In this document: positions 1-64,000 of the stretch, one piece after another
How the letters are laid out: each line of letters begins with the position of its first letter
Numbering within the stretch: the first letter of the stretch is position 1
Assembly: GCA_019744775.1 (NCBI GenBank)
Contig: JAIETZ010000001.1
Coordinates: 496,001-560,000 of the forward strand
Reading direction: 5' to 3'
Length of the DNA stretch: 64,000 bases
DNA from: Candidatus Obscuribacterales bacterium
GTDB taxonomy: Bacteria; Cyanobacteriota; Vampirovibrionia; Obscuribacterales; Obscuribacteraceae
Notes under the pieces: generated by a model
Told to the model about the DNA's origin: nothing
The model's input: the letters and a program-made list of their open reading frames with translations, nothing else
Databases searched by the model: none
Made by a program: the position numbers and the translations under genes

Positions 1-694
1 AAGGCAAAGGCGGACTTGAGCAATCTAAAGGCACTTGGTCCCAAAGCAGTATCGATGTAGTTTTCGTCAAACCAGGTGCAGGTCCAGGACCAGACGGAAT
101 GAAATTCATCTGACTCGTATCCACTTGCGGTGCAAGTTGCGGATTGCCACTGAGCCAAGTAGGTATTGGCAATGCAGGCAAGTACTGCCAGTAAAGACTG
201 GCATATTGCAGGTTCTTTCTCACGCAAGGATCAAAATTCCACTTGAGCCAATTCCTGAAGTCCTTGTCGTCAAATAGCGGTAAAGCGTGATTAGCTTTGG
301 ATAGGTTTAACAAGGCATTTGCGCACATCATCTTTGTATAGAAGATGCGCTCCCTTCTTATTGAAGGCGGAATATATGCAAGCAGGTTTTCACATTCAAC
401 CAATAAGTGCTCATAACGCTTATTCTGAAAATGATTAGCGGCATAGGCATAGCCAACATCCCAATCATCATAGGTTTGATAACCAATTTGGATTGATGGC
501 GAAATACCAGATTTATTTATTGAGTCAACCAATTGAATAAGACTCTGCACAGACTGCAATGCCTGAGTTTGTTCTTTGGGATTGGCAATAGCGATTGCAT
601 CCTTAAGAGCCAAGGCTGATTCTATTTCAGCAAGATCTATATTGTTCGCTGCAAGTGCGTTCTGCGCCTTACATAAATGTTCGTTCCATGTCAT
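1..694 (-). CDS. Hypothetical protein, C-terminus cut by window edge
   Basis: An open reading frame runs on the minus strand from ATG at 694 to the window edge without a stop (231 codons visible). A GGGAG ribosome-binding site lies 9 nt before the ATG. The protein starts MTWNEHLCKAQNALAANN, is soluble, mainly helical in look, with a proline-rich stretch (PSGPGPAPG) near the visible end. I do not recognise the family. Its first 50 residues resemble in layout the N-terminus of the protein at 1162-2220 (a short TPR-like pair of helices), which is read in the opposite direction, so the two may share a small scaffold domain. No function can be assigned. Confidence 0.7.
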   Translation of the reverse strand, partial: MTWNEHLCKAQNALAANNIDLAEIESALALKDAIAIANPKEQTQALQSVQSLIQLVDSINKSGISPSIQIGYQTYDDWDVGYAYAANHFQNKRYEHLLVECENLLAYIPPSIRRERIFYTKMMCANALLNLSKANHALPLFDDKDFRNWLKWNFDPCVRKNLQYASLYWQYLPALPIPTWLSGNPQLAPQVDTSQMNFIPSGPGPAPGLTKTTSILLWDQVPLDCSSPPLP

Positions 695-1161
695 AGGTTA
701 CATCTCCCATTCTTTGTGCCGAGGGTTAGATAGCGGATTTTTCTAAAGGATAGCCCTGGCCTAAAGCCAGGGCATTTCCGCTTGTTACTCAGAAGACGTA
801 CTGCCCCTAATCGACGAGAACCGGTCAAGAATGTTCCAAAGCGAAAAGAAAGACCCAGATCGCACACTGGGACTCGGTTTCAGAACGAATGGCTAAGAAC
901 AAATATCTAAGATCAAATAAGAAACTAGTCTGTGCCGACATTTATGAAATCCGACAATTGCCAGGAACAAGTTCAGCAAGTCTCCGTCATGCTCACTCAA
1001 GCAATCAGTACGAATTGAATGAACAGAAGTTTGGCGAATGGATAAGTTCACCAAACAGGGCAGACTTGTGCGTTAGTTAATTTCAGTCTTTATATAAAGA
1101 ACAGCGCAAAAGTCTCGACAGCAAATAAGTACACAACACAAACAATACAAGGAATGAACCA
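695..1161. other. Non-coding gap with two inverted repeats; possible oriT
   Basis: This stretch separates two divergent genes and holds no convincing gene (a 63-codon ORF at 889-1080 has no ribosome-binding site or family). It contains an 8-bp perfect inverted repeat, GCCCTGGC at 753-760 and GCCAGGGC at 766-773 with loop CTAAA, and a second one, CCCAG at 854-858 and CTGGG at 867-871. Inverted repeats in a gap 1.5 kb before a relaxase operon could mark an origin of transfer, but the relaxase nick site is unknown and this is only a candidate. Confidence 0.3.
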
Positions 1162-2220
1162 ATGAAGAACAATTGGCAGGATCGCTTACAACTAGCTGCA
1201 GAAGCAGTAGCAATAAATGATTTTGACGCTGCAAAGATCGAACTAGACATAGCCCATGGTCAAGCACTAGGCAGCGGCAGCGCAGAAGCAATAGAAAAGG
1301 TAAAAGCCTTTTACAACTTTATGCAATTGGAGTTGAGCAAATATGTAACAACAAAGAATCTAGAAGAAAAACAACGAGATACGCCAAGCAAAGAGAAGTC
1401 ACTATCGATAAGTGACGGCATGCTTGGAGGCGCAGTAATAGGTGGTGTTCTAGGAACAATAGTGATCGCGTGTTTTGTTTTTTCAATGATCTGCGACATG
1501 GCACAAGGAAGAGGCGGATCATTCTTTGGAAACGAACATAATTTTGGGGACTTGTTGCAATACCTCTTCGTCCTCCTTCAGATTGGATCCGGAATAACTA
1601 TTGTTGGAGCCATTCTTGGCGCCTTATACGCTCATGAGACTGGCCGAGCAATCGTAATGAAAGCAGATCAGGAAGAAGAAGCACGCAAAAAAGCGCTTCT
1701 TCATGATCGTTTTTATAGAGGAAAAACACTGGAGGAAACCTGGAAGTTATTGACCAAGTATTTTTCAAACGAGGCACCCGATCACATTCGAACCTGGACA
1801 ATAAAAACGCCAGACACCGACTCCGGCGATATGGTTGTGCACTGGGGACGAAATATAGAAACGACCCAAGTGTATACGGAGAATCCGTACTCAAAGCATC
1901 CAAGATACAAAAATGTTACTGCCGATATCCACATCAAAGGTCACATTTTGGTAAGAGAGCTTCAGGGGGGCACACGAGTCTTGTTCTATTGGAACTACTC
2001 ATGGGAACCGAAAGGGATGACTCTTGATGAAGAACGAACAGAATGGATGATTCAGTATTTCGAAAGTATCTGGATGCGTGTTTACAACGAGCTTGATCAA
2101 CATATGAGATGCCCTGCCGAGATTGGTGTATTTCAAACCGATGCCTCAGGAACTAACGAGACAACACCAATCAACGACGACATAGGTGAAGCAATTCGCC
2201 AAAAGCGTCTAGACAGTTAA
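1162..2220 (+). CDS. Membrane protein of unknown function
   Basis: 352 residues, ATG with AAGGA 9 nt upstream. Residues 1-60 form two or more amphipathic helices resembling a degenerate TPR pair; two hydrophobic segments follow at about residues 88-110 and 131-157 (rich in GxxxG and small residues), separated by a Gly-rich loop; residues 165-180 are highly charged (DQEEEARKKA); the C-terminal 170 residues look like a globular domain with alternating beta strands. The two membrane spans put N- and C-termini on the same side, probably the cytoplasm. It sits 17 nt before the mobilisation operon and may be its first gene, but the family is not recognised. Confidence 0.75.
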   Translation: MKNNWQDRLQLAAEAVAINDFDAAKIELDIAHGQALGSGSAEAIEKVKAFYNFMQLELSKYVTTKNLEEKQRDTPSKEKSLSISDGMLGGAVIGGVLGTIVIACFVFSMICDMAQGRGGSFFGNEHNFGDLLQYLFVLLQIGSGITIVGAILGALYAHETGRAIVMKADQEEEARKKALLHDRFYRGKTLEETWKLLTKYFSNEAPDHIRTWTIKTPDTDSGDMVVHWGRNIETTQVYTENPYSKHPRYKNVTADIHIKGHILVRELQGGTRVLFYWNYSWEPKGMTLDEERTEWMIQYFESIWMRVYNELDQHMRCPAEIGVFQTDASGTNETTPINDDIGEAIRQKRLDS

Positions 2221-2237
2221 TCGATGGAGATATTTTT

Positions 2238-2672
2238 ATGCCCAAGACACAACAGTTACCACAACTAGCAACGAGACTATCAAGTCCTGATCTACAGAGA
2301 TTCGATAGGTTAGCCGAAGAAAAAGGCTGGACAAAGGCAGAACTTGCTCGTGAGGCAATTCGCTGGTATCTCGATCATCAAGACGATGTACAAAGCAGTA
2401 AACGTGACGGTGTATATGCGAAAGAAATTCGCAAAATGACCGACCGTCTGGTTGCCTTCCTGGTGCCGATGCGGCGCGAAATCTCAGCACTGGTACATCT
2501 CAGTTATTACAACATCGAAGACAAACGGCAACTGAAGTCAGCCCTTAAATTCGCCTTCGATCAAATGCGCAAGCAATTGCCTGCAGAAGAACGAGCCATT
2601 GCCGATAAATTCAGGCAACAACTAGAACAAATGGCGGTACCTGATGAAAGCGGGCAAAGAAGCAATTCATGA
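2238..2672 (+). CDS. Ribbon-helix-helix relaxosome accessory protein
   Basis: 144 residues. Residues about 10-46 (LATRLSSPDLQRFDRLAE then GWTKAELAREAIRWYL) have the strand-helix-helix pattern of ribbon-helix-helix DNA-binding proteins such as NikA/MobC/TraY, which bind oriT and recruit the relaxase. The C-terminal 90 residues are helical and probably mediate oligomerisation or contact with the relaxase. The stop overlaps the ATG of the relaxase (ATGA), a sign of translational coupling. The role is inferred from the domain and the neighbour; target DNA sites are not identified. Confidence 0.8.
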   Translation: MPKTQQLPQLATRLSSPDLQRFDRLAEEKGWTKAELAREAIRWYLDHQDDVQSSKRDGVYAKEIRKMTDRLVAFLVPMRREISALVHLSYYNIEDKRQLKSALKFAFDQMRKQLPAEERAIADKFRQQLEQMAVPDESGQRSNS

Positions 2673-4663
2673 TACCTATTCATACATTTATCTCTGCCAA
2701 AGTCAGATTGCGCCAATCTGGTGGGAAGTGGGCGGTTGCCAAATCAAAAGCCGTAGGGGCGGCAATTGCGCACGTGAAATATATAGGCAACCGTCCAGGT
2801 CAGGACCTAGAACCAGGTGGCAGGAAATTCTTCGACGATGAGAAAGACAGCATCGATGGCAAAGACATCCGGGAATGGGTCAAAGACCAATATCCCGGAG
2901 GAAATGTTGTTGTTCACAAACTAACCATAGCCCCAGAAATAAACCTGGAACCAGAAGATGAAAAGATCTATGCAAGAACAATAATGCAAGAGTTGTCGAA
3001 CAAACTTGGCCAAGATATCGATTGGAAAGGAGTTCAACATAACAACACCGACAATCACCACGTGCATTGTCTGGTTGCCGCCAAAGACAAGAGCGGACGA
3101 GACGTAAGAATTTCTTTGGATGACTGTGAAGCCTTGAAGCGTGCCTCCGATGAATTTCTATCCAGAGAATATCCGCGAATCTGGGAACTAGTAGTAGAGC
3201 CCAAGAGGAATGAACGTGAGTTACCTGTTGTCGAATTGATCAAGGAAGAGAAAGCACATCCGAGTCTGCCCGCGCCAAAAGAACGCGAACGATTGCCATT
3301 TTTAGGGGCAAAGAAGAAAGCAATTGTAAAAGAACTTCTCATGCCCTATGGGAAGTGGAAAGAGTTGAACAAAGGACCTGAAGATATAGATAGCTTCAAA
3401 ACCGACGCAATTGTCTATGAAGGCCGGGAATATACCTATGCCACAGATCTAGACAAATTAAAGAGTCTTGACAGTAGCTTATGGGAAAGACCGCCTGATG
3501 AATGGTTGCCTAGAGATGAATACATCAAATTACGAGCCTGGATTCATGGCAGGGAGGACAATCCCGATTGGAAACCAAAATACAACTACCTAAAACCTTC
3601 CCTCGATCCTGATAAATTCCGTTTTGACGGACAGGAATACACAAAAGACACTGACCGCCTGGCATTTCGCGATTTAGCCAAAAAACTCTATCAATTAAAT
3701 AAGGCAGAACGAGAAGCCGGCGAATCCATTACTAGATTGGCTCCTGAAGACAATGCCAAATTCCAATACTGGAAAGAGGACAAAGACCGCCTTTGGGGTC
3801 AAGAAATAGTACGCGACATGCGTTCCGTAAGAGACGAAGACAGACCATATGTATCCTCCAAGAAAAAACTGATTCTAAAAGAACTGCAGTGTCCCTTTCA
3901 AGAATGGATAAAAGAACATCCCGGTCCAGAACCAGTGAACGAGGAAGAGGTTGAGGCAAATGCACATCGGTACAACTATTTAGAACATTCAAGCCCTGAT
4001 TCAGATGGGTTTATTTTCAAATATGGCAATTACACAAAAGAATATACAAAGGAAAGTTACCTCTGGGAATTCAAAGATCTGGCAAAGACCTTATACGAAA
4101 TCAACCAACAAGAAAGAGAAAACAACTACCCACTGACTAGGCTTCACCCTGAAGACGACGCCAAATTCAAATACTGGAAAGAACTAAAAGAGCGCCAGTG
4201 GGGAGAGCGCTTTCTTAAAGAACTAAAGGAGAAAAGATTCGACCTGCCCACCGCCGAAGAACAACAATTGGAGTTGCAAGAAAGGACAATGGGCGATGCC
4301 GGTCACGGACCTACCGCTTCCATTATTTTGCAGGATAGTAAACGTGGCAACGAACAGTCCACGGCAAAACTGATTGAACTGCCACACGATGAACTGGAAC
4401 AAATTGACAAATATCTAGAGGAGTTAAGCCAAAGCAAATATCAAGACTGGCTCGTCCGCAAGGGACCCGATATGCAGAAACTTAGACTTGATGATGACCG
4501 CGCAATCTATGAAATTGCGGACACAAGAAGCCAAGTAAAGGATGTACGAAAAACTCGCGACCGCGAATTGGAGAAACAGCGTCGAATGAAGGAGGCACTA
4601 ATGCTTGGTCTTGAAGCCTATGAACTAGGTCAACAAAGACTGGACGACGACCTTGAACGATAA
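2669..4663 (+). CDS. Relaxase (HUH mobilisation endonuclease) with duplicated C-terminal region
   Basis: 664 residues. The N-terminal 170 residues carry the relaxase signature: probable nicking tyrosine in HVKYIGNRPGQD (Tyr at about residue 38), VVHKLTIAPE as an internal strand, and the metal-binding motif HNNTDNHHVHCLV (about residues 127-139), as in VirD2/MobP-type enzymes that nick oriT and pilot the strand to the recipient. From about residue 212 a module beginning KKKAIVKELLMPYGKW is repeated from about residue 395 (KKKLILKELQCPFQEW); both copies end in FRDLAKKLYQLN- or FKDLAKTLYEIN-like and KFxYWKE segments. The first copy has an extra insertion. The tail is charged and helical. The gene lies between the RHH protein and the coupling protein. 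Confidence 0.9.
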   Translation: MIPIHTFISAKVRLRQSGGKWAVAKSKAVGAAIAHVKYIGNRPGQDLEPGGRKFFDDEKDSIDGKDIREWVKDQYPGGNVVVHKLTIAPEINLEPEDEKIYARTIMQELSNKLGQDIDWKGVQHNNTDNHHVHCLVAAKDKSGRDVRISLDDCEALKRASDEFLSREYPRIWELVVEPKRNERELPVVELIKEEKAHPSLPAPKERERLPFLGAKKKAIVKELLMPYGKWKELNKGPEDIDSFKTDAIVYEGREYTYATDLDKLKSLDSSLWERPPDEWLPRDEYIKLRAWIHGREDNPDWKPKYNYLKPSLDPDKFRFDGQEYTKDTDRLAFRDLAKKLYQLNKAEREAGESITRLAPEDNAKFQYWKEDKDRLWGQEIVRDMRSVRDEDRPYVSSKKKLILKELQCPFQEWIKEHPGPEPVNEEEVEANAHRYNYLEHSSPDSDGFIFKYGNYTKEYTKESYLWEFKDLAKTLYEINQQERENNYPLTRLHPEDDAKFKYWKELKERQWGERFLKELKEKRFDLPTAEEQQLELQERTMGDAGHGPTASIILQDSKRGNEQSTAKLIELPHDELEQIDKYLEELSQSKYQDWLVRKGPDMQKLRLDDDRAIYEIADTRSQVKDVRKTRDRELEKQRRMKEALMLGLEAYELGQQRLDDDLER

Positions 4664-4712
4664 AAGGTCATATTCAACTAATTTACAGCAACAGATTTAA
4701 GAGAGAAATACC

Positions 4713-6692
4713 ATGCCATCAGAATATAAGACTTCATTTTTTCTACCATTGCCACAACATCATTTTGTTGAGGCCGTTACACAAGGGCTTAAGGAAATTG
4801 GTTTCCATCAGCCAACCAACAGCACCACCTTTCGTCGATTGTCGGCAACTTTAAAAATCCACGAACGACCGTTCGAATATGAGTTTGCCGCCAGTGTCAG
4901 TTGGTCACCAGCCAATGGAGGCATAGAGGCAATATTGACTATAAGCGAAGCCAAGCAAGGTGACATGGCGCACCGCTGCAAAGCCCGATGCGAGCAATTC
5001 ATGAAGATAATTGAGCCAATGGTCAAAGGTGTGGAGGATATTTCGACACAGCCAGTCTCAAACAGATATGGTTCGGCTCGTTGGGCAGTCATACCTGATG
5101 ATCTTGAGGCAAATGACTTTCTAACTACATATGCAGCCAATGACAGATTTCTATTGGCAAAACTAAACGGCAAATACGTAACAGTTCCGCCAAAAATAAC
5201 AGATGCCCATGCAGCAATTATTGGACCGGCCGGTTCGGGCAAATCCACTGGGTTCCTTATCCCAAATCTTATCGAGCGATATGCCACAAGCATGATCGTT
5301 ACTGAAGCCACCAACAACGAAGAAGAACAAGCCGACATATTTAACAAGACCGCAGGATTTAGAAGAGATATGGGTCAAGAAATCTATTGGTTTAATCCAA
5401 CACTTTTGAACTCAACAAGAATCAATCCCCTTGATTCAATTACAGATGCACCAGCGGAAAAACGTCTATTTGAGGCTCAAAAACTTGCACACCTAATTAT
5501 TCAAAACAGCCAAGACAGGTATAAGAAGGACGACCACTGGGACAAATCAGCCTATTTGTTGTTGATAGCCCTCTTCATGCAAGTGGTCGAAGGCATTGAC
5601 GATCGCAAATACAAACACTTCGGCACTCTGCTTGAACTTTTACGGTTGGGACCGGATGGCTTAAGTGAGTACATATCCAAAAGTCAGTCCGAAAGTGCCA
5701 GACAACGCTATGAGGTGTTTTACAACAACTCAGGTCCTGGACACTCCAGAGGAGTCATATCAACTCTTGTGCCGAAACTGGACTCATGGATTACGCCACA
5801 GGTAATTACATTGACATCGAAGACAGACGTCTCCTTAGAACAACTAAGCAAGCAACTCTTCACATTCTATCTCTCCGTCCCATCGACACGGGATGACCTT
5901 AAACCACTCACCGCCATGATCTTCAACTACCTTTTGGGAATTCTTAGGTACAGGCCATTTAAGCAGCCATTGGCCTTCTTACTTGATGAGTTCTCCAACT
6001 TCGGTTACATCCCGTCGTTTCACAGCATCTACACAACCATAAGAAAAAGCGGCGTTCCGTTTGTATTGGGGTTTCAAGATCAGGCGCAATTAGAAGATGT
6101 GTATAACCGCAATAAAAGCCGCATTATCCTAAACAATACCGCCACCAAGATTTACTTAACTCCTTCGCCTAACGACAATATCCAAGGAAGGCTCATATCA
6201 GAAGCCCTGGACAAGAAGACGGAAGTGGAAATAGTCACGTCGCCAACAGGACACACAACAACGCGCGAATACGGTCGGTTCCTAATGACCACCGGCGAAG
6301 TCCTATCCATGGGCAAAGAATACGCCCTTGTATTTTCGACCAGCACAACGGGCAACCTGCCACCGATGAAACTAACCAAATTCCATCCTGCCGAATATGA
6401 ATGGGCAGAGAAACAAAGTACGGCTCCCACACGAGCTGATCATGTGTTTGGAGACATAACGTTTCCACTGCCCAAGGTAAAGAAAACGGCAGGCATGCAA
6501 GGTCTAAATCAAGGTGGTTTTAATAAGTCCTTCAAAGGCGAGACACCAAGAAAAAGGACACAGGTGCCGTTAAGCAAAAAAACCACCAACGAATTCAAAG
6601 AATCGTCCACTTCGGAATGTGACATTCCGCCCCATAAAAGAGATCTGGATAGAGAAGGGTACGGTGAAATGCCCGATGATTTCTTTACCTAG
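4713..6692 (+). CDS. Type IV coupling protein (VirD4/TraG-like ATPase), no membrane anchor seen
   Basis: 659 residues. Walker A GPAGSGKST is at residues 171-179 and Walker B LAFLLDEFSNFG at about 419-430, followed by the SGVPFVLGFQDQAQL segment typical of TraG/VirD4 proteins. These hexameric ATPases bring the relaxase-DNA complex to the secretion channel. The usual pair of N-terminal transmembrane helices is missing: residues 1-160 look soluble and globular. The C-terminal 90 residues are basic and disordered. It is 49 nt downstream of the relaxase, in the same direction. With no VirB genes in view the element may be mobilisable rather than self-transmissible. The end overlaps the convergent gene at 6689 by 4 nt. 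Confidence 0.92.
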   Translation: MPSEYKTSFFLPLPQHHFVEAVTQGLKEIGFHQPTNSTTFRRLSATLKIHERPFEYEFAASVSWSPANGGIEAILTISEAKQGDMAHRCKARCEQFMKIIEPMVKGVEDISTQPVSNRYGSARWAVIPDDLEANDFLTTYAANDRFLLAKLNGKYVTVPPKITDAHAAIIGPAGSGKSTGFLIPNLIERYATSMIVTEATNNEEEQADIFNKTAGFRRDMGQEIYWFNPTLLNSTRINPLDSITDAPAEKRLFEAQKLAHLIIQNSQDRYKKDDHWDKSAYLLLIALFMQVVEGIDDRKYKHFGTLLELLRLGPDGLSEYISKSQSESARQRYEVFYNNSGPGHSRGVISTLVPKLDSWITPQVITLTSKTDVSLEQLSKQLFTFYLSVPSTRDDLKPLTAMIFNYLLGILRYRPFKQPLAFLLDEFSNFGYIPSFHSIYTTIRKSGVPFVLGFQDQAQLEDVYNRNKSRIILNNTATKIYLTPSPNDNIQGRLISEALDKKTEVEIVTSPTGHTTTREYGRFLMTTGEVLSMGKEYALVFSTSTTGNLPPMKLTKFHPAEYEWAEKQSTAPTRADHVFGDITFPLPKVKKTAGMQGLNQGGFNKSFKGETPRKRTQVPLSKKTTNEFKESSTSECDIPPHKRDLDREGYGEMPDDFFT

Positions 6693-7348
6693 ATCGACTC
6701 AAAGTTTTGCGGGTTCATGGTCCTCGAAATAGCCAGCATTGTGACCGAGTCACACAAATATCCATGTTCCAAGACAAGATTACAACCTTTCAATGCCGAT
6801 CCTGTTGTGCAAACATCATCGATCAATACAAATGTCGGAAAAAATTCTTGAACAACATTGTTATCGACTACTTGGATTGAATCAGCATGTTGTTTTGGTG
6901 CCCATTTTTCTTTCGGCTTTTTCCCTTTTATACGCCTCAGAATATCTGCAACTACAAATCGCTTGTCGAGTTTGGCCAATTCGCGACAAAACAGTAAATT
7001 GCGGTTATCTCTGTTTCGTGGGCTTGTGTTACTTCTGGGCTCTGTTGAAAAGTTCTTTGAATTGAATGCTGTAGATGACGGCACCGGCACCAAATAGACT
7101 GTGGAGATTTTCTTCTTTTTGAGAGCATACTGTATTAGTTGTACAAAAGGCGCCGCAAAATATTGTATGTCCTTTAGCTTTCCTTCTTTGTAATTTAGGA
7201 CCTCCGGGGAGTAACTGCCACTTTTCCAGTCTGCTTTGTCGATAGTCTCTTCTTTTACAGCATCATAGGGATAGTAATAAACCAGGTATCCCATACCGGC
7301 ATTATCATCGTAAAACGCATGAGGATAACGGTCTATGTTTACGGTCAT
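6689..7348 (-). CDS. Phosphoribosyltransferase-domain protein, ComFC-like
   Basis: 219 residues. The motif FVLIDDVCTTGSAL at about residues 170-183 is the PRPP-binding signature of type I phosphoribosyltransferases. The upstream sequence YLVPVPSS and the order of elements resemble ComFC, but the zinc-finger of ComF is absent. Its ATG overlaps the stop of the DprA-like gene (ATGA), so the two form a coupled pair. In competence, ComF and DprA both act on incoming single-stranded DNA; here they lie in a mobile element, so a role in handling incoming or transferred ssDNA, or in DNA-based defence, is more likely than natural competence. The reaction and substrate are unknown. Confidence 0.85.
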   Translation of the reverse strand: MTVNIDRYPHAFYDDNAGMGYLVYYYPYDAVKEETIDKADWKSGSYSPEVLNYKEGKLKDIQYFAAPFVQLIQYALKKKKISTVYLVPVPSSTAFNSKNFSTEPRSNTSPRNRDNRNLLFCRELAKLDKRFVVADILRRIKGKKPKEKWAPKQHADSIQVVDNNVVQEFFPTFVLIDDVCTTGSALKGCNLVLEHGYLCDSVTMLAISRTMNPQNFESI

Positions 7349-8076
7349 CTAAGTATGCTTTTGAGCTCGTCAGCATTTTCCACAACTATGGCGCCATTAT
7401 TAATAAAGCCGGGCACCCAGGACAATGATTGGTTAGTGGCAAGCGACTTCAGAAAAATCAATTTTCTGCCTTGTTTTAAGCATTCCGATGCTTGGTGGAT
7501 CACCCCAGAGGTCGGTCCAGCCTCTATGACAATTGTTGCCACAGACAGTTTGGCCATCAATCGATTTCTTCTGGGAAAGAGAAACTTGCCATGTTCTTCC
7601 TCCGGTGTACTTGTACTTACAAGTAGCCCTTTGTCGGCAATCTCGGCGGCCAAAGCTTTGTTTTCAGCCGGATAAATCTTGTGTATTGGTGTTCCCAAAA
7701 CCGCAATTGTTGCCCCACCTGCGGACAAGGCGGCTTTGTGGGCAACGGTGTCGATGCCTTTGGCCAAACCGGACATAACAGGAATGTCCAACTCGCACAA
7801 AACAGAACTGACCTTTTTGGCCCGCAAAATTCCTTCTTCCGATGGGTTCCTTGTACCGACCACGGAAACCACATTTAACTTCAGGAGATCTAGGTTGCCC
7901 TTAAAAAACAAGTGTTCGTAGTCTGAACCTAAGTGCGGGAGTTGACGCTGCAATACTGTCTTTGCCAGTAGTCCCGCATTCCACTTCTTTAAATAGTCAG
8001 CGAATTGATTGGTCAATTGCATATCCTGAATCATATCAATTCCGGGGAGACCTAATTGATATCCGACATTTATCAC
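7345..8076 (-). CDS. DprA/Smf-like Rossmann-fold protein
   Basis: 243 residues, shorter than usual DprA. The core signature is clear: VVGTRNPSEEG near residue 70, GLAKGIDTVAHKAAL, TIAVLGTPIHKIYPAEN, then FLFPRRNRLMAKLS near residue 167 and VIEAGPTSG. These form the DNA- or nucleotide-binding Rossmann fold of the DprA/LOG superfamily. The N-terminal SAM domain is reduced and the C-terminal winged helix of full DprA is missing. It is the first gene of a two-gene unit with the phosphoribosyltransferase. Chromosomal DprA loads RecA on ssDNA; a mobile-element copy paired with a PRTase could protect or sense ssDNA. Function inferred only. Confidence 0.87.
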   Translation of the reverse strand: MINVGYQLGLPGIDMIQDMQLTNQFADYLKKWNAGLLAKTVLQRQLPHLGSDYEHLFFKGNLDLLKLNVVSVVGTRNPSEEGILRAKKVSSVLCELDIPVMSGLAKGIDTVAHKAALSAGGATIAVLGTPIHKIYPAENKALAAEIADKGLLVSTSTPEEEHGKFLFPRRNRLMAKLSVATIVIEAGPTSGVIHQASECLKQGRKLIFLKSLATNQSLSWVPGFINNGAIVVENADELKSILR

Positions 8077-8353
8077 AGGTGGCCAATCCTTCTTACTTAT
8101 GTCCGAATTCTCCGATACCGAAAAGTATAACGGTAGAAAAACGACTTTTCACAAGAATCGGAGTAACTTTTCAACCTATACCCTCTGACCCTGGAACGCC
8201 CTGCAAGGCTTGCCCATGCTGTCCATTTGTCATTTCGGCGGTTGTCAACAAGCCATTCGTTCGGAAATTAATCTCACATAAAGTAGTTCCACGAGGTCGA
8301 AATAGCAAGTCTATAGAGAGAAATAGAGTTGAACTAGTTCGATTACGAAGGCA

Positions 8354-8387
8354 GGTCAAAAATGGCTTAGTGAAGCCATTTTTGACC
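8354..8387. terminator. Bidirectional terminator-like hairpin
   Basis: A 15-bp perfect stem (GGTCAAAAATGGCTT at 8354-8368 with its complement at 8373-8387) closes on the loop AGTG. The A-run and T-run in the stem give an A-tract/GC-stem/T-tract in both directions. It lies upstream of the DprA-like gene. Confidence 0.6.
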
Positions 8388-8429
8388 GCGTAGGTATGAC
8401 GAAGAAAATGAGTTGATAGAGCAGGCATG

Positions 8430-8459
8430 GTAAAAATGGCTCAACAGAGCCATTTTTAC
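8430..8459. terminator. Second related terminator-like hairpin
   Basis: A 13-bp stem (GTAAAAATGGCTC at 8430-8442, complement at 8447-8459, loop AACA). It shares the AAAAATGGCT core with the hairpin at 8354, so the two look like a local duplication with covarying ends. Confidence 0.55.
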
Positions 8460-8485
8460 ATACTTAGGCAATCCCCTTCACCTTG

Positions 8486-8676
8486 CGCATTACCTCCTGC
8501 GGAGGGTAACGCGGCGCCAAAGGCGACTCGTTGCCCGCAGCATGATGGTAAACCTTATGAAGCGCTGCGGGCATTCCCCCAGCGCCATTGCGTGGCGTGT
8601 GCCGAAGGCACACATCGTGCCACGCAACTCCTGCGACCGGACCCATGACACTAACAACTGCTTCGCAAGGCGAAGA
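8486..8676. other. Cluster of hairpins, possible structured RNA or ssDNA element
   Basis: No gene is supported here. At least four inverted repeats stand in 190 nt: TTACCTCC/GGAGGGTAA at 8490-8509 (one-base bulge); TGCCCGCAGC at 8532-8541 with GCTGCGGGCA at 8564-8573; a nested hairpin at 8588-8627 with outer stem TTGCGTGGC/GCCACGCAA and inner stem GTGTGCC/GGCACAC closed by GAA; and CTTCG/CGAAG at 8661-8675. The sequence is visibly more GC-rich than its flanks. ORFs predicted across it on both strands follow from the repeats and are not credible. Confidence 0.5.
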
Positions 8677-8685
8677 AAAAAAAAC

Positions 8686-8712
8686 GGGCTAAGGCATGGA
8701 TGCGCTTAGCCC
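8686..8712 (-). terminator. Intrinsic terminator of the DUF7007-like gene
   Basis: Stem GGGCTAAG/CTTAGCCC (8 bp) with an 11-nt loop. Read on the minus strand it is followed by a run of nine T, directly after the stop at 8729. An A/T run on the other side makes it weakly bidirectional. Confidence 0.8.
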
Positions 8713-8728
8713 ATTTTTTCACAGTTGA

Positions 8729-9127
8729 CTAGCAGACTGTTTGTTGTATAAATCTCCTTGCTTTGAAATATTCGGGAAAGGTCTGTTTGACTATTGCACT
8801 ATCATCGTCTTCTTCATACCAGCCATAGAACCCGAGTTGGAGCCAAGTGGATTCCTTAATATCAGTCGAAATTTTGGCATTGAACTCCGGACTCAAATAG
8901 TAGCCCCCGTGACAGTGAGTTGAATAATATGTGATCCCGGGTGCAATCGCCCGGAAGCGTTGAGCAATACCCCAGGGTGTTTGAATAATCGTTTTAATGT
9001 TTTCAAGTTTCGTATCAAACCTCTGTTGTATTTGGTCCGTGTAATTCAGTGCTCCACAAATGTGTTTAATGATTCGCGGTAGCGCTAAACCTAATGCAAC
9101 ACATGGAATTATCATTAGCAGTTCCAT
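8729..9127 (-). CDS. DUF7007-like small protein with N-terminal hydrophobic segment
   Basis: 132 residues with GGAGGT ribosome-binding site in a duplicated leader. Residues 1-20 (MELLMIIPCVALGLALP) are hydrophobic, a membrane anchor or signal. The rest holds HGGYYLSPE near residues 71-79 and GWYEEDDDSAIVKQTFPEYF near 100-119, which match from memory the DUF7007 pattern of plasmid and phage genes. Function is unknown. It has its own folded leader (9187-9273) upstream and terminator (8686-8712) downstream, so it is a single-gene transcript. Confidence 0.75.
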   Translation of the reverse strand: MELLMIIPCVALGLALPRIIKHICGALNYTDQIQQRFDTKLENIKTIIQTPWGIAQRFRAIAPGITYYSTHCHGGYYLSPEFNAKISTDIKESTWLQLGFYGWYEEDDDSAIVKQTFPEYFKARRFIQQTVC

Positions 9128-9186
9128 AAGTACTACCTCCAGAATGAGCGTGTCTTTGGCGTCACACTACTGGAGCACGGTTTACG

Positions 9187-9273
9187 TCAAGCAGCCACCG
9201 GAGGTGGCAGTGAGGAATAAATGGAGGGGACCCGCTTGCGGGGAGTCGCCGTTTATGCCGGAGCGGTGCTTGA
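9187..9273 (-). ncRNA. Folded leader element, copy 1 (candidate cis-RNA or ssDNA promoter)
   Basis: The element is closed by TCAAGCA (9187-9193) and TGCTTGA (9267-9273). Inside are GCCACC-gga-GGTGGC (9194-9208) and CCCGC-tt-GCGGG (9231-9242), joined by a conserved purine-rich link. A homologous copy stands at 9753-9835 before another gene. Similarity extends from about 9131 to 9296, including a TTGACG box and the ribosome-binding site of the gene at 8729-9127. Conserved fold with changed sequence in one arm supports real structure; I do not recognise it as a known RNA family. Confidence 0.6.
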
Positions 9274-9372
9274 TGTGTTTGTGCGTAAGTAAACTTAAGA
9301 CAAAAGGCGAGCCTACGATCCTTAGTGAATGCGATGAGCTTCAATGTCCTTGCAGCACATCGAAAGGGCAAT

Positions 9373-9408
9373 AAAAAAAGCGGCCAAGTCCTAAGACCTG
9401 ACCGCTTT
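9373..9408 (-). terminator. Intrinsic terminator of the 90-residue gene
   Basis: On the minus strand a 14-bp stem (AAAGCGGTCAGGTC with GACTTGGCCGCTTT, two G-T pairs, loop TTAG) is followed by a run of seven T. It starts 3 nt after the stop at 9412. Confidence 0.85.
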
Positions 9409-9411
9409 AAA

Positions 9412-9684
9412 CTAACAACCGATATAGACCCCGAAGAGCCCTGGACGATCCTCTACATAATCATAGAGGTCATAGTCAAAGTCCGGTTCTACTGGATCAG
9501 CAAAGTCGTTCCATTCACTATCGACAATGCCGGTCATGATGAATTCACGGTCCGCCGGATCCAGATCGGGCATGACCTTTTGGATTAGTTCGCCTGCTTG
9601 CCAGCGATGCAATTGTTCCTCAGTCACCGCCATTTCAAGCGTCCGCTCGATACCGCTTATCATTGAAGTGCGTGTAATTTGCAT
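9412..9684 (-). CDS. Small plasmid/phage-type protein of unknown function
   Basis: 90 residues, starting MQITRTSMISGIERTLEM and containing QLHRWQAGELIQKVMPDL and REFIMTGI. From memory this matches a small protein often found on proteobacterial plasmids and phages (ITRTSxxxGxxRTxxxxVT...WxxGxLIQxxMPxLxxxxREFIMTG), with no established function. The C-terminal third is acidic (EWNDFADPVEPDFDYDLYDYVED). It follows the second folded leader (9753-9835) and has its own terminator. Probably acquired with the mobile element. Confidence 0.8.
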   Translation of the reverse strand: MQITRTSMISGIERTLEMAVTEEQLHRWQAGELIQKVMPDLDPADREFIMTGIVDSEWNDFADPVEPDFDYDLYDYVEDRPGLFGVYIGC

Positions 9685-9752
9685 AGTCTATACCTCATGG
9701 TTTAGTGCGCCTTGGCGGCGTCAACCTCTCTCCACCGGAGCGCTAGTTTGCG

Positions 9753-9835
9753 TCAAGCAGACCCGCAGGGTCAGCGAGGATTAAATGGGGGGACCCGCTT
9801 GCGGGGGGCACCGTTTATGCCGCAGCGGTGCTTGA
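9753..9835 (-). ncRNA. Folded leader element, copy 2
   Basis: Same layout as the element at 9187-9273: TCAAGCA (9753-9759) pairs with TGCTTGA (9829-9835); the first hairpin is GACCC-gca-GGGTC (9760-9772), different in sequence from copy 1 but still paired; CCCGC-tt-GCGGG (9794-9805) is identical. The link with TAAATGG and the segment CCGTTTATGCCG are conserved. Similarity covers about 9690-9854 and reaches the ribosome-binding site of the gene starting at 9684. Confidence 0.6.
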
Positions 9836-9878
9836 TGCGCCTGCGCGTAGGTAAAATAAAAAGACCCGCCCCGCAATA

Positions 9879-9998
9879 GCAAAGCGAGGGTGCAGCATGC
9901 ACGCTCGCTTTGCGCCTGAAGTCACCGAGTTCTTACACCGCGCATTCAGCGCGGACCTTGCGCGCAAGCGCCTATATGTATCCCAGCCGAAGGCTGGG
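9879..9998. other. Run of strong palindromes upstream of the small genes
   Basis: Four inverted repeats follow each other: GCAAAGCGAG/CTCGCTTTGC enclosing GTGCA-gca-TGCAC (9879-9913, one G-G mismatch); CCGCGC-attca-GCGCGG (9938-9954); CTTGC-gc-GCAAG (9957-9968); CCCAGCC-gaa-GGCTGGG (9982-9998). The last shares its GCC-GAA-GGC tip with the hairpin at 8588-8627. ORFs on both strands here arise from the palindromes. No gene is supported. Confidence 0.5.
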
Positions 9999-10015
9999 TT
10001 GTTGGGCAGCACCCT

Positions 10016-10383
10016 GCCATCATCTCTAGATAAACGGTCGGGATTTAAGAAAGGAAGAATTGAGGCAATCACAAGGACAATAGATGTTGAATACTTCTTC
10101 TAAATGATTAATGGAGGCAACGACTCTACCCAATTGACACTAGAATCTTTGCCGAACATTCAGTCCTAATCAACTGATACACTTTTGACAAAAGTTCAGG
10201 TGCAAGCCAGAAAAGTTGCCCAAGTCAAACGGAGCTCAACAACAAATGGCTGTGAAGATCAAAAAGCAACTATATGTTATAAAGCCAAACTATATAGTAT
10301 AAGAATAGCAGAAGAACCCGCACCAGTCATAGAATGCAGGGAAATAATGAGGAAAGCTAGGTCAGATAGAGAATTAGTAAGTA
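10016..10383. other. Non-coding gap with a short AT-rich tandem repeat
   Basis: No convincing gene. A 71-codon frame with a TTG start at 10185-10400 lacks a ribosome-binding site and ends inside the hairpin at 10384-10415. Around 10268-10305 a segment AACTATATgtTATA is followed by AACTATATagTATA, a direct repeat of about 20 bp that could be a promoter or protein-binding site. Confidence 0.3.
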
Positions 10384-10415
10384 GGTTGAGGCAGGATTGA
10401 AATCCTGCCTCAACC
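10384..10415. terminator. Terminator of ssb
   Basis: Perfect 14-bp stem (GGTTGAGGCAGGAT at 10384-10397, complement at 10402-10415, loop TGAA) 5 nt after the ssb stop. The T-rich tail is better on the plus strand (TTATTTTA) than on the minus, so it may act in both directions. Confidence 0.65.
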
Positions 10416-10420
10416 TTATT

Positions 10421-10795
10421 TTAGGCGGCAGCCGTTTTAGATGGTTTTCTCCTTTGTCGATTGGTTGAGTTTTCAGCAGACTTCGGTCTTGCACCACAAA
10501 CATCAAACTTATTCAGTTTCACAACTGGTTTCGTATGGATTTTTCCATCTTTTTTCGACTCGTACTCTTCAATTGCCAAATCGCCTTGGACGATGACTTC
10601 TCGTCCGGCAGTGATTATGGAAACCACAAGTTCAGCAAGTGCGCCCCATGCTTCAATATTGATCCACATTGGTGGCTCTGTTGGTCTGTAATGATTTTTC
10701 ACCGCGAGTGAAAATCGGCAGACTTTTGAGCCAGAGTCAAAATCTGTAATCTGGGGTGTTTGACCTACATGACCGGATAAAGTGACGTTGTTCAT
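10421..10795 (-). CDS. ssb: Single-stranded DNA-binding protein
   Basis: 124 residues with AAGGAG ribosome-binding site. The OB-fold is recognisable: MNNVTLSGHVGQTPQI, FSLAVKNHY, WINIEAWG and REVIVQGDLAIEEYESKKDGK. SSB coats ssDNA during replication, repair and transfer. The usual acidic C-terminal tip (DDDIPF-like) that recruits partner enzymes is absent; the tail is basic (RQRRKPSKTAAA). That makes it a specialised SSB, fitting an element-borne copy that only needs to protect transferred strands. It is preceded by a 126-nt imperfect hairpin and followed by a hairpin terminator. Confidence 0.9.
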   Translation of the reverse strand: MNNVTLSGHVGQTPQITDFDSGSKVCRFSLAVKNHYRPTEPPMWINIEAWGALAELVVSIITAGREVIVQGDLAIEEYESKKDGKIHTKPVVKLNKFDVCGARPKSAENSTNRQRRKPSKTAAA

Positions 10796-10811
10796 TTGAA
10801 ATCTCCTTAGA

Positions 10812-10937
10812 GGGTAGTCCTTACGCGGTTAAGGAACCACCGATATCAACTCTTTCTAGGGGTGCCGGAGGCATACATCTTGCCCCTAGAAAGATAAGTT
10901 GGTATCTGTGGTAGCTTGGGCGTAATAGGACTAACCC
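10812..10937 (-). promoter_or_regulatory. Long imperfect hairpin upstream of ssb
   Basis: The two arms pair along almost their whole length: GGGTAGTCC and TTACGC (10812-10826) with GCGTAA and GGACTAaCCC (10920-10937); GATATCAAC with GTTGGTATC; CTTTCTAGGGG (10852-10862) with CCCCTAGAAAG (10883-10893); and a tip TGCC-gga-GGCA (10863-10873). It ends 17 nt before the ssb ATG. Such foldback before ssb recalls the ssDNA promoters of conjugative leading regions, but it could also be a structured mRNA leader or ssDNA origin. Confidence 0.55.
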
Positions 10938-11175
10938 GGAGAGATTTAAAATGCAATCTCGCACAGAGGCAATTGGCAAACAACCCACGAACAGATGCTG
11001 ATTGGTTAGTGTCCCGTGATAACGTGGTGAACAATTCCAGTCCACAGCAATGTCTTAGATGAAGCTGGGCAAAGTTTGCTACATGATGGCTCCTAATAGT
11101 GCAAGTGAGAAGTCACTGAAAGAAACGGGATCTAGTAAAAGGCAAGTTCCAGACAGAACCTACCCTAAATGGAAA

Positions 11176-11691
11176 CTAGTCAATTAATTTGGTCAGTTGC
11201 CGACGAGCATTGTGAATACGACTTCTGGCGGTTCCTAATGGTATATCTAAGCGTTCGGCTATCTCCTTGTACCTGAAACCTTGAGCCACAAGCAATAAGA
11301 TTTCTCGATAAATCGGATCTAGTTTGTTCAGGGCCTTAATAGCAGCACCTATCTCTTCGCGCATGACAGCATAGTCATTTCGTTGCGATGGGTAATGAAC
11401 TGTTGTCTCTCGTACCTGTACGCACGAAGTTACTGGATCAAATGAATACTGCGGATTGACCAATTGATTGTAATTATTTTGCCGGCTATAAAAGTCATAA
11501 GCGGTATTTCTTACTGCCGTCCTCAAATATGCCCGGCATCGCATTGCAGCAGCCATTGCCTTTTTGTGACGGCAGAAATTCAAAAGTGTTGTTTGAGCAA
11601 TGTCTTCAGCATCATGAGATGAGGAAGCGAATTCCGAAGCAAGAAAATGGACTTGCTTGAATATTAGATTGAATGTTCTGGAAACGAGCAT
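11176..11691 (-). CDS. ECF-type RNA polymerase sigma factor
   Basis: 171 residues from the ATG at 11691, chosen because AGGAGG stands 6 nt before it; a longer frame from 11754 has no such site. Region 2 (HDAEDIAQTTLLNFCRHKKA then RAYLRTAVRNTAYDFYSRQ, about residues 25-75) and region 4 (LDPIYREILLLVAQGFRYKE then IAERLDIPLGTARSRIHNAR, about 120-165) are both present, with no extra domain. It directs polymerase to its own promoters. No anti-sigma gene is adjacent. Its target promoters are unknown; the ssb and leader elements next to it are candidates. Confidence 0.9.
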   Translation of the reverse strand: MLVSRTFNLIFKQVHFLASEFASSSHDAEDIAQTTLLNFCRHKKAMAAAMRCRAYLRTAVRNTAYDFYSRQNNYNQLVNPQYSFDPVTSCVQVRETTVHYPSQRNDYAVMREEIGAAIKALNKLDPIYREILLLVAQGFRYKEIAERLDIPLGTARSRIHNARRQLTKLID

Positions 11692-11731
11692 AGTTGTCCT
11701 CCTACGTGTTGAAAGAAACAACGCAGAGGAC

Positions 11732-11792
11732 ACAGGGGCGGCTCTGCCAGTCAAGCCTGTACTTGCTTGACGGGCGGTGGTGCTGCCCCTGT
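11732..11792 (-). promoter_or_regulatory. Hairpin in the leader of the sigma-factor gene
   Basis: ACAGGGGC (11732-11739) pairs with GCCCCTGT (11785-11792), and GTCAAG pairs with CTTGAC inside. On the minus strand it lies about 40 nt before the sigma-factor start. Confidence 0.5.
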
Positions 11793-11860
11793 AAAATAGA
11801 AAAATCTTTGGATCTTGTTTTAGATCAGTAACATACCGAATTCATCAGATTGATATGTCG

Positions 11861-11874
11861 TAATGTATACATTA
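11861..11874. promoter_or_regulatory. Perfect 14-bp palindrome, operator candidate
   Basis: TAATGTATACATTA stands between the divergent sigma-factor and nucleotidyltransferase genes, a usual place for a dimeric repressor site. The binding protein is not known. Confidence 0.4.
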
Positions 11875-11951
11875 GTGCAACACGTTCTTGCTGCTGGGGT
11901 AGATAGTTAGATTCTTAATTCAAAAGATTGAGTCGGACTAGGAATATAATC

Positions 11952-12671
11952 ATGGATACAACCGAAAAATCACATATTCATCAACTGACGGATCTCTTTT
12001 TGGCTGTGATCAGACAACCAGAAAACGTGTTGGATCTGGTTGGTTTTCTGAACAAGTTTCTTGCTGAAGAAGTAGTCGGCATCATTATTTACGGGTCCCG
12101 CGCAAAAGGCACCCAATCCGAAGCGAGTGACTTGGATGCCTTAGTCACTATTGCTGAAGGCAATAGCACTGGTATTTGGGATGACAGTACCGCCATAGCA
12201 TTGGACATTTATGTAGAGCCTCAAGACAAGGTTCTGGACTCTCCACGAACTAGTTGGAATCACCTGGCTGGTGGAGAATTGTTGTTCGATAAATCAGGCA
12301 AGTTGACTCCATTCCTGTCTGAGCTTAATGAACTGCTTCCTCCTCCGCCAATTTCATCAGAGGAACGAGTTCGTCTACAAGTTTGGAGCCGTCGAATGCT
12401 ACGCCGAATAAGGTTGGCACTTGAGCAGCAGGATCGGACACTGGCACACTTTTATGTGGCACAACTCCAAACCCAACTCATTCCACTGTACTTCCAGTTG
12501 CGCGGCAAGTGGTTTAGATCATCCAAAGAAGCATTTACATACCTGCAGCAAAACGAACCACAATTATCACAGGCAATGGAGCTGCTCACACTTTGTGTGC
12601 AGGAAACTGAAATCGTCAATCAGTCGCTGGAAAAAGTCGTGGAGATTACCTTCAGCGAAAATCTCAATTAA
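11952..12671 (+). CDS. Nucleotidyltransferase-domain protein
   Basis: 239 residues from ATG 11952 (AGGA 8 nt upstream; a TTG-started extension from 11928 is less likely). The N-terminal half has the polymerase-beta-type signature IIYGSRAKGTQSEASDLDAL (about residues 44-63), with GS and the metal-binding D-x-D, and a third acidic residue in ALDIYVE. The C-terminal half (about 120-239) is helical, with LRRIRLALEQQDRTLAHFY, resembling the helical domain of kanamycin- or MNT/HEPN-type proteins fused in one chain. It could transfer a nucleotide to a small molecule or a protein. It is not clearly an antitoxin because no separate HEPN partner is adjacent. Confidence 0.8.
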   Translation: MDTTEKSHIHQLTDLFLAVIRQPENVLDLVGFLNKFLAEEVVGIIIYGSRAKGTQSEASDLDALVTIAEGNSTGIWDDSTAIALDIYVEPQDKVLDSPRTSWNHLAGGELLFDKSGKLTPFLSELNELLPPPPISSEERVRLQVWSRRMLRRIRLALEQQDRTLAHFYVAQLQTQLIPLYFQLRGKWFRSSKEAFTYLQQNEPQLSQAMELLTLCVQETEIVNQSLEKVVEITFSENLN

Positions 12672-12752
12672 TTGGAGCCTATTCCAAATTCTAATAAAAG
12701 AGTTCTTATGTATCAATAATCTGTTTAGTATGTCCATAACATCAGCATTCTA

Positions 12753-12771
12753 GAATCCATAATGTGGATTC
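12753..12771. promoter_or_regulatory. Inverted repeat upstream of the metal-efflux operon
   Basis: GAATCC (12753-12758) and GGATTC (12766-12771) with a 7-nt spacer lie in the 246-nt gap between the nucleotidyltransferase and the efflux operon. Operator or weak terminator; undecided. Confidence 0.3.
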
Positions 12772-12917
12772 AAAATATGGAGTCAAAGTCAGCTTACAGA
12801 AATCCCCACTTAATGCCGATTTGGAGTTATCATGGAGAGTGGTTGCAAAGAAGCGATACTTGCATCCTTTGACCATTTATGAGATAACCTGATTCCTCAA
12901 ATTAAGATCGATGGGAT

Positions 12918-13310
12918 ATGAAAACGAAATCTGTTTTCGCATTACTGCTAACCCTACTTATCTGCTTTGGTGCCGAGTTTACCAAAGCGCCATTTGAGTT
13001 GTGCATATGTCCAAGTGAAGTGGTAGCTTCAGAAAGTACACAATCGAAGATCTTAAATGTTGTAAAAGATTTATGTAGCGACTGCGGACATACAACCAAT
13101 TGTTGCTTTAGTCATACTGATGTTCCATTCATCAGCTCAATAACCCTCAGTCAATTAAATGCGCCGACGGCATTTGCGCTTGTCTCCACCGATAATTTTG
13201 TTTGCACCTTCGCATGTTCTACTATGCTGGCGCAAAGCGGTATCAATAAGGCGCCGCTGCGAAATACTGCACAAACGCTAGTTTCTCTGCACCAGCAACT
13301 CCTAATCTAA
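12918..13310 (+). CDS. Secreted Cys/His-containing protein at head of efflux operon
   Basis: 130 residues. Residues 1-20 (MKTKSVFALLLTLLICFGAE) form a signal peptide. The mature part has clusters of possible metal ligands: CICPSE, LCSDCGHTTNCCFSH (about residues 52-66) and FVCTFACSTM. It lies directly before the adaptor gene of a CzcCBA-type pump, a place like that of the small periplasmic CzcI in other bacteria; I see no sequence proof of homology. A periplasmic metal-binding or sensing role is the likely job. Confidence 0.65.
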   Translation: MKTKSVFALLLTLLICFGAEFTKAPFELCICPSEVVASESTQSKILNVVKDLCSDCGHTTNCCFSHTDVPFISSITLSQLNAPTAFALVSTDNFVCTFACSTMLAQSGINKAPLRNTAQTLVSLHQQLLI

Positions 13311-13392
13311 ACTCAGAAATAACAGATTCCGACGCGACGGCTTTTGCCGTGGCGCATCTTTTGTTTTGTCTGCTTTTCAGTAAGGAGAACTC

Positions 13393-14757
13393 ATGCAACC
13401 GCCTGAGGAATTACACCCATCATCTACGTCCAATGCATCACGCAATGCAACACGTGCATGGATGGTTACAGCAATAGTAATTGCTGTAACTGGGGTCCTT
13501 TGTTTAGGACTTTGGTTTGTGCTAAACAATCGCGCACCGAAAGAATCCAACAAAGTAGAGGAGAAAACCGACGCACTTGATATTGATCGCAAAGCAGCCG
13601 GAATAAAACTTGCTACGGTCACTCGCCAGACTCCGACCGAAACGTTTTCCGTCGCCGGCACCGTAGAACCAAATCAACAACAATTGCAACAGGTGACACC
13701 ACTGGTCAGCGGCCGTGTTCAAAGGATATTTGTGTCTCTGGGAGATACTGTCAAGCCAGGGACAGTACTTATTGAAATCGATAGCCCCCAAGTAGCCGAG
13801 ATGCATGGAAAACTACACGAAGCAGAGACCAGACTTCGTTTATCCAAAATAAATCTCGATAGAGTGCAACAGTCAGCCAATCGCGTTTCCGTCTTAAAAT
13901 CAAAAGCCAGCCTCGATGAGGCAGAATCCAATCTCAAGCGAACCAAACTGCTTGTCTCAGAAGGACTGACTGCACGCAAAGACTTAGTAGCTACGGAGTC
14001 GGAATATGATCGAGCCAAAGCCGAATATAACTTCCAAAAAGACATCACATTAAATAGGGAAGTGACTCAAGCCAAAGCAGAAGTTCAGACTGCCGAAACA
14101 GAAACAGAACATATTCGCGATGCACTACGAGCCTTGGATGCTCATCTGGGATCGGAAACCGGTGTCGAACACAATATCTCACAAATCGAGTTACGTTCAC
14201 CTATAGCCGGCACAATTATTGAACGTTTCGTCAATCCCGGATCCGGTTTTGAACAAGGCAAGCCTCTTCTGACAATAGCAAATACAAATATTCTCTGGGT
14301 CATAGCAAATGTACCTGAAACCCAGATGACCGGCATTCACATAGGCAGCCCAGCCAATGTCAAACTGGGTAATCGTTTAGTTACCGGTGCTGTGAGTTAT
14401 ATAGATCCACGTCTCAATGAAGACACTCGTACATCGAGAGTCCGCATTGAAATAGCAAATCCAGCACACAAGATCCAAGTCGGATCCTTTGCACAAGTAG
14501 AATTCACTACTCAGGCAACCATGCAGAACGTTCCGTTTGTTCCACAAGCAGCAGTACAGACAGTTGATGGCAAGCCGGTTGTCTTCGTCAAAGATAGAAC
14601 ATCAGAACAATTTCGTGTTCGCAATGTCCAAATCGGAACAGCCACATCCGGGGTCGTGCCCATTCTTAGCGGACTTGAAGTTGGTGAACAAGTAGCAGCA
14701 GATGGTTCTTTTGTCCTGAAGTCGAAACTTCTTAAAGAACAGTTTGGAGAAGAGTAA
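13393..14757 (+). CDS. czcB: Periplasmic adaptor of heavy-metal RND pump (CzcB/CusB-type)
   Basis: 454 residues. A membrane anchor lies at about residues 21-43. The biotinyl-lipoyl-like halves are seen in VSGRVQRIFVSLGDTVKPGT and IELRSPIAGTIIERFVNPGS, separated by a long coiled-coil hairpin (about residues 135-245, rich in Glu/Lys/Ala heptads). A beta-barrel segment follows (LWVIANVPETQM). Adaptors bridge the inner-membrane pump and the outer-membrane channel and may hand over metal. No His-rich extension is seen. The stop shares one base with the ATG of the pump gene (TAATG). Confidence 0.92.
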   Translation: MQPPEELHPSSTSNASRNATRAWMVTAIVIAVTGVLCLGLWFVLNNRAPKESNKVEEKTDALDIDRKAAGIKLATVTRQTPTETFSVAGTVEPNQQQLQQVTPLVSGRVQRIFVSLGDTVKPGTVLIEIDSPQVAEMHGKLHEAETRLRLSKINLDRVQQSANRVSVLKSKASLDEAESNLKRTKLLVSEGLTARKDLVATESEYDRAKAEYNFQKDITLNREVTQAKAEVQTAETETEHIRDALRALDAHLGSETGVEHNISQIELRSPIAGTIIERFVNPGSGFEQGKPLLTIANTNILWVIANVPETQMTGIHIGSPANVKLGNRLVTGAVSYIDPRLNEDTRTSRVRIEIANPAHKIQVGSFAQVEFTTQATMQNVPFVPQAAVQTVDGKPVVFVKDRTSEQFRVRNVQIGTATSGVVPILSGLEVGEQVAADGSFVLKSKLLKEQFGEE

Positions 14758-17700
14758 TGATTGACGCAATTATTCGTTTCTCCATAAAACAACCGCTGCT
14801 CATCATTATGATGGTCATATTTTTAATAGGTGCTGGCTGGTATAGCCTGCAGAAACTGCCTATTGATGCAGTACCGGACATTACCAATGTGCAAGTTCAA
14901 GTATTAACAGCCGCTCCGTCACTTGCACCGCTTGAAGTAGAGCGCCAAATAACTTTTCCAATTGAAATTGCAATGAGTGGTCTACCAGGCGTAAGTCAAG
15001 TACGATCCGTCTCCAAGTTCGGTCTTTCTGCAGTTACTATCGTCTTTGATGATGCTGTCGATACATATTTTGCCCGTCAGCTTGTGTTGGAAAGACTGAC
15101 TCAGGTAAGACAACAAATTCCGGAATCCATTGGGTCACCTGAAATGGGTCCAATATCAACTGGACTTGGCGAAATCTATCAGTACGAAGTTCGTCCCGGT
15201 CAGGGAACTTTAAGAGATCCTATCGCATTGCGCACCATACAAGACTGGATAGTTCGTCGTCAGCTTATGGGTACACAAGGTGTTGCCGAAGTAAACAGTT
15301 ATGGTGGACAGAAAAAGCAATACCAAATTCGTGTTGATCCATCCAGATTACAAGCTTACGGTCTTACTCTAAAAGAAATATTGTCCGCCGTTGTTGCCAA
15401 CAATGAAAATGTAGGGGGTGCCTACATTGAACACTCAGGCGAGCAATATGTGCTGCGTGGAATAGGACTCACTCAAACAACCCAACAAATAGCCAACATC
15501 GTTGTCAAAACAGGCGCTGAGGGTGTTCCAATTTTTGTACGCGATGTAGCCACAGTTGATGTTGGCTCAGAAGTCAGACAAGGAGCCGTTCTGGCAGACG
15601 GAAAAGGTGAGATTGTTGCAGGCATAGTAATGATGCTCAAAGGAGAGAATTCTCGTACAGTCGTAGAAAATGCCAAGAAGCGAGTTGCTCAAATCAAGAA
15701 ATCACTACCACCAGGGGTAGAGCTGGTTCCATTTTACGACCGCTCTGAACTTGTTGATAGAACCATCCATACAGTGGAGTCGAATCTATTTGAAGGGGCA
15801 ATACTGGTCATTGTAGTGCTGCTTGTAGTACTCGGTAATTGGCGAGGCGCATTACTTGTTGCCAGCGTCATTCCCCTGTCCATGTTATTTGCTGCCATCT
15901 GCATGAATATCTTCAAAGTGTCAGGCAATCTCATGAGCCTTGGTGCTATCGACTTTGGACTTATTGTCGATGGTGCAGTTGTTATGGTTGAAAATGCCGT
16001 GCGTAGGCTGGCTGAAGCACAGCACGAAAAGCTGAATGAAGATCGCAAAACCACGATATTGAAAGCTTGTCTTGAGGTGGGACGCCCTGTTGTGTTTGCT
16101 GTTGCCATAATTGCCATCGTTTATCTGCCTATATTTAGTTTGAGCGGCATTGAAGGCAAGATGTTCAAACCGATGTCTATGACTATTGTTTTTGCATTGG
16201 CTGGATCTCTATTGCTGTCTCTCACCTATGTCCCAGCACTTCTCACAATCATCATGACCGGTCCGGTCAAAGAAGAAGAAAGTTGGCTTCTACGGATAGT
16301 TAAACCGCTCTATAAGCGTGCTCTTGCACTGGCTTGGAATTTCAGACCACAAACATTTGCCGTTGCTGCGAGCTTACTTGTTTTCAGCGCAATCACATTT
16401 CCTATGCTCGGCTCTGAATTCATTCCTCGTCTTGATGAAGGTGCCCTGGCCATTCAGATGCAACAACTTCCAAGCGTATCTCTTACACAATCAATTGCCA
16501 CTGCAACACAAGCCGAGCAAGTCTTGATGTCGTTTCCGGAAGTCGTAAAAACGGTGAGTAAAATAGGCCGCGCTGAAGTCGCCACAGATCCGATGGGAGT
16601 AGAAAGTGTCGACATGTACGTGGCACTCAAGCCCATTGGCGAATGGAAATCTGCCCATAGCCGCGAAGAGTTAATCAATAAGATGTCCAAAGCACTTGAG
16701 AACAAAGTGCCACAGGCAGTTTTTAGTTTTTCTCAACCGATTGAACTTCGTACCGCAGAATTAATAGCAGGCGTCCGGTCTGACATTGCAGTAAAAGTCT
16801 TTGGCGATGACCTCAATACGCTTCGTCAAGTCGCGGAGAAAATAGCCAAGGTAATTTCGAAAGTTCCTGGAGCAGCCGATGTAAAACTTGAACAAACTGC
16901 CGGTCTTCCACAACTATCTATTGAAGCCGACAGAGATGCAATTGCCAGATATGGAATAAATGTTCAAGACGTCAACAACATTGTCCAGTCAATCATAGCC
17001 GGACAACCCGCCGGGATTGTCTATGAGGGCGAGCAGCGCTTCGACATGATAGTGCGCCTGACTGAAGGCAGCGCCCAGGATATCGAAGCAATTAAGAAAC
17101 TGCTTGTCTCTGCACCGGCACTTACTGCCGGAAATTCCGGTGCGTTAATACCACTTTCTGCTCTGTCCAAAATAACTGTCGAAGAAGGACCTGCGCAAAT
17201 CTCACGCGAAGATCGAAGAAGACGTATTGTTGTCGAATTGAACGTTCGCGGCCGCGACATTGGAAGCTTTGTCAAAGACGCTCAAGCTGAAATCGATAAG
17301 AACATAAAATTGCCAGAAGGCTATTACATCACCTGGGGCGGGCAATTTGAAAATCTACAACGGGCAACTCTGATGTTGTCCATTGTGGTACCCGTTGCTC
17401 TCTTACTTATTTTCATACTGTTGTTCATGACTTTCGGTTCGGTCAGCGAGGCGCTGCTTATTTACACCGGTATTCCGTTTGCCATAGTGGGTGGTGTTTT
17501 TGCTCTTGCTATACGGGGAATGCCATTTTCAATTTCGGCAGGTGTCGGATTCATTGCCTTATCCGGAGTTGCTGTTCTCAATGGAGTCGTAATGGTCAGC
17601 TATATAAATAGCTTGAAGGAACATATGGACACAGAAGCAGCGGTTATTCAAGGGGCCCTCACAAGGCTTCGCCCTGTGCTTATGACCGCTCTTGTTGCCA

Positions 17701-17942
17701 GCCTTGGCTTTTTCCCAATGGCATTTTCAAGTTCCGCTGGTGCTGAGGTGCAACGCCCATTAGCAACAGTTGTAATTGGCGGTCTTATCACATCAAGCCT
17801 TCTTACACTTCTACTATTGCCCAATCTCTTCATATGGTTCGAAAAAACCGCTAAGCGAATCTCCCAACGTATGTCCAACAAACGTGATACTGAAAAATCA
17901 TCCACATATCCGACACTGAAGGGAGATGCTCCAACCAAATGA
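14757..17942 (+). CDS. czcA: Heavy-metal RND proton/metal antiporter (CzcA-type)
   Basis: 1061 residues, normal length for the HME-RND family, with the expected twelve membrane spans and two large periplasmic loops. TM4 carries DFGLIVDGAVVMVEN: the D-x5-D-x6-E spacing fits the proton-relay motif of CzcA-like pumps for Zn, Co or Cd, rather than the CusA (Cu/Ag) form. The N-terminus shows the conserved LPIDAVPDITNVQVQV and the second half GGQFENLQRA. It exports divalent metals to the outside using the proton gradient. The start overlaps czcB by one base and the end overlaps czcC by 4 nt, so the pump is one tightly coupled operon. The exact metal is an inference. Confidence 0.95.
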   Translation: MIDAIIRFSIKQPLLIIMMVIFLIGAGWYSLQKLPIDAVPDITNVQVQVLTAAPSLAPLEVERQITFPIEIAMSGLPGVSQVRSVSKFGLSAVTIVFDDAVDTYFARQLVLERLTQVRQQIPESIGSPEMGPISTGLGEIYQYEVRPGQGTLRDPIALRTIQDWIVRRQLMGTQGVAEVNSYGGQKKQYQIRVDPSRLQAYGLTLKEILSAVVANNENVGGAYIEHSGEQYVLRGIGLTQTTQQIANIVVKTGAEGVPIFVRDVATVDVGSEVRQGAVLADGKGEIVAGIVMMLKGENSRTVVENAKKRVAQIKKSLPPGVELVPFYDRSELVDRTIHTVESNLFEGAILVIVVLLVVLGNWRGALLVASVIPLSMLFAAICMNIFKVSGNLMSLGAIDFGLIVDGAVVMVENAVRRLAEAQHEKLNEDRKTTILKACLEVGRPVVFAVAIIAIVYLPIFSLSGIEGKMFKPMSMTIVFALAGSLLLSLTYVPALLTIIMTGPVKEEESWLLRIVKPLYKRALALAWNFRPQTFAVAASLLVFSAITFPMLGSEFIPRLDEGALAIQMQQLPSVSLTQSIATATQAEQVLMSFPEVVKTVSKIGRAEVATDPMGVESVDMYVALKPIGEWKSAHSREELINKMSKALENKVPQAVFSFSQPIELRTAELIAGVRSDIAVKVFGDDLNTLRQVAEKIAKVISKVPGAADVKLEQTAGLPQLSIEADRDAIARYGINVQDVNNIVQSIIAGQPAGIVYEGEQRFDMIVRLTEGSAQDIEAIKKLLVSAPALTAGNSGALIPLSALSKITVEEGPAQISREDRRRRIVVELNVRGRDIGSFVKDAQAEIDKNIKLPEGYYITWGGQFENLQRATLMLSIVVPVALLLIFILLFMTFGSVSEALLIYTGIPFAIVGGVFALAIRGMPFSISAGVGFIALSGVAVLNGVVMVSYINSLKEHMDTEAAVIQGALTRLRPVLMTALVASLGFFPMAFSSSAGAEVQRPLATVVIGGLITSSLLTLLLLPNLFIWFEKTAKRISQRMSNKRDTEKSSTYPTLKGDAPTK

Positions 17943-19252
17943 GTGCCCGGTACAAACCACTGTTACTTGCTGTTTGCTGTGTCTTTGGCACAGTGATGCC
18001 TACCCACGCTGCCTCTGTTGATCCAGCGTTACTAAATGTGCCTCAAGAATCCAATCGGCAACAATTCACCCCACTGTCAGCTGTTTTTGATGAATCTCTA
18101 GTTAACAGTCCAAGAGCGGCAAACATTCGAGCACAATTAGGGATATCCAGAGCAGCCTACGCGCAAGCTCTTACCTTACCGAACCCTTCAATTTTTGTTC
18201 TGAATGACACTGCACAGTTAGCCAAACAAGTTGGTGCCATAGTGCCGATCGAGCCGCCATGGAAACTTGCCTTCAGATTGTTATTGGCTCGTTCTCAGGT
18301 AAAGCAAGTTGATTTTGAAATTCAGCGTAATTTGTGGCAATTAAGAAGTACCGTTCGCCGTGCCTATCTGGATGTGGTCATGGCTATTGAAAGTCGTCAA
18401 ACATACGAAGATTTGCGGCAACTTTCTGAAGGTCTGGTAAGTATCGCTCAAAAACGATTCGCAGCAGACGACGTCGCTGCCTTCGATGTTAATCGCGCCG
18501 AATTGGCAGCCTTTCAAGCTGAAGCTGACTTACTTCAGAGCGAGAAAAAACTGGATCAGACTAAACAACGACTAAGCGTCATTGCAGGAAGAGACTACAA
18601 GAACAGCATATCGGTCCAACACCTTCCGCAGTTTCAATTGAGAGCAGAAGTCAATGAACTATTGCCCGACTTCAGCAAAGATCTGCCTACTTTAGACAGT
18701 CTTATTGCAGATGCTCTCAAAAATCGTCTTGATCTCAAAGTCGTCAGGCAAACTCTTGCCGTAAATCAAGCTGGCATGAGAACAGCCTTAGGCAATATCG
18801 TTCCTAACACCCAGTTAAGTGCAGGTAGTTCATACTCCGGAAATCCTCCTGAAGGTCCGGCCACAAGGGGCTATTTCATAGCTGTCACTCAAGAATTGCC
18901 AGTATTTAATTTTCAACAAGGCGAACTGGCTAGATTGAAAGCGCAAAACATTCAAATAAAGCGAGAATTCGAATCAACCAAAAACGTTGTCACTGAAGAA
19001 GTGATATCTGCATACCAGCAGCTTTCTGCCGCACGCCAAAGAGTTGCCTATTTCCAAGAAAAAATACTCCCTACATCGGAAAAGGTAGCCAGAATGGCAA
19101 GACGCGGATACGAAGTTGGTCAAAACGATATTACTGCAACATTGGCTGCACAACAAGCAAATGTGCAAACCAAAGCCTCCTATCTTGAAGCCGTCCGCAG
19201 TTACCAGCAGTCCTTAACGGACCTGGAACAAGCAATCGGACATCCACTCTAA
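17939..19252 (+). CDS. czcC: Outer-membrane efflux channel (TolC/CzcC family)
   Basis: 437 residues. Signal peptide 1-25 (LLLAVCCVFGTVMPTHAAS). Two repeated TolC-type halves, each with long helices: RRAYLDVVMAIESRQTYEDL and QKRFAADDVAAFDVNRAELA in the first, EEVISAYQQLSAARQRVAYF and RRGYEVGQNDITATLAAQQA in the second. It forms a trimeric channel for the pump. Its presence means the cell has an outer membrane. It completes the czcBCA set. Confidence 0.92.
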   Translation: MSARYKPLLLAVCCVFGTVMPTHAASVDPALLNVPQESNRQQFTPLSAVFDESLVNSPRAANIRAQLGISRAAYAQALTLPNPSIFVLNDTAQLAKQVGAIVPIEPPWKLAFRLLLARSQVKQVDFEIQRNLWQLRSTVRRAYLDVVMAIESRQTYEDLRQLSEGLVSIAQKRFAADDVAAFDVNRAELAAFQAEADLLQSEKKLDQTKQRLSVIAGRDYKNSISVQHLPQFQLRAEVNELLPDFSKDLPTLDSLIADALKNRLDLKVVRQTLAVNQAGMRTALGNIVPNTQLSAGSSYSGNPPEGPATRGYFIAVTQELPVFNFQQGELARLKAQNIQIKREFESTKNVVTEEVISAYQQLSAARQRVAYFQEKILPTSEKVARMARRGYEVGQNDITATLAAQQANVQTKASYLEAVRSYQQSLTDLEQAIGHPL

Positions 19253-19300
19253 ATTAATCACAAACTCATAGCCCTCAACAACCCAAACAGAACAAAGAAA

Positions 19301-21670
19301 ATGACACGAGACGAACAAAAACTAGAAATTGATCTTCAACTACTGTTACCACATGTGGACAATGAGCGTGATCACTGTATCCAGTCGTTGGAGCGCCAGT
19401 TACAAGCAACTCGTGGTATCACCCAAGCTCACATCAAAGCACAGGAGAAACAACATACTCTCTGCTTGCACTATGATCCAACTTTGCTTCAACTGACAAA
19501 TGTACAACGACTGGCATCGCACGCTGGTGCTGCCATATCCAATCGATACCAGCATCAACTCCTGCCGATCATTGGTATGGATTGCTCCGATTGCACAATG
19601 GTTGTAGAGCACGGAATCAAGCGCATAGATGGTGTCCTAAGTGTTTCCGTGAGCTACGTTTCAAACACTCTGAAAGTCGAGTTCGACAGTTTCAAAACAA
19701 ACACTGCTGAAATCAAAGAACGTATTAAGGGACTTGGCTATGAAGTGCCGGAAACAGGGCTTAGAGCCGTTTTCGCCGAACGCCGGGAACTTATCTTCTC
19801 ATTGATTTGTGGTCTAACTATGGCAATTGCTTGGTTGACACCGAAGCTGTCACTACCCATGGAAGTTGCTTATCCATTTTTTGCGGCCGCATATATTTTC
19901 GGTGGATATGATATCGCCCGCCATGCCTGGCATTCTATTAAGGAAAGACAATTCGATACGGACTTACTGATGGTATTTGCGGCAGTCGGAGCAGCCATTC
20001 TTGGACAGTTTTCCGAAGGAGCACTTTTGCTTTTCCTGTTTAGCTTTGGACACGCTCTTGAAGAACTTGCTCTCGATAAAGCTCGCGACGCAGTTTCTAA
20101 ACTTGGACAACTTACACCCAACACTGCTTTCGTAGTTCGCAACACTCAACAAATCGAAGTTTCGGTTGATGAGATCCAAATTGATGAAATTGTTATCGTA
20201 AAACCAGGTGTACGAATACCGGTGGATGGCACAGTATCTCACGGACAGTCATCCGTCGACCAATCTCCGATCACAGGAGAGAGTGTGCCCGTTGAAAAAG
20301 ATAAAGGTGACAAGGTCTTTGCCGGCTCAATAAATGGCAACGGACAACTACTTATCAAAGTCACTAAGCTTGCCAAAGACAATACTCTATCTAGGGTTAT
20401 GCAACTTGTGGAGGAGTCCCAAACTCAAAAGACTAAGACGCAACAGGTTACTGAAAAATTCACTTCATGGTTCGTCCCAGCCGTGCTTGTCTTGGACTTA
20501 TTGCTTATCGTAGTGCCACCACTACTAGGTGTGCCTTTCAAAACTGCATTCTTGCGAGCAATGACGCTTTTAGTAGGCGTTTCTCCTTGTGCACTGGCGC
20601 TTGGCGCACCATCGGCTGCTCTTGCAGGAATCGCTCAAGCAGCAAGAAATGGCGTCCTCGTAAAAGGTGGCGTACATTTGGAGACTTTGGGACAGTTAAA
20701 TGCAATTGCTTTCGACAAGACAGGCACACTAACACACGGCAAGCCAAAGGTTACCGACATCATAGTCAACGGAAGCATGTCCGAAAACGATGTGTTAGCA
20801 CTGACCGCTGCCTGCGAAGCACGCTCTGGTCATCCACTAGCCTCTGCAATTGTTGCTGAAGCCAAATCTCGCAATCTATCGCTTCCTGAACCAACCGAGC
20901 TTCGGTCAATTGACGGACGAGGACTTGTAGCAAAAATCGATAATCACCGAATCGTTATCGGCAATTTACGGCTTATGCAATCGAACGGCATTGAGCTGGT
21001 ACCGGAACATACCGAACAACTAGAGGCTGTCGAATCTGAAGGCAAGACAAGTATTTCCATTGCTATTGATGGAAAGATGGCTGCAATCATCGCTCTTGCA
21101 GATACTCCACGTAACGAGGCAAAAGCCTCACTAGCAAAGCTTCGTAAACTCGGACTTCAGCATTTGTTCCTATTATCTGGAGACAATATTCGTGTTGCAA
21201 GCAAGTTGGCTACTGACTTGGGAATAGACCAGGTCAAAGCAGGTCTGATGCCTGAAGACAAAGTCGAACAGATGAAGGAGTTAGCCGCCAACAAAGTTGT
21301 AGCAATGGTTGGCGACGGTGTAAACGATGCGCCAGCATTAGCCGCCGCGAGCGTCGGTATAGCCATGGGAGGGGCTGCTACAGACGTAGCCTTGGAAACT
21401 GCTGATGTTGCATTAATGGGAGATGATCTTGCTAGATTGCCCTTTGTGATAAGCCTTGGGCGGGCCACGCGCACCGTTATTCAACAAAATTTGGCCGTTT
21501 CTATCATTACCATTCTTGGACTTGCCAGTACAGCAGTTCTAGGACTAACAAATATTGGTTGGGCAATTCTATTCCACGAAGGAAGCACCATACTTGTCGT
21601 TGCCAATTCACTGCGCCTACTTGCTCATAGAACACTACTTCCGTCCGAAAAGGCGGCGTCCCTCAAATGA
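19301..21670 (+). CDS. P1B-type metal-transporting ATPase, P1B-4 motifs
   Basis: 789 residues. The N-terminus has two HMA-like domains: the first lacks its cysteines, the second has GMDCSDC (about residues 92-98). TGES (actuator), DKTGT (phosphorylated Asp near 472) and GDGVNDAPAL are intact. The membrane motif is SPC (VGVSPCALALGAP, near 427) rather than CPC, and the penultimate span has FHEGST (near 759). SPC plus HEG(S/T) defines the P1B-4 group, known to export Co, Fe, Zn or Cd. It follows czcC by 48 nt and probably pumps metal from cytosol to periplasm where the Czc pump takes over. Confidence 0.93.
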   Translation: MTRDEQKLEIDLQLLLPHVDNERDHCIQSLERQLQATRGITQAHIKAQEKQHTLCLHYDPTLLQLTNVQRLASHAGAAISNRYQHQLLPIIGMDCSDCTMVVEHGIKRIDGVLSVSVSYVSNTLKVEFDSFKTNTAEIKERIKGLGYEVPETGLRAVFAERRELIFSLICGLTMAIAWLTPKLSLPMEVAYPFFAAAYIFGGYDIARHAWHSIKERQFDTDLLMVFAAVGAAILGQFSEGALLLFLFSFGHALEELALDKARDAVSKLGQLTPNTAFVVRNTQQIEVSVDEIQIDEIVIVKPGVRIPVDGTVSHGQSSVDQSPITGESVPVEKDKGDKVFAGSINGNGQLLIKVTKLAKDNTLSRVMQLVEESQTQKTKTQQVTEKFTSWFVPAVLVLDLLLIVVPPLLGVPFKTAFLRAMTLLVGVSPCALALGAPSAALAGIAQAARNGVLVKGGVHLETLGQLNAIAFDKTGTLTHGKPKVTDIIVNGSMSENDVLALTAACEARSGHPLASAIVAEAKSRNLSLPEPTELRSIDGRGLVAKIDNHRIVIGNLRLMQSNGIELVPEHTEQLEAVESEGKTSISIAIDGKMAAIIALADTPRNEAKASLAKLRKLGLQHLFLLSGDNIRVASKLATDLGIDQVKAGLMPEDKVEQMKELAANKVVAMVGDGVNDAPALAAASVGIAMGGAATDVALETADVALMGDDLARLPFVISLGRATRTVIQQNLAVSIITILGLASTAVLGLTNIGWAILFHEGSTILVVANSLRLLAHRTLLPSEKAASLK

Positions 21671-22065
21671 AAAACCCCCATTTACTGATTGCAGTTGACG
21701 AGCCCTCTTTGCCGACGGTAAGGTCAGCCCTCCTATCCTATGATCTGCTTGTTGCCCGCAATACCGCAGAAGTCACTCAACTTATGCAGGAAAAGTTGGT
21801 TGACTTGTTCCTTATTGATATTCATTTTGACGATTCAAGTGCTCTGAGACTTGTTGCTGATATTCGCAAAAACTCCTTGTACGGAAACACCCCGATCTTA
21901 CTCTTCCGCCACCGTCCATCTGAAAATGCCAAAATGCTGCACTCAACAGTTTTGCAAGTAATTGTTCTCTACAAGATCGGACTTTATATGGAACTTGAAG
22001 ATTCAGATGATCCAGCATCCGAAATTCGAATCATGGTGGATAAGTTCTTGAACAATTATAGGTAA
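21667..22065 (+). CDS. Single-domain receiver-like protein
   Basis: 132 residues with response-regulator receiver fold: LLIAVDEPS at the start, LFLIDIHFDD with the likely phospho-acceptor Asp, and LYKIGLY for the conserved Lys. The first acidic pair is reduced (VDE). No output domain is present. It overlaps the ATPase stop by 4 nt (ATGA), so it belongs to the metal operon, which is unusual because no histidine kinase is nearby. It may be a phosphate sink or a non-phosphorylated adaptor. Confidence 0.7.
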   Translation: MKNPHLLIAVDEPSLPTVRSALLSYDLLVARNTAEVTQLMQEKLVDLFLIDIHFDDSSALRLVADIRKNSLYGNTPILLFRHRPSENAKMLHSTVLQVIVLYKIGLYMELEDSDDPASEIRIMVDKFLNNYR

Positions 22066-22071
22066 CTGAAG

Positions 22072-22983
22072 ATGAATGCTAGTCAACAAATAAAAACCCA
22101 CTATCTAACACGTTCTAGACAGTTTTTCGATCATTGTCATCCTGGGCGATTTCTCCTCTGGAAACTCCTCTTTGCAGTCGGTGTATATACAACCATCATT
22201 TGCTGGATTGACTTGCATGGTTTTCCTGCAAGCAAGATTATGGAGGCAAATGCGGCCATCTCTATCAGTGCTGTAATTGGACTATTACTAATCTTCCGCA
22301 ACAACAGTGCTTACGAACGCTGGTGGGAAGCGCGCAAACTTTGGGGACAACTTGTTAACGAAAGCCGGAATTTAGCAATTAAGACACGCAGCTATGCCGA
22401 TGAACTGTCAGATGCTGAGCGCACCGAAGTTGCTCAATTGATTGCTGGTTTTGCCGTTGCCCTAAAAGATCTGCTAAGGGAAAAACGCGACAAAGAGATA
22501 CTGTCCAAGCTTTCAATACCTGAATCAAGCAATCATCCACCTTCGGCAATTGCTTTGCACATCTACAAAAAGCTTAAACGCTGGCGTAGTACAGGTATTG
22601 TGGATCAGTGGGAACAACTTCAACTTGATCAACATGCAAAGGTTCTGATGGATATCTGTGGAGGCACAGAGCGCATTTTAAAGTCTCCTATTGCCGGATC
22701 CTACAAACTACTTTTGTGGTCCGGATTGCTTCTTAATGCTGTCTGTGTGCCCTGGTTCATCGTGCCGAGTTTCCATTGGTGGTCAGTTGTAATCATGCTC
22801 GTCACCTCCTATTTTGTCTTTGGACTTGAGCTTCTTGCTGAAGAAGTTGAAAGACCCTTTGATGACCTTCCAAATGATCTGCCACTCGATTCCATATGCG
22901 AAACAATTCGGATATCAGCAGAAGAATCCTTGGAAGTAGCCCAAGGTTCCTGTAGTTCACTACCGAATGGAGGGTCCGACTAA
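22072..22983 (+). CDS. Bestrophin-like (UPF0187) membrane channel
   Basis: 303 residues. The signature FRNNSAYERWWEARKLWGQL (about residues 81-100) and the arrangement of four hydrophobic segments (near 26-48, 60-80, 217-235, 236-258) match bacterial bestrophin/YneE proteins, pentameric ion channels. The acidic C-terminal part ERPFDDLPNDLPLD is also conserved in the family. It lies in the metal operon, 6 nt after the receiver gene, and its last base overlaps the MgtC-like gene start. Ion specificity is unknown; a cation or anion leak that balances metal export is possible. Confidence 0.85.
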   Translation: MNASQQIKTHYLTRSRQFFDHCHPGRFLLWKLLFAVGVYTTIICWIDLHGFPASKIMEANAAISISAVIGLLLIFRNNSAYERWWEARKLWGQLVNESRNLAIKTRSYADELSDAERTEVAQLIAGFAVALKDLLREKRDKEILSKLSIPESSNHPPSAIALHIYKKLKRWRSTGIVDQWEQLQLDQHAKVLMDICGGTERILKSPIAGSYKLLLWSGLLLNAVCVPWFIVPSFHWWSVVIMLVTSYFVFGLELLAEEVERPFDDLPNDLPLDSICETIRISAEESLEVAQGSCSSLPNGGSD

Positions 22984-23459
22984 TGGATTGGCAGCTTGAA
23001 TTGGTGATGGCAATGCGTGCATTACTGGCGGCATTTCTTGGCGGACTAGTGGGAGCAGAACGCGAACGTCACGGTCAGGATGCCGGTATTCGCACTTACG
23101 GAGCGGTCTCATTAGGAGCATGCGTGTTTGGATTGGTATCCATGCATGCCCTTGGCGCTGGTGGCATCGACACCAGAATTGCTGCTCAAGTGGTTACTGG
23201 AGTGGGTTTCTTAGGTGCCGGTGTAATCATGCGCGAACACGGCAAAACTACTGGACTGACCACTGCCGCCACAGTTTGGGCAACTGCGGCAACGGGACTG
23301 GCAATTGCCTTCGGAATGTATTTGCTTGGCACTTTGACCGCAACAATAATATTCTTTCTCCTTGCCTCGCACCACTTGCCCGGTTGGAAAATGCTTTCTA
23401 GCAATAGTCATGTTGCTACTTCGTCCGCACATCAAGAACATAGAGATAAAGAGGAGTAA
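22983..23459 (+). CDS. MgtC/SapB-family membrane protein
   Basis: 158 residues. The start LLAAFLGGLVGAERERHGQD AG and GIRTYGAVSLGACVFGLVS, then VVTGVGFLGAGVIMREHGKT and TTAATVWATAATGLAIAFGM are typical of the MgtC N-terminal membrane domain (four spans). The usual soluble C-terminal domain is missing, leaving only a short tail. MgtC proteins regulate ion homeostasis, often the F-type ATP synthase or Mg transport. It is the last gene of the metal operon; a hairpin follows at 23476-23502. Confidence 0.9.
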   Translation: MDWQLELVMAMRALLAAFLGGLVGAERERHGQDAGIRTYGAVSLGACVFGLVSMHALGAGGIDTRIAAQVVTGVGFLGAGVIMREHGKTTGLTTAATVWATAATGLAIAFGMYLLGTLTATIIFFLLASHHLPGWKMLSSNSHVATSSAHQEHRDKEE

Positions 23460-23475
23460 ATGTTGGTCTATCAAA

Positions 23476-23502
23476 ACAGGCGCAAAAGTTCACACCGCCT
23501 GT
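23476..23502 (+). terminator. Hairpin after the metal operon
   Basis: ACAGGCG pairs with CGCCTGT (7 bp, 13-nt loop). The T-run is weak, so terminator function is uncertain. It separates the MgtC-like gene from the csoR-like gene. Confidence 0.35.
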
Positions 23503-23574
23503 TGATACTTAATTGCGCCAAGGCATTTTCATCATACAAACAATTCGATGTATCAAGGAGAGTTAAAGAAACAT

Positions 23575-23913
23575 ATGCCAATTACGGATATAGAAAAGGA
23601 AAAAATTAAGGCGCGTCTGGGTAAGGCAAGCGGTCATCTCAAACATGTCTATCAAATGGTCGATGACAAAAAGTATTGCATTGACGTACTCCAACAGTTA
23701 AAGGCTGTGCAAGCAGCCTTGGACAAAGTTGGGGAAATTATCCTTAGACAACACCTTCAGACTTGCGTTGTGGAGGCAATTCAGAAGCAAGACTCTAATA
23801 GCGTTATCGAGGAACTTGTCCAAGTGTTTCGCCACGCACCCACTCTCTATCAATACGAGGACGAAACAACTGAACTTCCCTCTTCAAGTTCCAACAGAGA
23901 CTGTTGTCATTGA
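23575..23913 (+). CDS. CsoR/RcnR-family metal-sensing repressor
   Basis: 112 residues from ATG 23575 (AAGGAGAG upstream; a start at 23548 has no ribosome site). The sequence KARLGKASGHLKHVYQMVDD then YCIDVLQQLKAVQAALDKVG and RQHLQTCV is diagnostic of this all-helical family. The ligands C (in KYCIDV), H and C (in HLQTC) give the Cys-His-Cys set of CsoR-type copper sensors rather than the His-rich RcnR set. The tail (NRDCCH) has two more Cys and one His. It likely represses the metal operon when metal is low. The operator is not identified. Confidence 0.9.
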   Translation: MPITDIEKEKIKARLGKASGHLKHVYQMVDDKKYCIDVLQQLKAVQAALDKVGEIILRQHLQTCVVEAIQKQDSNSVIEELVQVFRHAPTLYQYEDETTELPSSSSNRDCCH

Positions 23914-24093
23914 TTTTCATCTGTTTCTCATACCGATCAGAGAGGGCAAACTGCATTTCTGATCGCTAAAGCAATCGCACACTTTTACTGTCCGTCTGTC
24001 GAACCAATTTTGTCTCTACCATCCCCACCCACCGGTTAGCTTGCTGTTCTTTGCAAAGCACTCTAGACTGGCTAATGTGTATCTGGGCTATTT

Positions 24094-25080
24094 ATGAAAA
24101 AAATAACAACAGCTTTGTTCCTAACACTAGCGGTCTCCACTGTCGCCTTTGCCGATCATAGCGTCGAGCATCCTGAGCCACCCGTTGTAACTACTCCAGA
24201 GCACCATGAAACACCGGCAATAACTCCTCCGGTATATCAGCCGCCACCGACAGTAACGCCTCTAGTCACATCCCCAGTGATGCAGTCGCCAGCAACTTTC
24301 CAGTTACCGGCTGCTGCATCACCTACTACTATCCTGCCAACAGATGTTTCCGGCTTCCATGTAAATAGCATTAACCAACAAGCACCGATTGACAAAGCAG
24401 TCTTAATGGCTAAAGATGCGCGGTTCCAATTTACCGGTCAGTGGTTGCCATTTGATATTAAAGTGTCAGGTGCCGTGCCGACAAAATCGCCCTATCGACT
24501 GGTGTCGTTTGTCGAGGACAATACCAAACAAGGACATATTGAACACGTTGAAACTTCCAGCAACGATGCTGCTTTCATGCCTACTGTCAATGCGTCATTT
24601 GAGCGAGTCGATGATCGGCATTTACGATTAATTGAGGGTGCCGTCATTGTACGTGGAGCCATTCAGCCAATAATGGTTTCAACAAAACTGTGTGATGAAA
24701 ACGTAGTTGCTCAAATTGGTGGCAATGCATTAACTTTGATATCAGCTTTTGATGGCAGACCAACCATTCTGAATCTGGTTGGTTCATCAGCCAACGCAGT
24801 CTCACTTTACGTTCCGATAGGACCGACACAGAGCCATCTGCTTAATCTTAAACCCGGTCAAATTGCTGAGGCTTACAAATTGGATAACACGCCAACCAGC
24901 AACCTTGTCGCAAAGAAGATAATTATCAATCAACGCATAGGACCTCATTGCGGACTGCTTGTCAGCCAGTGCCATTACGTGCGAGCCATGCGCAAATTCA
25001 ACTTGGTTGCCTCATTACCAAGTGATCAATACCAGCGCGTACTCAAAACAGCAGCATCTCTAGAACACATGCGCCGCTAA
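24094..25080 (+). CDS. Secreted proline-rich protein of unknown function
   Basis: 328 residues. Signal peptide at 1-20 (cut after FA-D is likely). Residues 21-80 are rich in Pro, Thr and His, with short HEP/PEH repeats, possibly metal-binding or a flexible linker. The rest (about 90-328) alternates beta-strand stretches and contains RLIEGAVIVRGAIQPIMVST then FDGRPTILNLVGSSANAVSL, which resembles in outline FecR-type beta domains. I cannot assign a family. It stands alone between the metal-sensor gene and the ParB-like gene. Confidence 0.75.
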   Translation: MKKITTALFLTLAVSTVAFADHSVEHPEPPVVTTPEHHETPAITPPVYQPPPTVTPLVTSPVMQSPATFQLPAAASPTTILPTDVSGFHVNSINQQAPIDKAVLMAKDARFQFTGQWLPFDIKVSGAVPTKSPYRLVSFVEDNTKQGHIEHVETSSNDAAFMPTVNASFERVDDRHLRLIEGAVIVRGAIQPIMVSTKLCDENVVAQIGGNALTLISAFDGRPTILNLVGSSANAVSLYVPIGPTQSHLLNLKPGQIAEAYKLDNTPTSNLVAKKIIINQRIGPHCGLLVSQCHYVRAMRKFNLVASLPSDQYQRVLKTAASLEHMRR

Positions 25081-25187
25081 TCTTTTTTTTCGAATAAGTA
25101 TGAACAAAGACTACTCAAATTAATGCAGCATACGTTGGTATGGTGTACGCTCTGTGAATAACTCTCATCGATAAGAAGTCTTTATCC

Positions 25188-26099
25188 ATGCCGCAGAACA
25201 ACCCTAGTAAATTGACACAAATACAGCTCAATAGACTTATTACACACGAGTCTTCAGCGGTTAAGTCCCGGATTGAAGCACTGCCTGAAAAGATCAATCC
25301 GATTCTTGTCAAGCCGTTACAAGAAGGCGATCTATTCTACGTAATTAACGGTACCAATCGTGTTTGTAAAGCACAGCAAGCAGGACAGAAAAGTATAAGT
25401 TGTATTGTCGCAACGCCCGACTTTTCATCTCGAATGGAGAAAATCGCGCGCGCGCGGCTTGGCTCGGACCGCACGATTCCAATTGCCGAAACTGATACAG
25501 ACCGCCAACATCAGTTTTACTTAGACACCGACCATTTTACTTCTCGGGTATCTACAAAATCCGATCGTGGAACCATCGTTAGGGCGATGTTGGAAATTCA
25601 AATAGGCGATCAAATCTATTCACATTTTTCGCTCCCTCTAAAGGGGAGTCTTGGCGGCATAGTGTTCGATCCAACTGAATTCTTGAAACATTGCAATGCC
25701 CAATTTATTGATTCGGATAAGCTCTTGAGTTGTTGGGGTGATGACAATAAATACGACCCCCGCGTATTGCCATCTTATCTGGAAATCTCTGACTGTGCCT
25801 CCGATATATCTGCCGGCGGCTTCTTATTGCGACAAGCATTTTGGAAGGAGAAGTATGCGAATCTGGAGAGTAATACACCTATTGAGAGAGGACAAGTCCA
25901 GACGGTTTCACTTTTGGTAATTTATCCTAATGGTTTAGTGTGGGAAGGTCCCATTAACTATAAGGTCGGGGAGACATATGCAGTTTTATGGTCGGATCAT
26001 TTACTTCGTGCAATGAAGGATCCAAATCTGATTCAGCAATTGACTGCCGAACCGCATTGGTGGAAGAAACCACCATACATCGTTTTGAATAAGGATTAA
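25188..26099 (+). CDS. Protein with ParB/sulfiredoxin-like N-terminal domain
   Basis: 303 residues. Residues about 25-80 (INPILVKPLQEGDLFYVING then TNRVCKAQQAGQKSISCIVA) follow the ParB-N/sulfiredoxin pattern, in which (D/N)G-x-x-R lies at the nucleotide-binding site. The remaining 220 residues are not recognised, with no HTH and no membrane span. It is therefore not a chromosome-partition ParB. Some proteins with this domain are nucleases or CTP-binding switches. It is a single gene. Confidence 0.65.
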   Translation: MPQNNPSKLTQIQLNRLITHESSAVKSRIEALPEKINPILVKPLQEGDLFYVINGTNRVCKAQQAGQKSISCIVATPDFSSRMEKIARARLGSDRTIPIAETDTDRQHQFYLDTDHFTSRVSTKSDRGTIVRAMLEIQIGDQIYSHFSLPLKGSLGGIVFDPTEFLKHCNAQFIDSDKLLSCWGDDNKYDPRVLPSYLEISDCASDISAGGFLLRQAFWKEKYANLESNTPIERGQVQTVSLLVIYPNGLVWEGPINYKVGETYAVLWSDHLLRAMKDPNLIQQLTAEPHWWKKPPYIVLNKD

Positions 26100-26240
26100 C
26101 AAGAAGATGGTGGGCACACCATTTGGACACACTCCGGTACAAAGTCTAAGCTTCTTATTTGATCGGGAACAACTTTGAAAGACCATTACTTATTACGGAA
26201 CAGCAAGAAGTTAAATTCTCTGCACGAAGGAAATTTGTGA

Positions 26241-26576
26241 ATGAAAGCCGACGAGCACCTGCACAATAGCCCAAGCACATGGAAAATAGCTAGTGCAATT
26301 CTGAGTGCAATATGCATAGTTCTTGGGTTTTTACTCTGGCAAGAACATAAACAACAGATGATGCAAGCCCACGAACCAAGTGCGGACTTTGATCGATCTT
26401 TTATCGATATGATGATCCCGCATAATCAACAAGCTATTGACGAAGCCAAAAGAGCGCTTGCACAAGCTAAGCACGAAGATCTCAAGGAACTAGCGATAAA
26501 AATTGTGAGCACACGAGAACTAGAAATGGACCAAATGCAATATTGGCGGAAACTATGGTTCGGTGCTCACGAATAA
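26241..26576 (+). CDS. DUF305-family protein
   Basis: 111 residues. A membrane anchor or signal lies at about residues 16-33. FDRSFIDMMIPHNQQAIDEA (about 50-69) is the DUF305 signature; members include the periplasmic copper-binding protein CopM of cyanobacteria. The Met/His pairs (MMIPHN, QMMQAH, MDQMQYW) are likely metal ligands. It extends the metal-resistance island by one gene. Confidence 0.85.
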   Translation: MKADEHLHNSPSTWKIASAILSAICIVLGFLLWQEHKQQMMQAHEPSADFDRSFIDMMIPHNQQAIDEAKRALAQAKHEDLKELAIKIVSTRELEMDQMQYWRKLWFGAHE

Positions 26577-26626
26577 GACTGATACAAGAGTATTCTATTA
26601 AAAGTGGGCGACTTCCATCTCGCCGA

Positions 26627-29600
26627 TTAATTCGACAAAAGAACTTGTTCATCAGCGTCAGTAATTCCTGTGTAGTCATTTGGACGCTTACACTTCATTT
26701 TTCCGGCACTGGTCCAGCGTGTAAGATCCAAATCGCTATTCTTAGTTCCCATCGTTACCATGTTGAATCCAGCATTTTGAACAAGATAGTTCGCCGCCTG
26801 CTGGTAAATGCTGGCAACTGCATCTGTTCTGGCGGCAATCTTATGCCGTTGACCTTCTATGTTGTCAAAACATACCCCACCGGCATCGTTTTTCCAGGTA
26901 AATGATTGTCCTAAGATCTCCCCTGTATTTTCATTCTCAACCACAAAGAACCCGGCATTTGGAGATTCTTGTCCGTAATCCGCACACCCACTGCCCTCAC
27001 CATCTGGATGTTGGCAGCAATACGTATACTGCCCTAAAAACATTCCCCGAACATCATCCCGCGGCAAGAACCTGCCAACCAGTCCGGACTCTGTCCAAAC
27101 TTGCCCCAGTGGGAAAGGAGAGGGGACAGACTGAGACCGTAAGTAAAGTCTCTCCAATTCCGGATAGTCTCTTTCATCCGTGCCCCATTTCGCAGCTTCA
27201 CGCGCAAAGTGCGGCGCTTTTGCATTTACATACGTTTTATTGATGGACTCTTCCAACAATTTATCAAATGAAAGCTTGCGTTCTTCCAGAGAGAGTTTCG
27301 GCCAGCATTTTGCAATAAGACCAAGATGCACACGATTCCTGTCCCTGTTTGCCATCAGGAAATTGCCTAATCCCTTTAGTTCAAAGGCGGGTTTTAACGG
27401 GAGCCAGTAGGTTGCATCATGTAAACTTATCTGTTTTTCTGCCTGTTTGGACAGCCATATCTCACTTTGGTTGCCGAACGTATTTACTAAGCGTACATAA
27501 TTGGTCCACCTAGGATCGTATGGGCTGGCGTTGCGATCTTCCGCCTCCATGTTGTCGAAGCTATATTCTTGGCGCAAGTCTTCGTATACTTTCGCGAAAT
27601 CCAAATCCGTTTCCAAAGAAAGGGGTCGGATTGAACTAAAGAATTCAGCACTGGCAAGGTCCCTAACTGCCCTATATTGCTCATAGGCAGGATCAATGAT
27701 TGCGTGATATTCCTTTGAGGCTTCATCTTCGATAGCACAATATTTTTTATTGGGTGCATCGCTTATCTGTTCATACTGTTTCCAAGCTTGCTCTGTTTCC
27801 TTCAGAGAAGTTTTCCAAGCTCGATCATGTATTGGTTCCAGTTTTTTAATTGCTTGCTTTCGCAAAGTCTCATATTGGATAAGAGCAGGTTCGCTCACCA
27901 ATTGCAACTGCTGCCAAGCTTGAGACTTTATTGCTTTGTATGCTTCTCGACTGTCCTTGTTTGTCGGATCAAGTTTTTCACGGGCTTGTTGCTTTGTTTG
28001 CATGTACTGTTTGAAAGCAGGATCGAATACTTGCCTGTATTGTTCCCAGGCTTGATTCTTTATCTCTTCATACTCAGCTCTAGCTTGCCTGCAAGTGACT
28101 TTCTGTTGCATTTCAGCCGATTCGCGTATTGCGTGGTACTGTTTGCTGGCAGGTTCGTAAATTGCATGGTACTCGCTAGAGGCAGTTTCCGTTAGATTGC
28201 GGTACCTCTCGCGGGCTGGAGCATCTATTTGCTCGTAATCATTCCAAGCACGTTCTTGAACGGCATTGTATTTTTCAAAAGCTGGCTCAAACTGAGAAAG
28301 ATCCACCGACTCATTTGCAAATTCTCTTAGCGATTTCATCCATTCTCCAGCATCGCGATGAGGATGCAACTGCCAGCACTTGTCCACCAGTGCTTTCGAA
28401 ACGAGTTTGGTGAATACGTCACCTTTTAACCCCAGAAGAAGACTCGCATTGTCTCCTCTCTTCTGCCCACGCCTACCTTCACGTTGAGTCCATGCCATTA
28501 CCGAGTCGTGTAAAATCTCCTTGGAGAAGGCGGGCATCGATGGAAACAAGTAGTCGATTGTTCCTTTTACATCGTTTTTTGCAACTAACTCCTTCAGCCT
28601 ATCCGAGATATAGTCATGTTCATTTACCCTTCTGTCAGAATTCATCTGATCAAATTCTGTTGCAAATATTCTTCTGTAGAAAGGGTCCTCTGCAATCAAC
28701 CCTGGGTGCATATCCTGAGAGTTCTTCTTTGCACCTAATTCTTTTTGTATCGTAGCTTCAGTAGTCCTTGCCCGTAGTTCTTCTGCCATCCTAATAGCAA
28801 TGTAGGCTTCCTCTGCTTCCGCGAATCTATTTTCTCTTAGTAGCTTTCTAACCCCATTCATTCCTGCATCAGTACTATTTCTGATTGCTTTGTCCTTATA
28901 TTTCGAAAGGTGCTCAAGCTCATGTCCCAAGACATCTAAACTTACCAACTTTGGCACAAGTATCGTGTTTTCTGTATGCAAGGCTTTAGCAATTGTATCG
29001 TCAGTTACCTTCACTCTAACAAGGGGATTGTTTCTGACCAAATTGTCAAAAGTACTTGACCGATTAAGAAGACCATTCTTTTGGACATATCCATCCAGTG
29101 TTGTTCCGCGTCCCATGAAGGCATTGCCCAAATCGGCAGCGCGAGTCAAGCCGTTGTGCACCATAGGCAACACCACGTTCATAGCGGCGCCAGTGACTCT
29201 ATTTTCGTATTTGACCTCCGGTTCCTCGGTATCCGATTTATGAGAAATGCTGTTCGCCAAGAAGTGATGAGTATCGGCCGCGCAAACACCAACTGAAGCG
29301 CGGCCCAATGCCCGAACTAGTCCGGTGCCGATGCCAAATCTACTTTTTGCAACCAGACTGTTGCCCAATTCGAGGACCGCAAAACTTCCTGCACCCGAAA
29401 TCCCATTGCCAGCCCTTGTGTCCCCTTCTGCCAAGGGCCTCAAACTGTCATAGACACCGACACCTAATACTTGCGCTACTCTATTGTTGGCGGCAAAGCG
29501 AGATACGACAAGGCTAGTCCTTTCCAGCCTGAACGCTCCGGCAACGTTTCGCAAAATGCCACCGGTAAATCCCCCGGCCAACCCATACGTTACAGCACAC

Positions 29601-29902
29601 CCCAGTCCGGCTGAGATATTTTGAAGCCACCATTCGGTACTACCTAGATTGGACTTTGTCACTGGCAATGCTGCTGCATAATCAATAGCATCGGACTTCT
29701 TATCGGCAGTCCCTGAAAGTAGCTTTCCCGACTCGATTGCCACGTTACAAACATCTACAACACTGGCATTCAAAAACGGATTAATGACATTTCCTGCAAA
29801 CCATTCCGCATCCCATGGGCGGGGTGCATCTGATCCTTCGAGGTGTCTGCGCCCTTCCGAACCAGTCTCAGCAAATGAATGTCTTTCAGGTGAAGAAGTC
29901 AC
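26627..29902 (-). CDS. Large multidomain protein: hydrophobic N-half, HExxH peptidase motif, 11-residue repeats, GNAT-like end
   Basis: 1091 residues, GTG start at 29902, 32 nt after a shared-type promoter. In order: a Gly/Ala-rich hydrophobic region (about 60-260, e.g. SAGLGCAVTYGLAGGFTGGI); a zinc-peptidase-like motif VLGHELEHL (HExxH at about 327-331) followed by AEELRARTTE; a run of about 20 copies of an 11-residue repeat xxAxxxYxxIx (about 537-755, e.g. EPASKQYHAIR, DPAYEQYRAVR); and a C-terminal domain (about 950-1091) with TYCCQHPDGEGSGC, FFVVENENTGEILGQSFTW and FDNIEG, reading like a GNAT acyltransferase variant. It is one of six related large proteins here. A secreted or surface effector is possible, but no known export signal is seen. 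Confidence 0.75.
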   Translation of the reverse strand: MTSSPERHSFAETGSEGRRHLEGSDAPRPWDAEWFAGNVINPFLNASVVDVCNVAIESGKLLSGTADKKSDAIDYAAALPVTKSNLGSTEWWLQNISAGLGCAVTYGLAGGFTGGILRNVAGAFRLERTSLVVSRFAANNRVAQVLGVGVYDSLRPLAEGDTRAGNGISGAGSFAVLELGNSLVAKSRFGIGTGLVRALGRASVGVCAADTHHFLANSISHKSDTEEPEVKYENRVTGAAMNVVLPMVHNGLTRAADLGNAFMGRGTTLDGYVQKNGLLNRSSTFDNLVRNNPLVRVKVTDDTIAKALHTENTILVPKLVSLDVLGHELEHLSKYKDKAIRNSTDAGMNGVRKLLRENRFAEAEEAYIAIRMAEELRARTTEATIQKELGAKKNSQDMHPGLIAEDPFYRRIFATEFDQMNSDRRVNEHDYISDRLKELVAKNDVKGTIDYLFPSMPAFSKEILHDSVMAWTQREGRRGQKRGDNASLLLGLKGDVFTKLVSKALVDKCWQLHPHRDAGEWMKSLREFANESVDLSQFEPAFEKYNAVQERAWNDYEQIDAPARERYRNLTETASSEYHAIYEPASKQYHAIRESAEMQQKVTCRQARAEYEEIKNQAWEQYRQVFDPAFKQYMQTKQQAREKLDPTNKDSREAYKAIKSQAWQQLQLVSEPALIQYETLRKQAIKKLEPIHDRAWKTSLKETEQAWKQYEQISDAPNKKYCAIEDEASKEYHAIIDPAYEQYRAVRDLASAEFFSSIRPLSLETDLDFAKVYEDLRQEYSFDNMEAEDRNASPYDPRWTNYVRLVNTFGNQSEIWLSKQAEKQISLHDATYWLPLKPAFELKGLGNFLMANRDRNRVHLGLIAKCWPKLSLEERKLSFDKLLEESINKTYVNAKAPHFAREAAKWGTDERDYPELERLYLRSQSVPSPFPLGQVWTESGLVGRFLPRDDVRGMFLGQYTYCCQHPDGEGSGCADYGQESPNAGFFVVENENTGEILGQSFTWKNDAGGVCFDNIEGQRHKIAARTDAVASIYQQAANYLVQNAGFNMVTMGTKNSDLDLTRWTSAGKMKCKRPNDYTGITDADEQVLLSN
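27640..28290 (-). repeat. DNA encoding about 20 hendecad repeats
   Basis: This part of the large gene codes for near-unbroken 11-residue units, Ala at position 3, Tyr at 7, Ile/Val at 10. Such hendecads form coiled coils with nearly straight pitch. One spot, around KLDPTNKDSREAYKAIK, interrupts the phase by 11 residues. Confidence 0.8.
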
Positions 29903-29934
29903 TATAAGTCACTCTGTATACTCGCACAGAATGG

Positions 29935-29977
29935 ATTTTATTGCAGTCAGGTATTTGCAGCCATGGTAAAAATACGA
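29935..29977 (-). promoter_or_regulatory. Shared-type promoter, site a
   Basis: Box TCGTATTTTTACCA (29964-29977) is followed after exactly 23 bp by TAAAAT (29935-29940) on the minus strand, 32 nt before the GTG of the large gene at 29902. Confidence 0.65.
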
Positions 29978-30123
29978 GGCAATCAACGGAGTTAAACTGG
30001 AATAGAAGCCATTGAAGTTGAACTACTAAGCGAATTAATGCTAACGCTACGAAACAGCTCAAATCATCAGTAAACGCACGATTAGGGGCGCATAGTTTTT
30101 TGCCTGATAGCACACCCAAAATA

Positions 30124-31440
30124 CTACCATTTTTGGGCACGAACAATCTTGGATAGCAACCAGTCAGCCTCCGCTTGCCTTTCTGAAGTCCAGATACCGT
30201 GTATTCCTCTCATCCAATCAGTATAATCGTTGCCGTTTTCTCCGCGATAGTATGCCTCACTGCCCTCAACAACATACCGTTGCGCCCCCTGGGTGCGCCT
30301 CAATTCACCAATCTTGGATTCCGAAAAAGGTTTACCCTCTTTGGCAGCAACAGCTAAATCACCCGGTTGAGCACCATCATAACCAAATTTCTTAGAGCCT
30401 TTTAGAGCAGTGTACATTAACACATCACCCGGCTTACCAAGCGTATCGGAACTGCAACCTACCAGAAGTTGCCTACCAACTTCAGCCGGAGTAGCCCCTT
30501 CTGGAACGGTAATTCCAACAATACGATTACTTTTATCAAAAGTATACCCAGCCGGACCTTTACTTGAGCGGATCACTGATATTTCACCATTCACACATTC
30601 GTCTAGGAAGGTATCACGAGCATGTTCAAATGATCGTCGCATCTGAGATGCATTGAACAATTCGCATTCCTCTTCAGAAATTGCTTTCTGCCATGAAGGC
30701 TCATGGTTTACAGCTGCAGATGTCTCTTCACAATGCGTTGCGAACCTATCGGCATTTTTGTTGTGTCTTAGCACTTGAAACTCTTTATGCTTGGCATAAA
30801 AGTCCATGTCAACAGACTTAGCTGAAGTCTTAGGAGACGGCATAAAGACGTTTTCAAATATTCGCTTTGTGAAACCAGGAGTAATTTTCGATGTCACTGT
30901 ATAACCATATTCACGTCCTACGGCCATTCCTAAGCCACCAGTAAGCCCGACAAGACCAAGGTTGAAACCTTCTTCTCCTAACTGCTTATTCGCCGTATGT
31001 ATTTGCTTGCTAAATGTATTCAAGTCGCTATTTTTATAAACAGCATCAAGTGCTGTGGATAATTCTTGATCTTTACTATACTTTTTCCACGCATCAACAC
31101 CGTACGCTAAAGCACCAATTGAGCCCAGAAGCTGCACCGCTGTTTTCAGACTCGAATTTCTGCTGGTTAAAATAGTGCCAATCACGCTGCCCACCAATAG
31201 CGACGCGCCGGCCTTTTCAGCCGTTTCGACTTTCCACTCTTTGGCTATGTCGGTAATTCCACCAAAAATAAGTCCTTCGCCTACAAGTGCTGTCTGCCTC
31301 AATCGACCCATGGGATTGTTAATAGTGCCAACAATAAATTCGTTGAAATCATTCTGCCAGTTCTCAACCATTCTTTCACGCGAATTATCTACTTGTTCCT
31401 GATGGCGCCCAATATCGCCCTTAGAACCACCATCTGCCAT
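30124..31440 (-). CDS. Large-protein family member with hydrophobic N-half
   Basis: 438 residues starting MADGGSKGDIGRHQEQVDNS. Residues about 60-190 carry the family region: GLIFGGITDIAKEW, LLVGSVIGTIL, LLGSIGALAYGVDAWKKY and EEGFNLGLVGLTGGLGMAVG. It aligns by eye with the proteins at 37415-38353 and 32428-34128 over this stretch. The C-terminal 200 residues (e.g. GYTFDKSNRIVGITVPEGAT) are not recognised and include GGENGND-like turns. The promoter upstream (site b) has the shared layout. Divergent from the gene at 31773. No function can be given. Confidence 0.75.
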   Translation of the reverse strand: MADGGSKGDIGRHQEQVDNSRERMVENWQNDFNEFIVGTINNPMGRLRQTALVGEGLIFGGITDIAKEWKVETAEKAGASLLVGSVIGTILTSRNSSLKTAVQLLGSIGALAYGVDAWKKYSKDQELSTALDAVYKNSDLNTFSKQIHTANKQLGEEGFNLGLVGLTGGLGMAVGREYGYTVTSKITPGFTKRIFENVFMPSPKTSAKSVDMDFYAKHKEFQVLRHNKNADRFATHCEETSAAVNHEPSWQKAISEEECELFNASQMRRSFEHARDTFLDECVNGEISVIRSSKGPAGYTFDKSNRIVGITVPEGATPAEVGRQLLVGCSSDTLGKPGDVLMYTALKGSKKFGYDGAQPGDLAVAAKEGKPFSESKIGELRRTQGAQRYVVEGSEAYYRGENGNDYTDWMRGIHGIWTSERQAEADWLLSKIVRAQKW

Positions 31441-31486
31441 TAGTCGTCACCCCACTAAAATTTCATAGCTACTGCTTTCTGTAAGC

Positions 31487-31529
31487 ATCCTATAGCTGCT
31501 TGCTAGTCATGTAATTGGGGAAATTCCCA
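31487..31529 (-). promoter_or_regulatory. Shared-type promoter, site b
   Basis: Box TGGGAATTTCCCCA (31516-31529), 23 bp, then TAGGAT (31487-31492), minus strand, for the gene at 31440. Upstream of the box lies a second GGGGGAAATATACG element (about 31535-31549). Confidence 0.65.
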
Positions 31530-31693
31530 CGTCTGCGTATATTTCCCCCATCGGCAAATACGACTTAAAGATTTAGAGACTTCAGACATTCTTAGGGCAG
31601 AGAGGGTATGTGCAAAGTCATTCGCACGAGGAGATGAAGAGCGGACATAAACGGACATATATGAATAGGTGATGGGAAAAATACGGTAAACCT

Positions 31694-31736
31694 TGGTGGT
31701 TTCCCCAGTGATCAGCGCCATTACGAATAGTATGGT
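31694..31736 (+). promoter_or_regulatory. Shared-type promoter, site c
   Basis: Box TGGTGGTTTCCCCA (31694-31707), 23 bp, then TATGGT (31731-31736), 36 nt before the ATG at 31773. A GATGGGAAAAATACG element (31671-31685) stands before the box, as at site b. Confidence 0.65.
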
Positions 31737-31772
31737 GCTACCTACATGAATTTGAGCCACGGAGATATACAT

Positions 31773-32315
31773 ATGGCAGACGGTATTAGGGAATTACAAC
31801 ATCAAGATGAACTCTACAACCACCTTGTAGGTCCAGCAAAGATTGAAAAAACCACAGGATTTGATGGTTTCGTCAATGATTTTTGGCGCGGCATGGAGGA
31901 CAATGTTCTTCCAGGTAAGTTTATTAAAGATACGACTCGTCCTGTAGCCGAAGCTATCGGTATGACATACGATGATGCCGTACTGTCTTATAGTAAATGG
32001 TCTCAGCGCCCCGAATTAATTGCACAGCACGCAGCTCAGTTACATCGTGAAGCGCGTACCGAGACAGCATACGGCGACAACATGGCAGCATGGAGTGTCA
32101 TGCACCGTGAACTTCGTTTCTTAAGGAAGGGATTTGGTAATGAGTCGCAAAGTTTGACGACTCAAGCAGTCGCATTGGATAAAGGCAGGTTAGGTATCAG
32201 AATCATGGCCGCTACAGGTCTAGTTCCACCAGGACTACGTGTGACAGCAGATAGCGTTGCGGATGCCGACAATCTTAAAGCCAATCCAGATCAATTGAAA
32301 GACTATCAGTTTTAG
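31773..32315 (+). CDS. Hypothetical soluble protein
   Basis: 180 residues from ATG 31773, preceded by GGAGATATACAT; the frame can extend to 31746 but the ribosome-binding site fixes the start. It begins MADGIRELQHQDELYNHL, like the MADGG start of the divergent neighbour. Mostly helical, without membrane spans; DGFVNDFWRGMEDNVLPGKF and RELRFLRKGFG are notable. Not recognised. It is the first gene of a probable two-gene unit with the protein at 32428 and has promoter c. Confidence 0.7.
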   Translation: MADGIRELQHQDELYNHLVGPAKIEKTTGFDGFVNDFWRGMEDNVLPGKFIKDTTRPVAEAIGMTYDDAVLSYSKWSQRPELIAQHAAQLHREARTETAYGDNMAAWSVMHRELRFLRKGFGNESQSLTTQAVALDKGRLGIRIMAATGLVPPGLRVTADSVADADNLKANPDQLKDYQF

Positions 32316-32427
32316 AAAGGGGTACTACCAAGGTACCCATGAAACGCGTTCCAGGAAAAAACAGTGGACGTAAACTACAGTGGCTGTTCAGGTCATAATT
32401 TCCCTATCTTATTATGGAGCTTCAATA

Positions 32428-34128
32428 ATGTCTGATTTTCTGTATGAGTCAAAGACAAACCGTCTTTCGTCAGATGAGAACAGTGTCGGTAATATCTTTC
32501 ATAGAGAAATGGAATTATTGAGTTCTGTTCCTCAGACTGTCTTTACCGGGCTTTGTGAAAGAGTCAATGAAATTAGGGAAAATCCATTTTCAGCTGTTGG
32601 TATGCAAGTCATTGCATCTGCAGCAATCGGGGCCGGTTTAGCAGTGATAACTAAGAATCCCAAAGCGTTTGTCGAACCATTCATAGGACATAACTCAGAT
32701 AAATTCATAGCTGGCGCAAAGAAGTTATTGCCGGTAGCAGGGACTTTAATGCTTGTCGGAGATGTCAGCATGCGAACAGCTCCAGTTATGTGGGACACAG
32801 CCACAAATGCTAATCATTTGGAAGCAAACAAAAAACTGCTTGGTTACAATCTCGGTTCTATGGCAATTGATTATCCTCTCACAGGTTTAGCTGGCACAGG
32901 TGGCGCTTTGGCTGTGGATGTAGCCGGCACATTGCGCCCAGGGTTAGCAATGTCGTCCAAAGTCATGCAATCTTCACTGATGAAAGGAGCAGACTTCAAT
33001 AGTTTGCGTCCTGCCTATGCCGGCGGAGTTGGAGAGGAAGTAATTTCCAAGCAAGCAGGTGAAGGTCTTGCCGATTCGACAGTGTTTTTTAAGAAGCGAG
33101 AATGGAATTTGCCTACTGGAGAAAAAATTGAACTGCATGATGATGGGAATGCCATTCTTCATAAAGGCTCATCGAGTTCCAACTATAAGTACAAACCAGT
33201 GGACAATAGACTAGAGCTTTTGTACAAACCGTTCGAAGACATAGGACAAATGCTTAATAGCATAATCATTGCCGATTCCACGTCGCTTGAACCGTTCTAT
33301 ATGGTGCGTGATTTGCTGAATGGTAAGTCATTTGCCGGAATACTAAAACATTTTCAGGGGAAGTGGGAACCAGAGTACTCAACTAATACTTGCATAGAAC
33401 TGCGTTCAAATTACACCGGTGAAATTGCCAATTTGAAGAAGGACTATGGTTCTAAGAATTCCCCATTGGTTATTCAGCCCCTGGAAAAAATAGAATTGCC
33501 AAACTGCAGCATTGAGAAGTTGCCTGAATTCACAAGGCCCTATCAACAGTGGAATTCCGATTGGAAATATTTCTATGAGAATGTGTATCCATCTGAATTT
33601 AAACCCTTAGCAAAGACCTTGCAAGGCACGGGATTCAGGTGCGACAACGCTGATCCTTTACTATGGGGACAACTAAAAAACGGTTGGAAAGTCATTCTAG
33701 ATCCACGAAAAGTTTATACGAAAGAGTACCCAGGCGCATGGGAAGAAATTGATCACCAAAGTGCCGTTCGACTATATTCGGCCGGACTGCGTAATCTGAC
33801 AAGCATATACGGGGAAACGAACCCCGCGATTGGTAAATTCAAGGAACGCCTTGGAAATCACTTTGCAGCATTGGGACAAAATGATAAAGCCCGACGTTTG
33901 TTTGAAGAAACCTTGCAGGTTCAGCAGCAGTCCGGCGATCTAAATGGCGCCCACAATACAGCAAAGAGTTTATTTTATCTATTTAGGAACATGAGTGACT
34001 ATGGAGAGAAGACATGGGCGATCAATAAGGCTGAATACTACGCAAAACTATCAAGCGAACTATACCAAAAGTGGGCAACTAGTCGCTTAGATCGTTCCAC
34101 GACACGAACGCCGCTTCAGACGTCTTAA
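32428..34128 (+). CDS. Large-protein family member with C-terminal TPR
   Basis: 566 residues from ATG 32428 (GGAG upstream); a GTG start at 32380 is less likely. Family hydrophobic region at about residues 45-170 (VGMQVIASAAIGAGLAVI, LLPVAGTLMLVGDVSMRTAP, LGYNLGSMAIDYPLTGLAGT). A charged middle part follows; the last 100 residues contain TPR-like helices (GNHFAALGQNDKARRLFEET). There is no recognised catalytic motif. It lies 112 nt after the gene at 31773 and is probably cotranscribed. Confidence 0.75.
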   Translation: MSDFLYESKTNRLSSDENSVGNIFHREMELLSSVPQTVFTGLCERVNEIRENPFSAVGMQVIASAAIGAGLAVITKNPKAFVEPFIGHNSDKFIAGAKKLLPVAGTLMLVGDVSMRTAPVMWDTATNANHLEANKKLLGYNLGSMAIDYPLTGLAGTGGALAVDVAGTLRPGLAMSSKVMQSSLMKGADFNSLRPAYAGGVGEEVISKQAGEGLADSTVFFKKREWNLPTGEKIELHDDGNAILHKGSSSSNYKYKPVDNRLELLYKPFEDIGQMLNSIIIADSTSLEPFYMVRDLLNGKSFAGILKHFQGKWEPEYSTNTCIELRSNYTGEIANLKKDYGSKNSPLVIQPLEKIELPNCSIEKLPEFTRPYQQWNSDWKYFYENVYPSEFKPLAKTLQGTGFRCDNADPLLWGQLKNGWKVILDPRKVYTKEYPGAWEEIDHQSAVRLYSAGLRNLTSIYGETNPAIGKFKERLGNHFAALGQNDKARRLFEETLQVQQQSGDLNGAHNTAKSLFYLFRNMSDYGEKTWAINKAEYYAKLSSELYQKWATSRLDRSTTRTPLQTS

Positions 34129-34221
34129 CACCTGAAATTACTGCAGATTTGTGGTGATTCCCCGGCTAACAGAAGCAGCTTATCTTGTTGCTCAGTTATG
34201 GATTTTTGAGCAGCAAGACAC

Positions 34222-35439
34222 CTAATCATGCTTCACAGCCATGAGACTAGCTATCTGAGCCGATGCTGACTTGTAGGTTGGATCAATCTCCAAAACTTTC
34301 TTGCAGTCAGCTATGGCTTCTGAAAATTTGCCCAACTCTTTATAATTCTGGGCACGATTCCAGTACGGTCCAGGTCTTTGTGATTGCATCATTTGAATCG
34401 ATTTAGTGCAATCATCAACTGCATCTTCGTACCTTCCCATTGCGGCAAAAACAAGTGCGCGGTTCTGGTAAATTTCGTACTGTGGAAAGAGATTATGCAA
34501 GTTATTGAATTCTTGCACAGCCTGCTCATATCTGCCATCTTCTAGGTATGCCAAGGCTAAGTTATTGCGCGGTCCGGGGCGTTGTGGTTCAAGTTCAACA
34601 ACACGTTGAAAATCAGCAATCGCCAAGTCATATTGCTGCAAGGTTTCATAGGCGCCGGCCCTACCAGAAATTGCGCGACTGTCTTGCGGATCAATGCTTA
34701 TCAACCGAGTAAAGTAGGTAACAGTCCGTTGTAATTCCTTGTGATCTAATTTTGGTGGAAACAAAGTAGATTCGCCCATCGCATAAAGCATCGTATTTAG
34801 CGCCTGCATACTGAACGAGGTTTTCTTTCCTCGCATAAGATTTGCAATGTCAACTTCATTTGCATCAAGATAAGCGGCCGCCTTTGCATAAGACCAAGCA
34901 CGCTCATCAATCGACTGAGCCAATCTAATAGTTGCGCGCTTCGCATGTTCGCTGCTCTGAAACTGAGCAGAGTCAAGCAAATAACGTCCGGCATTTGGTG
35001 CTGAGATTGAATTCGTCTCTGGCTTTGGCGAAAAGTGCCACATTGTACACAGTGCAAGAATTACCACAATGCCACCACACACCATACCGGAATGCTTCCA
35101 ATTACTTAGAAATCTTGGACTCTTATTGATGTCGGGGCGCCTATGATTTAATTCTGTGCAGGCGCGGAGCCAGTCCGATTCGGGAGCAAATGGATATTTA
35201 GCAAGTTCAATTAGCTCAATATCAGACAAACTTGAATGTGGTTGTGATTCATGAACATCGCCGGAGCCTTGTTCTTGCAAGGAGACGGTTTGGGACTCTT
35301 GCTGTACCGTTGTAGCCGAGGGGATTCTGTCAGTTTCAGGCGTTGATAGAGTCGGGATCTGTGCCGACGAATCATTCAGAGCTTCAACAAGAATCACTTC
35401 CGATTGGCTTTCTAGCTTTATGCGCTCTTCCTCAGGCAT
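34222..35439 (-). CDS. Membrane-anchored TPR protein with embedded HTH-like segment
   Basis: 405 residues. An acidic, disordered N-terminus (1-105) precedes one membrane span (about 112-130, GMVCGGIVVILALCTMW). Residues about 180-215 (SYAKAAAYLDANEVDIANLM then RGKKTSFSMQALNTMLYAMG) match the helix-turn-helix pattern of HigA/XRE-type proteins. Then come about five TPR units (from 240 on, e.g. GRAGAYETLQQYDLAIADFQ and NLALAYLEDGRYEQAVQEFN). HTH and membrane span in one chain is unusual. It is 11 nt downstream of the DoxX-like gene, in one operon. Confidence 0.75.
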   Translation of the reverse strand: MPEEERIKLESQSEVILVEALNDSSAQIPTLSTPETDRIPSATTVQQESQTVSLQEQGSGDVHESQPHSSLSDIELIELAKYPFAPESDWLRACTELNHRRPDINKSPRFLSNWKHSGMVCGGIVVILALCTMWHFSPKPETNSISAPNAGRYLLDSAQFQSSEHAKRATIRLAQSIDERAWSYAKAAAYLDANEVDIANLMRGKKTSFSMQALNTMLYAMGESTLFPPKLDHKELQRTVTYFTRLISIDPQDSRAISGRAGAYETLQQYDLAIADFQRVVELEPQRPGPRNNLALAYLEDGRYEQAVQEFNNLHNLFPQYEIYQNRALVFAAMGRYEDAVDDCTKSIQMMQSQRPGPYWNRAQNYKELGKFSEAIADCKKVLEIDPTYKSASAQIASLMAVKHD

Positions 35440-35450
35440 GTCACGACCTC

Positions 35451-36758
35451 CTAACGGTTAAATGGATGTTCGTTTATCCAATGAAATCCACGACTTGTAA
35501 GTCTGAAATCTTGGTTGTTACCCCGATGCAATATGGCATGAATTCTCTGCTTACAAAAAACACCGTCTAATACAAGGCGTTGACCATCTAGCTTCTTATA
35601 CCTGAACTCCGCTTTCCAGTTAGGAATTTCGGTTGGCAAAGCAATTGTCTCTTTCTTGGCATCGAGCTTGAGGTGGTATGTTTGCCGACTTCCATCAGCA
35701 TGCTGAACGGTAAACATATCGTAAATATCAAAAGCGACTCGGCGCCAGCAAGTCTCATCCGTCACAAGCGGTGGAAGCACTTTTCCATCAACCTCAAACT
35801 CATCGACCAACCAGATGCCGTAAAAGGGACTCTTTAGAGATGAGTTATACATAGTTTTGGCAGATTCATAACCAGCATAGAGTGGCGCACCAAGAAAATA
35901 GCCTCCGATGCACAATTGCACCACAAGCAAACCACGATTAAGCCAGGGACGCTGAAACAGTTGAGCATCGCTAGACAGTGCGACTTTACGATTCAAGAGA
36001 AAGAAATCTATCAACTTCTTAAAATCGGGCATCAGCAGGAAAACTGCCATAAGCAAAAGATGAAACGAGTACAGTTTTACCGGCACGTCATAGCACATGT
36101 TGAGCATAAAAATGTTCGTTAAGACAGCAAAACATACTAGCGCCCCTAAAACTGTCAGCCGCGGAACAATAAGTAGCAAACCGGCAAATACTTCAGCCAG
36201 CCCCCCAAACATCGTGTATCCCTTCGATGATCCCATAAACGTCCATAACAGCCCCATTGGTGAAGATTCACCGTAGGTTTCCAGAAGTCTCCAGAAAAAG
36301 GGCGCAGGAAACTGTGTGTTAAAAACTTTGCAGGCGCCATAGGTAAACATTGCATTGGCTAACACGAACCGAATATACAGCCTGAGCCACTGATGTAGTT
36401 CAATATAATTAGTTCTCTTGCGATCTGCGATAGACCAGATCAGGGTAACCAGCGCGGACAGAGCCAAAAAGCACAACACCTGGACATAGTTGAAAGTAGT
36501 ATCACCACTGCCGGTTTGCAGTACAGCAATATCTTTGCTGAGGTGCAAAATATGCTTGCCTATCCAAGGAATTATTGTTTTCCAGACATCCAGATACTTT
36601 TCGCCAGGATACTCGGTGAAAGGAAGTGCCCCTAGAGGGAATGGCAAGTTGTACAAGATGAGGTAGGCACAAACGAACCGAAAAGCGGTGCACTGCAAAA
36701 CACTCCAGCTTCTGTCTTCAACCAGCGGTTCAGTCGTGGATTTATCAATCGTCAACAT
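35451..36758 (-). CDS. DoxX-like polytopic membrane protein
   Basis: 435 residues. About eight membrane spans run through the first 320 residues, including FRFVCAYLILYNLPFPL, RFVLANAMFTYGACKVFNTQ, FGGLAEVFAGLLLIVPRLTV and the helix near LLLMAVFLLMPDF. A soluble C-terminal domain (about 330-435) with many beta strands follows. The spans and the YGACKVF/FGGLAEVFAG pattern fit the DoxX/HTTM-like superfamily; the substrate is not known. First gene of a two-gene operon with the TPR protein. Confidence 0.7.
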   Translation of the reverse strand: MLTIDKSTTEPLVEDRSWSVLQCTAFRFVCAYLILYNLPFPLGALPFTEYPGEKYLDVWKTIIPWIGKHILHLSKDIAVLQTGSGDTTFNYVQVLCFLALSALVTLIWSIADRKRTNYIELHQWLRLYIRFVLANAMFTYGACKVFNTQFPAPFFWRLLETYGESSPMGLLWTFMGSSKGYTMFGGLAEVFAGLLLIVPRLTVLGALVCFAVLTNIFMLNMCYDVPVKLYSFHLLLMAVFLLMPDFKKLIDFFLLNRKVALSSDAQLFQRPWLNRGLLVVQLCIGGYFLGAPLYAGYESAKTMYNSSLKSPFYGIWLVDEFEVDGKVLPPLVTDETCWRRVAFDIYDMFTVQHADGSRQTYHLKLDAKKETIALPTEIPNWKAEFRYKKLDGQRLVLDGVFCKQRIHAILHRGNNQDFRLTSRGFHWINEHPFNR

Positions 36759-36834
36759 TACCTGACATTACATCGAGTATCAGGAACCAGTCAAATGAAT
36801 CCAGTCATGGGCAAATATATGACAACTGCGATTT

Positions 36835-37287
36835 TTAGTGTTGCCGTGATCTCGCCTTCGTCAGCATTAACTTTCCTGCTTTGCCAGCAGCAGCGTCCGT
36901 TGCTGGCTGTACATTGATACTAGTCGATGCACCTACATCAGCTATACCGGACACAGAATGGACGTATACGTCCAATTTGCCTGCTTTGTCAGTCGCTTTA
37001 AATTGCCACTTGACGTTACCGGCACTGTCAGCCAATTTCGGCACAAGATCAGTTCCAATAAGTTCCTGATCTCCGCTGGCGACAGTGATAATGCACTTTG
37101 CATTCGCATTGGTAATAGCTTCCAAGATAATGTCTTCACCTGCATTTACTTCTTTTGGCAGACTTACTATCTTCAAATGATTGGTTCTTGCAAGCGGCAT
37201 GGTTCCATCTTCTGCCAGCGCTTCAGGTAAAAGGACAAAAACTGCCAAGATAGCGCTCGGCAATACTAATTGAATATTTCTGAACAT
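36835..37287 (-). CDS. Secreted Ig-like domain protein
   Basis: 150 residues. Signal peptide 1-25 (LPSAILAVFVLLPEALAED). The mature part, LKIVSLPKEVNAGEDIILEA through KWQFKATDKAGKLDVYVHSV, has the alternating strands of a single immunoglobulin-like (bacterial adhesin or big-like) domain, then a basic Ala/Gly-rich tail. Ribosome site GGAGG 5 nt before the ATG. Role unknown; a periplasmic or surface protein. Confidence 0.65.
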   Translation of the reverse strand: MFRNIQLVLPSAILAVFVLLPEALAEDGTMPLARTNHLKIVSLPKEVNAGEDIILEAITNANAKCIITVASGDQELIGTDLVPKLADSAGNVKWQFKATDKAGKLDVYVHSVSGIADVGASTSINVQPATDAAAGKAGKLMLTKARSRQH

Positions 37288-37414
37288 TATTCCTCCGCTG
37301 TAACCTACGAAATTCAGTACTTAAATTGTACATTCAGAGGGTAGACAGAAAATTAATTCCACGGCAAGCGGAGTCGTCACCGGGTTTTCTCTATGTGCAC
37401 AATGCCGTTTCGTA

Positions 37415-38353
37415 TTAGTATTTCAATCCGTGAAGTAGTATGGCGGTGCCATTCATGTCTATAAGTTCTTCACCATCAATCGTGCAGTCAAACAGCCAAT
37501 CGTTATCTATTGCAAGGTGGGCAGCCAAGCGTTTCAATTTGTAAGCGTCCTCGAACGGTCTAGTAGTGCCGGCAGGAAGCCTAATCTTTGCCATTACCGC
37601 AGGTTGTCCAAATGCCTCCTCAGGTATTGAGATCGCCCGGTCAACTTTTACACCCGGGACAAGTTCTTGAGCATGGAGAATAAATGTCTGTAGCATCGAG
37701 AATTCGTGAGCAGTGGGCTCCAGAAGAAGTCTGCCAGCCTCATCCAGTCCGGGTGTAGGACCGTCTACGATGTCAGGTTTTAAGAGCGTTTCGGCGCCAT
37801 TGGACAAGGCTTGCCGGTAGGACCAATATTTCATCGCGCCTTTTGCACCAATACCGCCGACGATAGTTGCTGGTACGGACAACCCCCAATTGAAGCCGTC
37901 TGGTCCGCACTCGGCTTCAGCAATCTGTTTGCCGGCGGCAACGGCTTCAGGCTTGTTCCAAGCAGCTTCCAGAGCCGATTTAAGTTTGGGCTTAGAATGA
38001 AGATCGACGGCTGTGGCCGCAATGGCACCTACACCCATGCCTAAGCCAAGCCATTTGGCACCTGTAGAGAGAAATTTAGTCTTCGAATCAATAAGTAAAC
38101 TGAAGGCAGCGCCAATGGCTCCAGCAACACCCATCTTAGTTGCAGTTTCCCCAGCGTGATTTAGGATTTGGTTCGGTATTTCCTTAATGCCACCGACGAT
38201 AAGACCATGAGTCAGAACATCGGCTTGCCTTATGCGTTTGTCCGGGTGCATTGCCGACTGCACACAAAAGTCCATAGTTTCATAAATGGCGGAGGCGCAA
38301 AATCCAAGGGGATTTGCGTATTTGTGATCGAGTTCATCTGTAGGATGCGACAT
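37415..38353 (-). CDS. Large-protein family member, short form
   Basis: 312 residues from ATG 38353, chosen because the promoter (site d) ends at 38380 and AGGA stands before it; a start at 38443 would lie upstream of that promoter. The family region is at residues about 40-165: LTHGLIVGGIKEIPNQIL, VAGAIGAAFSLLI, LGLGMGVGAIAATAVD and PDGFNWGLSVPATIVGGIGA. It aligns with the protein at 30124-31440 over that stretch. The C-terminal 150 residues are not recognised (ISIPEEAFGQPAVMAKIRLP). No function assigned. Confidence 0.78.
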   Translation of the reverse strand: MSHPTDELDHKYANPLGFCASAIYETMDFCVQSAMHPDKRIRQADVLTHGLIVGGIKEIPNQILNHAGETATKMGVAGAIGAAFSLLIDSKTKFLSTGAKWLGLGMGVGAIAATAVDLHSKPKLKSALEAAWNKPEAVAAGKQIAEAECGPDGFNWGLSVPATIVGGIGAKGAMKYWSYRQALSNGAETLLKPDIVDGPTPGLDEAGRLLLEPTAHEFSMLQTFILHAQELVPGVKVDRAISIPEEAFGQPAVMAKIRLPAGTTRPFEDAYKLKRLAAHLAIDNDWLFDCTIDGEELIDMNGTAILLHGLKY

Positions 38354-38379
38354 AATCTCATTCCTAATGGCTGCCCAAA

Positions 38380-38422
38380 AGCGTACCTTTAGCTGAACTA
38401 TTAGTCTGTGGGGAAAATACGA
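38380..38422 (-). promoter_or_regulatory. Shared-type promoter, site d
   Basis: Box TCGTATTTTCCCCA (38409-38422), 23 bp, then TACGCT (38380-38385), minus strand; the start codon at 38353 is 26 nt further. The -10 match is weak but the spacing is exact. Confidence 0.6.
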
Positions 38423-38585
38423 ACGTAATGAAGATATTTCCATCTCTTCCTTGCTGGTACAAGCTCACCATCAGGATTCTCAAGGTTTCATTGGGTGTTT
38501 GCCCGATTACTGCTCAGGAATTCTCTCCAGTTGTCACAAGCCTTCTCAAAGATTACAATTACAGAAAATGTGAGAGGACGTTTCC

Positions 38586-38954
38586 ATGAAAGCTTTGCTG
38601 CTATCTTTGATTTTGATGTTTATAGTAATTCCAGCCAAGGCAGACAACGCTATACCCAGTTTCACAGGTTATCTTGTGGACAGAGATGCGGTGCGAATGA
38701 CCAACAAAAATATCGACATGAAGTCGACACAAGCCGCCTATAGTCGGCAACTTGCGTTGCGCTCTGACGCGGTTTTCGCGTTAGTCAGCAATGGCAAACT
38801 GTACGAACTTGATACAGCAGGCAATAAACTTGCGAAATCACTTATCACTAATTCCCATAATGATCAGCCGCTATTCGTTATGATTCGCGGACAATTGGCA
38901 GATGAAAAAATCGCAGTAGAGCAACTTTCCGATATTTCCGTCCAGAACTTTTGA
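38586..38954 (+). CDS. Small secreted protein, intact copy of a duplicated gene
   Basis: 122 residues. Signal peptide 1-20 (MKALLLSLILMFIVIPAKAD). The mature part contains FTGYLVDRDAVRMTNKNIDM, LRSDAVFALVSNGKLYELDT and SLITNSHNDQPLFVMIRG, short beta stretches with no known family. A sigma-70-type promoter, TTGTCA-17-TACAAT, stands just before. A second, frameshifted copy follows at 40167-40551, and the two flank the ChaN-like gene. The stop overlaps the start of that gene. Confidence 0.75.
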   Translation: MKALLLSLILMFIVIPAKADNAIPSFTGYLVDRDAVRMTNKNIDMKSTQAAYSRQLALRSDAVFALVSNGKLYELDTAGNKLAKSLITNSHNDQPLFVMIRGQLADEKIAVEQLSDISVQNF

Positions 38955-40093
38955 GAAACCTTATGCAAGGCACGATCAACTACAACGTCTGTTTGATTGG
39001 ACTCATGAGTTTCTTCACTCTTGTCACTACGCAGGTAGATGCTAAAGCTGATTTTGCCAGCCCAGTATCAACAGAAGACATCAAGCCCGGCCAATCTATT
39101 GCAATTGAGAATTCGACACATATACCAATAAGCATCGTTAAAGTACTTAGGGATTGCAGAATAGTCTGCATAGGCGAATTCCACGGTTCAAAAGAAATTC
39201 CAGAATTCGTTGACAGTCTTGCAGGTCAACTATCAGATGATGGCTCCGATCTCATCGTTGGACTTGAATTACCAAGGGATCATCAAAAATTTATTGATGA
39301 ATACATGAAAACTGGTGACGAAGAAATATTGAAGTCAATGCCGATATTCAACTGTCCAGTGCAGGATGGACGGGGGAGTACTGCGATGGCAAGCTTAATT
39401 AAGCATTTGCGGACTATGCCAGCGATCAAGGTCATTGCTTTTGATCCTATTTCGGCGAAAAACCCACAAGACCGCGACAACAGCATGGCAGAATTTTTGG
39501 CAAAACAATTACAATCCGCACCGAACAAGCGTCTCTTAATTCTATGCGGAAATGTCCACGCGGCTAATCGTGTCGGAATGTCGTTTGATCGTACATTTTG
39601 CCCAATGGCCAATCACTTAGCACAATTGCGCCCAGATGACAGGATTTACACCATCGTTGCTAAGTTTCAGAACGGAACTACGTGGTCACTGACGCCAAAC
39701 AATAAAGGTGGACCGGTAGTGCATAAGAGGAAGCCTTGCTCGATTGAACACGGAGCCTCAGATTGTTATTTTCTGCCATATAAACAGTCTACTAATGGGT
39801 ACAATGCAGAGTTGTTTATCCGCACTTTAAGCCTGTCTGAACCGTATTGGCTCTCACGCAGCGAGGATGCCCAAGCCCCAGAAGATGGTATTCAAGGTTA
39901 CAATCGACATCTCGAACGAGTGACACCACCAGCGGTGCCTCCACTACAATCGGTCACCGCTAAGCACGCCACTGCGCAACAATCATTGCATCAGTTATAT
40001 CGTGACGACCAAGAGTCCCGCAAACAATTCCAAACGACCACGAGTTTCACCAAAGAAAACCCCAACAAAAGCAACGATCAATCAAAACCATAA
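38951..40093 (+). CDS. ChaN/EreA-like secreted protein
   Basis: 380 residues from a TTG that overlaps the preceding stop; ATG 38963 is an alternative start. An N-terminal signal peptide follows (LIGLMSFFTLVTTQVDA). VCIGEFHGSKEIPEFVDSL (about 70-90), GLELPRDHQKF and LLILCGNVHAANR (about 197-210) form the (G)E-x-H ... E ... GNxHa pattern of the ChaN/Tiki/erythromycin-esterase fold, for which iron-haem binding (ChaN) and hydrolysis of other substrates are known. The C-terminal 100 residues are low-complexity (APEDGIQGYNRHLERVTPPA). Function uncertain within that fold. Confidence 0.7.
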   Translation: MRNLMQGTINYNVCLIGLMSFFTLVTTQVDAKADFASPVSTEDIKPGQSIAIENSTHIPISIVKVLRDCRIVCIGEFHGSKEIPEFVDSLAGQLSDDGSDLIVGLELPRDHQKFIDEYMKTGDEEILKSMPIFNCPVQDGRGSTAMASLIKHLRTMPAIKVIAFDPISAKNPQDRDNSMAEFLAKQLQSAPNKRLLILCGNVHAANRVGMSFDRTFCPMANHLAQLRPDDRIYTIVAKFQNGTTWSLTPNNKGGPVVHKRKPCSIEHGASDCYFLPYKQSTNGYNAELFIRTLSLSEPYWLSRSEDAQAPEDGIQGYNRHLERVTPPAVPPLQSVTAKHATAQQSLHQLYRDDQESRKQFQTTTSFTKENPNKSNDQSKP

Positions 40094-40166
40094 ATGACCC
40101 TTTGTCCAAGCTGTCACAAGTGTTCCCAAAGATTACAATTACGGATAATATGAGAGGGGGTTTCCA

Positions 40167-40551
40167 TGAGAGCATTGCTGTTATTTTTGATCTTGCTGTT
40201 TATAGTAATTCCGACTCGCGCAGAGAACGCCATATCCAGCTTCACAGGTTATCTTGTGGACAAAGGTGCTGTGCGAATGACAAACAAAAAATCGACGTAA
40301 AGCTGACACGAGCCACCTATAGTCGGCAACATGCATTGCGCTCTGACGCCGTTTTCGCGTTAATCAGCAATGGCAAACTGTACGAACTTGATACATCAGG
40401 CAACAAACTTGCGAAATCACTTATCACTAATTCGCACAACGATCAGGCGCTATTCGTTATGATTCGCGGACGATTGGCGAATGAACAAACCGCTGTAGAG
40501 AAACTTTCTGATATTTCCGTCCAGAAAAATATTGACCGATCCTATAGATGA
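40167..40551 (+). pseudogene. Frameshifted copy of the gene at 38586
   Basis: It starts ATGAGAGCATTGCTG, codes for MRALLLFLILLFIVIPTRAE and ends like the intact copy. One base is missing in the run AACAAAAAATCG near 40288 (intact copy: AACAAAAATATCG), giving an immediate TAA. The downstream part remains similar in another frame. The promoter segment (CTGTCAC-N-TACAAT) is duplicated as well. Confidence 0.8.
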
Positions 40552-40605
40552 AATCACGATCAACAGCATTGAGATACTTAAACATGCGAATCAGAAGGAA
40601 TAATT

Positions 40606-41145
40606 GTGCCATTTAAGATAGACATTCTGTTAGTGGTGACAACTATCCTATCAATCTCCTCAGGGTCATTGCTAATAGCATACGCAGCAGAAACTGAAGA
40701 CCAGAGTCATTCAACAACATCTAATTTTCAAAATAGAAACGACCATACAAAGCCGTCTTCTACGTCAGATACCAGCGAAATGCAATCAGGAAATGGACAG
40801 CCATCACCTGCCTCCGGGATAACAGTGAGTGATCCCCTTACCGGTGGTTCACTCACTGGTGTCGGCATGACGTTGGGAAAACAAGGCAAGAAGATAGTTG
40901 TAATGCAATTTATAACAGGTGGAGTTGCAGAGGCAGCAGGTATTCAGAAGGGCGATGAAATAATAAGTGTGGACGGTAGATCCATCGGCTCTAACCCCAC
41001 TATTAACGGAGTCGTAAAATTAATACGCGGACCAGTAGATTCAAAGGTCAGCATTTTAGTTCAGAGAGGCACAACCCGCCAGTCTTTTACTATGACCCGG
41101 GTTCTATTTAGAACACCTATTGATGGTTTTTGCCCGGCGAGATAG
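40606..41145 (+). CDS. Secreted PDZ-domain protein
   Basis: 179 residues, GTG start with a strong AAGGA site. Signal peptide 1-28 (LLVVTTILSISSGSLLIAYA). A Ser/Thr/Asn-rich linker follows (about 30-75), then a PDZ domain (about 80-170): GVGMTLGKQGKKIVVMQFIT, GGVAEAAGIQKGDEIISVDG and VVKLIRGPVDSKVSILVQRG. PDZ domains bind exposed C-termini; no protease domain is present, so it is probably an adaptor or chaperone-like periplasmic protein. Confidence 0.85.
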   Translation: MPFKIDILLVVTTILSISSGSLLIAYAAETEDQSHSTTSNFQNRNDHTKPSSTSDTSEMQSGNGQPSPASGITVSDPLTGGSLTGVGMTLGKQGKKIVVMQFITGGVAEAAGIQKGDEIISVDGRSIGSNPTINGVVKLIRGPVDSKVSILVQRGTTRQSFTMTRVLFRTPIDGFCPAR

Positions 41146-41397
41146 GTTCTTTCGCACTGGAGCTTCTCGTAAACAGCTTCTGGCTTTTACGCACCGAGTA
41201 CTACAAAACCAGTTACGTGCCAGGCTTCAGTCAGAACGTAAGTATATGTTCACACGACAGAGACGGTATTTATATAGGCAGTAAACCACTCCAGATTCAT
41301 CACTCACTACTGGTTTCAGAGACTCTTCTAGTTCAAAGGGGAAATCGTGCATCGCTAGGATTAACTCCATTCATATTCTAGGCTTTTCAAATAGCAC
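41146..41397. other. Gap before the 1422-residue gene
   Basis: No gene is supported in the 250 nt after the PDZ gene; an 83-codon frame at 41130 overlaps it and looks random. The gap ends at promoter e (41398-41440). Confidence 0.4.
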
Positions 41398-41440
41398 CCG
41401 TATTTTCCCCAATTACAAGTAAGTCTTTGATTGATAAATT
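41398..41440 (+). promoter_or_regulatory. Shared-type promoter, site e
   Basis: Box CCGTATTTTCCCCA (41398-41411), 23 bp, then TAAATT (41435-41440), 47 nt before the start at 41488. The following AATTAC is also found after the box at site b. Confidence 0.65.
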
Positions 41441-41487
41441 AATCTTCTGAAGGAAGACAGCAGGACCAGAAGTGGGCAGGGCAGTAG

Positions 41488-44400
41488 TTGATTAATCGAG
41501 AAATAGCGCCACTTAGAGAGGGAGACAAAGCGGAAGTACCGCTTAGCTGCCTCACTATTGTCGAGGATTTTGGCAGAGCATTTGTGCAATCAGCGGTAAT
41601 TGCTCCATTGTGGAATGGCTTGGGGCAATTAGTCACTGGAGGTCATTTACCACATGTCTCAATAGTAAATGAGAAGAATGCCGAGGGTAATTTGACAGAC
41701 TCCTGGGCACAAAAATTTGGCGGTGCCATAGGGATGGCAGTGGACTTTAACTTATTGGGCAAGCTAAAGCTGGGCCCATTTCGGCAGGTGGAGACGGCCA
41801 ATACTTTGTCACTTACGCAAAGATGCGGACAGCATTTTATGAGAAGCGCCAAACAAGGAGCCGTGTATGGGGCGGTATTCACGGAATCGGACCCAAGTAA
41901 TAATTTTCTCTCTGGCAGAGTAGCCAATGCAGGCTCGCAGGCCCTTACATTCGGGCTTTTAGGAGCTGGTTCAGAAGCATTGTCGGGATTGAAGGTAGCG
42001 GCAAAGGTAAAGCCAGGGACATTCAAGAATGCATTGTCTGATATGACGATAGCCGGAGTTGCAGGAGTGCCGGCCGGGGCAGTAGGAGCGGTAGCAGATG
42101 CTTCTTTCAATGGGCGCACACTGGAAGCGAAGAATATACAGAATGCAGCAATTGATTTTGGAATAATAGGATTTGCGCTAGCTGGAATCAATCAAGGAGT
42201 AACAGCACTAAGCACTCGCCATGCGCAGATGGGTAAGCATCTAAAGTCGGCAATTGAAAATGCTGAGTCTTTAGAGAAGGCAAGTCCGTCAACGCAAGCA
42301 CCATCACTGATGGCTAATGATATCTTAGATACGAGACAGGAAAGTGCTACTGATAGTACCCGTTCGACAGAAAAACGTACACTTGACGACTCCCTTGCTT
42401 CCGAAAAACGAGAAGTCCGTAAATTGTTGGTTGAATGTTTGTCTAAAGGAAGCATTGTCAATGCAGAGAGAATAATTAAGGACAATTCTGTTACAGAAGA
42501 AGATCTGCAGCAAGAAGACATTCGAGAAGCGACGCGCCAAGGGTTGGTTACTTGCTTGTCTGGTAAATACATTGAGACCGCAGAGAGAATAATAAAGAGC
42601 AAGTTAGTTCCGGAGGAAGCGATTCAAGGAGCAGTGCGTCAAGCTTTGGTTAATTGCTTTAGAGATGGGCGGATTGACATTATCGAGAAACTAATTGAAC
42701 GCAAGTTGGTCACAAATGAAAATCTGAAAACAAGCGAGATTCAAAAAGCCGTTCAGCTAAGGTTGGCCAAGTGCTTATATCAAGGATCTATTACTGAGGT
42801 CGAGAAATTACTTGAAAGAAAGTTTGCCACAGATGAAAATCTGAAAACAGTAAAGGTCCGAGAAGCCGCTGTTAAAAGCTTAATCAAAAGCTTGTCTGAA
42901 GGATGCATTGACGATGCTGAAAAAATAATTGAACTCAAGTTAGTTGAAAACAAAGAAATATCTGATGCAGTGCAGCAAGCTTTGAATCGCTGTTTGACCG
43001 GTGGACATATTGAGACAGCGAAGAGAATAATAGAGCACAAGTTAATCACTGACGAAGATATTCAGGAAGCCGTACGAGAGGGATTGGCTGATTCATTGTC
43101 TAGTGGATGGCTGGTTTCAGCAGGAAAAATCGTAGAGAGCAGGCTGATTGAGGAAAAGGAAATCCATAAAGCTGTGCGTCAAGGACTGATTGAGTGCTTG
43201 TCCGCTGGACGAATTCATCATGCTGAAAAAATGATTCAGAGCAACTGGGCCACAGAAGAAGATCTGAAAGCAGATGAGATACGAGAAGCAGCGCGTCTTG
43301 GATTGGTTAAGTGCTTGTCTAATGGATTGATTCAAGCTGCTGAGAAAATAATTGCCCGCAAGTTGGTTGAGCCTAACACACTTGATGAAGTTTTCAGGCA
43401 ATCAGTGCAGTCAAGACATATCACAAACGTAGTTAGAACTGGGCTTAGCATCGGCAAGGACTTCAATACAATCGCTAAAGAATATCTCGGCATATCCAAG
43501 TTGACTGACGAGGAAGCCGGCAGATTATTTGAAAGAACGAGAAACAGAGTCGCTCCTTGGGAAGTAGATGCCGATGGAAATTCTTTTCAAGCCGGTAGCC
43601 GGATATTTGGTACAGCAAGAATGCTGCGATACATATTCAAAACAAATGCCGACCCACACGAAGTTCTTGACGGATTTGACGGTGTTATCAAAATGTTCCA
43701 AGGTTCAAGACTGGGTGCTGATGACTTTTACAACAATGTGCTGAGACAGGTAAATAGGGACAGTGGTGTTGATGAAATTGGGCATTCCTGCGCACGACTC
43801 AAGAGCATAGCAAACGACTATCACGATAATTTCGATCATGTGGTGGAGAAGATAAAAGAATATCCCGGCATTGTCACAATCCAAGACTTGGCAGCTAGAT
43901 TTCCAGATCAAGCTAGTGTTTTTTCTTCATGGACTAAGTTACAACAGTACAGCAAGTTAGTTCATTTTATTAATAGTAGTGAGCTGCTGCCAAAAATTCA
44001 GGAATTAAGATCATCTGGGCAGTTAAAGCGTGCAAAATGGGTGGAGGCGTTAGCGTTTCATGCGGACAGCAAGGTGGCAAAAGAACCAATTGAGGATTTT
44101 TTGCTGAATAATCCAACGGATTTTCTTGAGCGAGGCGACAAACATTCTTCAGAATTGCACGAGCATTTGAAGCCATCAAACTATGTTGAGAAACCACATT
44201 TGGATCTTAAAGCAGAGGAACTCAGAGATGCGATAATTGATGGCAGTCTTGACAGACTACAGTCCTTTACACCGATGAGGGTGGAGTATGAGGTAGGTTG
44301 TGTAGATCTGGCAAGTGAACTCAAGCGTGCCCTGGGATCTAGAAAGAAGGGGCAGCGTGGTGAAGCACAGAGCCCGAAGAAATTGTTCAAGAAAGTGAAT

Positions 44401-45756
44401 GACTTTCTGGAGCAAGATAATTTGACTATTGCTAAAGTTTTGCAAGGGGCTGAGTTGTCACAAGATTTGTCTGTAAAGATAACAGGTTTGTTGTACAACA
44501 AAGAGATTGGATTGTCACGACCACCAGGTAGTTTTAAGCTCGTTGCAGAAATACACAAGAAGAGTGATCCATTGGCGGTGGTGGCTGGTGACGATACTGC
44601 TTCGTGTATGGAATTTGGATCCGGAAAAAACAATGTCTACATGTTCAATCCAAATAATGCGTTGTTTACGATACGTCTAGAGCGTCCCGATGGCACACAA
44701 CGAACAATTGCCCAAAGCGTACTTACAAAGGATCTAGACGTGAGAGAGCTAGTGCCGTCAATTGTGGAAAAGATGAGGAAGGGAGAGCCGGTGCTCAATA
44801 TTTTCCCAGAGGAAGGATTGCGCAATGGCAAAGCAGTGATAGCCGCCGACAATGTTGAAGTGCATCCAAATTACAAGTCTGAGACCTACAAAACTGCGCT
44901 AGAAGCAGTGTATAGAGATTTCTTCGGTCGCTATATGGAGCTGTATGGAGAAAAGGAAAATCTACAGAGTGACAAAATAATAGTAGGACTTGGTCATGGA
45001 GATGCCTTGGAGTCCTTGCCAAAAGAAGAAAATACCTATCTGCCGCAAGCCCCAGTAGCATACAGTGATAAGATTCATGACAAGGTGTCTAGACTGTCGT
45101 TAATTGCTCCGCAAACAAATGCAGTAAAAGCAAGTGTGCCGGCACAGATGGTTCGCTCTATAACATCAAATAGCAAAGAACAAGCAATAACGGAATTGAC
45201 TTTTCAAGACACACTGCCACTTTCACATCTGGAGAGCAAGATCTACCAGGAAGTACCGACGTTGACTCAGGGTTTAATTGACTTAGAGAATACCCTTATT
45301 GCTAAAGACATCAATAATGTTGCAAAAGGAAGACCAAATCTGAGCTTTAAATACACGGACAAAGCGGGCAAGATAAGGGGATATTTGCTGGCATATGAAG
45401 GCAAAGTAGAAATGTATGGTAGTGAGAAGCCTGCAATTTATATCGAAGACTTTGCCAGCGATAGTTATTTGGAGCCGACTAAGCAAGGAGAGCCTGATGG
45501 TGTCGGCGGCAAAATGTTGCTTAGGTTTATCAAGTCCTACAAGCAAAATTATCTAGATAAAGGCAATATGATGCCTTTATTCATGAACGCACGCGGCACC
45601 ACATCCTATGCACTATTGATGAAGCACATAGGTTCGTTTGGAAGAAAATACGGATATAGCTTTGAGATGAAGGAAGCGGATACGCGTGAGAATGGCTCAA
45701 ATACGATGCATGATGTGTTAATAACGCCGAAGCGGATAGAAGTACAGGCAGAGTGA
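41488..45756 (+). CDS. Giant protein: hydrophobic N-half, nine helical repeats, two GNAT-like domains
   Basis: 1422 residues, TTG start. Residues about 60-240 form the family hydrophobic region (e.g. AKQGAVYGAVFTESD, ALTFGLLGAGSEALSGLKVA, AGVAGVPAGAVGAVADASF). Residues about 308-635 hold nine units of 34-39 residues, pattern AVRxGLxxCLSxGxIxxAEKIIxxKLVxxEEI, likely an alpha-solenoid. A middle helical region follows. From about 1026 a GNAT-like domain carries GDDTASCMEFGSGKNNVYMF, LFTIRLERPDGTQRTIAQS and AADNVEVHP; from about 1318 a second one has YIEDFASDSYLEP and VGGKMLLRFIKSYKQNY. Related to the genes at 26627 and 59767. Confidence 0.78.
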   Translation: MINREIAPLREGDKAEVPLSCLTIVEDFGRAFVQSAVIAPLWNGLGQLVTGGHLPHVSIVNEKNAEGNLTDSWAQKFGGAIGMAVDFNLLGKLKLGPFRQVETANTLSLTQRCGQHFMRSAKQGAVYGAVFTESDPSNNFLSGRVANAGSQALTFGLLGAGSEALSGLKVAAKVKPGTFKNALSDMTIAGVAGVPAGAVGAVADASFNGRTLEAKNIQNAAIDFGIIGFALAGINQGVTALSTRHAQMGKHLKSAIENAESLEKASPSTQAPSLMANDILDTRQESATDSTRSTEKRTLDDSLASEKREVRKLLVECLSKGSIVNAERIIKDNSVTEEDLQQEDIREATRQGLVTCLSGKYIETAERIIKSKLVPEEAIQGAVRQALVNCFRDGRIDIIEKLIERKLVTNENLKTSEIQKAVQLRLAKCLYQGSITEVEKLLERKFATDENLKTVKVREAAVKSLIKSLSEGCIDDAEKIIELKLVENKEISDAVQQALNRCLTGGHIETAKRIIEHKLITDEDIQEAVREGLADSLSSGWLVSAGKIVESRLIEEKEIHKAVRQGLIECLSAGRIHHAEKMIQSNWATEEDLKADEIREAARLGLVKCLSNGLIQAAEKIIARKLVEPNTLDEVFRQSVQSRHITNVVRTGLSIGKDFNTIAKEYLGISKLTDEEAGRLFERTRNRVAPWEVDADGNSFQAGSRIFGTARMLRYIFKTNADPHEVLDGFDGVIKMFQGSRLGADDFYNNVLRQVNRDSGVDEIGHSCARLKSIANDYHDNFDHVVEKIKEYPGIVTIQDLAARFPDQASVFSSWTKLQQYSKLVHFINSSELLPKIQELRSSGQLKRAKWVEALAFHADSKVAKEPIEDFLLNNPTDFLERGDKHSSELHEHLKPSNYVEKPHLDLKAEELRDAIIDGSLDRLQSFTPMRVEYEVGCVDLASELKRALGSRKKGQRGEAQSPKKLFKKVNDFLEQDNLTIAKVLQGAELSQDLSVKITGLLYNKEIGLSRPPGSFKLVAEIHKKSDPLAVVAGDDTASCMEFGSGKNNVYMFNPNNALFTIRLERPDGTQRTIAQSVLTKDLDVRELVPSIVEKMRKGEPVLNIFPEEGLRNGKAVIAADNVEVHPNYKSETYKTALEAVYRDFFGRYMELYGEKENLQSDKIIVGLGHGDALESLPKEENTYLPQAPVAYSDKIHDKVSRLSLIAPQTNAVKASVPAQMVRSITSNSKEQAITELTFQDTLPLSHLESKIYQEVPTLTQGLIDLENTLIAKDINNVAKGRPNLSFKYTDKAGKIRGYLLAYEGKVEMYGSEKPAIYIEDFASDSYLEPTKQGEPDGVGGKMLLRFIKSYKQNYLDKGNMMPLFMNARGTTSYALLMKHIGSFGRKYGYSFEMKEADTRENGSNTMHDVLITPKRIEVQAE
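42412..43370 (+). repeat. DNA encoding nine tandem helical repeats
   Basis: Nine units of about 105-115 bp in the giant gene, for example VRQALVNCFRDGRIDIIEKL and ARLGLVKCLSNGLIQAAEKI. The second, third and fourth units differ by insertions, the rest align almost without gaps. Confidence 0.8.
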
Positions 45757-45835
45757 GGTATAGGAGACGAATCACAGAATCGGACTGTACACAAAGTCGC
45801 TCTAAAGTCACTTGAGCAGATTGGTCTAGGCAGTT

Positions 45836-46315
45836 TTATAGCTTGTTATTTGGATTTGTGTCAGAGATCAGAAGATCGCTTCCAATCTTTCGCAGTAGAT
45901 GATAATCATCTACTGAAAAACGAATACGTCTCCGACGTAAATCAGTGGGCATGATGACCATGTGTACATGCGGATCATCCGTATTGTTATGGCAGACCGC
46001 ATACCACTCAAGGTTCCAGTTTTTCTGTTGGCAAAATTGATGCATCAAAGCACGTACAAAAGCTGGTCGATCCACATTCGACGTTTCGAAGGCGACTAGT
46101 AGTTTATGTATAGCAACATAGCGATCCGTTTGGCGATCAATAGCTTCGTGGGCAACTGTAGAGTGCACGTTCCCTGTTGCGTTGAAAAAACTTCTTCGGC
46201 GATTGTCCGTTATATCTTCACCGCTTCGAAATTGTAAATACTTCAAGTGCGCGTGCGCGCGAGGTTTTGGTTTAACCTTGGTGTCGATATAGCTGTGCTT
46301 AACTACAATTCCCAT
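45836..46315 (-). CDS. Minimal relaxase (HUH domain only)
   Basis: 159 residues. It contains AHAHLKYLQFRSGED (likely nicking Tyr at about residue 26), YVAIHKLLVAFETSNVDRPA and CHNNTDDPHVHMVI (about 109-122). It aligns with the first 170 residues of the relaxase at 2669 (same HNNTDxxHVH motif, RIRFSVDDYHLLR versus RISLDDCEALKR). The C-terminal extension found in normal relaxases is missing. It is the second gene of an operon with the protein at 46343. It could be a separate mobilisation unit, or a Rep-like nicking enzyme. Confidence 0.8.
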   Translation of the reverse strand: MGIVVKHSYIDTKVKPKPRAHAHLKYLQFRSGEDITDNRRRSFFNATGNVHSTVAHEAIDRQTDRYVAIHKLLVAFETSNVDRPAFVRALMHQFCQQKNWNLEWYAVCHNNTDDPHVHMVIMPTDLRRRRIRFSVDDYHLLRKIGSDLLISDTNPNNKL

Positions 46316-46342
46316 GATGTGCGCAAAGTTCCAGTCGAAGCC

Positions 46343-47035
46343 TTACCAGGCTCCAGGTTGTCCCACCATGATCGTTGCGGTAGGCTTATCACTGCGCGGC
46401 GGCGTTTCAGCTCCGGGACCAGGCATCGTTCTCGATCCCATAACAAGCCAGTGCATAGCTAAGCCAGCATGTTCGCGAGTGTCGCCTTTCCGCTTGTTGT
46501 AAAGTCCAATTGAATATCCAGCATTACGAATTAAAGATAACGCCACGGCACCTTCGGTGAGAATTCCTATTTTGCCGTTCTCTAGCGGAAAGCCTTTGGC
46601 CAATTCAATTATCTTATTGCGAATGCGGTTCGCCACTGCCGCAGGATGATTTGTCAGCCAAGGTCCTGCATAATCACGGTCGTACTCCTCGTTCGATTGA
46701 CGGAAAAGCCTCCAGTTGTCTCTGTCTACAGAGGGATCGATGTAGGCTATTGCCTCATATAGGTCATTAACATAGTTGACCAGCGGATTCGACAAAACAA
46801 GATAGTCAACATCATCACTGAGCAAGATCGTGCCAGGTAAAGTATCTGGGAGAATTCTGGATAGAAACCCAGATTGTCTAAGTGCAAACTCACCTGCTAG
46901 CCAGCTGGTCGCAGCAATGAAATCATCAAACCTAGTGCTTACAGCTGTGGACAGCCCTGATTCCAGAACTTTTTTGAATTTGTTCTGTACCTCAGCACGA
47001 TCATGCTGGCTAAAGTCACCAGATTTGTCAGACAT
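46343..47035 (-). CDS. Hypothetical protein paired with the minimal relaxase
   Basis: 230 residues, soluble, starting MSDKSGDFSQHDRAEVQNKF. No family recognised. GTILLSDDVDYLVLSNPLVN and KIGILTEGAVALSLIRNAG suggest an alpha/beta fold. It ends 27 nt before the minimal relaxase and has the shared-type promoter (site f) 26 nt before its ATG, so the two are expressed together. Confidence 0.7.
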   Translation of the reverse strand: MSDKSGDFSQHDRAEVQNKFKKVLESGLSTAVSTRFDDFIAATSWLAGEFALRQSGFLSRILPDTLPGTILLSDDVDYLVLSNPLVNYVNDLYEAIAYIDPSVDRDNWRLFRQSNEEYDRDYAGPWLTNHPAAVANRIRNKIIELAKGFPLENGKIGILTEGAVALSLIRNAGYSIGLYNKRKGDTREHAGLAMHWLVMGSRTMPGPGAETPPRSDKPTATIMVGQPGAW

Positions 47036-47061
47036 ATGGTTACCCCCCAGTATTCATGGTT

Positions 47062-47104
47062 ATTATGTGCATTCAATTGCATTATGTCATTGGGAAAAGC
47101 CCCA
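47062..47104 (-). promoter_or_regulatory. Shared-type promoter, site f
   Basis: Box TGGGGCTTTTCCCA (47091-47104), 23 bp, then CATAAT (47062-47067), minus strand. The box sits inside ATTGGG-gctttt-CCCAAT, a perfect inverted repeat. Confidence 0.6.
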
Positions 47105-47430
47105 ATTGAATCCAAAGGTATTCAGACCCAATATTGTGCAAATTCAAGGCGATACGAATGCAAAGGAGGCAAATTCCGAAACTAGGTCTGGAAGAGTATC
47201 CAGCAGCAAAAACCGGAACGGCAAATGCAGCCGGGATTTAAAAGGAGGTCCAGGACGATCCCCGAAACCCCTATCCCAATGGCACCGCCCAAGAGTTTGG
47301 AACTCCCGACACCCTCATTAGGACCGGATGACGGTACGCCTAGGAACAGACCGCCTAGCAAGACGTCTAGTCGTCTATTAGCTATGTGGTATTTGGCAGA
47401 ACCTCAAAAGCCTAGTAAAATGTTGTCAAG
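47105..47430. other. Gap upstream of the integrase
   Basis: No gene supported. The segment is oriented with the integrase (AAAGGAGG at about 47162 and other purine-rich stretches) and likely includes its promoter and possible arm-type integrase sites, which cannot be identified by eye. Confidence 0.35.
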
Positions 47431-48618
47431 GTGAAAAAGCAGGATATGAGCAAACCGCCCAAACTTGGTGAAATGCGGAACGGAATATGGCATCGGTATC
47501 CGAATGTCTATATCGTCGCAACGACCATAGACGGAAAGCGCCACCAACGCTCTTTCGGCAACGACTATGAAGCTGCTGTCCTGTATATGGATCGCCTGAA
47601 TCAAGAGAGGCGTCTGAAGAAACTTCGTGGAGAAAATCCAGTCCTAGATCAAATTGCACACAGCAAATCGGGAATCTCCGTTAAGGAGGTTCTCTTAAAC
47701 TATTGCCGAACAAGAGAGCAGTTTTTAAAGCAAGGAACTATTGAGTCCTACAAATACTTGCTCAATCGATTAGCGCCTTTATGGAAGGTTGAAGCGGAAA
47801 GTCTAAGCGTTGCCGAAATCTCAAAATTCATAAGCTCTCTGAAGAGCGCTGGACTAAGCAATAAGACTATCCGAGAACTTATTATGCTGTGCAGATCAGC
47901 ATTTAATATGGCAATAGATCACGACCTAATTGCTGCACACCGAAATGCATTTGCAAAAATCAAAGCTCCGGTCATAGAAAAACATGAACCACAACCGTTC
48001 AGTGAGGAAGAGATTGAAGCAATTTTCGAAGAACTTAATCCTAGGCTTCGACTGATGTTTTGGGTTCAATTTTCCACTGGCTTACGCACCGGTGAACTAA
48101 TTGCATTACGGTTTGGTGATGTAGATTTCCAGCGGAACAGAATCAACGTCCAGAGAACCCGCAGACACGGCTTAGAAAACGCGCCAAAAACTAAAAGTTC
48201 TCTGCGTCAAGTATTTATGCCTCCAGATGTCAGAGCTGCTCTTCTAGAACTGAAGACTGTACGAAAGGCAAAGAAAGATGACTATCTATTTTTGACTCAG
48301 TACGGATTACCTTATGCAGATGTGCCGGTTGAGGCTTGGAAAGATGCAGTCGAGAGAGCCGGTGTTGAATACAGAAGGTGTTACACACTTCGGCACAGCT
48401 TCGCCTCTCATGCTCTAAGCAACAACGTGCGTCTGTCGTATGTATCGGAAGCCCTTGGGCATAGTTCCGTCAACGTCACTGCGCAGAAATATATACGGCA
48501 CATTCCTGATGCAAACTCGGAAGACGAGAGCAAACTTGCCAAATTATCGAAGAAGTCAGGTACTAAATTATCTTCTTCTTGCCGCGGTTTTGCCGCGGTC
48601 GCCAAGAAGAAGGCTTGA
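47431..48618 (+). CDS. Tyrosine recombinase (site-specific integrase)
   Basis: 395 residues from GTG 47431 (ATG 47446 is an alternative). An N-terminal arm-binding-like region (NGIWHRYPNVYIVATTIDGK) and a core-binding domain (about 80-175) precede the catalytic part: TGLRTGEL (Arg), KTKSSLRQVF (Lys), YTLRHSFASHAL (His-x-x-Arg), LGHSSVNVTAQKYIRH (His and nucleophile Tyr). It cuts and joins attachment sites to integrate or excise the element. It lies 26 nt from the 3' end of the tRNA-Ile2 gene, pointing to that end as the attachment site. The Lys/Ala-rich tail is AVAKKKA. Confidence 0.95.
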   Translation: MKKQDMSKPPKLGEMRNGIWHRYPNVYIVATTIDGKRHQRSFGNDYEAAVLYMDRLNQERRLKKLRGENPVLDQIAHSKSGISVKEVLLNYCRTREQFLKQGTIESYKYLLNRLAPLWKVEAESLSVAEISKFISSLKSAGLSNKTIRELIMLCRSAFNMAIDHDLIAAHRNAFAKIKAPVIEKHEPQPFSEEEIEAIFEELNPRLRLMFWVQFSTGLRTGELIALRFGDVDFQRNRINVQRTRRHGLENAPKTKSSLRQVFMPPDVRAALLELKTVRKAKKDDYLFLTQYGLPYADVPVEAWKDAVERAGVEYRRCYTLRHSFASHALSNNVRLSYVSEALGHSSVNVTAQKYIRHIPDANSEDESKLAKLSKKSGTKLSSSCRGFAAVAKKKA

Positions 48619-48644
48619 AACGCTCACCAGGCTTGAAAAAATTA

Positions 48645-48716
48645 TGGCTCCAACTGGATTCGAACCAGTAACCAAGCGATTATGAGTCGCCTGCTCCACC
48701 ATTGAGCTATGGAGCC
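48645..48716 (-). tRNA. tRNA-Ile2 (anticodon CAU, lysidine type)
   Basis: A complete cloverleaf: acceptor GGCTCCA/TGGAGCC, D-stem GCTC/GAGC, anticodon arm GGCGA-CTCATAA-TCGCT, T-arm ACTGG-TTCGAAT-CCAGT, discriminator A, no encoded CCA. The anticodon is CAT. The anticodon arm equals, as far as I recall, that of E. coli ileX, whose C34 is changed to lysidine by TilS to read AUA, so this is Ile2 and not Met. Probably the integration site of the neighbouring element. Confidence 0.93.
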
Positions 48717-48739
48717 ATTACCCCATATTGTAGATCAAC

Positions 48740-50119
48740 CTACTTAACTTCAGAAGCAACTTTCTTCTTGTCTTCTTTCGGAAGCATGTGTTGTTCAATA
48801 AAGTCGGTACTGACTTCTCCGCGCATGAAATACGGGTTGGCAAGCACTTTCTGATGGAAAGGTATTGTTGTTTTGATGCCGGTGATGGCATATTCATCTA
48901 ATGCTCTGTGCATACGGCGAATTGCTTCATCGCGATCTTGCCCCCAGACAATTAATTTGCCGACCAAAGAATCATAAAACGGTGGAATGTTGTAACCAGG
49001 ATAGACATGGCTATCTACACGCACCCACGGACCACCTGGAGCAACGTATGCATCCACGCGACCGGCTGACGGCAAGAAATTACGATCAGGATCTTCGGCA
49101 TTGATACGGCATTCAATTGCATGCCCACGCAATACGATGTCTTCTTGCTTGAATGGCAGCTTCATACCGGAGGCAATCTTCACTTGTTCCTTAATAAGGT
49201 CAATTCCAACAAGCATTTCCGTCACAGGATGCTCAACTTGAATACGCGTATTCATTTCCATGAAGTAGAACTGATCACCGGCAAGAATAAATTCAATTGT
49301 GCCGGCGCCTTCATAGCCAATCTCGCGAGCAGCTAGTACCGCGGCAGCTCCCATCTTGGAACGCAACTCAGGCGTTAGCGCAGGGCTAGGAGCCTCTTCA
49401 ATAAGCTTTTGGTGTCGTCTTTGAATAGAGCAATCACGCTCACCCATGTGCACAACATTTCCGTGACCATCAGCTAATACCTGAATTTCTACGTGACGAA
49501 TAGGCTTCAAGTATTTTTCGAGATAGACGCCGCCTTCGCCAAACGCTGCGGTTGCTTCACTACGAGCAGCAGCTATTGCGCGACTTAGTTGAGCTGAGTC
49601 GGCAGCAACACGCATACCGCGTCCGCCACCACCGGCAGTTGCTTTTACAATAACCGGATAACCAATTTCGTCAGCCAATTTATGCGCGTCTGCTTCATTC
49701 GTAATTAGTCCGACAGATCCAGGCACAACAGGAACACCTGCTTTACGCATGGTGTCCTTAGCAGATGACTTATCACCCATGCCGCGAATTGCAGCAGGCG
49801 ATGGTCCGATGAATTTGATTCTGTGGTCGTTGCAAATTTCAGCAAAGTTGGCATTCTCAGATAAGAAGCCATAGCCTGGGTGAATACCATCTGCACCAGT
49901 TACTACTGCGGTACTGATGATTGCTGGAATATGCAAATAGCTGCGTTCACCAACGGGTGGTCCGATGCAATATGCTTCGTCAGCTAATTTGACGTGCAAG
50001 GACTCAGCATCTGCTTGTGAATAAACAGCAACTGTGCGTATGCCAAGTTCTCTACAAGCTCTGATGACTCTCAGAGCAATTTCGCCGCGGTTAGCGATCA
50101 ATACTTTTTCTAGCATCAC
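48740..50119 (-). CDS. accC: Biotin carboxylase subunit of acetyl-CoA carboxylase
   Basis: 459 residues; start GTG 50119 or ATG 50116. Starts [23 protein letters not shown]-grasp motifs: [50 protein letters not shown]. It carboxylates the biotin of AccB with bicarbonate and ATP, the first step of fatty-acid synthesis. It follows accB with no gap and is the last gene of the efp-accB-accC operon. All catalytic residues expected in AccC (K in the glycine loop, E/N in MEMN, R in NTRIQVEHP) are present. Confidence 0.97.
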
Positions 50120-50584
50120 TTATCCTCTTGGATCAACCAAGAAGAGTGGCTGACCGTATTCAACGGTTGTTCCGTTTTCAACACAAACTTTGACTACACG
50201 TCCTGAGATTTCAGACGGCAGATCGTTCATCAACTTCATTGCTTCGATAATGCAGACCGTTTGGCCAATTGTGACACTGTCACCAATATCCACAAAGGAA
50301 GGTGCAGATGGCGATGGCGATCTATAGAAGGTGCCGACCATTGGCGACGTAATTGGCAGAAGACCGTTTGTCTCATTGCCTTTTATGTCGGACGGAGCGT
50401 CAGGCGCAGCATTAATCAGTTCCGGCGCTGGTCTAGCAGTCGGTGCTACAGCAACGAGCTGACCGGCAGGACCGGACTTCTTAACGGTGACGCGTTCTTC
50501 ACCGGACTCAATGGTGAGTTCAGTGATGTCGGTCTCCGATACGACCGTCAATAGCTCACGAATTTGTTCAAAATCAATCTTCAC
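50120..50584 (-). CDS. accB: Biotin carboxyl carrier protein
   Basis: 154 residues. The N-terminus (FEQIRELLTVVSETDITELT) and the C-terminal biotinyl domain with CIIEAMKLMNDLPSE (biotinylated Lys in EAMKL) are standard; a flexible Ala/Pro linker lies between (about 45-75). It carries the carboxyl group from AccC to the transferase. It lies 18 nt after efp, as in many Cyanobacteria. Confidence 0.96.
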   Translation of the reverse strand: MKIDFEQIRELLTVVSETDITELTIESGEERVTVKKSGPAGQLVAVAPTARPAPELINAAPDAPSDIKGNETNGLLPITSPMVGTFYRSPSPSAPSFVDIGDSVTIGQTVCIIEAMKLMNDLPSEISGRVVKVCVENGTTVEYGQPLFLVDPRG

Positions 50585-50602
50585 TTTTACATTGCCTCGA
50601 TC

Positions 50603-51163
50603 TTAGACTCTAGTTAGATACTTGCGTGTGCGCGTATCAACACGAATTTTTTCACCCTGCTTCAGGTGGAATGGGACTGTGATAATAGCTCCTGTTTCCA
50701 AAGTAGCCGGTTTGCCGCCGCCGGAGCTTGTATCACCACGCTCATCGGGAACGGTTTCCGTAACAATTAATTCCACTGTGTTCGGCAGTTCAACACCAAT
50801 AATTCTGCCTTGATACTTAAGGACTTGAATGCCTTCAAGACCTTCTTTGAGAAACTCAACACCTTCACCGATTTCTTTCTCAGTGAGTTCAATTTGCTCG
50901 TAGTTTTCTTGATCCATCATGGTGTATGAATCACCACCCTTGAACAAGAATTGCATTTGCGATTTTTCCACAACTGCCGATGGTACTTTTTCTGCGGCGC
51001 GGAAAGTTGTTTCCATTACGTTGCCGGTTTCCACATTCCGCATCTTTGTGCGGACGAAGGCTGCGCCTTTTCCTGGTTTAACGTGCATGGCTTCAACAAT
51101 TTGCCAAACACCGTTGTTGTACTCGATGGTTACGCCCGGACGAAAGTCATTACTGGAAATCAT
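50603..51163 (-). CDS. efp: Translation elongation factor P
   Basis: 186 residues, normal length. MISSNDFRPGVTIEYNNGVW, MHVKPGKGAAFVRTKMRNVE (with the modification-site Lys in PGKGAA) and the C-terminal signature GAIITVPFHLKQGEKIRVDT. EF-P relieves ribosome stalling at proline runs. First gene of the operon with accB and accC, divergent from valS. Confidence 0.97.
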   Translation of the reverse strand: MISSNDFRPGVTIEYNNGVWQIVEAMHVKPGKGAAFVRTKMRNVETGNVMETTFRAAEKVPSAVVEKSQMQFLFKGGDSYTMMDQENYEQIELTEKEIGEGVEFLKEGLEGIQVLKYQGRIIGVELPNTVELIVTETVPDERGDTSSGGGKPATLETGAIITVPFHLKQGEKIRVDTRTRKYLTRV

Positions 51164-51286
51164 TTTGGAACCTTAGATTCAGATTAGGTGAAACGGAAGT
51201 CAAGCAGCCGTTAGGGCTGTCTTGGGCCAGGGGGAATTCTATCACCGACACAGGGGCGCGCTTGCTATAAAGTATTAGTCTAAGCT

Positions 51287-51295
51287 TGATATAAT
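51287..51295 (+). promoter_or_regulatory. Extended -10 promoter of valS
   Basis: TGATATAAT: a TG dinucleotide one base before a perfect TATAAT, 52 nt before the valS ATG. The -35 region (ATAAAG-like) is poor, as usual for extended -10 promoters. A small hairpin GTGCC-tcc-GGCAC lies in the leader. Confidence 0.6.
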
Positions 51296-51346
51296 CAGCT
51301 TTCCTGCACTTAGTGCCTCCGGCACGTCCTTTGGAATTTTTTCAAA

Positions 51347-54001
51347 ATGTTAGAAACAAAAACCGCCTATAGCCCTAAAGAAGTCGAGGAAAAGTGGACC
51401 AAGACCTGGTTTAGCAACGATGTCTACAACCTGGAAGTGCACGCCGACAGACCGTGTTTTTCCATCGCTTTGCCTCCGCCAAACATTACGGGCAATTTAC
51501 ACATGGGGCATGCCTTGAACGGCACCTTGCAAGACATTTTGATTCGCTGGCATCGCATGCAGGGCTACAACGTCCTCTGGCAGCCAGGCACAGACCACGC
51601 CGGAATAGCCACTCAGATGGTTGTTGAGCGCAAGCTGAAAAAAGAAGGACTTAATCGTCATAAACTTGGTCGCGAAAAATTCCTAGAACACGTATGGGAG
51701 TGGCGTGATCAATACGGCAACCAGATATATGAGCAATACAAAAGCCTAGGCGTTGCCTTCACATGGAATCGCGCAGCTTTCACAATGGACGAGACTTATG
51801 TGAGAGCAATTAAACGCGCGTTCGTTACATTATTCAATGAAGGATATATCTATCGCGGCAATCGCGTAACAAATTGGTGTCCACGTTGCCAAACAAGTTT
51901 GTCTGATTTGGAAGTTGAACACAAAGATACAAAAGGTCATCTCTATCACATCAAGTACTTGCTGAAAGATGGCTCAGGCGAATTAGTTGTAGCCACAACA
52001 AGACCTGAATCAATGTTTGGTGATGTGGCTGTGGCAGTGCATCCAGATGATGCTCGCTATAAGAATTACATCGGCAAAGAAGTATTGCTTCCTTTGACCA
52101 AGCGTCCAATTCCAATAATTGCCGATCAATATGTTGATCGGCAATTCGGTACGGGTGCTCTAAAAATTACTCCGGCCCATGATGCTAACGACTGGGAAGT
52201 TGGTCAGCGCCATAATCTGGAACAACCAACCGTCATTGATGCGCATGGCAAATTGATGGTTTGCGATTTTGTGCCGAAAAATCTTCATGGCATTGAACGC
52301 TTTGAAGCACGCAAAACAATTGTTGCCGAATTAGAAGAAACAGGACTTTTAGTCGAAGCCAAAGATTACGATCATGGTGTCGCTATCTGCGAACGCTGTC
52401 ACGAAGTACTAGAACCACGTCTATCTGATCAGTGGTATCTAAAAATGAAGGAGCTTGCTGAGCCGGCAATTAAGGTCGTCGAAGAAGATCGCGTTGTATT
52501 TATTCCGGATCGTTATGCAGCAACATATTTAGATTGGATGAAAAACATTCGTGACTGGTGTATTAGTCGCCAGCTCTGGTGGGGACACCGTATTCCAATC
52601 TGGACTTGTGCAGACTGCAACCATCAGGGAGCATTTGAAGAAGATCCAACAAAATGTCCTCAATGCGGCAGCGCCAAATTTATACAAGATGAAGACGTGT
52701 TAGACACTTGGTTTTCTTCAGCACTTTGGCCATTTGCTACTTTAGGCTGGCCGGAAAAGACAGGCGAAATGTCTGTCTTCTATCCGACGACTGTTCTCTC
52801 TACAGCCCGCGAAATCATCAACCTCTGGGTTGCCCGCATGATTTTCATGAGTTTGAAATTCCTAGGAACAATTCCTTTCAAGCACGTGCTTATCCATCCG
52901 GTAGTGCAGACTCCTGACGGCAAGCGCATGTCCAAATCAAAAGGCAATGCCATTGATCCATTGGATATGATCGCCAAATACGGCGCAGATGCCAACCGCT
53001 TCTTCTTCGCTTCCGGCGGCGTTAAGGGCGACCAAGACGTCCGCTTCCGCGAAGACCGCGTTGAGGAATACCGCCGCTTCGCTAACAAGTTATGGAATGC
53101 CGGTAGATTTACTTTGACGCAATTGGAAGGCTATAAACTAGACTTCGCTAAACCAAAAAATCTCACACTTGCAGACAGATGGATTCTGGATCGCTATCAA
53201 CACATGTTGAAAGCTGTTCATGAGGGTCTGCGCGACTATGACTTCGCTGAAGTTAGCCGTCAAATCTATGACTTCACGTGGGATTACTTCTGCGACTGGT
53301 ATTTGGAAATTGCCAAAATTCAGTTAGCCAATGAAGAAACAAAGCAACAAACCCAGTGGGTATTGCATGCAATATTTGAAGGTTTGATGCGTGCAATGCA
53401 CCCAATCATGCCATTCATTACAGAAGAACTCTGGAGCAAGATTCCTAAGTCAGCCTTCTTGTCAGACTTAGATTCAATTATGTTTGCTCCATATCCACGA
53501 CCGGATGAACAATACTTCGATGCTGAAGCCGACGAAAAAATGCAGCTATTAATGCGGACAATAAGATCAATCCGCAACATTCGCCAAACATACAATGTCC
53601 CAGCATCTGCCGAAGCCGAAGTGCTAATTAGTTCCTCCAACGATGAACTCAAGTCCTTCAAAGACGGTCAGGATTACATCAAGCGCCTAGCTCGCGTCAA
53701 TCCACTAACAATTGACAAAGAAGTGAAAGCTCCTGCCCAAGCCGCCAGCGAAGTAATTGGCACTACCAAAATTTTTGTACCTTTGGGCAACTTGATTGAC
53801 ATGGAAAAGGCCAAAGAGAAACTCACTCTTCGCCAAGATTCTTTAACCAAGGAATTGGCAAAAGTCAAAGTCGTCATAGACAACCCAGACTTCAAAGCCA
53901 GAGCACCCAAAGAAAAGGTCGAAACCATAGAAGCCCAAGTAAAAGACCTGGAAACTCAGCTTCAATCAGTAGCCGCTCAAATAAAAGTACTCGAGACTTA
54001 G
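51347..54001 (+). CDS. valS: Valyl-tRNA synthetase
   Basis: 884 residues. PPPNITGNLHMGHALN carries the HIGH-type motif (HMGH), and RMSKSKGNAIDP has the KMSKS motif (KRMSKSKG). An editing domain (TTRPESMFGDVAVAVHPDD), the WWGHRIPIW segment, a zinc-ribbon-like pair CADCNHQG and CPQCGSAK, and the C-terminal coiled-coil arm (about 815-884) are complete. It charges tRNA-Val. Divergent from efp. No T-box is seen in its leader. Confidence 0.97.
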   Translation: MLETKTAYSPKEVEEKWTKTWFSNDVYNLEVHADRPCFSIALPPPNITGNLHMGHALNGTLQDILIRWHRMQGYNVLWQPGTDHAGIATQMVVERKLKKEGLNRHKLGREKFLEHVWEWRDQYGNQIYEQYKSLGVAFTWNRAAFTMDETYVRAIKRAFVTLFNEGYIYRGNRVTNWCPRCQTSLSDLEVEHKDTKGHLYHIKYLLKDGSGELVVATTRPESMFGDVAVAVHPDDARYKNYIGKEVLLPLTKRPIPIIADQYVDRQFGTGALKITPAHDANDWEVGQRHNLEQPTVIDAHGKLMVCDFVPKNLHGIERFEARKTIVAELEETGLLVEAKDYDHGVAICERCHEVLEPRLSDQWYLKMKELAEPAIKVVEEDRVVFIPDRYAATYLDWMKNIRDWCISRQLWWGHRIPIWTCADCNHQGAFEEDPTKCPQCGSAKFIQDEDVLDTWFSSALWPFATLGWPEKTGEMSVFYPTTVLSTAREIINLWVARMIFMSLKFLGTIPFKHVLIHPVVQTPDGKRMSKSKGNAIDPLDMIAKYGADANRFFFASGGVKGDQDVRFREDRVEEYRRFANKLWNAGRFTLTQLEGYKLDFAKPKNLTLADRWILDRYQHMLKAVHEGLRDYDFAEVSRQIYDFTWDYFCDWYLEIAKIQLANEETKQQTQWVLHAIFEGLMRAMHPIMPFITEELWSKIPKSAFLSDLDSIMFAPYPRPDEQYFDAEADEKMQLLMRTIRSIRNIRQTYNVPASAEAEVLISSSNDELKSFKDGQDYIKRLARVNPLTIDKEVKAPAQAASEVIGTTKIFVPLGNLIDMEKAKEKLTLRQDSLTKELAKVKVVIDNPDFKARAPKEKVETIEAQVKDLETQLQSVAAQIKVLET

Positions 54002-54005
54002 AAAC

Positions 54006-54024
54006 GGGCGCATGCAATGCGCCC
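54006..54024. repeat. Intergenic palindrome, copy 1
   Basis: GGGCGCAT-gca-ATGCGCCC, an 8-bp hairpin flanked by CTAC. The same family (TAGGGGCGC...TTGCATGCGCCC) recurs at 63386-63406. Confidence 0.6.
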
Positions 54025-54046
54025 CTACGAAAACCCAAGTCCTCTT

Positions 54047-54093
54047 TGTCATTTCGACCGAAGCGCGCTTTGCGCGCGAAGTGGAGAAATCTT
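54047..54093. repeat. TGTCATT-type intergenic repeat, copy 1
   Basis: TGTCATTTCGACCGAAGCG, an inner GCGCGC-ttt-GCGCGC hairpin and AGTGGAGAAATCTTC. Related to the shorter copy at 59215-59244; such elements are common between genes of many bacteria. Confidence 0.55.
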
Positions 54094-54105
54094 CCGTAGC
54101 TCACG

Positions 54106-54966
54106 ATGAAACGACTTTGTAGAAAAGCATTCTCTCTCCTTTTCGTGTTGGCACTCACGACACCCGTCGCACTCGCCTCCGATGCCTGGACCGCCTACAT
54201 CAACGCCGGCGACCACCAATTCCAAGACAACAAGCTCGACGACGCCGAAAAATCCTACCAAGATGCCCTCACCGACATCGAAGTCGAAGGCGGCATCAAA
54301 CTTGCCTACACCCTTAATCGTCTCGCCACCATCCACCGCCTCCAGCACAAGTGGCAAGAAGCACTCGAAGAATCCCGCAGTGCCTTAACCATCTGGAATC
54401 AAAAACGCGGCGCTGCCTCACTTGAATCCGGGCGCACCATGACCGACTACGCCGAAGCATCGCTAAATTTGGGTCTACCTGCCGATACCGAAAACTACCT
54501 GCGCCAAGCGCTTGTTATAGCTTGCCGCCCCAAAAACACGTCCATGCTCGGCTCCCAATTCCAAGGTCGCAATCAATACGTCAATAACTTGATAAACGAC
54601 CCATCAACAATCCCCGGCTCACCCGACGCAGCACGCGTCCTCAATGGCTGGGTGAATTACTATCTGGCTGGCGATCACTACGCCGAAGCAGAATCTCTAC
54701 AAAAGCGCTCCATCGAAATGCTCAATCAATCATCCGGCTACGACAACTCTGCTATTTTCAGTCCACCCAGTGAATTTATTCCCTGGGGTGGCTCACCGGA
54801 TTTAGCAGACGCCTACCTTAAACTTGCCGAAATCTATTGCATACAAAGCCGCTCGGATCTAGCCGACCCGTTTTTTACCAAAGCAATTGATCTACTAATC
54901 GACAAGCTGGGAGAGTCAGACAAACGCACCCAGGAAGCAATAGCAAAACGTCTGAAATGTCGCTAG
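54106..54966 (+). CDS. Secreted TPR protein
   Basis: 286 residues. Signal peptide 1-24 (LLFVLALTTPVALAS). The rest is built of TPR-like helix pairs, e.g. YINAGDHQFQDNKLDDAEKS, LNRLATIHRLQHKWQEALEE and YLAGDHYAEAESLQKRSIEM. The third codon positions are visibly richer in C than in nearby genes. No catalytic motif; a periplasmic scaffold is likely. Confidence 0.8.
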   Translation: MKRLCRKAFSLLFVLALTTPVALASDAWTAYINAGDHQFQDNKLDDAEKSYQDALTDIEVEGGIKLAYTLNRLATIHRLQHKWQEALEESRSALTIWNQKRGAASLESGRTMTDYAEASLNLGLPADTENYLRQALVIACRPKNTSMLGSQFQGRNQYVNNLINDPSTIPGSPDAARVLNGWVNYYLAGDHYAEAESLQKRSIEMLNQSSGYDNSAIFSPPSEFIPWGGSPDLADAYLKLAEIYCIQSRSDLADPFFTKAIDLLIDKLGESDKRTQEAIAKRLKCR

Positions 54967-55065
54967 ACTAGAAAACCGACAGGTCCGTTACTAAATAATT
55001 TGCTGAACCGCAATAAGTACTAGTTTGTGGTTTAATGTCCGGATTGTCGATGCGGGTATTTAGTC

Positions 55066-55767
55066 ATGTCCTATGCCAAGAATCTAGTTCAATTCGTTGA
55101 AAAGGAATTGAATGCAAAGCGCAATTCCACAAAAGCTAAAGAAATGGCCGCTTACATGAAGACGGACATGCCCTTTTATGGCGTCCAGAAACCAGAGCGC
55201 GAGCTTATCTACAAGCGGATCAAAAAAGAATTCAAACCGGCAAATTTCAAAGACTATGAGCAAGGTGTCCGGGCTCTCTGGAAATTAAAGCACCGCGAAG
55301 AGAAGTACACAGCACTTACCCTTGCCTGCCAAAATGACGAATTCATCACATCCAAATCAATGCCCTTGTTCGAAGACTTAATTCGCGAAGGCTCCTGGTG
55401 GGACTTTGTCGACGTTATTGCCGTCGATCTTGTCGGACGTGCATTACTCAAGGAACGCCAATCACTAAAGCCACTCATGTACGACTGGATAGAAGATGAC
55501 GATTTCTGGATTAGACGTACGGCAATAATTTCTCAAAACAAGCACAAAAAAGAAACCGACGAAAAACAACTATTTGAATTTTGCCTTGCACAAACACACG
55601 AAAAAGAATTCTTCATTCGCAAAGCAATTGGTTGGGCACTGCGTCAGTACAGCTACAGCCAGCCACAAAGCGTGAAGAAGTTTCTGCAAGTCAACAAGCA
55701 AAAGCTATCGCCACTTAGCTATCGCGAAGGAGCTAAGCAACTAGTTCGTATTGGCACAATGAAGTAG
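55066..55767 (+). CDS. AlkD-like DNA alkylation-repair protein
   Basis: 233 residues, usual length of AlkD. HEAT-like helices with the family segments MPFYGVQKPERELIYKRIKK, ALWKLKHREEKYTALTLACQ, SWWDFVDVIAVDLVG and DFWIRRTAIISQNKHKK, FFIRKAIGWALRQYSYSQP. AlkD removes N3- and N7-alkylated bases. The catalytic-site Trp/Asp surroundings (WWDFVD, WIRR) are present. A single gene. Confidence 0.9.
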   Translation: MSYAKNLVQFVEKELNAKRNSTKAKEMAAYMKTDMPFYGVQKPERELIYKRIKKEFKPANFKDYEQGVRALWKLKHREEKYTALTLACQNDEFITSKSMPLFEDLIREGSWWDFVDVIAVDLVGRALLKERQSLKPLMYDWIEDDDFWIRRTAIISQNKHKKETDEKQLFEFCLAQTHEKEFFIRKAIGWALRQYSYSQPQSVKKFLQVNKQKLSPLSYREGAKQLVRIGTMK

Positions 55768-55779
55768 GTTCCATTGTAA

Positions 55780-56709
55780 TTAGAATCCGCTTCCGCTACT
55801 GCTTTCCGGTATTAGATCCGCGCGATTACGAGCTAAAAGAAAGTCTCTGAACATGTCTTTTACATCACGACCATTCATACTTATTACAGGCTCAAAACCA
55901 GAAATTCGATCCAAATACTGTGTGTTTTTATCAAGTGTTTTCGGTTTGCCGTTTTCATCGAATGCCTTCGCCGAAATTTCAACCTTCAGCCGAGTCGGTC
56001 CAACCTGTGTGTAGGTTTGCAAAAATTCGGATTGTATAGTCCATTCGATTTTTTCAGTCTTTCTATTTATAAATATGGATGTTATTCGAAACCGCAGAAC
56101 AACACTATCATTTGTAATCTTTACAGGAGTTCTCTCTTTGCATAATTGAATTTCAAAAAGCGTATCGCGATCAACTTCCTCCCTGTAAGGAGCGCTATCG
56201 TACTGCCAAATGCCGCCCAGTCTATCTTGTTGCCAGCCCCATATTTCCGTCCGTCTGAGTACAGACGTATTTCTTGTCAAATCTGTTTGTCCAGTGCGAT
56301 AATCATAACGATAGTAGCGCGTGATACTTTCAGTTTTGTATTTACCGGCAAACCATTGTGGTATCCAAAACCAATTGTTAGCTGTTTTATACTCGGGAAG
56401 AGCTTTGGCATCAAAAGTGGCACCCGCTGAAAAGCGAGAGTCTTCCGCCGGTAAGGATTCGCTATGCTCGGCAGAACCTTGCAACATTTGTGGTTTAGCC
56501 TGACGCAAATTACCCGAAAATTGCGAAGACGGCACAGAAGGCACATAGGTATCCATCTGCGCACCGGACATTGGCTTTAGTGAAGCCGGCTTGCTTTTCT
56601 TTGCAGCTGGAGGAGATACTTTTACCGGTGTCTTAGCAGCAACACCCGAAGAAAACAGAAACGGAATGATTACCAAACCAAGGCAAATGTACCTAATTAT
56701 TCTCAACAT
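55780..56709 (-). CDS. Secreted protein of unknown function
   Basis: 309 residues from ATG 56709; the longer frame (56742) overlaps the upstream gene more and lacks a signal peptide at its start. Signal peptide MLRIIRYICLGLVIIPFLFS through ASG-VAA. A proline/lysine-rich stretch (about 25-50) and a soluble beta-rich domain follow (RTEIWGWQQDRLGGIWQYDS, SIFINRKTEKIEWTIQSEFL). Its ATG lies inside the end of the TPR lipoprotein gene, so the two are coupled. Family not recognised. Confidence 0.75.
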   Translation of the reverse strand: MLRIIRYICLGLVIIPFLFSSGVAAKTPVKVSPPAAKKSKPASLKPMSGAQMDTYVPSVPSSQFSGNLRQAKPQMLQGSAEHSESLPAEDSRFSAGATFDAKALPEYKTANNWFWIPQWFAGKYKTESITRYYRYDYRTGQTDLTRNTSVLRRTEIWGWQQDRLGGIWQYDSAPYREEVDRDTLFEIQLCKERTPVKITNDSVVLRFRITSIFINRKTEKIEWTIQSEFLQTYTQVGPTRLKVEISAKAFDENGKPKTLDKNTQYLDRISGFEPVISMNGRDVKDMFRDFLLARNRADLIPESSSGSGF

Positions 56710-57439
56710 TGAGTTTGGCACGTAATTCCTTGGCTCGTTCATGAAGCTTTTCTGCCTCGCTCGTCTGTTTCAAATCCATGAGAGTCTGAGCATAATCTTC
56801 CAGTGTATCAATCAACACTTCTTGTTTGCGCGGACCTTCGGCTTTTTCTACATCAGCCAGGGCAGTCTTAAACAAGGTAACCGCATCCTTTTGCTTGCCT
56901 TGCTTGGCATAACATTCAGCCAATTCGGATTGTGCCTCAGCTTTAATTACTTTGTCCGGATTAGTCAGCTTAGATTCCAAATCCAAGACTCGCTTATATG
57001 TTTTTTCCGCATCAGCAAATTTGCCTTCGGCGCGATAGTTGTCCGCAACCGACAATAAGACAGAAACCCAATTCTCAAAATCCGGGCTCAACTTGCCGGA
57101 CTTCACCATATCTGTGCCCACTTTGGATTCCAAAAGTTGAGCAGCCCGCAAATAATGAGGCTCGGCTTCGGCATATTTGTTTTGCGCCGAATAGCATTTC
57201 CCCAAGGACTTCAAGCCTTCAATAAGATTGGACTCGCCTTGTCCCTTGTGATATTCCTGCTCGGCAAAATCTACCGCCCGCAGATATCCTCTTTCAGCAG
57301 AATCATATTGCTTGTCTTTAAAAGCCTGATCGCCAGCCGTGCTTGCAACTTCATAACCGTCCGGTTGCATGCAGCCGGCCAAAGTGGCAGAGATTGCCAG
57401 CATCACTCCCAAGCTGCGCAAGCCCTTAAATGCCCCCAT
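56693..57439 (-). CDS. TPR lipoprotein
   Basis: 248 residues. The signal ends in a lipobox, ISATLAGCMQ (Cys at about residue 22), so it is anchored as a lipoprotein. The mature part is TPR: AGDQAFKDKQYDSAERGYLR, KSLGKCYSAQNKYAEAEPHY, ELAECYAKQGKQKDAVTLFK. It overlaps the downstream secreted-protein gene by 17 nt. TPR lipoproteins often serve assembly of envelope complexes. Confidence 0.88.
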   Translation of the reverse strand: MGAFKGLRSLGVMLAISATLAGCMQPDGYEVASTAGDQAFKDKQYDSAERGYLRAVDFAEQEYHKGQGESNLIEGLKSLGKCYSAQNKYAEAEPHYLRAAQLLESKVGTDMVKSGKLSPDFENWVSVLLSVADNYRAEGKFADAEKTYKRVLDLESKLTNPDKVIKAEAQSELAECYAKQGKQKDAVTLFKTALADVEKAEGPRKQEVLIDTLEDYAQTLMDLKQTSEAEKLHERAKELRAKLNVENN

Positions 57440-57497
57440 GTGCCCTCACCTTTCTAACCGCCGACGACCCAATTCTATAGGTCTTATCGCCAATTGC

Positions 57498-57665
57498 CTA
57501 CAGTTGCGGTTGTTTTACTACAGATGGATTGAGTCCGGGATAAATCCAGGGCGCGTCATAACCAGACATCACTTGCTTGGATGGGTCCGACCAATTCGGG
57601 AAAGTGGCTAAAAGGGCGCCAAACATAAACGCCAGCCAAATGGTGCGAGGCAAATTCGTGCTCAT
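57498..57665 (-). CDS. Small membrane or secreted protein, 55 residues
   Basis: A frame below the usual length limit, ATG 57665 with AGGAGA 6-7 nt before it. The product starts MSTNLPRTIWLAFMFGALLA, a likely single membrane span or signal peptide, and ends in SVVKQPQL. The stretch YDAPWIYPGLNP is Pro/Trp-rich. It lies between a lipoprotein gene and the coiled-coil gene, all on the minus strand. Function unknown. Confidence 0.6.
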   Translation of the reverse strand: MSTNLPRTIWLAFMFGALLATFPNWSDPSKQVMSGYDAPWIYPGLNPSVVKQPQL

Positions 57666-57717
57666 AGTAATCTCCTGGGGCTCTAGCAGAGCTATACCCA
57701 GGCGATATACGCGTTAA

Positions 57718-58200
57718 CTACTTGATATCCGCGAGCTCTTCGGCTGTTGGCGGCCAGGCAAATGTAGCTTTCATTGAATTGACAAGCTTGGACCAAATGG
57801 ATTTGCTGGACTGATGATCAGGCAACAGTCTGCCTTTCATGGCAGTTTCCAACTGACCTTCCAGATAGCCGATACGGAAGCTGGCGGCTTCTAACTTTGC
57901 CTGCTGTTCTTCCATCCGTGCCGTTGTCTCATTGACAAGCTTCAAAAGCGCGTCATATTTGGAATCTTCTTTAGACTCTTGGCTAGAGATCGATACCTGA
58001 GGAACTACCTCAATTACCTCGACAACCTCAGCTGTTATTACTTCTTCAACAACCGGCGATGAACCAAAAAACTGGTCGAGCCCATCGGTTGAAACTCTTG
58101 CCTTCAGCTCCGCTTGAGCCTGGGCGGCAAGTTGCCTGACCTTGACACCCATGTCTGCGCAACAGACGCAGCCGAAGGTTGAATGTGCTGGTTGTGCCAT
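57718..58200 (-). CDS. Coiled-coil hypothetical protein
   Basis: 160 residues from ATG 58200, with AAGGAGAG 7 nt upstream; the longer frame from 58308 lacks a site. N-terminus with a CVCCADMG cluster (three Cys); middle acidic/Val-rich segment; heptad-like helix about 95-135 (LLKLVNETTARMEEQQAKLE, FRIGYLEGQLE); C-terminus WPPTAEELADIK. Not recognised. Confidence 0.75.
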   Translation of the reverse strand: MAQPAHSTFGCVCCADMGVKVRQLAAQAQAELKARVSTDGLDQFFGSSPVVEEVITAEVVEVIEVVPQVSISSQESKEDSKYDALLKLVNETTARMEEQQAKLEAASFRIGYLEGQLETAMKGRLLPDHQSSKSIWSKLVNSMKATFAWPPTAEELADIK

Positions 58201-58409
58201 GCAGGCACTCTCCTTAGTAAGTCCTGACCCAAAATAGGTAAAGGAATTATGAAACATAAAGTAAAAACTGTCCAGAAATGTGTTTTTTATCTCTCTTGAC
58301 TTGCCCATATACCAAGGGCGTGAGATACTAGTTCGGGGTCCGTAATGAGTGGACTACCCGGTGTCTAAATTTTGGTCCGCGACACTGACGATCTCTAATC
58401 AAGGTACGA

Positions 58410-58727
58410 ATGAACACGAAACTATTTATAGGTAACCTAGCCTTCTCCGTAAGCGAAGCCCAACTTAAGGAAATTTTTTCCCAAGCTGGAACCGTTGTAT
58501 CCGTTGCTATTCCAGTTGATCGCCAAACCGGCAGAAAGCGTGGTTTTGCCTTTGTTGAAATGAGCAGCCAAGAAGAAGCTGAAGCAGCAATCAGCCAATT
58601 CAATGGTCAAGCTATCGAGGGTCGTCAGGTCGCTGTTAACCCATCGCAGCCACGTGAAGCTGGCGTCGGCGGTGGCGGACGCAGTGGCGGTGGTGGTGGC
58701 GGTAAATTCCGTCGCGATCGCTACTAA
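58410..58727 (+). CDS. RRM-type RNA-binding protein with Gly-rich tail
   Basis: 105 residues. RNP2 LFIGNLAF (about residues 5-12) and RNP1 KRGFAFVEM (about 44-52) are canonical, in one RRM domain of about 80 residues; the tail is GGGGRSGGGGGGKFRRDRY. These proteins are typical of Cyanobacteria and relatives, often cold-induced, and bind single-stranded RNA. The gene has a terminator at 58749-58781. Confidence 0.93.
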   Translation: MNTKLFIGNLAFSVSEAQLKEIFSQAGTVVSVAIPVDRQTGRKRGFAFVEMSSQEEAEAAISQFNGQAIEGRQVAVNPSQPREAGVGGGGRSGGGGGGKFRRDRY

Positions 58728-58748
58728 AACCTAGCAATTCGAATTCAA

Positions 58749-58781
58749 GACTCAGGGACTGAAATTTACAATCCCTGGGTC
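58749..58781 (+). terminator. Terminator of the RRM gene
   Basis: GACTCAGGGA pairs with TCCCTGGGTC (10 bp, one G-T) and is followed by TTATTCGTT. Confidence 0.7.
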
Positions 58782-58803
58782 TTATTCGTTAATAAGGTCG
58801 CCA

Positions 58804-59202
58804 ATGGTCCAAGTACTCGTTTTAGACAATAAGGGCGCAAACACAAAACTGGCCAAGGAATTGCTTACTCCACTTGGTCATCAAGTGATTCCTGTCATCG
58901 GATCGTCCCTTGCTCTTTTCCTGGCGCACAAGAACTTGCCGGAGCTGATACTTTCTGACGCCGAATCATCTGACGGAACAGGTTTTGATTTCATTCGCGC
59001 CGTCAAATCAGATCCGGAACTAAGCGCAATTCCATTTGTGTTTCTTGTAAGCCAAAACGATTCATCACTGGAAGCTCAGGCACTAAAACTTGGAGCCGAA
59101 AAATTCTTGAAGCAACCAATGAAAGCAAATGAGCTTCTTCAAGAGATCCAACCTTATTTAAAGGAACGCAAATCCCTCCGCCCACCCGAAACCCCGGAAT
59201 AA
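58804..59202 (+). CDS. Single-domain response regulator
   Basis: 132 residues, receiver domain only. VLVLDNKG at the start gives a D-N acidic pair, LILSDAESSDGTGFDFIRA holds the phospho-acceptor Asp, and LGAEKFLKQPM the conserved Lys-Pro. A short charged tail follows. No kinase is adjacent. It might signal to a partner by binding, as CheY does. Confidence 0.88.
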   Translation: MVQVLVLDNKGANTKLAKELLTPLGHQVIPVIGSSLALFLAHKNLPELILSDAESSDGTGFDFIRAVKSDPELSAIPFVFLVSQNDSSLEAQALKLGAEKFLKQPMKANELLQEIQPYLKERKSLRPPETPE

Positions 59203-59214
59203 ACTTCTTTTTTT

Positions 59215-59244
59215 TGTCATTCTGAGCGAAGCGAAGAATCTGCC
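59215..59244. repeat. TGTCATT-type intergenic repeat, copy 2
   Basis: TGTCATTCTGAGCGAAGCG followed by AAGAATCTGC, a motif found scattered in many bacterial genomes. It is related to the longer copy at 54047-54093. Confidence 0.55.
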
Positions 59245-59291
59245 GCAAAAAATCAGAGTCCAAGTTCAATAATCACAATCGAGTTAAATCC

Positions 59292-59639
59292 ATGTCCCTA
59301 AACAAACTAATCGGCAAATCAATCAAATCAGCCAACAGCAGCCTAAACTCCTTCACCATCGAATTCACTGACGGTCAAGGCGCAGCACTTTCGCCCGAAG
59401 GCAGCGTCATTGATCCACAAGTTGCCCTCTCAGTTGTCCCAGCCGACAATCTTCCAAAGTCCAGCGAAGCAGTTTGCTCCGTCGACTGGAGTTGGATCTA
59501 CGGCTCAACCATCGAGTCGGCCACAAGTGTAGACAGACGCATCCACCTAAGACTAAACCCAGCCGGACCACTCAATATCTGGTCCGCATTCTGGCAAGGC
59601 AAGCCCTTTCTGGCTTTCCAGCCACATAGCAAACCATAG
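59292..59639 (+). CDS. Hypothetical protein
   Basis: 115 residues. It starts MSLNKLIGKSIKSANSSLNS; later VDWSWIYGSTIESATSVDRR and LNPAGPLNIWSAFWQGKPFL suggest a small beta-rich fold. No family recognised; no membrane span or signal peptide. Its end is just upstream of promoter g. Confidence 0.7.
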   Translation: MSLNKLIGKSIKSANSSLNSFTIEFTDGQGAALSPEGSVIDPQVALSVVPADNLPKSSEAVCSVDWSWIYGSTIESATSVDRRIHLRLNPAGPLNIWSAFWQGKPFLAFQPHSKP

Positions 59640-59654
59640 AATTTATTTTCCCAA

Positions 59655-59697
59655 TGGGAATTACCCCATTGAGGACGCCATTGTTTCGCACTATAGT
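59655..59697 (+). promoter_or_regulatory. Shared-type promoter, site g
   Basis: Box TGGGAATTACCCCA (59655-59668), 23 bp, then TATAGT (59692-59697), 69 nt before the start at 59767. The box is inside CAATGGG-aattac-CCCATTG, an inverted repeat. This site lies in the chromosomal part, outside the integrated element. Confidence 0.7.
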
Positions 59698-59766
59698 CTT
59701 TTCCGTATAAAGAATAGATAGTGGCGCCGAAACATCTCTTCGGCAGCTACGCATTGTGTCGAACAG

Positions 59767-62205
59767 ATGGCATCCGAATTTTCCGACAAGAGTAACCATC
59801 AGCAAGAAAGCGCCTTAGCCGGCATTTCCGACTCAATACTGCGCGGACTAACCACACCTGCTGAATTGTTCACACCATCTGCAAAACAAGACTTGTCCAA
59901 CTTCCGAGAAAGCGCGCGCGACTACCTGAAGGACGGGCTAAAAACAGCCGCCATGTTCATGCGCGGAAAGACCGGTCTCATTTCCACTATCGCAACGCAT
60001 TCACTCGATGAATGGAAACCAGCCGACAAAGAGCATCAAGGAGTCGATCTTGCCTTAGGTGCACTGAAGGGCGCTGCTCTCACTTACATTTTTCGGCGCA
60101 CCGGCCAAACCGATTCAAGTATAAAATTCCTGCCTGAAAAATTATTGCCTAATCCAGCTTTGCATATTCCATTGCAGGCAGCAAAGCTAGGCCTATTTAC
60201 CAGAATTCCGTCTGTTGGTCTTTCACGCTCAACATATTTTGATGACAACGACAAATTTGATCTTGCTCGAACAAGCAACATCCTATGCTCCAGCGCAGCG
60301 TCAATTCCATTTGACGTGACTGCAGGTATATTTACCCACGGGCTTGTAAAAGGCACAAACAAGCTAACTACAGACGCAGTGGCGCGCAGTCCAATGCTAT
60401 CTACGATGCTCGTTGGTTCCGGCTACGGCATGTCAAATGGAGCAGCCAATGAAATTCTTCGTCAACAATCAGAGCAGCAACATTTCGACTTAACTAAATT
60501 CGACTACGCCAAAATTGCCAAGTCTGCATTGCTTCAGGGAGCAATCGACTCAGTAGCTGCAATTCCTGGTGGACATCAAGCCGAGCGAGAGGCACTCAAA
60601 ACCTATCATCAGATGGACGCTGCAGAGCAAAAGGCAAAGGTTGTTCCGGCAGTTGAGAGGAATAGAACTCAAAAAGAAGAACCCTCGAACAACTACGAGG
60701 CAAAAAACATTGATTCTGATCGCTGCTGCATGCGCCAGAGAAAAGACAAAATAAAACCGGTAAGTTTCACACCGATTACAGAATCTCTGGAAAGTTTATC
60801 CAAAAGAATCGTTGACATTACCAAGGAACAAAGACCACTCAGGTATTATCACGAAAAATCCAATGAGCTGAAATACCGGTACCAGTACTTCGTTGTTCAT
60901 CACTTGAAAGATCACACCACTGAGATTTGTGTGCCATCTACATTCAATATCAAGCTTCAAGATGTGCGACTCATGCGCCGCATTGAGGAAAAGGGCAGCC
61001 CAACAGCAACTCATAGTGACTCCAAAGCGTTACCGGAAGACTTGATTCCACATCTCGATGGGCTACCTAATAGTACGCTAGTAAAGGAAATGCGTTTACT
61101 TGATATGCCTTGTCCGGAAGAGCTGCAACAAGCCCACAGCATCTATGGTCCGGCTCTTGCAAGTGCAGACTCAAATGGAGTCATTGAATTGTACCGGCAA
61201 AACAACAATCCAGAGGTACTTCGCTCCATAACCAATCACGAGTATGCACATCTAGTCTCACATGCATTCGAAAGAGCTTATGATGCTTATGCATGCGCCT
61301 GCAGATTGGAACAGGCTCTTAGATATAAGATTGTAAATCACCGTGACTATGCCCAAAAGAGCGCAGAGGAGAATTTTGCCGTACATTTCGGTGAAGTACT
61401 AATCGATCCATCAGCACAAAACATGCTAAAGGCATTTCATTACGCCCCTTACCGCATGGCAGTATTGAGCAAAGCGCTTCATTGGACTCTCAATGAATTG
61501 CCTGAAGCAAAGGTAAGCAAATATCGCGAGTATTTCAAAGCAAGAGTCGACTTACTTGAAAAGCGTCTTGTGCCTGCAGTAATAAAACACCTTAGAAAGG
61601 AAATCAAAGAAAATGAACCGACAGCTCAGCAATTGAGACTGTTGGCATTTCTTGGCGGAGAAAAGGAAATCAAGTCCGTAGTAGACAGAAAAATTGGACT
61701 CAACGAGTTGTCGGATTATCTGATGGACGAAGGAAAATTCAGCGAAGCCGAACCTTTTCTAAAGGAAGAGCTGGAAATCTCAGAAAAGATCAATGGCATG
61801 TCCCATCCTATAACCAGAAGCACACTGGATACACTTGTCTCCAACCTTTGCATTCAAGGCAAACAGGTAGAAGCAATTCCCTATCTAGTGCGTCAATGGA
61901 AAATGGATTCGGAAAAAATGACTCCACAAAACTGGGAAAAAATCACATTCACACTGGACGAACTCCTCAGTGCCTATGAAGAACTGAATCACACAAAGGG
62001 ACAAATCCATTGGCTTCGCCAACTCTTTTCTCATTTAAATACATCCTTTGATGCTCCTACAGCGATACATCAAAGAGAAGTTATTCAGAAACTGTTGAAC
62101 CTGCTTCCGGAATCAGCGCAAAAGGAAAGAAGAAGGCTAAAGGATCAGGACAAAGTATTAGACATAATGTTCGAAGCAATGGGAATCAGCAATGCGCGAG
62201 GCTGA
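59767..62205 (+). CDS. Large-protein family member with HExxH peptidase domain and TPR
   Basis: 812 residues. Residues about 60-260 are the family hydrophobic region (LALGALKGAALTYIFRRTGQ, STMLVGSGYGMSNGAANEIL, ALLQGAIDSVAAIPGG). A metallopeptidase-like domain has NHEYAHLVSH (HExxH at about 490-494) and AEENFAVHFGE (about 533-542), the second Glu expected of a gluzincin. TPR-like helices end the protein (LMDEGKFSEAEPFLKEELEI, LVSNLCIQGKQVEAIPYLVR). Related to genes at 26627 and 41488. The last 14 nt overlap the flavoprotein gene. Target unknown. Confidence 0.8.
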   Translation: MASEFSDKSNHQQESALAGISDSILRGLTTPAELFTPSAKQDLSNFRESARDYLKDGLKTAAMFMRGKTGLISTIATHSLDEWKPADKEHQGVDLALGALKGAALTYIFRRTGQTDSSIKFLPEKLLPNPALHIPLQAAKLGLFTRIPSVGLSRSTYFDDNDKFDLARTSNILCSSAASIPFDVTAGIFTHGLVKGTNKLTTDAVARSPMLSTMLVGSGYGMSNGAANEILRQQSEQQHFDLTKFDYAKIAKSALLQGAIDSVAAIPGGHQAEREALKTYHQMDAAEQKAKVVPAVERNRTQKEEPSNNYEAKNIDSDRCCMRQRKDKIKPVSFTPITESLESLSKRIVDITKEQRPLRYYHEKSNELKYRYQYFVVHHLKDHTTEICVPSTFNIKLQDVRLMRRIEEKGSPTATHSDSKALPEDLIPHLDGLPNSTLVKEMRLLDMPCPEELQQAHSIYGPALASADSNGVIELYRQNNNPEVLRSITNHEYAHLVSHAFERAYDAYACACRLEQALRYKIVNHRDYAQKSAEENFAVHFGEVLIDPSAQNMLKAFHYAPYRMAVLSKALHWTLNELPEAKVSKYREYFKARVDLLEKRLVPAVIKHLRKEIKENEPTAQQLRLLAFLGGEKEIKSVVDRKIGLNELSDYLMDEGKFSEAEPFLKEELEISEKINGMSHPITRSTLDTLVSNLCIQGKQVEAIPYLVRQWKMDSEKMTPQNWEKITFTLDELLSAYEELNHTKGQIHWLRQLFSHLNTSFDAPTAIHQREVIQKLLNLLPESAQKERRRLKDQDKVLDIMFEAMGISNARG

Positions 62206-63367
62206 TGTCTTGATCATTGGTGCAGGCGCTGCCGGCATGATGTGCGCCATCCAGGCTGGTCAGCGTGGACGAAATGTTGTCCTGCTTGATCACGCATCTA
62301 AGATTGGCAAGAAGATCTTCATTTCGGGCGGCGGACGCTGCAATTTTACAAACGTAAACACTAAGCCTGAATCTTTTGTGTCTCAAAATCCACACTTCTG
62401 CAAATCTGCCCTCTCACGCTTTACTCCCAGTGACTTCATCGCAATGGTAAAGAAGCATCGCATTGCCTTTCACGAGAAAAAGCTCGGACAGCTCTTTTGC
62501 GACGGCTCTGCACAGAACATAATTGACATGCTGGTAAGCGAATGTGAAGATGCCGGATGTCATTTTCAATTGGACTGCCGAGTCGAAAGCGTAAAGAAAG
62601 AAGACTCTTTTGTAATAACAACAAATAAAGGGACATTCACATCCGAATCCTTAGTCATTGCCACAGGCGGACTCTCCATCCCACAAATTGGCGCAACCGG
62701 ATTTGGATACGATGTAGCCCGCCAATTTGGTTTGAAAATTGTCGAAACAAGACCTGCGCTCGACGGTTTCAATTTTGCTGACGAAGACATACGCGAAATG
62801 ACCGAATTGACCGGTCTATCAATTGATACCGTCGTATCAGCAAACGGCGCTTCTTTCCGCGAAAACATCTTATTTACGCACACTGGTCTATCCGGGCCAG
62901 CCAGCTTGCAAGCATCGCTCTATTGGAACCCCGGCAAATTCCTCAGTATAAATCTATTACCGGGAATGGACGCCGAAGAATGGCTTTTAGAAACACGTCG
63001 CAGTGGTTCAAAAGTAGAACTAAAAAACATTCTGGCTGAACATCTACCCAAAAGATTTGCTGAAAAGTTCTGCAAACTCTATCAACCATCGGTACCAATA
63101 TCTCAATTGTCCGATCAGAAGTTAACCGAACTGGCACAACTCTTACACGACTGGAAAGTAAAACCCGCACGCACCGTCGGCTACAAGAAAGCTGAAGTCA
63201 CTCGGGGCGGAGTCGACACAAATGAATTATCATCAAAAACAATGGAAGCAAAGAAAATGCCCGGACTCTACTTTGTCGGCGAAGTCGTCGACGTCACCGG
63301 ACAATTAGGCGGCTACAACTTCCAATGGGCATGGGCATCCGGCTACGCTGCCGGACAATACGTATAG
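62192..63367 (+). CDS. BaiN/HI0933-like flavoprotein
   Basis: 391 residues. VLIIGAGAAGMMCAIQAGQR (dinucleotide-binding, about 6-25), IFISGGGRCNFTN, LVIATGGLSIPQIGATGFGY and the C-terminal GLYFVGEVVDVTGQLGGYNF match the HI0933/BaiN family of FAD-dependent oxidoreductases. Substrate unclear. Overlaps the upstream gene by 14 nt, a likely coupled pair. Confidence 0.92.
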   Translation: MREADVLIIGAGAAGMMCAIQAGQRGRNVVLLDHASKIGKKIFISGGGRCNFTNVNTKPESFVSQNPHFCKSALSRFTPSDFIAMVKKHRIAFHEKKLGQLFCDGSAQNIIDMLVSECEDAGCHFQLDCRVESVKKEDSFVITTNKGTFTSESLVIATGGLSIPQIGATGFGYDVARQFGLKIVETRPALDGFNFADEDIREMTELTGLSIDTVVSANGASFRENILFTHTGLSGPASLQASLYWNPGKFLSINLLPGMDAEEWLLETRRSGSKVELKNILAEHLPKRFAEKFCKLYQPSVPISQLSDQKLTELAQLLHDWKVKPARTVGYKKAEVTRGGVDTNELSSKTMEAKKMPGLYFVGEVVDVTGQLGGYNFQWAWASGYAAGQYV

Positions 63368-63385
63368 ATCGTCATTCTGTTTTGT

Positions 63386-63406
63386 AGGGGCGCTTTGCAT
63401 GCGCCC
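63386..63406. repeat. Intergenic palindrome, copy 2
   Basis: TAGGGGCGC, a tttgcat loop, and GCGCCC. It stands between convergent genes, where it may act as a terminator (TTTCTG follows). Same family as 54006-54024. Confidence 0.55.
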
Positions 63407-63415
63407 TTTCTGATA

Positions 63416-63868
63416 TTAATAGCCCATACTGGAAGCAGCACCAATACCGTCTTCCAGCAAGCCTTTTAAAAAACCAAACTTCGATTGCGGTTGCTGCAAT
63501 TGCTGACTTGGTTGTATAGCACCACCGGCGTTTTGCTGCGCCTCTGCCAAATCAGATGGCGCCGGTCCACCTGCATACATCTGTCCTTGTGGCGTTATCG
63601 TTACATAAATTGCCTGACCAGTGCTCAAGTTAGTCAAGGTATACTGACCTGGTGGCATCGACGACATTCCCGGTTGTGACGGGTCAACAGGCCGCTGATT
63701 GGGAAAGTAAGGCGAGTATTGTTGATATTGCTGCGACGGAGCAACAGGAACAAACTGTGGTCTTCCATTCTGATACCCCTGGTAAGGCAAACTCGCTTGA
63801 TACGGGTACTGTGCAATCGCCGGCGCGCAGACTATCAGCGACAGCAAAGTCAAAAGAACAAATTTCAT
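63416..63868 (-). CDS. Secreted Gln/Pro/Tyr-rich protein
   Basis: 150 residues. Signal peptide 1-19 (MKFVLLTLLSLIVCAPAIAQ). Low-complexity QYPYQ/SQQYQQY runs follow (20-60), then a short ordered segment (MPPGQYTLTNLSTGQAIYVT) and a GGAIQPSQQLQQPQ tail. AAGGAAAGG ribosome site. Possibly a matrix or surface protein; not recognised. Confidence 0.75.
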   Translation of the reverse strand: MKFVLLTLLSLIVCAPAIAQYPYQASLPYQGYQNGRPQFVPVAPSQQYQQYSPYFPNQRPVDPSQPGMSSMPPGQYTLTNLSTGQAIYVTITPQGQMYAGGPAPSDLAEAQQNAGGAIQPSQQLQQPQSKFGFLKGLLEDGIGAASSMGY

Positions 63869-63883
63869 TCGGCTTTCCTTTCC

Positions 63884-64000
63884 TTAGAATTCCAGCTTCC
63901 TTTCTTGTGCACCACCGTGCTCACCAACGTATGTATTCAATACAGTCATATTGGTGTTCACGCCGATCTTCTTGAGTTCAGCCATAGTTCTCGTGGCCAT
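63884..64000 (-). CDS. Hypothetical protein, C-terminus only (cut by window edge)
   Basis: An open frame enters from the right edge and ends at TAA 63884-63886. The visible C-terminal part includes TMAELKKIGVNTNMTVLNTY and ends AQERKLEF. It probably precedes the secreted-protein gene in the same operon. Family not recognised. Confidence 0.55.
   Translation of the reverse strand: MATRTMAELKKIGVNTNMTVLNTYVGEHGGAQERKLEF

Follow-up and report, generated by a model that had tools for sequence, protein, structure and literature searches.

Results

Two related hairpins in an integrated mobile element

The DNA analyzed here, a 64-kb stretch of a Candidatus Obscuribacterales genome that we refer to as the window, contains two related hairpin elements, E1 and E2. 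Both sit inside an integrated mobile element of about 58 kb: a tyrosine integrase gene abuts a tRNA gene at its right end (Table 1), and a copy of the tRNA end, at least 20 nt long, lies 58 kb to the left of the tRNA gene, at L152:9723 (about position 486222 of genome C1). Judged by eye, the cargo of the element includes heavy-metal efflux-type genes. The mobilization block encodes a MobA/VirD2-type relaxase (E = 4e-5, just under the Pfam cutoff) and a small MobC-like protein that has no Pfam match. The genes for a DUF7007 protein and a 90-aa acidic protein start 60 to 70 bases to the left of E1 and E2, respectively; since an intrinsic terminator is predicted from 9408 to 9377, these two minus-strand genes are separate units. 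A search of viral contigs with the DUF7007 protein gave no match.

Table 1. Features of the window that bear on E1 and E2
Feature	Position	Strand	Remarks
Mobilization block: MobC-like protein, relaxase, VirD4/TraG coupling protein	2238..6692	+	
ComF-like gene	6689-7348	-	Assigned by eye; in minus-strand run 6689..8076
DprA gene	7345-8076	-	PF02481; in minus-strand run 6689..8076
Gene beside E1, DUF7007 protein, 132 aa	8729..9127	-	PF22653, E = 4.5e-19; GGAGG ribosome site 5' of ATG
E1	9176..9290	+ (fold strand)	Outer stem ACGTCAAGCA/TGCTTGATGT; extra 6-bp hairpin within 5' arm; conserved core
E1 conserved core	9209..9266	+	Match to covariance model R1, 67.7 bits
E1 -35-like box, TTGATG	9270..9275	+	3' arm; consensus match; predicted duplex, mean unpaired 0.06
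E1 -10-like box, TAAACT	9290..9295	+	3' arm; consensus match; predicted mostly open, mean unpaired 0.66
Intrinsic terminator 3' of 90-aa gene	9377..9408	-	Predicted from sequence
Gene beside E2, acidic protein, 90 aa	9412..9684	-	No Pfam match
E2	9742..9856	+ (fold strand)	Second copy of E1
E2 conserved core	9773..9828	+	Match to covariance model R1, 64.0 bits
E2 -35-like box, TTGATG	9832..9837	+	3' arm; consensus match; predicted mostly unpaired, 0.65
E2 -10-like box, TAAAAT	9852..9857	+	3' arm; consensus match
ssb, single-strand DNA-binding protein	10421..10795	-	PF00436; same minus-strand run
Long hairpin directly upstream of ssb	10818..10945	+	Unrelated to E1/E2; no R1 match
ECF-type sigma factor gene	11176..11754	-	Same minus-strand run; homologue adjoins the element in L029
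Tyrosine integrase gene abutting tRNA gene	47431..48716	+ (integrase); - (tRNA, 48645-48716)	Right end of integrated element

E1 and E2 are diverged copies (84% identity across 110 bases; E = 2e-25) that take the same fold on the plus strand: besides an outer stem and a long irregular arm, it has a small hairpin within the 5' arm. The pairings described in an earlier note on this DNA were found letter for letter: the outer stem TCAAGCA/TGCTTGA at 9187-9193/9267-9273 and 9753-9759/9829-9835, the hairpin CCCGC-tt-GCGGG in both elements, and a first hairpin that reads GCCACC-gga-GGTGGC in one copy and GACCC-gca-GGGTC in the other. However, the extent given there for the elements, which ended at the outer stems, was too narrow, as conservation runs from about 9176 to 9290 and from about 9742 to 9856. 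With RNA parameters, E1 folds better than shuffled sequences (z = -3.7); E2 taken alone does no better than its shuffles (z = -0.8), so that the structure is not provable from one copy, and it is the family, whose outer arms are complementary despite sequence change, that supplies the proof. A stretch identical to the E1/E2 region is present in a second genome of the genus (G001).

The same note had read the elements as leaders of small genes that directly follow them, with the ribosome site inside each element. This reading finds no support: the plus strand has only frames of 5 and 14 codons at these places, and the adjoining genes are on the minus strand, so that a plus-strand RNA would be antisense to the flanking operon.

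A hairpin family with a nearly invariant core

By blastn, the core was located on plasmids of Xanthomonas, Curtobacterium, Shinella, Paracoccus, Morganella, Citrobacter, and others, as well as in same-family relatives, and a covariance model, R1, was built from 23 sequences. Pattern scans picked up 82 stretches in 84,980 genomes and nine in viral contigs, which R1 confirmed. R1 and the pattern scan yielded more than 100 copies, with hosts in the Obscuribacterales, the alpha-, beta-, and gammaproteobacteria, the Clostridia (Moorella), and the Bacteroidota, in addition to plasmids of Actinobacteria and nine inovirus contigs. The core of about 50 bases, GNGGAATAAATGG-(A)GGGGACCCGC-loop-GCGGGGAG-CCGTTTATGCCGC, is nearly invariant from Moorella to Brucella. 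Based on these comparisons, the family appears to be a previously unlisted class of DNA hairpins common to conjugative elements and filamentous phages of several phyla.

Within the window's own genome, R1 detected no further copies, and a phylum-wide search with stricter filters returned only this genome and one weak match; the family is not general in the phylum. Rfam 15, searched at gathering and relaxed thresholds, gave no usable match in the window and none in eight other family loci, which bears out the view that no described RNA class is involved. Homologues with covarying pairs were thus found and an Rfam match was not, the two points on which the earlier note had staked its finding. 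Comparison of an inovirus copy with named phages by blastn gave no match, and hence this copy is not tied to an isolated phage. Plasmid pBCJ2315 has no family member, though its methyltransferase is 67% identical to one beside a family element. A 25-nt match in an Arsenophonus plasmid (L149) was rejected as a member because R1 did not match it.

Several copies may be carried by one element, with three in L022 and L092 and two in the window, L028, L079, and L085. In L092, L079, L085, L071, L110, and L022, two or three copies lie within a few kilobases in one leading region, and these have different outer stems and the same core. In a Rhodocyclaceae contig (L115:2427-3584), the element is found just 3' of what by eye resembles a phage-type replication gene, with an integrase downstream; this contig is possibly an inovirus-like satellite.

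Pairing is conserved, and the plus strand folds

Outer-stem sequence is hardly common between lineages, yet its complementarity is kept: among 22 nonredundant members, the real pairs of arms matched clearly better than did swapped arms at all 12 positions, and pairs of many types occurred. The R1 helices have both-sided changes in four pairs. These compensated changes in outer stems and hairpins, seen throughout the family, indicate selection on structure, as had been proposed from the two copies in the window. The core contains a T-G pair that is invariant as well as G-A oppositions, and helix 2 varies from G-C to G-T. On the fold strand, isolated outer-stem mismatches are G-T in 28 cases versus A-C in 10 and A-G in 18 versus C-T in 10, and in 56 of 58 members this strand forms the more stable fold; these counts, like those below, come from related loci and do not represent independent events. 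Based on the invariant T-G pair, the excess of G-T over A-C, and the stability comparison, it is concluded that the plus strand of the window is the folding strand.

Neighboring genes lie on the opposite strand in plasmids

Orientation was scored by homology to annotated leading-region genes, a greedy open reading frame caller having been dropped as too noisy in GC-rich loci. In all 59 members that have a recognizable leading-region gene, this gene lies on the strand opposite the fold strand. The closest such gene to the left, where one lay within 1.5 kb, was on the minus strand in 42 of 42 cases, and annotated plasmids agree. The genes encode N6/N4 methyltransferases, DUF932 proteins, SSB, ParB, TrfB, Fic, and KfrA-like proteins; the methyltransferase beside some 20 alphaproteobacterial copies was assigned to PF01555 through its Burkholderia homologue. 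In the inoviruses, by contrast, the fold strand is the coding strand, and therefore the virion strand, in nine of nine contigs, and the element lies outside genes. Genes that are opposite in plasmids but parallel in inoviruses cannot both be explained by an RNA leader. The sole feature common to the two settings is a single-stranded DNA form, this strand being the one that would arrive single-stranded; the pattern fits the folding of single-stranded DNA.

Promoter-like boxes occur on the 3' arm

The 3' arm is enriched in matches to -35 and -10 consensus boxes, with a mean z of +0.77 for 44 members; the corresponding value for the left arm, read in the opposite direction, is -0.13. Among 27 distinct members, the predicted mean unpaired probability was 0.15 for the -35 box and 0.55 for the -10 box, although AT-rich -10 boxes tend toward the unpaired state anyway. 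A predicted duplex -35 box together with an open -10 box is found in E1; E2 has only the open -10 box, its -35-like box being predicted as mostly unpaired because the isolated 210-base fold of E2 rearranges. The patterns differ between groups: TTGCCG-N18-TATAAT in Moorella, TTGACn-N15-TAnnnT in Steroidobacteraceae, and TTGnTG-N14-TAAnnT in E1, E2, and L029. An individually good pair of boxes (z > 1.65) is present in only 8 of 44 members, and the boxes are poor in a large alphaproteobacterial group. Because the boxes are weak in many members, the invariant core must serve some further role.

The type-A copies of the Obscuribacterales (L008-L012, L019, L020, L041, L066, L094, and L121) have TTGACn-N7-TAnnnT about 60 to 70 bases 3' of the core, a spacing that is 10 bases short of that of a normal promoter; several of them also carry boxes resembling TATAAT on the 5' side of the core, at a distance of 11 bases. 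Outside the family, the hairpin upstream of ssb has TTGGTA-N18-TAATAG on the 3' arm of its plus strand.

The fold strand and the transferred strand

Judged by relaxase polarity, the fold strand would be the transferred strand in about 15 relatives and the opposite one in the window, L056, and L099; polarity is ambiguous in L036/L094 and gives no clear reading in L126 and L131. The relaxase and oriT are on the predicted side in R388-like elements (L022, L028, and L148), in MOBP (L144 and L150) and MOBQ (L143) elements, in L146 and L158, and in six Obscuribacterales loci. Relaxase polarity in pBEN of Paracoccus also agrees with the prediction. Entry of R388 into the recipient is known to begin from its stb side (PMC3098194).

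In the window, the block encoding MobC, the relaxase, and the type IV coupling protein lies on the plus strand, to the left of E1 and E2; in relatives it is on the minus strand. With oriT 5' of mobC, as is usual, the minus strand of the window would therefore be transferred, and E1 and E2 would fold on the wrong one. A search for oriT upstream of mobC revealed nothing beyond an 8-bp inverted repeat. Either the position of oriT is unusual in this element, or a module has been inverted and E1 and E2 are now idle.

Discussion

In this study, we have shown the fold of E1 and E2, the strand on which it forms, the family to which they belong, the geometry of the adjoining genes, and the presence of promoter-like boxes together with their predicted pairing. 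We consider it likely that members of this family are single-stranded DNA promoters, or start sites for primer RNA, that resemble Frpo in their working and are unrelated to it in sequence; RNA polymerase binding, promoter activity, its timing, and the role of the invariant core are what we infer from the features above. It can be envisioned that the element arrives in a new cell in the form of one DNA strand, which folds back on itself so that the stem gives RNA polymerase a -35 box that is double-stranded and a -10 box that is already open. The 3' arm would be the nontemplate strand and the 5' flank the template; the RNA would run toward the 5' end of the incoming strand, through the opposite-strand gene that adjoins the element. 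Once the second strand had been made, the hairpin would be gone and the promoter switched off. Filamentous phages would use the element on their virion strand for nothing more than starting the complementary strand. The neighboring genes (methyltransferase, DUF932, SSB, Fic, and ParB) are of the kinds that early expression would need, protective genes most likely being turned on without delay in this way, and the DUF7007 protein encoded beside E1 is a candidate early-expressed, possibly antidefense, protein. The invariant core may serve as an upstream contact site of RNA polymerase or of some other universal host factor.

An alternative is that the hairpins only initiate second-strand synthesis, by way of DnaG primase, a PriA primosome, or an RNA polymerase primer, and that they lie close to genes because the leading region offers free intergenic space there. 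Such a role suits the inoviruses, where no opposite-strand gene comes next, and a nearly invariant core far from the -35 and -10 boxes suggests a dedicated recognition factor; however, a site of this type needs neither the uniform strand of the neighboring genes nor the enrichment of promoter-like boxes on the 3' arm, nor would it call for several copies in one element, every one immediately upstream of its own opposite-strand gene. We therefore regard it as unlikely. A structured plus-strand RNA (leader, riboswitch, or small RNA) would have the strong covarying fold that we observed, and methods for RNA folding cannot separate RNA from single-stranded DNA. A leader would nevertheless hold its orientation to its gene, which this family does not do, the window has no plus-strand gene downstream, and every scored neighbor is antisense; with Rfam empty as well, this explanation is improbable. 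Least probable of all is an ordinary double-stranded operator or promoter, with inverted repeats as the binding site of a dimeric repressor, by analogy with the CUP elements of IncN plasmids, to which ArdK binds. The repetition of copies upstream of leading-region genes is like that of CUP elements (PMC6289460), and one match is in an IncN/IncP-type plasmid with a gene annotated as CcgAII, but a duplex operator keeps its sequence and not its pairing, whereas the outer arms vary freely and stay complementary. The preference for G-T and G-A over A-C and C-T mismatches also means that one strand matters, and the family is common to inoviruses and to hosts of several phyla that have no common regulator.

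A separate question is whether E1 and E2 themselves still function as the proposed single-strand promoters or are displaced relics, left on the nontransferred strand when the mobilization block or the leading module was inverted. The polarity of the relaxase block, opposite to that of six relatives within the same taxonomic order, speaks for relics; on the other hand, E1, E2, and their genes are intact, the stems are compensated in both copies, and an identical stretch is kept in G001. On balance, we think it doubtful, albeit a real prospect, that the two copies have lost their function.

The family is reminiscent of the Frpo and ssi elements (Frpo1-2 of F and ssi2/ssi3 of ColIb-P9), which form transferred-strand hairpins with a duplex -35 box and an exposed -10 box and, like the present family, occur in several copies per leading region, upstream of opposite-strand genes (PMC9849209, PMC11541004, PMC7736820). 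Frpo folds to rebuild its -35 and -10 boxes and is required in vivo for early expression in recipients (PMC9849209), and the single-stranded DNA methyltransferase gene M.EcoGIX lies downstream of an Frpo-type promoter (PMC7736820). Unlike Frpo, which is about 300 bases long, members of the present family span about 115 to 200 bases and have a nearly invariant 50-base core at the hairpin tip that recurs in several phyla and in inoviruses. R1 had no match in positions 48000 to 68000 of F at E ≤ 10, and no F-like plasmid was among the blastn matches listed. From these comparisons, the family appears to work like Frpo/ssi without being a member by sequence, with a core that is unusually broad and conserved.

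In the complementary-strand (minus) origin of M13-type phages, a hairpin on the virion strand is the site at which RNA polymerase starts the second strand; its sequence is not known to resemble that of the present element. The inovirus members of our family are also on the virion strand; the present element is shared with conjugative elements, and there it adjoins genes. The CUP elements found in IncN plasmids such as pKM101 have in common with it the repetition upstream of leading-region genes; however, they have been described as duplex operators bound by ArdK, with no shared single-stranded fold reported (PMC6289460), and in our plasmid search most IncN plasmids had no match to the family. 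Likewise, the STAXI motif of Rfam is a repeated folded motif near ssb and antirestriction genes for which its authors considered a possible action as single-stranded DNA (PMC2864571), but it consists of pseudoknot repeats, and our family matches no Rfam entry. The Frpo-like candidates of Samuel et al. 2024, for which the same role in the leading region is proposed, were found by BLAST with known Frpo sequences or from four islands (PMC11541004). Some of these candidates may overlap with the present family; no earlier description of it was found in the literature searched, the supplementary sequences of Samuel et al. (PMC11541004) lying outside this comparison.

Single-stranded DNA promoters have so far been well studied essentially only in F- and ColIb-type plasmids of enterobacteria. 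If our interpretation is true, there is a second, unrelated class of them, present in more than one phylum, that a single short model can detect and that connects inoviruses with conjugative elements, so that leading regions and early antidefense genes could be located in bacteria where Frpo searches fail. We tentatively suggest, as a possibility that falls somewhat short of an even chance, that one ancient single-stranded DNA signal, its core preserved almost unchanged in Clostridia, Proteobacteria, and Obscuribacterales, serves second-strand initiation in filamentous phages and, in conjugative elements, both this initiation and the expression of antidefense genes; it would be a second, nonhomologous class of single-stranded DNA promoter, contacted by a universal host factor mainly at the core in the hairpin tip rather than at the -35 and -10 boxes. 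This raises the question of which host factor reads the invariant core on single-stranded DNA.

Two further features of the mobile element deserve mention. An AbiEi/AbiEii toxin-antitoxin pair (L152:15970-17561, plus strand) lies in its left part and reads toward mobC; if the minus strand is the one transferred, this region would be the true leading region. Furthermore, the 128-base hairpin upstream of ssb folds far better than shuffled sequences on either strand (z = -5.7 on the plus strand and -6.0 on the minus strand), and it looks like a second, unrelated single-strand promoter.
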